Below are positions 1 to 29,139 of a DNA stretch of 29,139 bases, piece by piece. A program made the position numbers and the translations under genes. Within the stretch, counting starts at the first letter, position 1. Each line of letters begins with the position of its first letter. The stretch is from a virus, in IMG/VR virus record IMGVR_UViG_3300025853_000481, positions 1-29,139 of that record. One strand, written 5' to 3'. Below the pieces are notes generated by a model that was not told the origin of the DNA, made no database searches, and worked only from the letters and a program-made list of their open reading frames with translations.

Positions 1-1878
1 GTCATTCTCATAATTACAGATAGCATTAAAGTATTTAAGTAATCTATATACGTTTTCATAAAATTCTGCTGCAGTTCTAGGTCTACCTGTGTACTCTGCT
101 ACTATTTGATTTGTTAATACATCCATTATAAACAAGGAACCTAACGAGTTTGTCTGTGACTCATCATCATCATATGGATCACATCCTGCTATATATCTAC
201 CAAATGGCACTTTACCATCTGAGTCTCTATATGGCTTTTGGAATATCTCTACACAACCTTCTTTATTTTTGTTATCTTTTATAGGGAAATCTCTTATTGG
301 ACTAATATCCCCAAATACATCTATATCAAAACCATCTCCTTTATGTATCATTCTACCACAATAATGTTGTGATACAAATGAATTTAAATTAGGTGCTACA
401 TCAGATAAATAATCTTTAAGGTCAGCTACAGGAAATATAGTCCCTTCAATACGCATTACTGCTTCCTGTGGAATAAGTGGTTCCTCTGCCATAACTTGTG
501 TTATAGCTGTTGGATCAGTAGAGTGCTTTCTAATATTATGTCTGTTACATAATATCTCAATAAGAGATTTTATTACATCTGGTTCACCATTTTGTTCATC
601 ATAACAGTTGTTACGATTCATATATGCTCCCCAAAAGAATCCACATTTAGTTCCACCATTTGTATTCTTATCAAATACATTAGGTATACCATATATGTTA
701 AATGCACCTGGATTATAGAATAGTTTTTCAGAACCTTCAAAAGAAGCTCCTTCTGTACCACCTGTTCCACCTGCTAACATATATCCGAATGATACATCAC
801 CATCCTCTACTGCTTTTCTATTTACACCCCAAGCTTTTTCTAAGTTAGGAAATAATCCATCTTCTTCATAATGAATCAACGGACCCCTTATACCCCTTGC
901 TTTGTCAGGATTATCTTTTAATGAAATTCCATATACTGAAGATAAGTTACCCTTACGAGTACCATATTCATCCTCATATCCTAGTTGGATTTCCATAGCT
1001 TTCTTACCATCAACTAGTCTCATTCTAGGAAGTGGTGTGTTTTCAGCTATCCAATCTAATGTATCTAATACTTTACCCCATATACCTTTATCTCCTGATA
1101 AGAATCCTTTATCAGAAGCTAAATGGAAATTAGGATTACCCGAACCAGGAAATACATACATATTTCGTGGACTCCATGCACCAGCTTTAAATGAGAAACC
1201 AACACCCCTAGTTTTAAGTAACTTCCCATGTTGTCCTCTATCTTTACCTTGTGCTACATAGTGAAAGAATAAGTAATCTCCTAACCAAGGTTTTGGAAAC
1301 TTTCTCTTTCTCTCTCCTTTAGTTTTATTATTACTACTATCACTATTCTTTGACTTATCTGTATCATAAGTCATTATTTTTTGTAACCACTCTTCATGAG
1401 TTAATGACTCACCTACTTCTTCAGTTAACCATATAGGGGCATAGTTCCAATAGAAATATAATTCTCCAGGTATCCATTCTCCATCACTATCTCTGACATG
1501 ACCATCTTTCCATCTCCTAACTTCTTCTCTCCAAAACTCTGCATACTCACTTTTAGGATTACCATTAGGCATTATGTTTGTATACCTTCCATTTTTTTCA
1601 AAGAAGATAGCTCTTTCTCTGAAGTAATCCATGTCCTCAAGTATATGAGGTTTAGTTATATCAATTTCTTTTCTACCTCTAGGATCAACAATACCCCTGC
1701 TCATCATCATAGGTCTATCCTTAATAAACCCTCTCTTTTCTGCAGGTTGTATAAGCCATGATATAAAGTCTACAGTATCTATGTATTCAATCATAGATGC
1801 ATATACTTCTTTGGGGAGAGTGTTAATTAACTCTTCCGTAAGTGGTGTTTGATATTTATTTAATTTAGTTAAGTCCAT
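1..1878 (-). CDS. terL: Terminase large subunit (partial, C-terminus beyond window)
   Basis: An open frame of 626 codons runs from an ATG at 1878 to the window edge without a stop. It fits the phage packaging motor that cleaves and pumps DNA into proheads. The ATPase domain shows a degenerate Walker A-like segment KLLKTRGVGFSFK at about residues 217-229 and a Walker B with catalytic acid, GPLIHYEEDG, at about 330-340. The RNase H-like nuclease domain begins near residue 563 with RYIAGCDPYDDD, whose first aspartate would bind metal; the remaining nuclease acids lie outside the window. The start overlaps the upstream gene by 14 nt, which suggests translational coupling. The whole frame was translated by hand and is uninterrupted. 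Family assignment is strong; subtype is not determined. Confidence 0.93.
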   Translation of the reverse strand, partial: MDLTKLNKYQTPLTEELINTLPKEVYASMIEYIDTVDFISWLIQPAEKRGFIKDRPMMMSRGIVDPRGRKEIDITKPHILEDMDYFRERAIFFEKNGRYTNIMPNGNPKSEYAEFWREEVRRWKDGHVRDSDGEWIPGELYFYWNYAPIWLTEEVGESLTHEEWLQKIMTYDTDKSKNSDSSNNKTKGERKRKFPKPWLGDYLFFHYVAQGKDRGQHGKLLKTRGVGFSFKAGAWSPRNMYVFPGSGNPNFHLASDKGFLSGDKGIWGKVLDTLDWIAENTPLPRMRLVDGKKAMEIQLGYEDEYGTRKGNLSSVYGISLKDNPDKARGIRGPLIHYEEDGLFPNLEKAWGVNRKAVEDGDVSFGYMLAGGTGGTEGASFEGSEKLFYNPGAFNIYGIPNVFDKNTNGGTKCGFFWGAYMNRNNCYDEQNGEPDVIKSLIEILCNRHNIRKHSTDPTAITQVMAEEPLIPQEAVMRIEGTIFPVADLKDYLSDVAPNLNSFVSQHYCGRMIHKGDGFDIDVFGDISPIRDFPIKDNKNKEGCVEIFQKPYRDSDGKVPFGRYIAGCDPYDDDESQTNSLGSLFIMDVLTNQIVAEYTGRPRTAAEFYENVYRLLKYFNAICNYEND

Positions 1879-2425
1879 CTTCAAACATTCCGAATGTTCT
1901 GGAACCTTTCTTTTTATTTGTTAAGTCTTCTTGTTCTTTTAATAGTTCAGTATAAGATGCTTTTAAGTCTCTCATAATACCAGGTATAGATTTTAATCCA
2001 GCTGTTATAGCATTAAGTTGATATACTGGTTTACCTCTATCATCTCTTTCCTTTAATAATGCATTTGTATTATTTAAATAATCCGATATATCATTTGCAG
2101 ATTTAATTGCTGACTTATATAAAGTTTCAGATACTGTACATGATAGTCTATTATATAGTTCTATAGCTTCTTCTATAACATTATCCATTTCCCATTTTTC
2201 CGGAAGAGAGATATCTTTTTTTATTGACTCAGCTTTTTCTTTCGGTGTAGTAATACTTAAATAATCAGATTTAATATCACTATAATAGTATATGAATAAT
2301 ACTTCCTTAAATGCCATATCTTTATTCTTAGATTTATCTCTCTTTAGTATTTTACTAAATGGTGATAATCCCCATACTTCTTCTTCTACCTCTAATTGGT
2401 AGTTGACCATCTTAAATAGTTTCAT
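1865..2425 (-). CDS. Conserved-type phage protein before terL, possible small terminase or packaging partner
   Basis: A 186-residue, strongly charged and mostly helical protein encoded immediately before terL and overlapping it by 14 nt. It carries a segment rich in basic residues (ILKRDKSKNKDMAFKE, about 26-41) and a lysine- and glutamate-rich C-terminal helix (about 150-175). Genes in this position in many tailed phages encode the small terminase, which recognises DNA. I see no clear helix-turn-helix here, so that role is inferred from position only. The start ATG overlaps the stop of the preceding gene by 4 nt. Confidence 0.75.
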   Translation of the reverse strand: MKLFKMVNYQLEVEEEVWGLSPFSKILKRDKSKNKDMAFKEVLFIYYYSDIKSDYLSITTPKEKAESIKKDISLPEKWEMDNVIEEAIELYNRLSCTVSETLYKSAIKSANDISDYLNNTNALLKERDDRGKPVYQLNAITAGLKSIPGIMRDLKASYTELLKEQEDLTNKKKGSRTFGMFEDGLN

Positions 2426-2622
2426 TTAATTAGTTTTTCTTCTTCTTTATTTACTACAGACAGCATATAAGGTCTATCGGTTGCAAACTCTTCGTCATAG
2501 TCTCCTATGCGTACATATTTAACAACTCCTTCTTCCCCTATTACTTCTGGTTTAAATGAATGGTAATATATCTCACCATCTTTAAACTTACCTAGGTATT
2601 TTCCTTTTTTTAATATTCCCAT
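2422..2622 (-). CDS. Small hypothetical protein (66 aa)
   Basis: A 66-residue protein with a likely beta-rich core (KYLGKFKDGEIYYHSF, then VVKYVRIGDYDEEF) and a lysine- and glutamate-rich tail. It overlaps both neighbours by a few nucleotides in the terminase-chaperonin operon. I do not recognise the family. Its place between the zinc-ribbon gene and the terminase partner suggests a late or packaging-linked role, but nothing in the sequence says more. Confidence 0.7.
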   Translation of the reverse strand: MGILKKGKYLGKFKDGEIYYHSFKPEVIGEEGVVKYVRIGDYDEEFATDRPYMLSVVNKEEEKLIK

Positions 2623-2834
2623 TTATTTAGTGGACATTTATTAGTTTCTATCATACTTCTAGTTTTAGCATGTAAGGGACAACCGCATTCACTGCAGATT
2701 GTCCCATACATAGAGGGACACTTAGCACATATCGATGCTCTTTCTTTTGCTATCTTCTCCACCTCTTCATTCTTCCATACGACATTTCTCCATCCATCGT
2801 ATATTTCTGCTAATTTATCTTTCCAGCTTTTCAT
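2610..2834 (-). CDS. Small zinc-ribbon protein (CxxC ... CxxCGCP)
   Basis: A 74-residue protein with four or more paired cysteines: CAKCPS, then CSECGCP, then KCPLNKW near the C-terminus. The spacing is that of a compact zinc-binding ribbon. Similar short proteins ending in CPLNKW are common beside structural genes of Bacteroidota phages, from memory of such genomes, but their function is not established. The start codon abuts the stop of groEL (shared base at 2834), so the two are probably translated together. Confidence 0.8.
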   Translation of the reverse strand: MKSWKDKLAEIYDGWRNVVWKNEEVEKIAKERASICAKCPSMYGTICSECGCPLHAKTRSMIETNKCPLNKWEY

Positions 2835-4441
2835 TATTTCATGTTTCCTCTATCCATTGTAATAGATTCATGGATATGTTGATCATCAGTATAATATATA
2901 ACTCCTTCTGTTGTTAATATCATCTTTGCTACAGATGCTGCATTTTCTAATGCACATCTTGTTACTTTAGCTGGATCAATGATTCCTTCTTCTATAAGGT
3001 CTTTTACCTCTTTGTTTGTTTTAACATTTAAAGGATTCTTACTCTCATGAGTAAGTCCTGCATTATGAAGTATCTGATCAAATGGTTTAGCACAAGTTTT
3101 TAGAATTATATCTATTCCCTCATAAAACTCATTAGGTTTTGATGTTGGCAAAGCAAACTTACCTGGATGCTTTAAAAACCAGCCACCACCTGGAAGTATA
3201 CCTTCTGATAATGCAGATTGAGTAGCTAGGATAGAATCTTCTACTCTATCTTTTCTTTCCTTTCTTTCTATGTCAGAACCACCACCTACATATACAGTAG
3301 CTATTCCACCGAACATTTGAGCATATCTATTTTTATGTCTATCATCAAGACCTTTTTGAGCATTCTTAATATTTTCCTTAATAGAAAGCTTTCTCTTTTC
3401 AATAGCATCAGGATTTCCTTTTCCTCCTATAATAACAGTTTGCTTTCTATTTACAATTACCTTTTTAGCAGAACCATAGAAAGTAGATTTAAAACCTTTA
3501 GGTGTATCTCCTTTATTATAATCTTGAAATGATGCTCCTGTGATTACAGAAAGATCTTCTAAATGAAATGTTCTCATATTAGACATTCCAGGTGGTAACA
3601 CTGCTGCAGCTTTAATATGTCCATTTCTAACATTCTTTAATAAAAAAGCTAATGCTGATTTATTAAGTTCTTCACAAATAATAAGAATAGGTCTATCTTG
3701 TGATTGAGCTATCTTAGTTATATGATATGCTTCTGTATCAGAAGATAATTTAAAGTTAGATACTACAATAAGAGGATTATCTAAAACTATCTCTTCAGTA
3801 TCAGCTGCTACAATAAAATTAGCATTGATAATAGGTTGTTGCCAAGTAGCACCTTTAATTGTTTCAATATAACTTTCAGGACTCTCTGTGTACTCCATAA
3901 GTACTTGACCATCTTGACCAACCATTCTTACTGCTTCAGTTATAAGTTCTCCTAGTTTAGGATCATTATTAGCTGAAATAGTAGCAACATGCAATAAACT
4001 GTCATCTTCAATATTTACAGGTTGTGATTTATTCTTAATAGCTTCTACTATCTTATTAACTGCAAATGTAATACCTTCATTTAAATCTATTGGATTTGCT
4101 TTTGGATTGATATTAAGGTATTTAATACCTTCTCTAATTATTTCTCTAGCTATTACTGTAGCTGTTGTTGTTCCATCACCAGCTTCATCAGCTGTCTTTT
4201 GTGCTGCTTCTTTAATAAGCTGTGCCCCTATATCTTGTACAGGATCTTTTAAAAAGAACTCACTAGCTACAGTTACTCCATCTTTAGTGACTCTAGATTG
4301 ATTGTAATGTCTTTGTAGAATTACATTCCTTCCTTTAGGTCCCATTGTATAGGCAACTGTATCAGCTAGGAGGTTTATACCTTTCAGTAACTCCTCTCTA
4401 GCTTCTTGTTTTGATATTACACTTCTCTGATCTCCAAACAT
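2834..4441 (-). CDS. groEL: GroEL-like chaperonin, phage-encoded
   Basis: A full-length 535-residue group I chaperonin (bacterial GroEL is about 548). Diagnostic segments are TMGPKGRNV (32-40), the ATP-binding DGTTTATV (89-96), RVED with the catalytic aspartate at about 402 (E. coli D398) and GILPGGG (414-420). The apical domain is divergent, and the flexible Gly-Gly-Met tail of bacterial GroEL is missing; the protein ends ...DRGNMK. The GroES-like gene lies 22 nt upstream, so this is a complete folding pair within a phage packaging operon, presumably to fold phage virion proteins. The ATG has a clear Shine-Dalgarno AGGAG 7 nt upstream, rare in this genome, which argues for strong translation. 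Confidence 0.95.
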   Translation of the reverse strand: MFGDQRSVISKQEAREELLKGINLLADTVAYTMGPKGRNVILQRHYNQSRVTKDGVTVASEFFLKDPVQDIGAQLIKEAAQKTADEAGDGTTTATVIAREIIREGIKYLNINPKANPIDLNEGITFAVNKIVEAIKNKSQPVNIEDDSLLHVATISANNDPKLGELITEAVRMVGQDGQVLMEYTESPESYIETIKGATWQQPIINANFIVAADTEEIVLDNPLIVVSNFKLSSDTEAYHITKIAQSQDRPILIICEELNKSALAFLLKNVRNGHIKAAAVLPPGMSNMRTFHLEDLSVITGASFQDYNKGDTPKGFKSTFYGSAKKVIVNRKQTVIIGGKGNPDAIEKRKLSIKENIKNAQKGLDDRHKNRYAQMFGGIATVYVGGGSDIERKERKDRVEDSILATQSALSEGILPGGGWFLKHPGKFALPTSKPNEFYEGIDIILKTCAKPFDQILHNAGLTHESKNPLNVKTNKEVKDLIEEGIIDPAKVTRCALENAASVAKMILTTEGVIYYTDDQHIHESITMDRGNMK

Positions 4442-4448
4442 TCTTCTT

Positions 4449-4453
4449 CTCCT
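4449..4453 (-). promoter_or_regulatory. Shine-Dalgarno site of groEL
   Basis: On the minus strand AAGGAGA precedes the groEL ATG, with 7 nt between AGGAG and ATG. Most starts in this window have no such purine box, so this one decides the start and suggests elevated translation of the chaperonin. Confidence 0.7.
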
Positions 4454-4463
4454 TATTTAATTA

Positions 4464-4763
4464 TTACCATACTCCTTCTACATCTAGTTCTCTAAACATA
4501 GCATATTGTTCTCCTGCAATTTCTAATACTAATAATGGTTCAGCTCCTCTACGGATTATATTCCCCATTTCATCTTTTGCTGTATTCTGCATAATCACTT
4601 CGTCCCCAATAGCAAGTTCACAATCATCAGCTACTGCAGCTACTGTTATCTTTTCAGGATCCTTTTCTGGATCTTGGAAGTCTGACTCTTCATCCTGTAT
4701 TGGTGGGATTTTAACTAAAAAGTTTTTCTTCATTAATCTCTTTGGCAATTCTTCTCTTATCAT
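4464..4763 (-). CDS. groES: GroES-like co-chaperonin, phage-encoded
   Basis: A 99-residue protein, the usual GroES length (about 97). The second half follows the GroES pattern: a hydrophobic strand VAAVADDCELAIGDEVIM matching the vaVGxG...vkvGDkVlf region, and an end GEQYAMFRELDVEGVW matching the GeeylllreddIlav C-terminus. The segment where the mobile loop should be (about residues 20-38) is rich in Asp, Glu and Pro rather than Gly, so contact with GroEL may be specialised for the phage partner. It is encoded directly upstream of groEL in the same operon. Homology is inferred from pattern and neighbour rather than alignment. Confidence 0.82.
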   Translation of the reverse strand: MIREELPKRLMKKNFLVKIPPIQDEESDFQDPEKDPEKITVAAVADDCELAIGDEVIMQNTAKDEMGNIIRRGAEPLLVLEIAGEQYAMFRELDVEGVW

Positions 4764-4765
4764 AA

Positions 4766-5125
4766 CTATTTATTTTTTTGTTTTACATATGGTCTTAAAC
4801 TATGATCTACTTTTTGCATAGCCTTCATTTTCTCCATTGGGTCTTCAATCTTAGAAATCTTTTCATATTCCTTTTGTATAGCTTTATTTGTTTCAGCTAT
4901 TGGGTCATAAAATATTTTCTTTTGTTTAGCTTCTTGTTCTAAGAACTTTCTTCTAATTTTATATTCTACATACGTTTCACCTTCTAACCTTTGAGGTTTA
5001 ATAGTATTGAATATTTTTAATGGTTCATCAAGACCACTCATTGGTAACTCCTTATACCAATATCCATTTTCATGTTGCTTTACTCCTTCTGGTCTATCCA
5101 AGGAGTTCTCTGTTTCTTGCTTCAT
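4766..5125 (-). CDS. Hypothetical charged protein (119 aa)
   Basis: A 119-residue, lysine- and glutamate-rich protein, helical through most of its second half (about residues 55-110), which may form a coiled coil. No catalytic motif is visible. It ends 2 nt before the groES start, so it belongs to the chaperonin operon. I do not recognise the family; an assembly or scaffold-type role would be a guess. Confidence 0.72.
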   Translation of the reverse strand: MKQETENSLDRPEGVKQHENGYWYKELPMSGLDEPLKIFNTIKPQRLEGETYVEYKIRRKFLEQEAKQKKIFYDPIAETNKAIQKEYEKISKIEDPMEKMKAMQKVDHSLRPYVKQKNK

Positions 5126-5345
5126 CTATCAACTCTTCTTTAATTGTTTTAAATCTTTTATATAATTCCTTTATATCTTCATTTACAAGTATGTCTTGAC
5201 TACCAATGTATATTGTTGTATATCCTTCATGCTCTACTGATTCTTCTATTGAATCAATATCATTTAAATATAACCACTTCTTTTTAATTACATCTTCGTG
5301 ATCTTGAACACTATTTCTAAAAACTCTATTTACTAATATTTCCAT
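5094..5345 (-). CDS. Hypothetical protein (83 aa)
   Basis: An 83-residue acidic protein with short beta-like stretches (YTTIYIGSQDILV) and a helical C-terminal third. It overlaps the next gene by 32 nt and the upstream one by 20 nt, typical of tightly packed, co-translated phage genes. No family recognised. Confidence 0.68.
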   Translation of the reverse strand: MEILVNRVFRNSVQDHEDVIKKKWLYLNDIDSIEESVEHEGYTTIYIGSQDILVNEDIKELYKRFKTIKEELIDEARNRELLG

Positions 5346-5568
5346 TCTTACTTTTAATTATATGGTTTATCATTTTATCATTAGCTAGGAACTTTCCAAA
5401 AGATAGTAGTTTAATAGTTTTGAATGTTTCTACTTCATCTTTTACAGCACTCTCCATAACATTCTTTACAAATAAAAACTGACTATTAACTATTTGCTCT
5501 ACATCTTTTACTGGTATATTATTCCTAAGTGATAAATCTTTTATTATCTTATCAGATTTCTTTTTCAT
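5326..5568 (-). CDS. HU/IHF-like small DNA-binding protein (tentative)
   Basis: An 80-residue basic protein. Two N-terminal helices (KIIKDLSLRNNIPVKDVEQI, about 7-26) lead to a strand with the pattern FKTIKLLSFGKFLAN (about 49-63), which resembles the v-l-xx-FG-F signature that starts the beta arm of HU/IHF proteins. The arm and C-terminal helix are short. Comparable small HU-like proteins occur in many Bacteroidota phages. A DNA-bending or nucleoid-type role is therefore likely, but I have no structure prediction to confirm it. Confidence 0.6.
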   Translation of the reverse strand: MKKKSDKIIKDLSLRNNIPVKDVEQIVNSQFLFVKNVMESAVKDEVETFKTIKLLSFGKFLANDKMINHIIKSKNGNISK

Positions 5569-5746
5569 AACTCACTGTAAACTCTCCCTCCCATATTTCA
5601 TCTTCTCTATTGTAAAAGAACTTTGTATCTACGGTTACTTGTCTATTAGTTCTATTACTCCAATATAGAACTTTATCTTCTAAATTATTAATCTTTTTAA
5701 ATAGCTTCTCAAAATCTTCTTCTGCGTATCTTAAAATCTCATACAT
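5552..5746 (-). CDS. Hypothetical protein (64 aa)
   Basis: A 64-residue protein starting MYEILRYAEEDFEKLFKKI and ending in a beta-like stretch. It overlaps the downstream HU-like gene by 17 nt and lies directly after the 119-residue gene upstream. No recognisable domain. Confidence 0.65.
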   Translation of the reverse strand: MYEILRYAEEDFEKLFKKINNLEDKVLYWSNRTNRQVTVDTKFFYNREDEIWEGEFTVSYEKEI

Positions 5747-5747
5747 T

Positions 5748-6107
5748 TTAGACTAATACTATAATACTATCATATAGGGTTTTAGCATAACCCCTAAGAT
5801 TACTACTATCAGCTTTAATGATGTTATCAGAATTAATATTGGTTATTTTAAACTTCTTCTCTCTATGTATCAGCGATGATGCTGATCCATTATCATAATT
5901 AGCTACTTCTAATCCTTCATCTGATAATGGGTAATATATTACATGTTTAGTCTCTTTAGACTTCTCTTCTCCATCTTCTGTTACTTTATATACATAATCT
6001 TCATTATCTAAATATATAACAAGTTCACTAGGTTTGTGAATAGGGGTATCTATAATAATCATAATCAAATCTCCCCTAACTATGTCTAATCCATTTCTAT
6101 CTTTCAT
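5748..6107 (-). CDS. Hypothetical protein (119 aa)
   Basis: A 119-residue beta-rich protein. Its N-terminus (MKDRNGLDIVRGDLIMIII) resembles the start of small SH3-like barrels in which a turn precedes a hydrophobic strand. The rest alternates strands and polar loops. It overlaps the winged-helix gene by 11 nt. Function unknown. Confidence 0.68.
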   Translation of the reverse strand: MKDRNGLDIVRGDLIMIIIDTPIHKPSELVIYLDNEDYVYKVTEDGEEKSKETKHVIYYPLSDEGLEVANYDNGSASSLIHREKKFKITNINSDNIIKADSSNLRGYAKTLYDSIIVLV

Positions 6108-6462
6108 TTTCTATATTGAATTTAAACCCTATCTTAAAAGAATCATCGATATCTATTACTAAACTATCTTTAATCTTATATCCTATAATGTATCCTGATT
6201 TTCTTAATGAAGAGATTGCATTGTTAACTGTAGAAAGGGAGGTGTTTAAATTATTGACTATATCTATTTTATTATCGTAATCAAATATCAATTTCCCTCT
6301 CACTTTTACATCTACAGTTCTATACTTATGATTTAAATATAGAAGTTCCGCTAAAACATTTAATTCTCCGTTACTTATTCTTGGAACTAATAAGGGTTTT
6401 ATAATAGTAAGATACTGTTTAAAGAACTTTCTAGTATCTGTATTTATTTCTATAACTCTCAC
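6097..6462 (-). CDS. Winged-helix DNA-binding protein
   Basis: A 121-residue protein whose centre reads as a helix-turn-helix with a recognition helix, LNTSLSTVNNAISSLRKSGY (about residues 73-92), followed by a two-strand wing (IIGYKIKDSLVIDI). This is the usual layout of winged-helix transcription or replication-initiation regulators. It is the first gene of the operon that runs through the chaperonins to terL, and it sits just behind the promoter at 6511-6480, so it could regulate that operon. The DNA target is unknown. Confidence 0.75.
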   Translation of the reverse strand: MRVIEINTDTRKFFKQYLTIIKPLLVPRISNGELNVLAELLYLNHKYRTVDVKVRGKLIFDYDNKIDIVNNLNTSLSTVNNAISSLRKSGYIIGYKIKDSLVIDIDDSFKIGFKFNIENER

Positions 6463-6479
6463 TTATAATTTCTTTTCTG

Positions 6480-6511
6480 CAAATATAACACTTTATATTT
6501 TATATATGCAA
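6480..6511 (-). promoter_or_regulatory. Bacteroidota-type promoter for the chaperonin-terminase operon
   Basis: On the minus strand TTGC (6511-6508), a 20-nt spacer and TATATTTG (6487-6480) match the -33 TTG and -7 TAnnTTTG pattern of Bacteroidota primary sigma factor promoters, with correct spacing. Transcription would begin about 10-15 nt before the winged-helix start at 6462, giving a very short leader. Confidence 0.65.
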
Positions 6512-6551
6512 GTTTTTTTACTATTTTTTTGTTTTAAGTAACAATTAGATA

Positions 6552-6820
6552 TAATATTCCCCTTAGCTGGGCTGAAATCTCTATTGCTAGAGCTCCTTTT
6601 TAACCTTCAACTTCTATCTAGCCGTTTTGAGCCTACACCAGTTACTTAATCTCTCTGTCAATTCAGAAGGCTTACTTTTACCTGTAACCAGCCCTAGATG
6701 TTATATGAAGGTTGTTTTCGTATCTACCGGGGACAACCTCTCTACTATTTGTAGATACTAACCCGATGTCTTTGCCTCTAATGATTACCTGGAGGCTGAT
6801 ATTGATACTTTGCAATATTA
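6552..6820 (-). ncRNA. Structured noncoding RNA candidate, about 269 nt
   Basis: This gene-free stretch is clearly richer in G and C than its surroundings and full of pairing. A 7-bp outer helix joins 6814-6820 to 6552-6558. Within it 6706-6713 pairs with 6602-6609 (8 bp) and 6694-6699 with 6616-6621 (6 bp), separated by a symmetric 6 by 6 internal loop. Further hairpins are 6720-6727 with 6751-6758 (8 bp), 6774-6778 with 6792-6796, and 6579-6583 with 6588-6592, which on the minus strand closes a GCAA (GNRA-type) tetraloop. GGGCTG/CAGCCC and GGTTGT/ACAACC segments could pair alternatively or as pseudoknots. Strand is inferred from the GNRA loop and the leftward neighbours. No known class recognised. 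Confidence 0.6.
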
Positions 6821-6848
6821 GGAACTATATTTTACAATTCCTAATATT
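6814..6848 (-). terminator. Perfect 11-bp inverted repeat after the first leftward operon
   Basis: AATATTAGGAA (6814-6824) and its exact complement (6838-6848) form an 11-bp hairpin with a 13-nt loop, 8 nt after the stop of the 40-residue gene. No T-run follows on the minus strand; on the plus strand a TTATTTTTT tract follows after 7 nt. It may be a weak or bidirectional terminator or a processing site. It shares bases with the outer helix of the adjacent RNA candidate, so the two are mutually exclusive. Confidence 0.45.
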
Positions 6849-6855
6849 TATACGA

Positions 6856-6978
6856 TTATTTTTTAGAAAGGTTGTATTTAATCCATTCTTCTTTATCTTT
6901 TTCCCATACCCCTGTTAATTCTGGATGAAACTCCCAGAACATCCCAGAGTTTAGTAACTTTATATAATCTTCTTTCAT
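6856..6978 (-). CDS. Small phage protein (40 aa)
   Basis: A 40-residue acidic protein beginning MKEDYIKLLNSGMFWEF and continuing HPELTGVWEKDKEEW. The aromatic-rich pattern resembles a short protein seen repeatedly in Bacteroidota phages, from memory. Its ATG overlaps the TGA of the upstream gene (ATGA), which supports translation. Function unknown. Confidence 0.7.
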   Translation of the reverse strand: MKEDYIKLLNSGMFWEFHPELTGVWEKDKEEWIKYNLSKK

Positions 6979-7475
6979 AATCCTATCATTTTAAGAACTT
7001 TCTTTAGTTCTGATTTGTTTTTAATATACCCATTAAATAACTGTGTCTCTGGTCTTTCTTCGTCTATTCCAACCCTTTTAATCTTTTGTAGAAACAATAT
7101 ACATCTTGCGTCATGTCTGTAGTATGCAAGATATAAAGTGTCTAGTTCAGTATGGTGAGGAAATAAGGGTTTTACTAAATCTAATCTATATAAATAAGTA
7201 TCACCAAACTGTTCCTTCCTCATTATAAATCCCAAACTCTCTATATCTTCTCTGTCTAGGTATTTTACTCTACATCTATCAATATCTTTTTCTAGATATT
7301 TAAGCCCTAGTTTAGTAGAAGCGTTACCTAAAGCACAATCATTAGGGTAAGTACATCCTATCCAAGCAGGTCCATCATATTGCATGAAATCATCATTATC
7401 CTCTTTCATTCTACGTTCATACTCAAACCCTACGTGAAACTCTTCTATTTCTGGTGTGTAGTATTTATTCTCCAT
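6975..7475 (-). CDS. Conserved-type Bacteroidota phage protein (166 aa)
   Basis: A 166-residue protein beginning MENKYYTPEIEEFHVGFEYE, a start that I recall from many hypothetical proteins of Bacteroidota phages. It has a mixed alpha/beta composition, several cysteines (GCTYPNDC, RCRV, ARCILF) without a clear zinc spacing, and no enzymatic motif. It lies third in the short leftward operon and overlaps both neighbours. Function unknown. Confidence 0.78.
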   Translation of the reverse strand: MENKYYTPEIEEFHVGFEYERRMKEDNDDFMQYDGPAWIGCTYPNDCALGNASTKLGLKYLEKDIDRCRVKYLDREDIESLGFIMRKEQFGDTYLYRLDLVKPLFPHHTELDTLYLAYYRHDARCILFLQKIKRVGIDEERPETQLFNGYIKNKSELKKVLKMIGL

Positions 7476-7618
7476 TCTCTATTTGTTACTTTGATTAATT
7501 CTTCTTTTAATTCTTTATCCTCTAACTCTTCCATTCTTAAATACTCTTGCATTGTAATAATATCTTCTATAAGAGCTAAGTTTAGTAAGTCTTTTAATGT
7601 TATCTCTTTAGTTATCAT
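7445..7618 (-). CDS. Small hypothetical protein (57 aa)
   Basis: A 57-residue, mostly helical acidic protein (MITKEITLKDLLNLALIED at the start, KVTNREWR near the end). It overlaps the upstream gene by 11 nt and the downstream gene by 31 nt, in keeping with co-translation in this operon. No family recognised. Confidence 0.6.
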   Translation of the reverse strand: MITKEITLKDLLNLALIEDIITMQEYLRMEELEDKELKEELIKVTNREWRINTTHQK

Positions 7619-7748
7619 CTGTGTCTGTATTATTTAATTCCCCTATTGTTAAATCAAGTCTAGGTTCATTCTTTTCTAACCATTCTTCTAAAGCATCCAC
7701 CATAGGATTTTTTAAACTATCATTAGTATTATCATCTTTATTTTCCAT
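7608..7748 (-). CDS. Small acidic protein (46 aa), first gene of the leftward arm
   Basis: A 46-residue acidic, Asn- and Asp-rich peptide (MENKDDNTNDSLKNP, then VDALEEWLEKNEP). It is the first leftward gene next to the divergent spacer. Its ATG is preceded directly by TAACTTTACACT, which looks like a -7 element so close to the start that the transcript would be nearly leaderless. Confidence 0.58.
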   Translation of the reverse strand: MENKDDNTNDSLKNPMVDALEEWLEKNEPRLDLTIGELNNTDTDDN

Positions 7749-7894
7749 AGTGTAAAGTTACGAAAAATTATTTTTTAAAAAAATTTTTTTGTCGATGAAT
7801 TTGTGGAGTATCTATAAAAAACCACCCCTACTAAATACTACGGAGAGGGTACCCCCGTGCTTTAAAGAGGTACCTTATTTTAAACTATAAAGCT
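7749..7894. promoter_or_regulatory. Divergent spacer between the leftward and rightward arms
   Basis: All genes to the left read leftwards and all genes to the right read rightwards, so this 146-nt spacer must feed both directions unless promoters lie elsewhere. It contains a 22-nt pure A/T tract (about 7768-7790), TTTG at 7788-7791 and 7800-7803, a minus-strand TAACTTTA (7760-7753) next to the leftward ATG, and a GGTACC inverted repeat (about 7840-7874). No convincing plus-strand -7 box is seen. Confidence 0.5.
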
Positions 7895-8131
7895 ATGAAC
7901 TTTACTAAATTTTTATTACAAGAGGTTACTAATCACACAAATGGAGAGGTTTCTCAAAGAATAATGGTAGCAACTGATACTAATCAGCTTATCAGACTAT
8001 TTCACCCTAATCACACTCTTGAGGACATCAAGAAAGATGCGGACAGCATCAGAAAGAGTTTGGTTGTAGGAGAGAGTGAGTATGGCAAATTTGCTTACAT
8101 ACCATTAGCAATCACATTGGAAGAGTTTTAA
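7895..8131 (+). CDS. Hypothetical protein (78 aa), first rightward gene
   Basis: A 78-residue soluble protein starting MNFTKFLLQEVTNHTNGEV, with a helical middle and a hydrophobic end (GKFAYIPLAITLEEF). The ATG follows TTTAAACTATAAAGCT, the start-linked element repeated through this arm, which supports the start. As the first gene of the rightward arm it is likely expressed early. No family recognised. Confidence 0.7.
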   Translation: MNFTKFLLQEVTNHTNGEVSQRIMVATDTNQLIRLFHPNHTLEDIKKDADSIRKSLVVGESEYGKFAYIPLAITLEEF

Positions 8132-8141
8132 TAACTCTTTC

Positions 8142-8157
8142 AATCCCTTCGGGGATT
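8142..8157 (+). terminator. UUCG-loop hairpin after the first rightward gene
   Basis: AATCCC, TTCG and GGGATT form a perfect 6-bp hairpin with the very stable UUCG tetraloop, 11 nt after the stop at 8131. There is no T-run, so it could be a weak terminator, a 3-prime end protector or a processing site. Confidence 0.5.
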
Positions 8158-8219
8158 TGCTCTAATTAACAGTGTACAGGATAAGTGTACATAATAATAA
8201 TTACTTAAACTATAATGCT

Positions 8220-8333
8220 ATGAAAGATTTAAAAGAATATGTACCTTATGTGTACAAATGTAAAAAGATTACTATTGATGCTGTAACAGGATGTGCAAGT
8301 CCTTATTCTCCAAGAGAGAAGCACAATAAGTAA
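8220..8333 (+). CDS. Small peptide (37 aa)
   Basis: A 37-residue basic peptide starting MKDLKEYVPYVYKCKK. The ATG follows TTAAACTATAATGCT, a copy of the start-linked element, which is the main reason for calling it. Coding statistics are too short to judge. It ends 6 nt before the first of four structured RNA candidates. Confidence 0.5.
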   Translation: MKDLKEYVPYVYKCKKITIDAVTGCASPYSPREKHNK

Positions 8334-8339
8334 AATAAT

Positions 8340-8450
8340 GAAATACTACTAAATTTAATTGTATCTATGATACTCTTATTGATGAACAGTAAAGGTTGTG
8401 TTAACATAACGCACAATATCTCATAGGTGTGAAGAACCTTGTAGTATTTC
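8340..8450 (+). ncRNA. Structured RNA candidate 1, closed by a 10-bp helix
   Basis: GAAATACTAC (8340-8349) is exactly complementary to 8441-8450. Inside, 8361-8365 pairs with 8369-8373 around a 3-nt loop, and AAGGTT (8392-8397) pairs with AACCTT (8435-8440), which abuts the closing helix and could stack on it. A further TGTG/CACA pairing lies inside that arm. No start codon with the usual upstream element opens a credible frame. Strand is assumed to follow the neighbours. Confidence 0.6.
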
Positions 8451-8455
8451 TATTA

Positions 8456-8681
8456 TAATCAATTAAAGTTTATGAGGTCTAAAAGGCATAAGGACTGCGT
8501 GTACACATAATGCTATATATCTTCTATTAACCAAGTAAGATGTAGAATATTAGGGTGTTCAGATAAAGACTAGTCTATGAGGTTGCTGAAAAACATTTAG
8601 CTTATGCTATCTAAAACAACTAATTGACTCTGTGGTGGAGGTTGGAACAGGTAATTCAGAAGATAATACTTTAATTGATTA
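8456..8681 (+). ncRNA. Structured RNA candidate 2, closed by a 14-bp helix
   Basis: TAATCAATTAAAGT (8456-8469) is exactly complementary to 8668-8681, a 14-bp perfect helix enclosing 198 nt. Inside are TTATG/CATAA (8470-8474 with 8487-8491), TTCAG/CTGAA flanking about 8559-8590, a TTTAG/CTAAA hairpin near 8596-8615, and the palindromes GTGTACAC and AGACTAGTCT. The frames are broken by stops. A perfect helix of this length over such a distance is unlikely by chance even at this AT content. Confidence 0.62.
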
Positions 8682-8759
8682 AACTTAGGTGTAACACACA
8701 GCCTCAATAAATGTGTGATGAGTATGTATTATCAGGATACATACAAGATAACCCAAGTT
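8682..8759 (+). ncRNA. Structured RNA candidate 3, about 78 nt
   Basis: This element starts on the base after candidate 2 ends. AACTT plus GGT (8682-8690) pair with ACC plus AAGTT (8751-8759) around one mismatch. Two inner hairpins are clear: CACACA/TGTGTG (8695-8700 with 8712-8717) and GTATGTAT/ATACATAC (8722-8729 with 8737-8744, 7-nt loop). The layout is a compact three-way junction. Confidence 0.55.
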
Positions 8760-8761
8760 CT

Positions 8762-8825
8762 AATGTAAATGATTTAAACACGGAGTTGTAGCTACTAAGG
8801 TTGTAAGCCCTTAATTATTTACATT
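8762..8825 (+). ncRNA. Structured RNA candidate 4, about 64 nt
   Basis: AATGTAAAT (8762-8770) is exactly complementary to 8817-8825, extended by ATT/AAT across a 1 by 1 mismatch. The enclosed part holds AAGG/CCTT (8797-8800 with 8809-8812) and a GTAGCTAC palindrome, and is richer in G and C than its flanks. It ends 43 nt before the next start codon, so it could also be a 5-prime regulatory element of that gene. Confidence 0.52.
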
Positions 8826-8868
8826 TTGACTTATTAGAGGTATTATTAACTTATTAAACTAAAGAATT

Positions 8869-9054
8869 ATGATAGGAATATATGCAGGGATAGCAATTAT
8901 CCTGTTTGGAATAGTTATATTAGGATGTTTTAAAACATTAGAGTATATAGATGATAGATATAATTTAAATTATGCAATGTCTCTATTCATTTTTATAATG
9001 TACTGGGGAGTAATAATATCTATAGGAGGTATTATTTATGAATTATTAAATTAA
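8869..9054 (+). CDS. Small membrane protein (61 aa, two spans)
   Basis: A 61-residue protein with two hydrophobic segments: GIYAGIAIILFGIVILG (about 3-19) and LFIFIMYWGVIISIGGIIY (about 39-57), joined by a short charged loop (EYIDDRYN). It would sit in the inner membrane with both ends on one side. The ATG follows TTAAACTAAAGAATT, repeated exactly before the next gene. Function unknown; small membrane peptides are often used by phages to alter the host envelope. Confidence 0.72.
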   Translation: MIGIYAGIAIILFGIVILGCFKTLEYIDDRYNLNYAMSLFIFIMYWGVIISIGGIIYELLN

Positions 9055-9065
9055 ACTAAAGAATT

Positions 9066-9230
9066 ATGAAGAATATATTTACACTACTAATGATGATTAT
9101 ATTTATTGCAAGTATAGTATCATTTGTTACAGAAGCAATTAAAGGAGTATTGTTTCACGAAGCTTTTTGGTCTATCTGTGGATGGGGTTCAGCATTAATC
9201 ATGCATCTTAAGGAAATTAAAGAGGAATAG
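9066..9230 (+). CDS. Small membrane protein (54 aa)
   Basis: A 54-residue protein with a hydrophobic start (FTLLMMIIFIASIVSF) and a second moderately hydrophobic stretch (AFWSICGWGSALIMHL), ending in charged LKEIKEE. It follows the previous membrane gene by 11 nt with the identical leader TTAAACTAAAGAATT, so the two are probably a co-expressed pair. Function unknown. Confidence 0.65.
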   Translation: MKNIFTLLMMIIFIASIVSFVTEAIKGVLFHEAFWSICGWGSALIMHLKEIKEE

Positions 9231-9343
9231 TTTGGAGAAGAATCAATGTTTGTGTACACCACTACAACCACCCACCATTTAACCACTTTTTAACTAACCA
9301 CTATTTTATATTAACTAATATATTATAGCTAAAACAAATTATT

Positions 9344-9499
9344 ATGTCATTAGATAACAAATATTGGAAAATTATGGATAACCCATATGAAACTGATGAT
9401 TATGGTATTCAAATGTCTTTTGAAGATTTAGAAGATGAGTATAATATTCTTATTAATAAACAAGAGGAAGAAATGTGGAGTAATTATGATATTAACTAA
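9344..9499 (+). CDS. Small acidic protein (51 aa)
   Basis: A 51-residue strongly acidic peptide (MSLDNKYWKIMDNPYET, then MSFEDLEDEYNIL). The 113-nt gap before it (9231-9343) holds CCAC-rich repeats (ACCACT, CCACC, ACCACT) and an AT-rich stretch, possibly a promoter that I cannot define. No family recognised. Confidence 0.58.
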   Translation: MSLDNKYWKIMDNPYETDDYGIQMSFEDLEDEYNILINKQEEEMWSNYDIN

Positions 9500-9511
9500 A
9501 ACTATACCGCT

Positions 9512-9766
9512 ATGAAAATATATATTGTAAAAGAAGTATCTGATATTACTTGGGAAATGGATGGTGATGGACCTTATGATAACCATTGTCACCAAAAAAC
9601 AAATAATCTTAAATCATTTATTAGTAAAGAATCTGCCGAAAATTATAAAAAACAAAAAGAATTACATAAATCAGTTCAAGAAGAAATGATTGCTTTTGAA
9701 AATGAGGATTTTTATAATATTCAAATTGATAAAACTTATTATATAGATGAAATTGAATTAATTTAA
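9512..9766 (+). CDS. Hypothetical protein (84 aa)
   Basis: An 84-residue soluble protein. It starts MKIYIVKEVSDITWEMDGDG and ends with a strand-like FYNIQIDKTYYIDEIELI; the middle is a lysine-rich helix. The overall strand-helix-strand look is seen in many small phage proteins. The start follows AAACTATACCGCT, a variant of the start-linked element. Function unknown. Confidence 0.7.
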   Translation: MKIYIVKEVSDITWEMDGDGPYDNHCHQKTNNLKSFISKESAENYKKQKELHKSVQEEMIAFENEDFYNIQIDKTYYIDEIELI

Positions 9767-9784
9767 ACTATAAAACTAAATACT

Positions 9785-9964
9785 ATGAAACAATTTATAA
9801 AATCAGCATTCTTTGCTAATCTATTAATAGTACTATCATTTGCTTTCTTAACAGTGTTATCATACATAGCTAATAAAGATGGAGCAACGTGTCCAACAAT
9901 GTTCTTTGGAATTTGTACTATTATATTTCTAATTATACTACCTTCGTGTAGTTTAAAAAATTAA
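9785..9964 (+). CDS. Small membrane protein (59 aa, two spans)
   Basis: A 59-residue protein with two hydrophobic spans, FFANLLIVLSFAFLTVLSYI (about 9-28) and FFGICTIIFLIILPS (about 40-54), and a short loop with KDGATCP. It follows TTTAAACTATAAAACTAAATACT. Both ends probably face the cytoplasm. Function unknown. Confidence 0.65.
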   Translation: MKQFIKSAFFANLLIVLSFAFLTVLSYIANKDGATCPTMFFGICTIIFLIILPSCSLKN

Positions 9965-9982
9965 ACTATAAAACTAAAAACT

Positions 9983-10306
9983 ATGAAACCTTTAGAAACA
10001 GCAGAAAACAAATTATTAGATCAACTTGATATATGGTGTATTACATTTATGATAATGGGTACTCAATCAGAAACACCTAGATACTCTCAAATTATGCCTC
10101 TAGATTCATTTTCAAGTTCTTATGATGATGACTTTAAACTTATACTAAAAAGTACAGTAGCAGTAATTAGATATGATGTTAACTTTACTGATGAAGAAAA
10201 TAAAGCTCTAATTGAAATGTATAGAGAATCAAAACTTTGGGATTGGTGGAAATCAATAAGAACTCAATATTTGGTAGATAACTATCCTACAATAAAACAT
10301 TATTAA
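9983..10306 (+). CDS. Hypothetical protein (107 aa)
   Basis: A 107-residue, mostly helical soluble protein (MKPLETAENKLLDQLDIWC at the start; tryptophan-rich LWDWWKSIRTQYLVDNY near the end). No catalytic or metal-binding pattern is visible. The leader TTAAACTATAAAACTAAAAACT repeats that of the preceding membrane gene almost exactly. No family recognised. Confidence 0.7.
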   Translation: MKPLETAENKLLDQLDIWCITFMIMGTQSETPRYSQIMPLDSFSSSYDDDFKLILKSTVAVIRYDVNFTDEENKALIEMYRESKLWDWWKSIRTQYLVDNYPTIKHY

Positions 10307-10321
10307 TTTAAATTAAAAGCT

Positions 10322-10477
10322 ATGAACGAAGTACTAAAAGAAATAGAATTAAGGTTTGAGAAAGCCTTAGAAGATAAGACAGGTTGGGGAAAGAATGAGC
10401 TATTAAATGTTTATAAAGACATTACAAGAGATGTATACAGAGAGTATATGACTACAATGTTTGAACGTAAACAATAG
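10322..10477 (+). CDS. Small helical protein (51 aa)
   Basis: A 51-residue peptide of alternating charge, probably one long helix or helical hairpin (MNEVLKEIELRFEKALEDK, then NVYKDITRDVYREY). The leader is TTTAAATTAAAAGCT. No family recognised. Confidence 0.6.
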   Translation: MNEVLKEIELRFEKALEDKTGWGKNELLNVYKDITRDVYREYMTTMFERKQ

Positions 10478-10499
10478 TATTAACCATAAACTAACACTT

Positions 10500-10679
10500 A
10501 TGTCAAAAGAAAATAAAATAGATAATAAAATCAAATATCATTTCTGTATTGATAAAGATGGAGATTTAGCAATGGTATCTGATACAATTAAAAAAAGATT
10601 TAAAGATATACCACCAATGAAATGTGCATTAATGATCAAAGAAGATAATGCACATGAATTTGGTTATAAACTATTTTAA
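10500..10679 (+). CDS. Small hypothetical protein (59 aa)
   Basis: A 59-residue protein, MSKENKIDNKIKYHFCIDKD at the start, then MVSDTIKKRFKDIPP. An in-frame ATG exists at 10461, but it lies inside the previous gene and has no leader; the ATG at 10500 follows ATAAACTAACACTT, matching the starts at 10698, 10948 and 14864, so I choose 10500. Function unknown. Confidence 0.65.
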   Translation: MSKENKIDNKIKYHFCIDKDGDLAMVSDTIKKRFKDIPPMKCALMIKEDNAHEFGYKLF

Positions 10680-10697
10680 CCACTTAAACTAACACAA

Positions 10698-10922
10698 ATG
10701 GAAGGAAAAGAAGAAGTATCTATATTAAAAATACATGTAGAATCTAAAATAGAAGCATTAGATGACTTCTTAGGAGTTTGTAAATTAACTCTAGATGATT
10801 GTGATATATTTAATAAAACATTAGATATAGAAGACATTATTACTATTAGAGATGCATTAAAAGAAGCTTATCATGAATTAGCTAAACAAGAACAGTTAAA
10901 TAATATAGCTAAAAGTAACTAA
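10698..10922 (+). CDS. Hypothetical acidic protein (74 aa)
   Basis: A 74-residue acidic helical protein (ESKIEALDDFLGVCKLTLDD and DIITIRDALKEAYHELAKQE segments). It follows TTAAACTAACACAA, a close copy of the leaders of its neighbours. No family recognised. Confidence 0.68.
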   Translation: MEGKEEVSILKIHVESKIEALDDFLGVCKLTLDDCDIFNKTLDIEDIITIRDALKEAYHELAKQEQLNNIAKSN

Positions 10923-10947
10923 TTATTAACCCATAAACTAACACATT

Positions 10948-11148
10948 ATGAAAAATTTTATAAATACAGACTATTATGGTTATGCCATAGGTCAAAATCA
11001 GAGAAAGACTGATATAACAGCTCAAGAGCTAAAAGAATTAGATGAAAAAAGAGAATATAAACAAGCAGTAACTATTGGTATTATAATAATGGCATCAGTT
11101 ATAACTTTAGGATTGATACTAAGTCAATTCCAAGGTAATGTTTATTAA
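10948..11148 (+). CDS. Small single-span membrane protein (66 aa)
   Basis: A 66-residue protein with a charged cytoplasmic-type N-terminal half (TAQELKELDEKREYKQ) and one C-terminal span, AVTIGIIIMASVITLGLIL (about 41-59), ending GNVY. It follows ATAAACTAACACATT. It is the last gene before the structured block at 11152-11335. Function unknown. Confidence 0.68.
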   Translation: MKNFINTDYYGYAIGQNQRKTDITAQELKELDEKREYKQAVTIGIIIMASVITLGLILSQFQGNVY

Positions 11149-11151
11149 AAA

Positions 11152-11335
11152 TACTTATTTGTTTCATAGCGTATAAGTAGTTTAAATTAAGCCTGGTGTA
11201 GCAGTGATGTTTATCCAGGCTCTAATATATCAAATTGTCAGAAGAACGGATAATGTAGCGTAGCATGTAAATACGTACATACCTTGTAACAGTAATAATG
11301 AGATATACGAAGATGTAAACTCCAAATGAACATCT
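11152..11335 (+). ncRNA. Block of RNA hairpins between two genes
   Basis: This 184-nt gene-free block holds consecutive helices: TACTTAT/ATAAGTA (11152-11158 with 11173-11179), the GC-rich AGCCTGG/CCAGGCT (11190-11196 with 11215-11221), TATATC/GATATA (11226-11231 with 11302-11307) enclosing ATGTA/TACAT (11265-11269 with 11276-11280), and AGATGT/ACATCT (11311-11316 with 11330-11335). It may be a separate RNA or the long 5-prime leader of the gene at 11394. No known riboswitch pattern is recognised. Confidence 0.52.
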
Positions 11336-11393
11336 ATAAAAATCAAAGGAGAATCAAATAAAAATCAAATAAAAACAATTAAAATCAAACAAG

Positions 11394-11858
11394 ATGAAAA
11401 AAGAAAATGTAATAGTAGAAGCAATTTATGATGCTAAAGAAGGTAATAACCCAAATTTTAAAACTCTTCAATTAAGAACTACTTGGGTTGAAAAGAATTT
11501 CTTAAATGATTTATTAGGATCTGATGGATTTGAAAGAAGTAAAGTAGCCTTTCAATCAGTTCATAAAGATGTAATAGCAGCTAAAGGAATTAAGGTAGGT
11601 ACAAATTTAGGTGCTGTAATGGGTGCAGATTTAAGAATTATTCATACTGAATCTTTATCAGATGGACCTGGATTTCAAGCATTGATGTTAATAGGAAAAG
11701 ATGGGAAACCAACTGATACACCTATTACTTCTGGTGGAGCTCAAATCTATTTCAAACGTGAATTAGGTGATGCTAATAAAGCAGATACTAAATTACAAAG
11801 AGATGTAGCTGCAGTATCAGAAGCAGTTGCTATAGAGTCGGAAGAAGAAACTGCATAA
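11394..11858 (+). CDS. Unknown abundant-type protein with acidic tail (154 aa)
   Basis: A 154-residue soluble protein with a beta-rich core (for example GIKVGTNLGAVMGADLRII and GGAQIYFKREL) and an acidic C-terminal tail, IESEEETA. Acidic tails on small beta-barrel proteins are typical of single-stranded DNA-binding proteins, but the fold is not proven. Its genetic setting is special: hairpin-rich upstream sequence, a 50-nt leader of repeated AATCAAAT(A) units with no secondary structure, and a strong intrinsic terminator 26 nt after the stop. It therefore looks like a self-contained, strongly expressed unit. Confidence 0.78.
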   Translation: MKKENVIVEAIYDAKEGNNPNFKTLQLRTTWVEKNFLNDLLGSDGFERSKVAFQSVHKDVIAAKGIKVGTNLGAVMGADLRIIHTESLSDGPGFQALMLIGKDGKPTDTPITSGGAQIYFKRELGDANKADTKLQRDVAAVSEAVAIESEEETA

Positions 11859-11884
11859 TTGGTAGTTTAGATTATATATAAAGG

Positions 11885-11912
11885 GAGGGGATTAATTTCC
11901 CCTCTTTTTTTT
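11885..11912 (+). terminator. Strong intrinsic terminator
   Basis: GAGGGGA (11885-11891), a TTAATT loop and TCCCCTC (11898-11904) form a 7-bp GC-rich hairpin followed directly by eight T (11905-11912). It ends the unit carrying the gene at 11394. Confidence 0.92.
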
Positions 11913-11929
11913 ATTTAAATTATAAAGCT

Positions 11930-12241
11930 ATGGATGATATAAAAATTATAAAAGTACCTAAAGAAATGAAAAATGTAATGGTAACATTTAAAGGTAGTGT
12001 ATATGTAAGAGATAAATATTATGGTCATTATGAAGAACAAGTAATAACTAAAAGAGGATTTTATAGTACATTATTAAAGGGTTATTATAATGCTAAAAAT
12101 GAATGGATTGATATACCTGAAGGTTATTTTTCTATACCACCAAGTTGGCAAAAATTTAAAGGCATATTATTACCTCATGGTTGGGGAGGACATAGAGTAA
12201 GACCTAATGAAGTAATTAAATGGGAATATTGTAAAGATTAA
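11930..12241 (+). CDS. Hypothetical protein (103 aa)
   Basis: A 103-residue protein of moderate basicity with many aromatic residues; the second half (EWIDIPEGYFSIPPSWQK, then LLPHGWGGHRVRPNEVIKW) looks like a conserved small domain of Bacteroidota phages, from memory of similar sequences. The ATG follows TTTAAATTATAAAGCT just after the terminator T-run. Function unknown. Confidence 0.72.
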   Translation: MDDIKIIKVPKEMKNVMVTFKGSVYVRDKYYGHYEEQVITKRGFYSTLLKGYYNAKNEWIDIPEGYFSIPPSWQKFKGILLPHGWGGHRVRPNEVIKWEYCKD

Positions 12242-12291
12242 AATATTAAAAGTGATTACTCTTATTTATTTAAACTATAAAACTATGAACT

Positions 12292-12501
12292 ATGAAAATA
12301 ACTAAAACATCTACCCTAACAGGTAACACAAACACTATGGATTTAGACATCACAGATGAACAAATTTCAAAGTGGGAAAATGGTATGCTAATTCAATTAG
12401 CTATGCCTCATTTAAGCATAGGGGAACGTGAATTTCTTATCTCAGGTACAACACCTGAAGATTGGGATAGATTGTTTCCAGAAGAGGAGGAAGAGCTATG
12501 A
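12292..12501 (+). CDS. Small conserved phage-type protein (69 aa)
   Basis: A 69-residue acidic protein with the pattern TxTGxTNTMxLDITxEQ...W..G..IQ.A.P.LSxxEREFLxSGTTPEDWD. I recall this pattern from a small protein found in many phages and some bacteria; its role is not known. The stop overlaps the next start (ATGA), indicating coupling. A nearby upstream ATG at 12285 opens only a six-residue frame and is ignored. Confidence 0.8.
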   Translation: MKITKTSTLTGNTNTMDLDITDEQISKWENGMLIQLAMPHLSIGEREFLISGTTPEDWDRLFPEEEEEL

Positions 12502-13211
12502 AAAAGAAAGTAAAACCAATAATGCTCCCTACTGATGGAGCAAGTCATTTATTTATTGATATTAACAAAGGTAGAAATACATTAATATATAGAATTTTTG
12601 GAGGAGTGAAACCACAAGAAAAGAATAAAGGAAATTCTCCTCAACACCTATACTTAGTATCTGATGAAGAGATTAAAGAAGGGGATTGGTATATTGTTGG
12701 AGATAGAGTATTAACTGCTGTTATAATGCCTATTAGTTCTAAGTATAGAAAGATAATAGCTACAACAGATAAGTCTTTAGGTATAATGGAATCAGTCGAT
12801 TTTACAGATAGAGATGTAAAAGTAGTATTACCTTGGATACCTGAATCATTCATTAAAGCTTATGTAGAAGCTAATGGAGAGATAGATGAGGTTATGGTTG
12901 AGTATAAACGTATGTATAAAACAGAAAGAGGTTCAACATTTGAAGCTAGAGATGGAGAATGTCCTACATTTAATCATACAAAAGAATGGCAAGAACTCAA
13001 AACAACAGAAGATAATGAAGTAATCATTCATTTACCTGAAGAGAAGATGTATAGTAAGGAAGAGGTAGGAAATAAAGGTAGATATTTTATGTACTCATTA
13101 ATAGATTACATATTTTCAACACCACAAGAAGAATTGACTGAATTAAAAAAACACGAAGCTTTTGAAAGAGCTGATGAGTTATATAAAGACTTTATTAAAG
13201 AAAATTTATAA
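12498..13211 (+). CDS. Conserved-type Bacteroidota phage protein (237 aa)
   Basis: A 237-residue soluble protein. The central part (VSDEEIKEGDWYIV, then KIIATTDKSLG, then LPWIPESFIKAYVE) matches a family I recall in many Bacteroidota phages, where the phrase IIATTDKSL is followed by a proline-rich helix. No catalytic motif is evident. It overlaps the previous gene by 4 nt and is followed by two RNA candidates. Function unknown. Confidence 0.8.
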   Translation: MKKKVKPIMLPTDGASHLFIDINKGRNTLIYRIFGGVKPQEKNKGNSPQHLYLVSDEEIKEGDWYIVGDRVLTAVIMPISSKYRKIIATTDKSLGIMESVDFTDRDVKVVLPWIPESFIKAYVEANGEIDEVMVEYKRMYKTERGSTFEARDGECPTFNHTKEWQELKTTEDNEVIIHLPEEKMYSKEEVGNKGRYFMYSLIDYIFSTPQEELTELKKHEAFERADELYKDFIKENL

Positions 13212-13216
13212 ACATA

Positions 13217-13272
13217 AACACCACTCCGTATAGGTAAAGCTTCTATTGTAGAAGGACTGTAGTTGTGGTGTT
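13217..13272 (+). ncRNA. Structured RNA candidate, 56 nt, 8-bp closing helix
   Basis: AACACCAC (13217-13224) is exactly complementary to 13265-13272. Inside is CTTCTA/TAGAAG (13240-13245 with 13249-13254). The element begins 5 nt after the stop of the 237-residue gene and precedes a second candidate by 4 nt. It shares the string ATAGGTA before its inner hairpin with the candidate at 14081-14237. Confidence 0.5.
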
Positions 13273-13276
13273 AAAT

Positions 13277-13365
13277 AAATCATCAGAAAATAAATAACTA
13301 GAGGTGTTTTTTGATAGATTCGCTCACTAGAGGAATTGACGTTCCTAATAACGTCCTGATGATTT
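13277..13365 (+). ncRNA. Structured RNA candidate, 89 nt, 10-bp closing helix
   Basis: AAATCATCAG (13277-13286) is exactly complementary to 13356-13365. GACGTT (13338-13343) pairs with AACGTC (13350-13355), directly abutting and so able to stack on the closing helix. AGGAA (13331-13335) can instead pair with TTCCT (13342-13346), so this end may be a pseudoknot or a switch. It lies 25 nt before the next start codon and could be a leader element. Confidence 0.55.
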
Positions 13366-13390
13366 TACTTTTAATTTAAACTATAAGACT

Positions 13391-13567
13391 ATGAAAAAAT
13401 TGAATTTATTAGTAGAATATGCTTTAAATGTAGTATATTCGTTAAATAATATAAAAGAAACAGAAAGAAAGCATGAAGCTTTTAATATTGTAAGGTGTAG
13501 ATTGGAAGGAAACGATTATATAAATTATAAATTAAATAATTATGGATCCAAAATTATTTGTAAATGA
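13391..13567 (+). CDS. Small basic protein (58 aa)
   Basis: A 58-residue protein starting MKKLNLLVEYALNVVYSLNN, with a charged middle (ETERKHEAFNIVRCRLEG) and an Asn- and Tyr-rich end. The ATG follows TTTAAACTATAAGACT. It overlaps the next gene by 26 nt. Function unknown. Confidence 0.58.
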   Translation: MKKLNLLVEYALNVVYSLNNIKETERKHEAFNIVRCRLEGNDYINYKLNNYGSKIICK

Positions 13568-13709
13568 AACAGACAGTGAAAATAAAACTTTATATTGTCT
13601 AACATATTTTATATATGGGTATGAGGTAGAATTATCAATAGTAAACAATGAATATATGTATACTAAGAAACCTATATATCATAAATGTGCAGAAATATGT
13701 TATAACTAA
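13542..13709 (+). CDS. Small hypothetical protein (55 aa)
   Basis: A 55-residue protein (MDPKLFVNETDSENKTLYC at the start) with three cysteines and many tyrosines. It starts inside the end of the previous gene in another frame, as is common here. No family recognised. Confidence 0.55.
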   Translation: MDPKLFVNETDSENKTLYCLTYFIYGYEVELSIVNNEYMYTKKPIYHKCAEICYN

Positions 13710-13721
13710 AACTTAGAAAAC

Positions 13722-13865
13722 ATGAGAAAAAGATTAATGGAATTAATAGTTGGACACGCAGGCGATGAATTAGATAAACAAGATTACATTGACATGGCAA
13801 GTGAGACTGATGAAGAATTGCTTGAGAGAGTAGCACAAATAATTGAATACTTTAGAATTAACTAA
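13722..13865 (+). CDS. Small acidic helical protein (47 aa)
   Basis: A 47-residue acidic peptide (MRKRLMELIVGHAGDELDK, then ETDEELLERVAQIIEYF), probably two helices. The leader CTAAAACTTAGAAAAC is nearly repeated before the next gene. Function unknown. Confidence 0.58.
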   Translation: MRKRLMELIVGHAGDELDKQDYIDMASETDEELLERVAQIIEYFRIN

Positions 13866-13877
13866 AACTTAGAAATT

Positions 13878-14075
13878 ATGATACTACAAATATTACTAAT
13901 AATGCTATTATCAATGTTTGTTGCATTGTTTATAATGTTACGAAAAATTAGACTAGGAATAGAATCTAATAATACATTAACAGATGATGAAATATTTGAG
14001 ATATTTGCAAAAAAAACAATTCAAATATTTTTAATATCATTATTGTCATTTTTAATACTTGAATTTCTAGTGTAA
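13878..14075 (+). CDS. Small membrane protein (65 aa, two spans)
   Basis: A 65-residue protein with an N-terminal span (ILQILLIMLLSMFVALFIML, about 2-21), a charged loop with DDEIFEIFAKK, and a C-terminal span (IFLISLLSFLILEFLV, about 50-65). Both ends would face the same side. It is followed 5 nt later by a structured RNA candidate. Function unknown. Confidence 0.68.
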   Translation: MILQILLIMLLSMFVALFIMLRKIRLGIESNNTLTDDEIFEIFAKKTIQIFLISLLSFLILEFLV

Positions 14076-14080
14076 ATAAT

Positions 14081-14237
14081 AATCTCTCTGCTAGAAGATA
14101 GACAGATAAACAGCCTTCAATATGAGGATAATAAGCTGTAACCTCTTTATATAAACCGCTTCCAACGGTGTTGTTTATTGGATAGGTAGCGGTAGTCGAA
14201 ACTACGTCAGCACTCCAATGGAAAGGACAGAGAGATT
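14081..14237 (+). ncRNA. Structured RNA candidate, 157 nt, 10-bp closing helix and pseudoknot
   Basis: AATCTCTCTG (14081-14090) is exactly complementary to 14228-14237. Inside lie ACAGC/GCTGT (14110-14114 with 14135-14139) interlocked with GAGG/CCTC (14124-14127 with 14142-14145), a classic H-type pseudoknot layout; an ATAAAC/GTTTAT arm (14151-14156 with 14173-14178) containing ACCG/CGGT; and an ATTGGA/TCCAAT arm (14177-14182 with 14214-14219) containing GTAGT-CGAA-ACTAC (14192-14205). The block is richer in G and C than the flanks. It stands between two genes, 32 nt before a start codon. No known class recognised. Confidence 0.65.
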
Positions 14238-14269
14238 TTAATTAAATTAACTAACTAAAACTTAAAGTT

Positions 14270-14605
14270 ATGGATAAATTTAAAATAGGTGAAGTATTTA
14301 CTGCTTCAGATTCAGCTAGGGATGTAAGTTTCAATAAAATAGGAGGATTAAAAATTCAAGTATTATCTGCTTATGATGAAGATACATTATTAGTTTCTAT
14401 AATAGCAACAGGGAGTATAATTAGAATATACGGAACTATTGAAAATGATAATGAAGTAAATTATATTATATGTTGTGAAGATTGTGGAAATGTTGAATCT
14501 AAATTATATTCATATAATATTAAGAAAAGATTTTTAGGTATAGTATATAGTAAAAGAGAGAAACTATTATGTATGGATTGCCTGGTATCAAATAAATATA
14601 AATAA
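14270..14605 (+). CDS. Small zinc-ribbon-like protein (111 aa)
   Basis: A 111-residue protein whose C-terminal half carries two cysteine pairs, CCEDCG (about residues 70-75) and CMDC (about 102-105), spaced as in a treble or ribbon zinc site. The N-terminal half is beta-rich (FKIGEVFTASD, GGLKIQVLSAYDEDTLLVSI). It could bind nucleic acid or protein. The ATG follows CTAAAACTTAAAGTT. Confidence 0.68.
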   Translation: MDKFKIGEVFTASDSARDVSFNKIGGLKIQVLSAYDEDTLLVSIIATGSIIRIYGTIENDNEVNYIICCEDCGNVESKLYSYNIKKRFLGIVYSKREKLLCMDCLVSNKYK

Positions 14606-14618
14606 AAACTAACTAATT

Positions 14619-14837
14619 ATGGAAAAAATAATATCATTACTATGCATTATTATTACTATGGTAATAATAAATGGATTTACAGCACCAACTGATCATGATG
14701 TATTAGAAGCTACAAATACTTTAGAAGATATGAAAGAGTGGATGGAGTGGGATATACAAAATGAAACAATTGATTCTGCTACAGGAAATACCTATTTATA
14801 TAATATAGAAAAATGTATATCTATATTAGATAGGTAA
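14619..14837 (+). CDS. Small secreted or membrane-anchored protein (72 aa)
   Basis: A 72-residue protein with a hydrophobic N-terminus (IISLLCIIITMVIINGFTA, about 3-22) that may be a signal peptide or an anchor, then an acidic soluble part (LEATNTLEDMKEWMEWD). The lone cysteine in the hydrophobic stretch does not make a clear lipobox. Function unknown. Confidence 0.62.
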   Translation: MEKIISLLCIIITMVIINGFTAPTDHDVLEATNTLEDMKEWMEWDIQNETIDSATGNTYLYNIEKCISILDR

Positions 14838-14863
14838 ATTATAAACAATTTTAAACTAACACA

Positions 14864-15298
14864 ATGAAAAAGAAATTAATTATTATATTATTAATACTAA
14901 GTATTAGTAATATACATGCTCAAACAGGAGAGTATGATCAATATAAAACTGTATGTACCTCTTATCAAATTGGTACACTAACTCCTCAGAATATATATGA
15001 ATACGAAGAAGTTTCAAAAACTACAATATCATTTATGGTATTAAAAAGAACTGAAAGTATAAAATATTTAAGGATTAATTATAATTCCGGAGAAGGAACT
15101 ACAACTCATGATTATTTAATAATAGATAGGCATAATACTGAAAATTCAGATGAAATAGCTATATATGAAGGACTTAGCCCATTTGGAGCATTAGTTAAAT
15201 TAATATATGACGATCAGAATTTTGAACTTCATTATAATTATAAAGTAATAAAAGATAAAATAATTTATAAGAAGTTATATATAGGAACCTTAAATTAA
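14864..15298 (+). CDS. Secreted protein A of a tandem pair (144 aa)
   Basis: A 144-residue protein with a textbook signal peptide: KKK, then LIIILLILSISNIHA, with a type I site before QTG (cleavage at about 20), the A-x-A/Q form common in Bacteroidota. The mature part is beta-rich and tyrosine-rich with no cysteines in pairs. It looks like a paralogue of the next gene: same length, same signal design, and the same order of features (an EYEEVSK or KYSVTN strand, a xxTxxTxxYxI stretch, a SPFGALVKL or DSYGGYITL segment). Exported phage proteins of this type may act in superinfection exclusion or envelope modification; that is inference. Confidence 0.74.
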   Translation: MKKKLIIILLILSISNIHAQTGEYDQYKTVCTSYQIGTLTPQNIYEYEEVSKTTISFMVLKRTESIKYLRINYNSGEGTTTHDYLIIDRHNTENSDEIAIYEGLSPFGALVKLIYDDQNFELHYNYKVIKDKIIYKKLYIGTLN

Positions 15299-15303
15299 AT
15301 ATT

Positions 15304-15729
15304 ATGAAAAAGATAATAATTATTATATTATTAATGTTAAGCGTTAATAGTATATATGCACAAAATCAAACAATTTATGTAATAAATAAACTTGAAAAAG
15401 GAATTTATAATGATCAAACTAATAAATATAGTGTAACAAATATTACTGGAACTATTACTTTACAACCTTTTACAAAAGGAGATGTCACATATATAACTAT
15501 TACAAATGGTACAAATTCTTTTCACTTTGTAAATGATTATGCTGTTGTAGAAGAAATAATAGCTGATAATAACGTAGATATGAGTACTTATATAATGTTA
15601 GATTCCTATGGAGGATACATTACACTTAGGTATAATAGGTATAGAGCTGAATTATTTTATTTCCATGATAGTTGTTATAATAATGGGAAAGGTGTTTGGA
15701 GAGAGTATCTTTCTGGAGTAATAAATTAA
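15304..15729 (+). CDS. Secreted protein B of a tandem pair (141 aa)
   Basis: A 141-residue protein with signal peptide KKIIIIILLMLSVNSIYA followed by QNQ (cleavage at about 20). The mature part is beta-rich. A segment SYGGYITLRYNRYRAELFY lines up with SPFGALVKLIYDDQNFELHY of the preceding gene, and both are followed by a similar end, so the two probably arose by duplication and diverged strongly. It ends just before a strong terminator. It would act in the periplasm or outside the cell. Function unknown. Confidence 0.74.
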   Translation: MKKIIIIILLMLSVNSIYAQNQTIYVINKLEKGIYNDQTNKYSVTNITGTITLQPFTKGDVTYITITNGTNSFHFVNDYAVVEEIIADNNVDMSTYIMLDSYGGYITLRYNRYRAELFYFHDSCYNNGKGVWREYLSGVIN

Positions 15730-15731
15730 TT

Positions 15732-15770
15732 AATAAAGCTAAGGTATTAATTTACTTTAGCTTTATTTTA
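15732..15770 (+). terminator. Intrinsic terminator with long AT-rich stem
   Basis: AATAAAGCTAA (15732-15742) pairs with TTAGCTTTATT (15757-15767), and the stem can extend inward through AGGTA/TACTT-type pairs including one G-U, for about 15 bp around a short TTAAT loop. TTTTA follows. It ends the unit with the two secreted proteins. Confidence 0.8.
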
Positions 15771-15783
15771 AAATAGATTAGTT

Positions 15784-15822
15784 ATGAGTGATAAAAGAAA
15801 TAAAAAATTTATACATATATGA
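15784..15822 (+). CDS. Possible 12-residue leader peptide (MSDKRN...)
   Basis: A 13-codon frame, MSDKRNKKFIHI, whose TGA overlaps the ATG of the next gene (ATGA at 15819-15822). The first five codons and the bases before them recur at 16073 and 16528. It may be a translated leader that delivers ribosomes to the next gene, or the remnant of a duplicated gene start. Confidence 0.45.
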   Translation: MSDKRNKKFIHI

Positions 15823-16034
15823 AAATTATTAAAATAGATTGGTGCAAGATATTAGGGCATTGGTACGAGCCAATATTTATAAAGGGTGCTTATGCAGATA
15901 AAGAAGTGAAGTTTATTGGATGTAAATGCAGAAGATGTGATTTTGGAGAAGATGAACTATTGGATGCAAATAAAAAAATGGATAGAAGTGATTTTTGCAC
16001 CTATTCTGAAAAATATTGGCACGAACACAAGTAG
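15819..16034 (+). CDS. Small zinc-finger-like protein (71 aa)
   Basis: A 71-residue protein with WCKILGHWYEP near the start and GCKCRRCDFGEDE in the middle (about 34-46), so Cys, His and a C-x-C-x-x-C cluster could bind one zinc. It ends with HEHK. Similar short proteins with a C..GH...CxCxxC pattern occur in phages and bacteria, with unknown function. Translation is probably coupled to the 12-residue upstream frame. Confidence 0.68.
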   Translation: MKIIKIDWCKILGHWYEPIFIKGAYADKEVKFIGCKCRRCDFGEDELLDANKKMDRSDFCTYSEKYWHEHK

Positions 16035-16064
16035 GCTTATTAACTACAACACCAAACCAAAAAC

Positions 16065-16094
16065 AATAGATTATGAGTGATAAAAGAGAGATAA
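16065..16094 (+). repeat. Gene-start repeat, copy 2 (MSDKRE cassette)
   Basis: AATAGATTATGAGTGATAAA and the following ten bases match 16520-16549 with one mismatch in 30. A looser copy is at 15772-15803. Each copy contains a start codon and the first codons of a different gene, so the leader and N-terminus were duplicated as a unit. Confidence 0.8.
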
Positions 16095-16207
16095 GTATAA
16101 AGAAAGTATTTAAGGCTTTACTATTAATAATACTAATGCCGTTAATATGGTATAATGAAAAGGCAGCACCAAAAATAAATAACTACTTAAATAAAAAGTT
16201 ATTATGA
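16073..16207 (+). CDS. Small single-span membrane peptide (44 aa)
   Basis: A 44-residue peptide with a positively charged start (MSDKREISIKKVFK), one span (ALLLIILMPLIWY) and a basic end. Its first six residues equal those of the peptide at 16528 and almost those at 15784. Its stop overlaps the next start. Function unknown. Confidence 0.58.
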   Translation: MSDKREISIKKVFKALLLIILMPLIWYNEKAAPKINNYLNKKLL

Positions 16208-16287
16208 AAAATTATAGTTGGTGGTTAGAAATAGTGGTGTGGGGTGTAATAGTAATAATATCAATGATTGTTTGGTGTATAATTTAA
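16204..16287 (+). CDS. Tiny membrane peptide (27 aa)
   Basis: A 27-residue peptide, almost entirely one hydrophobic span (WLEIVVWGVIVIISMIVW). The ATGA overlap with the preceding gene is the main support for translation. Function unknown. Confidence 0.48.
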   Translation: MKNYSWWLEIVVWGVIVIISMIVWCII

Positions 16288-16297
16288 AGTAAATATT

Positions 16298-16513
16298 ATG
16301 AATAAAACAGAATTTGCAATAAAAAACTATTTAGATAAGCATTATATTTATAAGGGTAATTCAGATATGCAAACAATAATAATAAACTCATTTTATTGTG
16401 AGTGTGATAAAAACAATGAAGATAACTGGATTGATAAATTAAAATACACGCAAAATCATTTCGGATTATTTTGTCAATATGCACAGAATAATTGGAAAAG
16501 TATTAACTGCTAA
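16298..16513 (+). CDS. Small hypothetical protein (71 aa)
   Basis: A 71-residue Asn- and Tyr-rich protein with four cysteines (YCECDKN, LFCQY and a terminal NC), not spaced as a standard zinc site. The frame on the opposite strand across the same bases is an overlap shadow. Function unknown. Confidence 0.6.
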   Translation: MNKTEFAIKNYLDKHYIYKGNSDMQTIIINSFYCECDKNNEDNWIDKLKYTQNHFGLFCQYAQNNWKSINC

Positions 16514-16519
16514 AAACTA

Positions 16520-16549
16520 AATAGATTATGAGTGATAAAAGAGAAATAA
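16520..16549 (+). repeat. Gene-start repeat, copy 3 (MSDKRE cassette)
   Basis: Matches 16065-16094 at 29 of 30 positions, including AATAGATT, the ATG and the first codons. Confidence 0.8.
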
Positions 16550-16587
16550 AGGATATGATAAGCGGAAAGAATAAGGAAAGATTTTAA
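16528..16587 (+). CDS. Possible 19-residue peptide (MSDKREI...)
   Basis: A 20-codon frame giving MSDKREIKDMISGKNKERF. It exists because the gene-start repeat supplies a start; whether it is functional or a truncated copy cannot be told from sequence. Confidence 0.38.
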   Translation: MSDKREIKDMISGKNKERF

Positions 16588-16619
16588 ACAAATAGGGTAT
16601 AAACAATAAAAAAGAATTT

Positions 16620-16781
16620 ATGGAAGTATTAAGCATTTTTGTATGGACTTTAAAGGATATAATAGGTCTATCAATATTAGGATTAATTATATTGATTGTA
16701 TTAGTAATATTGGCGTATAATTATTTTATGAAGTTTGTGAAATGGATTAAAAGAAGTTTAACCAAACAAGATAAACAATAA
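16620..16781 (+). CDS. Small single-span membrane protein (53 aa)
   Basis: A 53-residue protein with one long hydrophobic segment, IIGLSILGLIILIVLVILAY (about 14-33), and a basic C-terminal tail (KFVKWIKRSLTKQDKQ), giving an expected N-out, C-in orientation. Function unknown. Confidence 0.6.
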   Translation: MEVLSIFVWTLKDIIGLSILGLIILIVLVILAYNYFMKFVKWIKRSLTKQDKQ

Positions 16782-16785
16782 GATT

Positions 16786-16887
16786 ATGGAGAAGAAATTA
16801 CATAAAGCCTTTTTTATTTGTAGTATGATAGGTTTTGCAAGTGGAATTATATTTACTTTAATTGTGATTAAAATATTAACTCAATAG
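16786..16887 (+). CDS. Tiny membrane peptide (33 aa)
   Basis: A 33-residue peptide with a basic start (MEKKLHK) and one span (AFFICSMIGFASGIIFTLIV). It lies 4 nt after the previous membrane gene. Function unknown. Confidence 0.5.
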   Translation: MEKKLHKAFFICSMIGFASGIIFTLIVIKILTQ

Positions 16888-16962
16888 ATAAAACAGATTA
16901 ATAAACAAACAATTAAATAAACAGATACGTTTATAAAAAGAGTTAAATATAAAAAAAATATT

Positions 16963-17088
16963 ATGATAGAGGAAGTTATAAAAATATTAATGTTGTTACC
17001 GAGAAATAAAAGAAGAATTGTATCAGAGTTTATATACCAAAAAGACGTTGAGATACAACAATTAAAAAATAAATTAAAAAAACAATAA
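16963..17088 (+). CDS. Small basic helical peptide (41 aa)
   Basis: A 41-residue basic, helical peptide (MIEEVIKILMLLPRNKRRI, then QQLKNKLKKQ). It could bind nucleic acid by charge alone. It starts 75 nt after the membrane peptide at 16786 and ends 7 nt before the next gene. No family recognised. Confidence 0.52.
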   Translation: MIEEVIKILMLLPRNKRRIVSEFIYQKDVEIQQLKNKLKKQ

Positions 17089-17095
17089 AAGAGAT

Positions 17096-17287
17096 ATGAA
17101 CGAAAATAAACCATTAAGTTGTTATAGAAATATACATTTTTATAAAAAAGTAGGTAAGGACTCTGTATGTATGTATTGTGGGTTAAATTATTGGGAAGAA
17201 TTAAAGAGATTATCTTATAAAGTACAAGAATGTATTTTAAAAGTACAATTTATATTAAATAAATATAAAAATAAAAAAGAATTATAA
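17096..17287 (+). CDS. Small cysteine-containing protein (63 aa)
   Basis: A 63-residue basic protein with LSCYRNIHF, then DSVCMYCGLNYWEE (a C-x-x-C knuckle at about 26-29) and a lysine-rich helical tail. The first Cys/His and the CxxC could form one zinc site. It directly precedes the DNA polymerase gene. Function unknown. Confidence 0.6.
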   Translation: MNENKPLSCYRNIHFYKKVGKDSVCMYCGLNYWEELKRLSYKVQECILKVQFILNKYKNKKEL

Positions 17288-17302
17288 TTAAAACTTATTA
17301 AA

Positions 17303-19291
17303 ATGAAGAAATATATTTATGATTTAGAAACTTTTAAATCTTTTTTCTTAGCTACATTTAAATTAGTTGGTAAGGATAAATGGTTAGAGTTTGAAATATC
17401 AGATAGAAGAAATGATATTAAACAACTTAGAGAGTTTTTAAATACAAAACCTAAATGTATTGGTTTTAATAATATAAGTTTTGATTACCCTGTATTACAC
17501 AATACTATACTATCAAACAATAACAATTGGACTGCAGAAGAAATATTTGAAGAAGTTCAGTCTATTATTAGTTCTGATTATTCAGCTATTTGGAATAAAG
17601 ATACTAAAGTGCCACAATTAGATTTATATAAGATATGGCATTATGATAATATGGCTAGACAAACATCTCTTAAATGGCTTGAATTTGCTATGAGAATGGA
17701 AAGTATAGAAGATTTACCATACGAACCTGAAACAGTACTAAATGATGATCAAAAAGATGAAGTAATATCTTATTGTAGAAATGATATATTAGCAACAGAA
17801 ATGTTTTATAACAAATCATTAGATAATATCCAATTTAGAGTTAACATGACTAAAGAATTGGGTTATAATGTAATGAATTATTCAGATGTAAAGATTGGTG
17901 AATATATAAATAGAAAAACATATGAAAAGATTTCTAAAAGAAATTATTATGATTTTAAAAAACTTAGAACTTATAGAAAAAGTTTTAATGTTAATGATTT
18001 AATTCCTGATTATATTACATTTAAAAGTGATTATCTTAATAATTTCTTAAATGAAATTAGACAATGTTCTTTTAAATCTGATGAAGATTTTGAAAGACAT
18101 TTAACATTTGCCGGAATAGAAATAAAATTTGCCAAAGGTGGATTACATTCAGTTGATACACCAAGGGATATAAAATGTGATGATGATCATATACTACAAG
18201 AAAAAGATGTTGGTTCAATGTATCCAGCATCTATCATTAATGGTAAATATTATCCAAGACATTTAGGAAAAGAATGGTATATGGGTATAAAACAATTATT
18301 TGATGAAAGGTCATTTAAATTAAAACCACAATTAAAGAAATTAAAAAAAGGTTCTAGTGAGTATAAATATATTAATTCTAAACAAGAAGCTTTTAAATTA
18401 GCTATGAATGGTGGTGGATATGGTAAAACAGGTTCTCTATATAGTTGGCAATATGACCCAATGGTTATTATGAAAACTACATTTAAAGGACAGTTATCTC
18501 TATTAATGCTTATAGAACAATTATATATGGCTGGTTGTAAAATTATATCAGCTAATACTGATGGTGTTGTTGTTTATTATAATAAAGCTAAAAAATTAGA
18601 AATAGATGAATTACATAAACAATGGGAAAAAGATACTCAATATATATTAGAAGATACTAATTACAGTAGAATTGTATTTAGAGATGTAAATAATTATATT
18701 GCTTTTATTATTGATGAAGATGGTAATCATTTAAAATATAAATTTAAAGGAGTTTATGAAATAGATAGAGACTATCATAAGAATCATTCTAAGAGAATTG
18801 TAGCTCTTTCTGCAGCTAATTACTTTATTAATAATATAGAACCTCAGATAAGCTTAAAACAGCATTTAAATGGATATGAATATTCATTTGCTGAGAACTA
18901 TGGTATATATGATTTTTGTATAGGTTCTAAAATGAAAGGTAATAATAGACTATATAGAAGAGTTACACATCTTGCTAACCAGGTTGATTATAAATTAGGT
19001 AAAACTAATAGATATTATGTATCTAAAGAAGGTGATCAACTAATTAAAATATTACCACCATTAGAAAAGAATTATTTAACTAAAACTGATAAGTTTAAGG
19101 AGAAGAATCCTAATCAAATGGATATATTTGATATTATTGAAGATGATGTATTAGTTGAACCTAAAAATAGAGAAACTAATATTGAAGCAGGTTGGAAATG
19201 TACTTTATTTAATAAGTATGTTGATGAAGAATATGACTTATCATATAATTATTATATACAAGAAATAAATAAATTAATAGACTTAGAATAG
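17303..19291 (+). CDS. Family B DNA polymerase with 3'-5' exonuclease
   Basis: A 662-residue replicative polymerase. The proofreading domain has ExoI YDLET (D7, E9), ExoII FNNISFD (D61) and ExoIII YCRND (Y157, D161). The polymerase domain has KGGLHS (about 278-283), motif A DVGSMYP (302-308), motif B KLAMNGGGYGK (365-375) and motif C as ANTDGV (417-422), where the usual first Asp is Asn. It is shorter than T4-type enzymes (about 900) and nearer the small viral PolB group. It opens the replication module and is followed 5 nt later by a helicase. No protein-primed terminal protein gene was seen in this window. Confidence 0.93.
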   Translation: MKKYIYDLETFKSFFLATFKLVGKDKWLEFEISDRRNDIKQLREFLNTKPKCIGFNNISFDYPVLHNTILSNNNNWTAEEIFEEVQSIISSDYSAIWNKDTKVPQLDLYKIWHYDNMARQTSLKWLEFAMRMESIEDLPYEPETVLNDDQKDEVISYCRNDILATEMFYNKSLDNIQFRVNMTKELGYNVMNYSDVKIGEYINRKTYEKISKRNYYDFKKLRTYRKSFNVNDLIPDYITFKSDYLNNFLNEIRQCSFKSDEDFERHLTFAGIEIKFAKGGLHSVDTPRDIKCDDDHILQEKDVGSMYPASIINGKYYPRHLGKEWYMGIKQLFDERSFKLKPQLKKLKKGSSEYKYINSKQEAFKLAMNGGGYGKTGSLYSWQYDPMVIMKTTFKGQLSLLMLIEQLYMAGCKIISANTDGVVVYYNKAKKLEIDELHKQWEKDTQYILEDTNYSRIVFRDVNNYIAFIIDEDGNHLKYKFKGVYEIDRDYHKNHSKRIVALSAANYFINNIEPQISLKQHLNGYEYSFAENYGIYDFCIGSKMKGNNRLYRRVTHLANQVDYKLGKTNRYYVSKEGDQLIKILPPLEKNYLTKTDKFKEKNPNQMDIFDIIEDDVLVEPKNRETNIEAGWKCTLFNKYVDEEYDLSYNYYIQEINKLIDLE

Positions 19292-19296
19292 ATATT

Positions 19297-20430
19297 ATGA
19301 ATATAAATCAAGCGAAAGATAAAATACAAAGAGATGTTCTTAACGCTTGGCGTAAGAATAAATATATAGGTACTGCAGAATGTGCAACGGGATTTGGTAA
19401 AACTCGTTGTGCAATTCTAGCAGCAGTAAGGTTTGCAGTAAATGCAGATTATAACTATAAGATATTAATAATAGTTCCAAACAATACTTTAAAACATGAA
19501 TGGGAAAAAGAATTTAAAAAGTGGAAGCATTCAAAAGTATTCAAAGAATGTGTACAAGTAGAATGTATAAATACAGCAAGAAAGTTTAAAAATCAAAAAT
19601 ATGATTTTGTAATAGCTGATGAAATACATAACTATATTAAAGGTACTATAAATAGTAAATTCTTTAAGAATAATAAATATGATAAAATATTAGGATTGTC
19701 AGCCACTATAGAGGATAATCTAATTGATTTCATTAATGGCATAGCTCCAATATGTTATACATTAAGTTTATATGAAGCTGTTGAATTAGGATTAGTAAGT
19801 GAATTTACAGTTTATAATATACCAGTTGAATTAAATGATAAAGAAAGAAAAGATTATAATTATTTATCTTCTAAAATCAGAATAGCATGGGAAAATTATG
19901 GAGTTCATAGTTGGAAAAATATTTCTGCTAGAAAAGAGATATTGTATAATGCTAAATCTAAAATGAGATTAATAAAAAAGATTACTGAACTATTTGGAAA
20001 AGATGATCACGGAGTAATATTTAGTATGACTAAAGATTATTCTGATAAAGTTGCAAATAAGCTTGGTGACAGATGTTTACCTCATCATAGTGGTATAACT
20101 AAGAAAAATAGAGTAAGCTTCTTAAAACGCTTCGCTGATGGTCGTACAAAGGTTAAAATACTATCTTCAGCTAAAACATTAGATGAAGGTGTTAATATAC
20201 CTAGATTAAGTTATAGTTTAATAGCTTCTAATTCAAGTACTGTAAAACAAATGAACCAACGTGTTGGTAGATGTATTAGACTTGGAGAAGATGGTAAACA
20301 TGCTATAATAATAAGATTGTATTGTAAAGATACACAAGAAGAAAAATGGATAAAAACATCTCAAGCTAAAGTAAATGCAGTAGAACTTAAAAATTTAGGG
20401 GAATTAACCCCATTGATTCAATATAAGTAA
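19297..20430 (+). CDS. Superfamily 2 DNA helicase / ATPase
   Basis: A 377-residue SF2 helicase with motif I ATGFGKT (30-36), motif II DEIH (108-111), motif III SAT (135-137) and motif VI QRVGRCIR (about 325-332). Between them TILSS-like and LDEGVNIP segments fit motifs IV-V. It uses ATP to move on or remodel DNA, probably in replication or recombination. It is co-transcribed with the polymerase. The length is that of a minimal two-RecA-domain helicase of the UvsW/RadD-like kind; the exact subfamily is not resolved. Confidence 0.92.
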   Translation: MNINQAKDKIQRDVLNAWRKNKYIGTAECATGFGKTRCAILAAVRFAVNADYNYKILIIVPNNTLKHEWEKEFKKWKHSKVFKECVQVECINTARKFKNQKYDFVIADEIHNYIKGTINSKFFKNNKYDKILGLSATIEDNLIDFINGIAPICYTLSLYEAVELGLVSEFTVYNIPVELNDKERKDYNYLSSKIRIAWENYGVHSWKNISARKEILYNAKSKMRLIKKITELFGKDDHGVIFSMTKDYSDKVANKLGDRCLPHHSGITKKNRVSFLKRFADGRTKVKILSSAKTLDEGVNIPRLSYSLIASNSSTVKQMNQRVGRCIRLGEDGKHAIIIRLYCKDTQEEKWIKTSQAKVNAVELKNLGELTPLIQYK

Positions 20431-20440
20431 AATTTAAACT

Positions 20441-20725
20441 ATGACTAAACCAAAATTAAAAGTTATTGAAAAGAATGTTGATAGAGTTAAACAATCTCAA
20501 TTAGGATTATTTATAAAACTTATTGAAGAAGATTCACCACTAGAGGAAATGCCTAGCATGTGTACTTTATCTAAATTAGTATCTGAAAATTTTGATGTTG
20601 ATTGTCAACCCGCTGATTTAGAATTATTCTTTAGTATGAATAATTTAATTTTAGATGAAGACTATGAAACAGAATCAAGAAAACAAATTTATTATAAAGA
20701 TGAACTATTCAGATTAAATCATTGA
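20441..20725 (+). CDS. Hypothetical protein (94 aa), possible winged helix
   Basis: A 94-residue acidic protein. The middle (SPLEEMPSMCTLSKLVSENF, then CQPADLELFFSMNNLIL) has helix-turn-helix spacing, and the end KQIYYKDELFRL could be a wing, but the match is weak. The start ATG follows AATTTAAACT. It closes the polymerase-helicase group. Confidence 0.62.
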   Translation: MTKPKLKVIEKNVDRVKQSQLGLFIKLIEEDSPLEEMPSMCTLSKLVSENFDVDCQPADLELFFSMNNLILDEDYETESRKQIYYKDELFRLNH

Positions 20726-20830
20726 ATAACTATTAATTAAAACTAAATTTATGAAAGAAAAAGAAGAAACTTGATATTATTTATTCAATAAACTATTTTA
20801 ATAATGGAATTTAATTACATTTCCCAATGA

Positions 20831-20893
20831 TTTGGTGTAATTAGTCTAGTTATTAAATATATTTGTGTAATAGATATATTATCAGTAATTTTA
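20831..20893 (+). promoter_or_regulatory. Bacteroidota-type promoter, probably leaderless start
   Basis: TTTG (20862-20865), a 20-nt spacer and TAATTTTA (20886-20893) fit the -33/-7 pattern, and the ATG follows after only CACT, so the transcript would begin at or next to the start codon. A second -7 box, TATATTTG (20858-20865), with TTTG at 20831-20834 (23-nt spacer) overlaps it and gives an alternative start. The gap 20726-20897 holds no other gene. Confidence 0.55.
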
Positions 20894-20897
20894 CACT

Positions 20898-21071
20898 ATG
20901 AATAACTTAGATAACCACGATGATTTAACTATGTGTATAGCTTGTTTTGGAGCTAAAGACATATATGATGGTTTGAATGACACATTTAAACCTTGTGAAA
21001 CTTGTAATGGTACAGGTGAAGCAACAAGAGAGGAGAATGAAGCGTATCTAAGCACTATTAATTACAATTAA
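20898..21071 (+). CDS. Small DnaJ-type zinc-finger protein (57 aa)
   Basis: A 57-residue acidic protein with MCIACFGAKD (C-x-x-C) and KPCETCNGTGEA (C-x-x-C-x-G-x-G), the two half-sites of a DnaJ-like zinc finger, about 20 residues apart. It could bind a protein partner or act with the following helicase genes. It is the first gene behind the promoter at 20862-20893. Confidence 0.75.
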   Translation: MNNLDNHDDLTMCIACFGAKDIYDGLNDTFKPCETCNGTGEATREENEAYLSTINYN

Positions 21072-21083
21072 TCAATTAAATTT

Positions 21084-21674
21084 ATGGATAAGGAACTTAT
21101 AGTAACTGAGGTTACTATCAGGATCTCTTGTCTCTCAGAAAATAAGCTAACAGCTGATTTATATCTACTGTTGCATTGGAAATTTATGGGTAATTATAAG
21201 TTACCCGATGAAGTTCAAGCAATGCTATTAGAAGATGATGCAGCTTTAGAATATTTAGAGAAGGAGGGATTTATAAAAATAACTGGACATAGGACTTTTG
21301 AACTTAGACAAAAGGGTATAGATTTATTTAAATCAGATACATTAGAAATAAAATGGTTAGAATTTCTTGGTAAGTTTCCCTTAAAGGTTCCTGCTAGAAA
21401 TGGAGGAACTAGACCATTGAAAATTGGAAATCCTGATTCAGTTCGTAATAAAAAAATAAAAGATAAATATATAAGTATAATTAAATCAGATCCTAGTAAA
21501 CATAGGACTATAATAAATGTATTAGAAGCAGAGGTTAAAATGAGAAGAGACTCTGGTAATTTACAATACATGCACGCTATGGAAGTATGGTTAAACCAAG
21601 CTGATTATGATAAGTATGAATATTTATTAGATGAACAAATTAATAATAATTATGAAAATGAAGACTATATGTGA
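21084..21674 (+). CDS. Hypothetical protein before DnaB-like helicase, possible helicase loader
   Basis: A 196-residue protein. The N-terminal part (DLYLLLHWKFMGN, then LEYLEKEGFIKITGHRTFEL) looks like a winged helix with a wing at about 66-72; the C-terminal part is helical and basic. Its stop TGA overlaps the ATG of the DnaB-like helicase (TGATG), so the two are made together. In many phages this position holds a helicase loader or replication initiator; here that role is inference. Confidence 0.68.
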   Translation: MDKELIVTEVTIRISCLSENKLTADLYLLLHWKFMGNYKLPDEVQAMLLEDDAALEYLEKEGFIKITGHRTFELRQKGIDLFKSDTLEIKWLEFLGKFPLKVPARNGGTRPLKIGNPDSVRNKKIKDKYISIIKSDPSKHRTIINVLEAEVKMRRDSGNLQYMHAMEVWLNQADYDKYEYLLDEQINNNYENEDYM

Positions 21675-22813
21675 TGGAAGAAAAAGTAGGGAAGGTAGAG
21701 GAGAGAGTAAAGGGGATAAGGAGAATAAAGGAATCAAAGGAATCTGGTAAGATATTTTGCATACCTTTTGAAAATTATCCTAAATTATCTAAATCTGTAC
21801 CAGGAGTAGTTCCAGGAATGATAACTATGATAACTGCTGCATCAGGAGTTGGTAAAACACAAGTAGCTAAAGCTCTAGCTGTTAGAGAACCATTGATGTA
21901 TGCTGCAAAACATGATATAAATTTAAAAATATTATATTTTGCATTAGAAGAATCAGAAAAGGAATTTATAGATACTATGATTTGTAACTATATATCTATA
22001 CATTGTAAAATCAAATTGGATATATTAACATTACAAGGATATAGAGAAGAATCATTAGATGATGAAACAATGTCTTTAATTGAGAAATATATTGAACCAA
22101 TAGAAAAGATGCTTGAAAATGTAGAGATAATAGATTCTGTATATAATCCAACGGGTATATATAAATATTGTAGAGACTTTGCAGATAAAAATGGTAAGCA
22201 TATATATGAAGATAGAGTATTTACTAAAAGAAAGTCTAATGGTGAAATAGTATCTGAGAAAGTAAAAGTTTATTCTCATTATGTTCCTAATGACCCTAAT
22301 CAAGTAGTTATAGCAGTTGTTGATCATATGTCATTATTAAAACCTGAAAATGAAGGTAATTTACATAATGCCATGGCTCAATGGAGTACCAATTATTGCT
22401 TAAAACAATTAACTAAACATTGGAACTGGGCTTGTGTTAATATTATACAACAAGAACAATCAGGAGAAAAGGAACAATTTTCAAATAATGGATTAAGTAT
22501 TCAAAAGAAGACTGAACCATCTTTAGCTGGATTTGCAAATAATAAAGAAATACAGCGTGATGCTAAAGTAATATTAGGAGTATATAGTCCAGATAGATAT
22601 GATTATGCTGAATATCATGGTTACAACATAAAGAAATTCAGAGATTCTTTTAGAGCTATTAAAGTTTTAAAGAATAGATTTGCTCCACCTAATAAGTATC
22701 ATCATTTTTTATTTGATGGTGCATCTAATAGGTTTAAAGAGCTACCTAGATCTACTGAAAATATGGATTGGTATCATAATCAAGCTGATATATTAAACGG
22801 AAGAATTAAATAA
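21674..22813 (+). CDS. DnaB-like replicative helicase / RecA-fold ATPase
   Basis: A 379-residue ATPase. Walker A is AASGVGKT (about 55-62), the catalytic Glu region is YFALEESEKEF, Walker B is IAVVDHMSLL (about 215), the motif H3 glutamine region is IIQQEQSG, and QRDAKVILGV with LKNRFAPPNK matches the end of the DnaB C-terminal domain. The N-terminal DnaB domain is absent, as in short phage versions. It should unwind the replication fork ahead of PolB. A GTG three bases earlier could also start translation, but the ATG at 21674 in the TGATG overlap is preferred. Confidence 0.88.
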   Translation: MEEKVGKVEERVKGIRRIKESKESGKIFCIPFENYPKLSKSVPGVVPGMITMITAASGVGKTQVAKALAVREPLMYAAKHDINLKILYFALEESEKEFIDTMICNYISIHCKIKLDILTLQGYREESLDDETMSLIEKYIEPIEKMLENVEIIDSVYNPTGIYKYCRDFADKNGKHIYEDRVFTKRKSNGEIVSEKVKVYSHYVPNDPNQVVIAVVDHMSLLKPENEGNLHNAMAQWSTNYCLKQLTKHWNWACVNIIQQEQSGEKEQFSNNGLSIQKKTEPSLAGFANNKEIQRDAKVILGVYSPDRYDYAEYHGYNIKKFRDSFRAIKVLKNRFAPPNKYHHFLFDGASNRFKELPRSTENMDWYHNQADILNGRIK

Positions 22814-22816
22814 ATT

Positions 22817-23110
22817 ATGAATAAAGATAATAGAAAAGATTATCCTGTATACAATGGAGTATTAAAGTATTTTCCTGATGCTATAATAGAAATTTCTAGA
22901 TGTAGTGTTGCTGGACAAAAACAACATAATCCTGATAAACCATTAGAATGGGATAGAAGTAAATCAGGTAATGAATTAGATTCTCTTACAAGACATTTAA
23001 TTCAAGCTGGTGAAATAGATGATGATGGAATTAGGCATAGCACAAAAGTAGCTTGGAGAGCCTTAGCAAATCTTCAAAAAGAATTAGAAGAATCAAATAT
23101 ATTATTTTAA
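22817..23110 (+). CDS. DUF5664-type protein (dATP/dGTP diphosphohydrolase N-terminal-like)
   Basis: A 97-residue protein with the pattern YNGVLKYFPDAIIEISR, then HNPDKPLEWDRSKS, then LTRHLIQAGEIDDDG, then VAWRALANLQ. This order of motifs is that of the DUF5664 family, which is named for its resemblance to nucleotide diphosphohydrolases of the MazZ/MazG kind. Those enzymes hydrolyse dNTPs, but activity has not been shown for most members. It is encoded 3 nt after the DnaB-like helicase, so a role in nucleotide supply fits. No PurZ or DatZ gene is seen, so modified bases cannot be claimed. Confidence 0.78.
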   Translation: MNKDNRKDYPVYNGVLKYFPDAIIEISRCSVAGQKQHNPDKPLEWDRSKSGNELDSLTRHLIQAGEIDDDGIRHSTKVAWRALANLQKELEESNILF

Positions 23111-23133
23111 ATAAATGAAAAAAGGAGAGAAAG

Positions 23134-23871
23134 ATGAGTGAGACAGCAGAAATTGTATTACCCACTACAAAAATTAAATCAGTGAAGAAAGATCCTAGTA
23201 AATTAGTATTATATGCTCCACCAAAGATGGGTAAGACCACAGTGGTTGCAGAACTAGAGAATAATCTTTTAATTGATTTAGAAAATGGTAGTGAGTATGT
23301 AGATGCAATGAAAGTTCAAGCTAATAGTTTGAATGAATTAATGGATATAGCTAAAGCTATTGAAGAAGCAGGTAAACCTTATAAGTTTATCACTATTGAT
23401 ACTATTACTAAATTAGAAGAAATGGTATTACCATTAGCTTTAAAATTATATAAAGCTACACCTATGGGTAAAAACTTTAAAGGTTCAGATGTATTAATAT
23501 TACCAAATGGTGCAGGTTATTTATATCTTAGGAAAGCATTTTTAAAGGTTTTAGCTAGATTAGAGTCATTAGCTGACAATGTTATTCTTATCGGACATCT
23601 TAAAGACAAGATGATTAACTCTAAGGGTAAAGAAGTTAATGCTAAAGATTTAGATTTAACAGGTAAGCTTAAATCTATTGTATGTGCAGATGCAGATGCT
23701 ATTGGTTATTTACATAGAGATGGTAATAAAACATTAGTGAACTTTGCAAGTTCAGATGAAGTACTTTGTGGTTCTAGATGTAATCATTTAAGAGGTAAAG
23801 AGGTGACTCTTGCTGAAGGTGATGACAATGGAAATATTAAGGTAGATTGGAGTCAAATATATATAGATTAA
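23134..23871 (+). CDS. Sak4-like RecA-fold ATPase (AAA_24 family)
   Basis: A 245-residue ATPase with Walker A APPKMGKTT (28-36), a Walker B-like strand FITIDTITKLEEM (about 86-98) and VILIGHLKDK (about 149-158), the layout of phage nucleotide-binding proteins related to the single-strand annealing ATPase Sak4. Such proteins work with an SSB in recombination-dependent replication, and an SSB-like gene lies just downstream. The ATG has an AAGGAG box 6 nt upstream, unusual in this genome. Confidence 0.88.
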   Translation: MSETAEIVLPTTKIKSVKKDPSKLVLYAPPKMGKTTVVAELENNLLIDLENGSEYVDAMKVQANSLNELMDIAKAIEEAGKPYKFITIDTITKLEEMVLPLALKLYKATPMGKNFKGSDVLILPNGAGYLYLRKAFLKVLARLESLADNVILIGHLKDKMINSKGKEVNAKDLDLTGKLKSIVCADADAIGYLHRDGNKTLVNFASSDEVLCGSRCNHLRGKEVTLAEGDDNGNIKVDWSQIYID

Positions 23872-23873
23872 TT

Positions 23874-24050
23874 ATGGCTGATTATTGGGATTTAAGAAGT
23901 AAATATTATACTCCTCCTACATATCCTTCCTATTATAACGTAGAGATCGGCAGTGTGGTGTACCCACTCCGAGGGCTGGGTTTTGGATTGCTAGGTAAAG
24001 GAGTAGATTCTAAAAAGAGGAGAAAACAAAAATTATTATTAATTAAATAA
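23874..24050 (+). CDS. Small basic protein (58 aa)
   Basis: A 58-residue protein (MADYWDLRSKYYTPPTYPSY, then SVVYPLRGLGFGLLGKGV, then a basic tail SKKRRKQK). The stretch at 23945-23995 is notably GC-rich for this genome. An in-frame ATG at 23847 lies inside the previous gene; the ATG at 23874, 2 nt after its stop, is chosen. Function unknown. Confidence 0.6.
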   Translation: MADYWDLRSKYYTPPTYPSYYNVEIGSVVYPLRGLGFGLLGKGVDSKKRRKQKLLLIK

Positions 24051-24066
24051 ATTAAATAAATTAAAA

Positions 24067-24375
24067 ATGAGTGAAGAAGAAAAAAAAGAAAATGTAATAT
24101 GTAAAACATATAGTGATTTTCTTAAAGCAGGGAAGGAAGTAGTTGATGCTGTTAAACTACCATTTAAAGTTAGATCAGCAAAGAATGATTTAGCTGGAGA
24201 AATTATAGACTTAGAAGGTCAAATTGCTGAAAATGAACTTACTATTATAAATGCTAAAAGTGAACATCCATTTAATATGGAGAATATTTTAGAAGCAATA
24301 GATGATAAAGCTATAAATGAAAGAAAGTTAGATCAAGCAAAGGAATTAATGGAAGAATTATTTCCAAACAAGTAA
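24067..24375 (+). CDS. Helical, probably coiled-coil protein (102 aa)
   Basis: A 102-residue acidic protein, helical for most of its length (GEIIDLEGQIAENELTIINA and KAINERKLDQAKELMEELF segments with heptad-like spacing). It lies between the Sak4-like ATPase and the SSB-like gene and may be an accessory subunit of that recombination set. No family recognised. Confidence 0.72.
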   Translation: MSEEEKKENVICKTYSDFLKAGKEVVDAVKLPFKVRSAKNDLAGEIIDLEGQIAENELTIINAKSEHPFNMENILEAIDDKAINERKLDQAKELMEELFPNK

Positions 24376-24418
24376 AAATAAATTAAATAAATTAAATAAT
24401 AATTAAAAAACAAAAAGA

Positions 24419-25063
24419 ATGACAGATTTTAATGGAGATGGATTTGAAGTAAAGGAAGAAGTAAGAAGACCTAAAAAATCAATTACACCTGGTATACAAG
24501 TAGCTAAAATTACAGATGTAGTTTATGGTGAAACTTCAGCAAAGAAAACACCTTATATTAGGTTCACACATATGACTGCACCTGTAGAAGGTTTAGTTGA
24601 TGAAAATGAGGATCCAATGGGGCAGAAAGCAAACACTACAATGTGGATGTCTGAAGGTGCTTGGAACATTGAAGGTGCAAACTGGTGTACTAAAGCAAGA
24701 TTAACTATTATGGCTGATAAATTAGGATTAAGTTCTGAATTTGCAGCTATTAAAGGTAGTAGTGCAGAAGATTTTGTTAATCAAGTAGCAAAATTATTCA
24801 AAGGAAAGAAAGCTAGATGGGTATTTGGTGGTGAAGAAGATACTTTTACACCTGAGGGTGGTAAAGAATTAACTATCGTAAGACCACAACTAAATAGCTT
24901 TGGTTTTGTTGAAAGTTTAACTGCAGTTCCTAATGATGAGGATACTAAGTTATATTTTAATGAAGATAAACACATTAAAAGGTTAGAGGTAGCTGATGAC
25001 ACATCTTCTGATGATACGTCTGCAGATGCCAGTGCAGATACTGATGATGGAGATGGTTGGTAA
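24419..25063 (+). CDS. SSB-like single-stranded DNA-binding protein
   Basis: A 214-residue protein. The core is beta-rich (TPGIQVAKITDVVYGE, then TPYIRFTHMTAPV, then TTMWMSEGAWNIE) followed by ARLTIMADKLGLS, the usual order in phage SSB-like proteins linked to Sak4-type ATPases. The C-terminal 25 residues are almost only Asp, Ser, Ala and Thr and end DGDGW, an acidic tail with a terminal aromatic as in SSB proteins that recruit partners. It is followed by a strong terminator, which fits high and separate expression. Confidence 0.78.
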   Translation: MTDFNGDGFEVKEEVRRPKKSITPGIQVAKITDVVYGETSAKKTPYIRFTHMTAPVEGLVDENEDPMGQKANTTMWMSEGAWNIEGANWCTKARLTIMADKLGLSSEFAAIKGSSAEDFVNQVAKLFKGKKARWVFGGEEDTFTPEGGKELTIVRPQLNSFGFVESLTAVPNDEDTKLYFNEDKHIKRLEVADDTSSDDTSADASADTDDGDGW

Positions 25064-25098
25064 TAACTATTTATTGAGTTAGTTTAGTTATTAATAGA

Positions 25099-25127
25099 GG
25101 GGGAGTATTTTTATACTCTCCCTTTTT
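25099..25127 (+). terminator. Intrinsic terminator after the SSB-like gene
   Basis: GGGGGAGTAT (25099-25108), a TTTT loop and ATACTCTCCC (25113-25122) form a 10-bp stem with one G-U pair, followed by TTTTT (25123-25127). Confidence 0.92.
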
Positions 25128-25138
25128 AAATTAAAAAT

Positions 25139-25164
25139 ATTATGAACACAATAGAAAACAATAA
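25139..25164 (+). repeat. Gene-start repeat, copy 1 (MNT[I/T]ENN cassette)
   Basis: ATTATGAACACAATAGAAAA and the next six bases match 25299-25324 at 25 of 26 positions, 160 nt apart. Copy 1 opens only a nine-residue frame (25142-25171); copy 2 starts the 118-residue gene. The duplication carries the leader and first codons. Confidence 0.82.
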
Positions 25165-25177
25165 AAAATGATTGATT

Positions 25178-25324
25178 ATGGAATATTTAAACGAAGTATA
25201 TTTATTTGCTTGGGTACTATCTCTAACGATAATAGTGTTAGCTCTTGTTGTTGGAATAATAGTTATGGGTTTTAAAATTGATAAAATTAAATTAGAACAT
25301 TATGAACACAACAGAAAACAATAA
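25178..25324 (+). CDS. Small single-span membrane protein (48 aa)
   Basis: A 48-residue protein with one span, FAWVLSLTIIVLALVVGIIV (about 10-29), and a basic tail (KIDKIKLEHYEHNRKQ). It sits between the two copies of the gene-start repeat and overlaps the next gene by 23 nt. Function unknown. Confidence 0.6.
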   Translation: MEYLNEVYLFAWVLSLTIIVLALVVGIIVMGFKIDKIKLEHYEHNRKQ

Positions 25325-25658
25325 GTTAATAGCAAGTTTTATGGAGTTGAAACGTGGTATATATCCAAGTAGATTGGGTAAGGGGTATTACGAAAACACG
25401 CCTATTGGCGATGTAGAAGTTGCAGAAGCAAATTTATTACCATACCACACATCTTGGGATTGGTTAATGCCAGTAGTAGAAAAGATTGGAAAAATAGATA
25501 ATAAAAAGTTTTCTATAGAAATAGATTTCAATGTATTTGTATGGTGTCAAATAACAAGACCAAATCTAAGAACAATAACTATGAAAGGTAGTGACCCTAA
25601 AGAAGTAACATACAAAGCAGTAGTAGAATTTATTAAATGGTATAACGAAAATAAATAG
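25302..25658 (+). CDS. Conserved-type Bacteroidota phage protein (118 aa)
   Basis: A 118-residue soluble protein with YHTSWDWLMPVVEKI in the middle and VTYKAVVEFIKWYNENK at the end. I recall this pair of motifs from a small protein found very widely in phages and mobile elements of Bacteroidota; its function is not known. The start lies in copy 2 of a gene-start repeat. Confidence 0.82.
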   Translation: MNTTENNKLIASFMELKRGIYPSRLGKGYYENTPIGDVEVAEANLLPYHTSWDWLMPVVEKIGKIDNKKFSIEIDFNVFVWCQITRPNLRTITMKGSDPKEVTYKAVVEFIKWYNENK

Positions 25659-25666
25659 TAATAAAT

Positions 25667-26647
25667 ATGGAATTTAATGGAGCAGGATTTTTAGAATTAT
25701 CCGAAGAAAATATTTTTAAAAAGGTTAGTGAATATGATGTTTTTAGATATTACATTCCAGATTTCATAGAGTTAAATACTTTATTTAGTAGTCCTTTTAG
25801 AAATGACAGTAGACCAAGTTGTTCAATACAATCTTGGAATAATAAATTATTTTTTAAAGACTTCGGAGGCACAAAAGAAAGTTATACAGCAGTCAACTTT
25901 GTAAAAGCTAAATTTAATGTTAGTTATTATGATGCATTACGTATCATATCCAATGATTTTAATTTAGGTTTTGCTCAAAATGTTGTAACCAAATCAACAA
26001 TGGGATATATAGGTATACCAAATCCTATTAAAAAAGAAATCCCAAATAAAGATACTATAATACGCATAAAAAGAAGAAAATGGAATAATGGTATAGATAA
26101 AAAATATTGGAGTATGTATGGCTTTAATAAAGCTGTTCTAAAGCATTGTAATATAGTAGCTATATCTCACTTATGGATTAATGGTAAATGTTTTAATATA
26201 AAGCCTGAATCACCTTCATATGCTTATATTATAGATAAAGGAGTATATAAAATATTATCACCTTATAGTGAATTTAAATGGGTTAACAATTGTAAGGATC
26301 ATTTGCAAGGTTATCACCAACTTCCTAAAACAGGAGAATTATTAATAATAACAAAGTCATTAAAAGATTGTGGTCTATTATGGAAATATGGACATATTGC
26401 TGTAGCACCTCAATCTGAAAATTCATTGATTCCTATGGAAATGATGGATGAATTAAAATCTAGGTTTAATAAAATAATTGTATTTTTTGATAATGATGAT
26501 CCTGGTATAGAGGCAGCTAAAGATTATGAAGAGATTTATAATTTAGAATCTGCAATAATACCAATTGGATTACCAAAGGATATAACAGATTATTATAAAG
26601 AGTTTGGAGATGATAAGACAAAACAATTAATAAAAGAATTATTATGA
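25667..26647 (+). CDS. DNA primase (DnaG-type with Toprim domain)
   Basis: A 326-residue protein that should make RNA primers at the fork. The N-terminal part has the primase look F-SPFRNDSRPSC (42-52) and KLFFKDFGGTKES (60-72), like the CHC2 zinc-binding domain but without its cysteine set. The C-terminal part is a Toprim fold: LLIITKSLKDCGLLWKYG, where E is replaced by T-K at the first acidic position, and IIVFFDNDDPGIEAA (about 270-284) with the D-x-D pair. It stops inside the next start (ATGA). It works with the DnaB-like helicase and PolB. Confidence 0.82.
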   Translation: MEFNGAGFLELSEENIFKKVSEYDVFRYYIPDFIELNTLFSSPFRNDSRPSCSIQSWNNKLFFKDFGGTKESYTAVNFVKAKFNVSYYDALRIISNDFNLGFAQNVVTKSTMGYIGIPNPIKKEIPNKDTIIRIKRRKWNNGIDKKYWSMYGFNKAVLKHCNIVAISHLWINGKCFNIKPESPSYAYIIDKGVYKILSPYSEFKWVNNCKDHLQGYHQLPKTGELLIITKSLKDCGLLWKYGHIAVAPQSENSLIPMEMMDELKSRFNKIIVFFDNDDPGIEAAKDYEEIYNLESAIIPIGLPKDITDYYKEFGDDKTKQLIKELL

Positions 26648-26922
26648 AAGAAGATGGGTTAAATGAAGGTATATTTAAAGTAGGAGATAAGGTTAAATGT
26701 ATAAGTGCTAATAAAGGATCTTCTATAAAAGAAGGTAGTATATATACAATAGATAAAATTATCTTGGTTAATAATTTTTGTACACTTAAAGAAATAAAGG
26801 CATCTCATAATTATGCTATTGATAGATTCGTATTACATAACGAACAGTCTTCTAAAGAAGATAAAAATGATATAGAAGAAAACAGAAGACAATTAGAAGA
26901 ATTAATTAAAATTCTTAATTAA
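26644..26922 (+). CDS. SH3-like barrel protein (92 aa)
   Basis: A 92-residue protein. FKVGDKVKCISANKGSSIKE, then SIYTIDKI, then FCTLKEI is the strand pattern of a small SH3-like or KOW-like barrel often found in phage proteins. The C-terminal third is a charged helix. Coupled to the primase by an ATGA overlap. Binding partner unknown. Confidence 0.68.
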   Translation: MKEDGLNEGIFKVGDKVKCISANKGSSIKEGSIYTIDKIILVNNFCTLKEIKASHNYAIDRFVLHNEQSSKEDKNDIEENRRQLEELIKILN

Positions 26923-26957
26923 ATTATCTTTACATAAAAATTAATAAATAAAACACT

Positions 26958-27170
26958 ATGAATGCATATAAATTAAATGGAATTGCTGGACATATGTTTA
27001 GAAAGGCAGTTTGTGATGAATTAAAAATAGAATTTAGTGATATATATAAAACTGTAAAAAACTTAGAAAGTGATGGAACAATCTTATTACATAATGGTAG
27101 AAAATTTAAATTAGGATTAATAGAATTTGAAAGTGAATTAGATGAACTAAAAAGAATTTTAAATGAATAA
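26958..27170 (+). CDS. Small hypothetical protein (70 aa)
   Basis: A 70-residue helical protein (KLNGIAGHMFRKAVCDELKI, then DIYKTVKNLESDGTILL, then FESELDELKRILNE); the middle could be a small winged-helix or helix-turn-helix unit. It overlaps the nuclease gene by 8 nt. Function unknown. Confidence 0.62.
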   Translation: MNAYKLNGIAGHMFRKAVCDELKIEFSDIYKTVKNLESDGTILLHNGRKFKLGLIEFESELDELKRILNE

Positions 27171-27741
27171 ATACAAAAATAAAGAAGAGTTATATTTCTC
27201 ATATTATTTAGACGAACTTAAAAAATATGATATAATAGATAGTTATACTTACGAAGAGGAAACTTTTAAATTATCAGAAGATATTAAATATACTCATATG
27301 AAATATACTCAATTAAAAACTAAAGTTAAAAAACAAGCTATAACTAAATCACTTCTTAAACCTTGTACATATACACCAGATTTTATTATACTAGCCAATA
27401 GTCCTACAGATGGATTTTTTAATATAGCAGCTAATAATCCTATATTTATATCAACAAATGATTTAAAATGTTATGTAGATGTTAAAGGCATGTTTGCAGG
27501 AAGAACTAATAGTACCCAATATACATTTCCACTTAAACAAAAATGGATGTATCAAAAGTATAATATATATACAAATAAAGTAGTACCAGAAAAGTTATTT
27601 GCTAAAACATTTACTCCTAAAAAAGTAATAGAAGAAGAGATATTTAAAAGAGATAATGTTAAAAAAGGTATTAAAAAAGGAGATAGCAAGTTAAAGTTTG
27701 AAGTAAAAACAATTGAAGAATATTTAAAAAGTATTAATTAA
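27163..27741 (+). CDS. PD-(D/E)XK nuclease, possible Holliday junction resolvase
   Basis: A 192-residue protein with the catalytic pattern of PD-(D/E)XK nucleases: an early acidic helix (KNKEELYFSYYLDEL, 6-20), TPDFII with P72-D73, and YVDVKGMF with D106-x-K108. A following KQKWMYQKYNI segment resembles the last helix of small phage endonucleases that cut branched DNA. In the replication-recombination module a resolvase or debranching role before packaging is likely. Confidence 0.82.
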   Translation: MNKYKNKEELYFSYYLDELKKYDIIDSYTYEEETFKLSEDIKYTHMKYTQLKTKVKKQAITKSLLKPCTYTPDFIILANSPTDGFFNIAANNPIFISTNDLKCYVDVKGMFAGRTNSTQYTFPLKQKWMYQKYNIYTNKVVPEKLFAKTFTPKKVIEEEIFKRDNVKKGIKKGDSKLKFEVKTIEEYLKSIN

Positions 27742-27752
27742 AAAAACAATTT

Positions 27753-28202
27753 ATGAAATATTTAATAATAATATTATTATTCACTTTACCATTTTTAGGT
27801 CCTAGTGAAAGTTTAAAATATGAAGTAGATGGAGCAGTAATAGAAAAGGCATCATCAGAAATAATTATAGATACATTATCTTTTTCTTTAGAAAATTTAG
27901 ATTATGTTTTAAAACACTATAATGTACAATACAGAGATATAGTAATAAAACAATTTATCTTAGAAACAGGATGGGGAACATCTTATAGTTTTAGAGAGAG
28001 AAATAATTTATTCGGATTAACAAATCCTAGGACAGGTAAATACTTTGAATTTGAACATTGGACTGAATCTGTAAAAGGATATGAAAATTCTGTTCAATAT
28101 AAATACAAAGGTGGAGATTATTATAAGTTTCTTAAAGAATTACCCTATGCTATGGATCCAAATTATATTAAAAAATTAAAATCAATTAAAATCAACATGT
28201 AA
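27753..28202 (+). CDS. Glucosaminidase-type peptidoglycan hydrolase (lysin)
   Basis: A 149-residue protein with an N-terminal hydrophobic signal (MKYLIIILLFTLPFLG) and a glucosaminidase domain: FILETGWGTSYSF (68-80, catalytic Glu at 71), RNNLFGLTNP (83-92), then SVKGYENSVQYK and DYYKFL. The enzyme cleaves the glycan chain of peptidoglycan. The signal suggests export by the host Sec route, so it could be an exported endolysin or a lysozyme used at lysis. It stands between recombination genes and an AAA+ ATPase rather than beside a holin I can recognise. Confidence 0.88.
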   Translation: MKYLIIILLFTLPFLGPSESLKYEVDGAVIEKASSEIIIDTLSFSLENLDYVLKHYNVQYRDIVIKQFILETGWGTSYSFRERNNLFGLTNPRTGKYFEFEHWTESVKGYENSVQYKYKGGDYYKFLKELPYAMDPNYIKKLKSIKINM

Positions 28203-28210
28203 AATAAGCT

Positions 28211-29041
28211 ATGAAAAATATAAAAGAAGTATTAACAAAAGTATATCATGATTCAGAATTAAGAAAAAGTATTGTTCCTTTATTTATAGGAAATCCAGGA
28301 TTAGGTAAAACTGTAATGATAGAAGAATTTGCTAAAGAACAAGGAGTGAAATTAGTTGAATTAATAACATCTCAAATGTCACCATTTGAAATAAGTGGTA
28401 TAGCTATGCCTGATAAGGATAGTAAAAAGATGACATATTATAATTTTGATAAATTAGAAGATTTACAAGATGGAGATATATTATTCTTTGATGAATTACT
28501 TAATGGTAATCCTGTAGTTCTTAATGCTTGTTTAACTATATTAGAACAAAGACGTTTTATTTCTGGTAAACCAATGCCTGATATTATGATTATTGCAGCT
28601 GCTAACCCACAAGGAATGGTTCCATTAACTCCTCAAATTAAAGAAAGATTTGTTTGGTATGATGTAAAATTTGACAGAAAGATGTGGATTGATTTTATGA
28701 TAGATAAAATAGGTATTACTAAAGGTATTGGTAGAAAATTAAGTAATCTTATAGATAATGAATCATATACGTCTAATAATTTTTATACACCTAGAAGTGT
28801 ATATAAAGCTGTAAATATGATAATTAAAGATGTTCCCACACCATATGAAAGAGAGCTTTTAACTATATTAGAAGAACCAATTACTAATATACTAGATGAA
28901 AAAATAACATTAATAGAACCTGTTAGAAAAACAAAAACTAGAGAAGGTGTAAAAGGTGTATATCTAGCTCCTGGAGAAATGACTACTTGGTTATCATTAA
29001 TAAAATATAAAATAAAAAACAATGGAATTATTAAAAAGTAA
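28211..29041 (+). CDS. MoxR-type AAA+ ATPase
   Basis: A 276-residue AAA+ ATPase: Walker A GNPGLGKT (27-34), Walker B ILFFDELLNG (90-99), sensor 1 AAANPQG (129-135) and an arginine-finger region IKERFVWYDV (about 143-152). The MoxR group usually works as a chaperone-like partner of a von Willebrand A protein encoded next to it. None is seen in the remaining 98 nt; only a 38-residue frame follows. Its partner may lie beyond the window. Confidence 0.9.
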   Translation: MKNIKEVLTKVYHDSELRKSIVPLFIGNPGLGKTVMIEEFAKEQGVKLVELITSQMSPFEISGIAMPDKDSKKMTYYNFDKLEDLQDGDILFFDELLNGNPVVLNACLTILEQRRFISGKPMPDIMIIAAANPQGMVPLTPQIKERFVWYDVKFDRKMWIDFMIDKIGITKGIGRKLSNLIDNESYTSNNFYTPRSVYKAVNMIIKDVPTPYERELLTILEEPITNILDEKITLIEPVRKTKTREGVKGVYLAPGEMTTWLSLIKYKIKNNGIIKK

Positions 29042-29138
29042 AAGATTAACAATACCTACAGTGTATTTTATTACAGATAGGGAAAAAATTAAAGAGATAC
29101 CCATAGGGATACCTTTATATTTGGTGATAATAAGATAA
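29022..29138 (+). CDS. Small protein (38 aa) at the window end
   Basis: A 38-residue frame (MELLKSKRLTIPTVYFITD, then EKIKEIPIGIPLYLV) that overlaps the AAA+ gene by 20 nt and stops at 29138. The composition looks coding. The abrupt end in hydrophobic LYLVIIR may mean a genuine short protein or an early stop; the next bases are outside the window. Confidence 0.58.
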   Translation: MELLKSKRLTIPTVYFITDREKIKEIPIGIPLYLVIIR

Positions 29139-29139
29139 A

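Follow-up and report, generated by a model that had tools for sequence, protein, structure and literature searches.

Tandem helix-closed domains behind a small conserved gene of a crAss-like phage: a candidate lineage-specific structured RNA

ROOL and GOLLD are large ornate RNAs carried by phages (PMC12286853). Like them, the stretch of DNA described here is phage-borne and gene-free, extends over several hundred nucleotides and carries elaborate helices in a row; moreover, ROOL and GOLLD often lie near tRNA islands, and relatives of the present phage have tRNA and tmRNA genes in the same genome arm. However, our block is lineage-specific and has no sequence or covariance-model match, whereas the core of ROOL and GOLLD is conserved. 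YrlA and the bacterial Y RNAs (RF02553) are closed by the pairing of their own ends, and part of YrlA mimics tRNA. Some modules of sister phages likewise enclose a tRNA-like part, but the four domains of our block do not, and neither a Ro/TROVE protein nor a match to the model was found in these phages. Phage tRNA arrays also consist of closed RNA units in tandem with short joints, but the block has no detected tRNA, and its domains measure 64-226 nt and lack a T-arm. Few phages are as abundant as the Crassvirales. Two papers on this group (PMC7886860, PMC10136315) deal with tRNAs, introns and recoding, and a term search of both found no mention of other structured RNAs.

The window, i.e. the whole stretch of DNA that was analysed (29,139 nt), comes from a 29-kb IMG/VR record. 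To judge from its genes, the genome is that of a Crassvirales (crAss-like) phage: the TerL is 38-42% identical to those of crAss-like phages and also matches PHROG 6681, and the DNA polymerase has matches in Cellulophaga phage phi14:2 and Maribacter phage Panino. A companion 72-kb contig from the same metagenome has a DNA polymerase and downstream genes identical to those of the window, and the block recurs at 100% identity in a 21.5-kb contig (L005/L085) that belongs to the same phage. The leftward arm of the window carries TerL and, near it, the gene for a GroEL-like chaperonin (2834-4441, - strand), which is retained throughout this phage group; the rightward arm starts near 7895. The site itself is made up as follows:

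8220..8333, + strand: 37-aa ORF MKDLKEYVPYVYKCKKITIDAVTGCASPYSPREKHNK, the anchor of the site, conserved in the relatives L162 (81% identical) and L095 (40% identical)
8334..8868, + strand: gene-free block with tandem candidate RNA domains, 535 nt, directly 3' of the 37-aa ORF

A sequence-only reading of this DNA had held that the 535 nt carry no credible gene, and this is borne out, as no ORF of at least 28 aa starts on the + strand within 8334-8868. The next gene 3' of the block is p8869, a small, unconserved ORF of 61 aa at 8869. The same reading had described four structured RNA candidates, each closed by its own long perfect helix. All four pairings exist exactly where it had placed them, and the helices of W1, W2 and W4 are indeed perfect; that of W3 contains one mismatch, as the reading had also listed, and this is A-C:

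8340..8450, + strand: W1, 111 nt, 10-bp perfect closing helix (8340-8349/8441-8450, GAAATACTAC), pair probability 0.98-1.0, z -3.1
8456..8681, + strand: W2, 226 nt, 14-bp perfect closing helix (8456-8469/8668-8681, TAATCAATTAAAGT), probability in the ensemble about 0.9-1.0 with 0.48 for the outermost pair, z -1.7
8682..8759, + strand: W3, 78 nt, two firm inner hairpins, closing helix of 8 bp plus the mismatch (8682-8690/8751-8759, AACTTAGGT/ACCCAAGTT), closing-pair probability 0-0.09, z -3.0
8762..8825, + strand: W4, 64 nt, long hairpin, 9-bp perfect closing helix (8762-8770/8817-8825, AATGTAAAT), pair probability 0.96-1.0, z -1.9

The z-scores compare the folding energies of single domains on the + strand with those of shuffles, and the pair probabilities come from the predicted ensemble of the whole block 8132-8868. 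This ensemble is dominated by closing helices 1, 2 and 4, with helix 3 reaching at most 0.09. Because of this low probability W3 is the weakest domain in the model, and fits better as two hairpins with a doubtful outer helix. Folded as a whole, the 506 nt have a z of only -1.6.

In the comparison with shuffled sequence that the earlier reading had left to be made, the helices exceed chance. Disjoint helices of at least 8 bp in the 535-nt block sum to 41, as against 15.6 in dinucleotide shuffles, and the observed sum was reached in 2 of 300; a helix of at least 14 bp likewise appeared in 2 of 300. The significance is real but moderate, since with a stricter weighting of the larger block 8132-8868 the observed helix score was matched in 3 of 60 shuffles. 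Tandem domains whose closing helices pair their ends beyond chance are therefore present, three of the four helices being firm.

Searches with nhmmer for each of W1-W4, and with covariance models of W1 and of W3+W4 against 77 loci (1.24 Mb), returned only the query itself. Nucleotide similarity to the block among phage records and fetched relatives was confined to the same phage, and the only other copy of W1-W4 found (L005/L085) is identical to the window. W1-W4 are thus known from a single sequence, and the covariation reported below was seen in sister modules only. A weak nucleotide match in a Vibrio phage falls in the AT-rich region of a gene start, outside the domains, and was set aside.

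With Rfam 15 (cmscan over the whole window, at gathering score and at E up to 2) no family matched, GOLLD, ROOL, tRNA and tmRNA included. The tie to GOLLD and ROOL that the sequence-only reading had raised is thus not upheld, which agrees with its own remark that it recognised no signature of those classes. Three Rfam matches in the block, found when E was extended up to 5, are sub-threshold and plainly spurious. A tRNA or tmRNA identity of the block was rejected, as ARAGORN found nothing and no Rfam model matched. A Y RNA (YrlA) reading was considered as sister modules look tRNA-like, and was dropped because no TROVE/Ro60 gene was found in 24 phage records, including the companion 72-kb contig, although the host may have one, and because no YrlA match rose above threshold: the RF02553 model has no match in the window, and its sub-threshold matches elsewhere (E 0.08 or worse) also arise in 12 of 14 control genomes. 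A scan for permuted tRNAs gave no case in the window and a real one in L164.

Relatives were sought with TerL, DNA polymerase, chaperonin and the 37-aa ORF, and the site was covered only in L162 (same contig as L160) and L095. Behind its copy of the 37-aa ORF, L162 has three other candidate RNA domains:

Domain 1: AAAGGTA(TA)ACACTTC paired with GAAGTGTACCTTT, i.e. AAAGGTA/TACCTTT with ACACTTC/GAAGTGT
Domain 2: closed by TAATCACTAG/CTAGTGATTA
Domain 3: closed by ATGCTGTCATAT/ATATGACAGCAT

This array folds at z -5.1 (0 of 200 shuffles), and the gene-free stretch behind the ORF in L095 folds at z -3.3 (0 of 50 shuffles). Thus, a structured array is present at the orthologous site of the sister phages, and by nhmmer and comparison neither stretch bears any sequence resemblance to W1-W4. 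As for the gene 3' of the array, the window has p8869, L162 a homologue of window 9785-9964 and L095 another small ORF; since the gene differs each time, this speaks against the control of one particular downstream gene. Apart from the comparison with GOLLD and ROOL, the earlier suggestion of independent RNA beads or one large ornate RNA has held up as the best reading: L162 again has a structured gene-free stretch after this ORF, and the same arm of crAss-like relatives repeatedly holds gene-free blocks rich in helices.

Further helix-closed domains occur elsewhere in the window, one of them with a counterpart in the L162 array:

13217..13272, + strand: second-array domain closed by AACACCAC/GTGGTGTT, z -3.5
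13277..13365, + strand: second-array domain with a 10-bp closing helix, homologue of L162 882-967
14081..14237, + strand: 157-nt domain closed by AATCTCTCTG/CAGAGAGATT, z -3.0

In L162 the homologue is the second domain after the 37-aa ORF. Between the two copies the closing helix shows 3 compensatory changes and 0 broken pairs, a count taken from two sequences only, which 52 of 500 shuffles reach and slid controls never give. Sister elements covary more clearly. The arms of L107, L114, L127, L129 and L158 that correspond to this one share a domain with a closing helix of at least 15 bp, in which 4 pairs show compensatory changes, and a leftward RNA of the window, described below, has such changes in 11 of 29 pairs. 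Across 108 gene-free blocks of the window and its relatives, an excess of closing helices at p<=0.05 was seen in 19% versus 8% of coding controls. Several of the relatives' blocks hold identifiable RNAs, i.e. tRNAs, tmRNA (L163 3938-4319, L164 6606-7008, G015 65784-66152 and others) and a permuted tmRNA (L169 2954-3308).

The analysis also brought to light what, by its sequences, is a widespread phage RNA unlisted in Rfam 15, referred to here as family X. It is about 250-300 nt long and has four closed domains, the arms of which vary while the joints are invariant; examples are L173 (phi14:2) 3110-3365, L162 4184-4330 and L214 1870-2170, and it is also found in L189, L248, L267 and others. The full motif CTATCAGTAATGGTAGATGTGTTGTTCCCTTGAGAAAGGAA..ACAACACAAATGAGTTCTCAGCAAGTAGTTA..TAACTACGTGACCCTACTCTTAT..AAGAGGGTGCTAA occurs in 35 loci, a few of them redundant, on about 30 viral contigs. 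Only full-motif loci are counted, because the short pattern, with its 15 fixed bases, turns up by chance in a collection of this kind. Across all 23 distinct cores the first hairpin retains its innermost pair, for which five pair types occur, and the inner stem retains all four of its pairs. In the loci tested Rfam gave no match to X, even at E up to 1 in small loci. X often lies near tRNA or tmRNA genes, and its locus in phi14:2 is now annotated as small hypothetical proteins. Its likeness to W1-W4 lies in the four tandem closed domains carried by a phage in the crAss-like early arm, including that of the sister L162, but it has long invariant stretches (GTTGTnnCCTTGAGAAA .. AACACAAATGAGTTCTCAGCAAG .. 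GACCCTACTC .. GAGGGTGCTAA) and W1-W4 have none; the core GTTGTnnCCTTGAGAAA, with up to 1 mismatch allowed, is absent from the window and the companion contig. Since X, too, consists of successive closed domains, linked by conserved strands, beads in a row can make up a single ornate RNA.

Considering these findings, we think it somewhat probable that the block encodes a lineage-specific, fast-changing structured non-coding RNA outside the known families, and that the helix-closed domains of this RNA are exchangeable. The position and direction of the block suggest that it is probably transcribed rightward together with early genes, between the conserved 37-aa ORF and the unconserved small gene. 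Consecutive domains would fold locally, each tied by the pairing of its own two ends; such private pairing would spare the domains from misfolding into each other, and insertion, loss and exchange of domains would be tolerated. Phage lineages could then gain, lose, swap and remake domains with the architecture staying in place. Because the block is non-coding and the downstream gene changes from one copy of the site to another, it most likely acts as RNA rather than as a control element of that gene, either as one ornate RNA or cut at its AU-rich joints into small RNAs. Transcription, early timing, processing and action in trans are what we infer from these features. That the rapid turnover reflects an arms race, with the block serving as a decoy or effector against a host factor, is only a guess.

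The main rival is a role in cis, where the structures would be untranslated-region elements that stabilise early mRNA, set processing sites or insulate the translation of neighbouring genes, with no separate RNA being made. The block does lie between two co-directional small genes, small hairpin leaders precede other genes in the window and in L095, and no promoter or terminator stands out inside the block, sigma-70-type promoters and simple Bacteroidota promoter patterns being either not above chance in shuffles or outside it. Nevertheless, the structured stretch persists in the window, L162 and L095 while the downstream gene varies, and 535 nt of ornate structure would make a large spacer for a compact phage; we regard roles in cis as a serious possibility, though not a likely one. 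It could also be argued that the helices matter as DNA or not at all, being inverted repeats involved in replication or recombination, or unselected palindromes of AT-rich sequence arisen by chance. Palindromes are strand-symmetric, the - strand of W2, W3 and the L162 array folds just as well, the z of the whole block is modest, and the 29-kb window holds a total of 100 perfect helices of at least 9 bp. But shuffles rarely give such helices in an unbroken chain, W1 depends on G-U pairing in the + strand (142 bits for its model, versus 21 bits on the - strand), and the relatives' blocks hold true RNAs (tRNA, tmRNA) and covarying families, and we find an explanation without RNA function quite unlikely.

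A known class in decayed or extreme form, be it a tRNA/tmRNA array, GOLLD/ROOL or a Ro-binding Y RNA, is very improbable: the Rfam, ARAGORN, TROVE and YrlA searches described above argue against it, as does the lack of a T-arm in W1-W4, even though tRNA and tmRNA are present in the same arm of relatives and two of these carry a circularly permuted tRNA-like module resembling the tRNA-mimicking part of YrlA.

If the array of W1-W4 is made as RNA, it would mark a class of fast-evolving phage non-coding RNA overlooked by annotation. The related RNA kind X is carried by the cultured Cellulophaga phage phi14:2, which makes an experimental test possible. A broader and rather doubtful proposal is that crAss-like phages keep an RNA island in the early arm, composed of interchangeable helix-closed modules (the permuted tRNA-like module and X among them) that are reshuffled faster than genes from lineage to lineage, with W1-W4 as a private set acting in trans on the host.

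The permuted module, which has no anticodon loop and looks like a tRNA opened at the anticodon arm, was seen in L107 2158-2071 (-), L158 1961-1868 (-) and L214 about 2008-2090, free-standing in the first two and within an X arm in L214. It comprises a T-arm, an acceptor arm capped by a short loop and a D-arm, with the ends joined by a 12-bp helix; in L107 and L158 the T-arm is GTGGTTCAAATCCAC and the loop UUCG, and these two copies differ by compensatory changes. L164 5507-6068 consists of closed units in a row, each with a private 9-bp helix. The joints between them are 4 nt long (GATA/AATA), and the left strand of the helix is followed by AACAGCAA, which the units share; the unit at 5766-5882 encloses a permuted tRNA-Glu-like sequence, and another encloses the 5' half of a tRNA-Leu. 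The DNA polymerase and helicase genes of L164 and L165 are split by inserts of roughly 1 kb (L164 11380-12487, L165 4781-5763 and 10420-11546), which are probably introns or inteins.

Two further elements of the window are conserved in relatives. The gene-free stretch at about 6463-6880 contains a leftward RNA (6570-6800, - strand) with the core GACATCGGGTTAGTA..GAGGTTGTCCCCGGTA..GACCTT..AAGGTTAAA, which is common to L095, L045, L044, L057 and L081, shows compensatory changes in 11 of 29 consensus pairs and has no Rfam match; the 68-aa ORF at 6712-6918 on the opposite strand looks spurious. At 11146-11235 (z -4.6) two neighbouring hairpins are conserved in L162 2639-2711 (84%); the stem of one is compensated (ACTTAT/ATAAGT versus ACTTAG/CTAAGT), and the other, GCCTGG..CCAGGC, is invariant.
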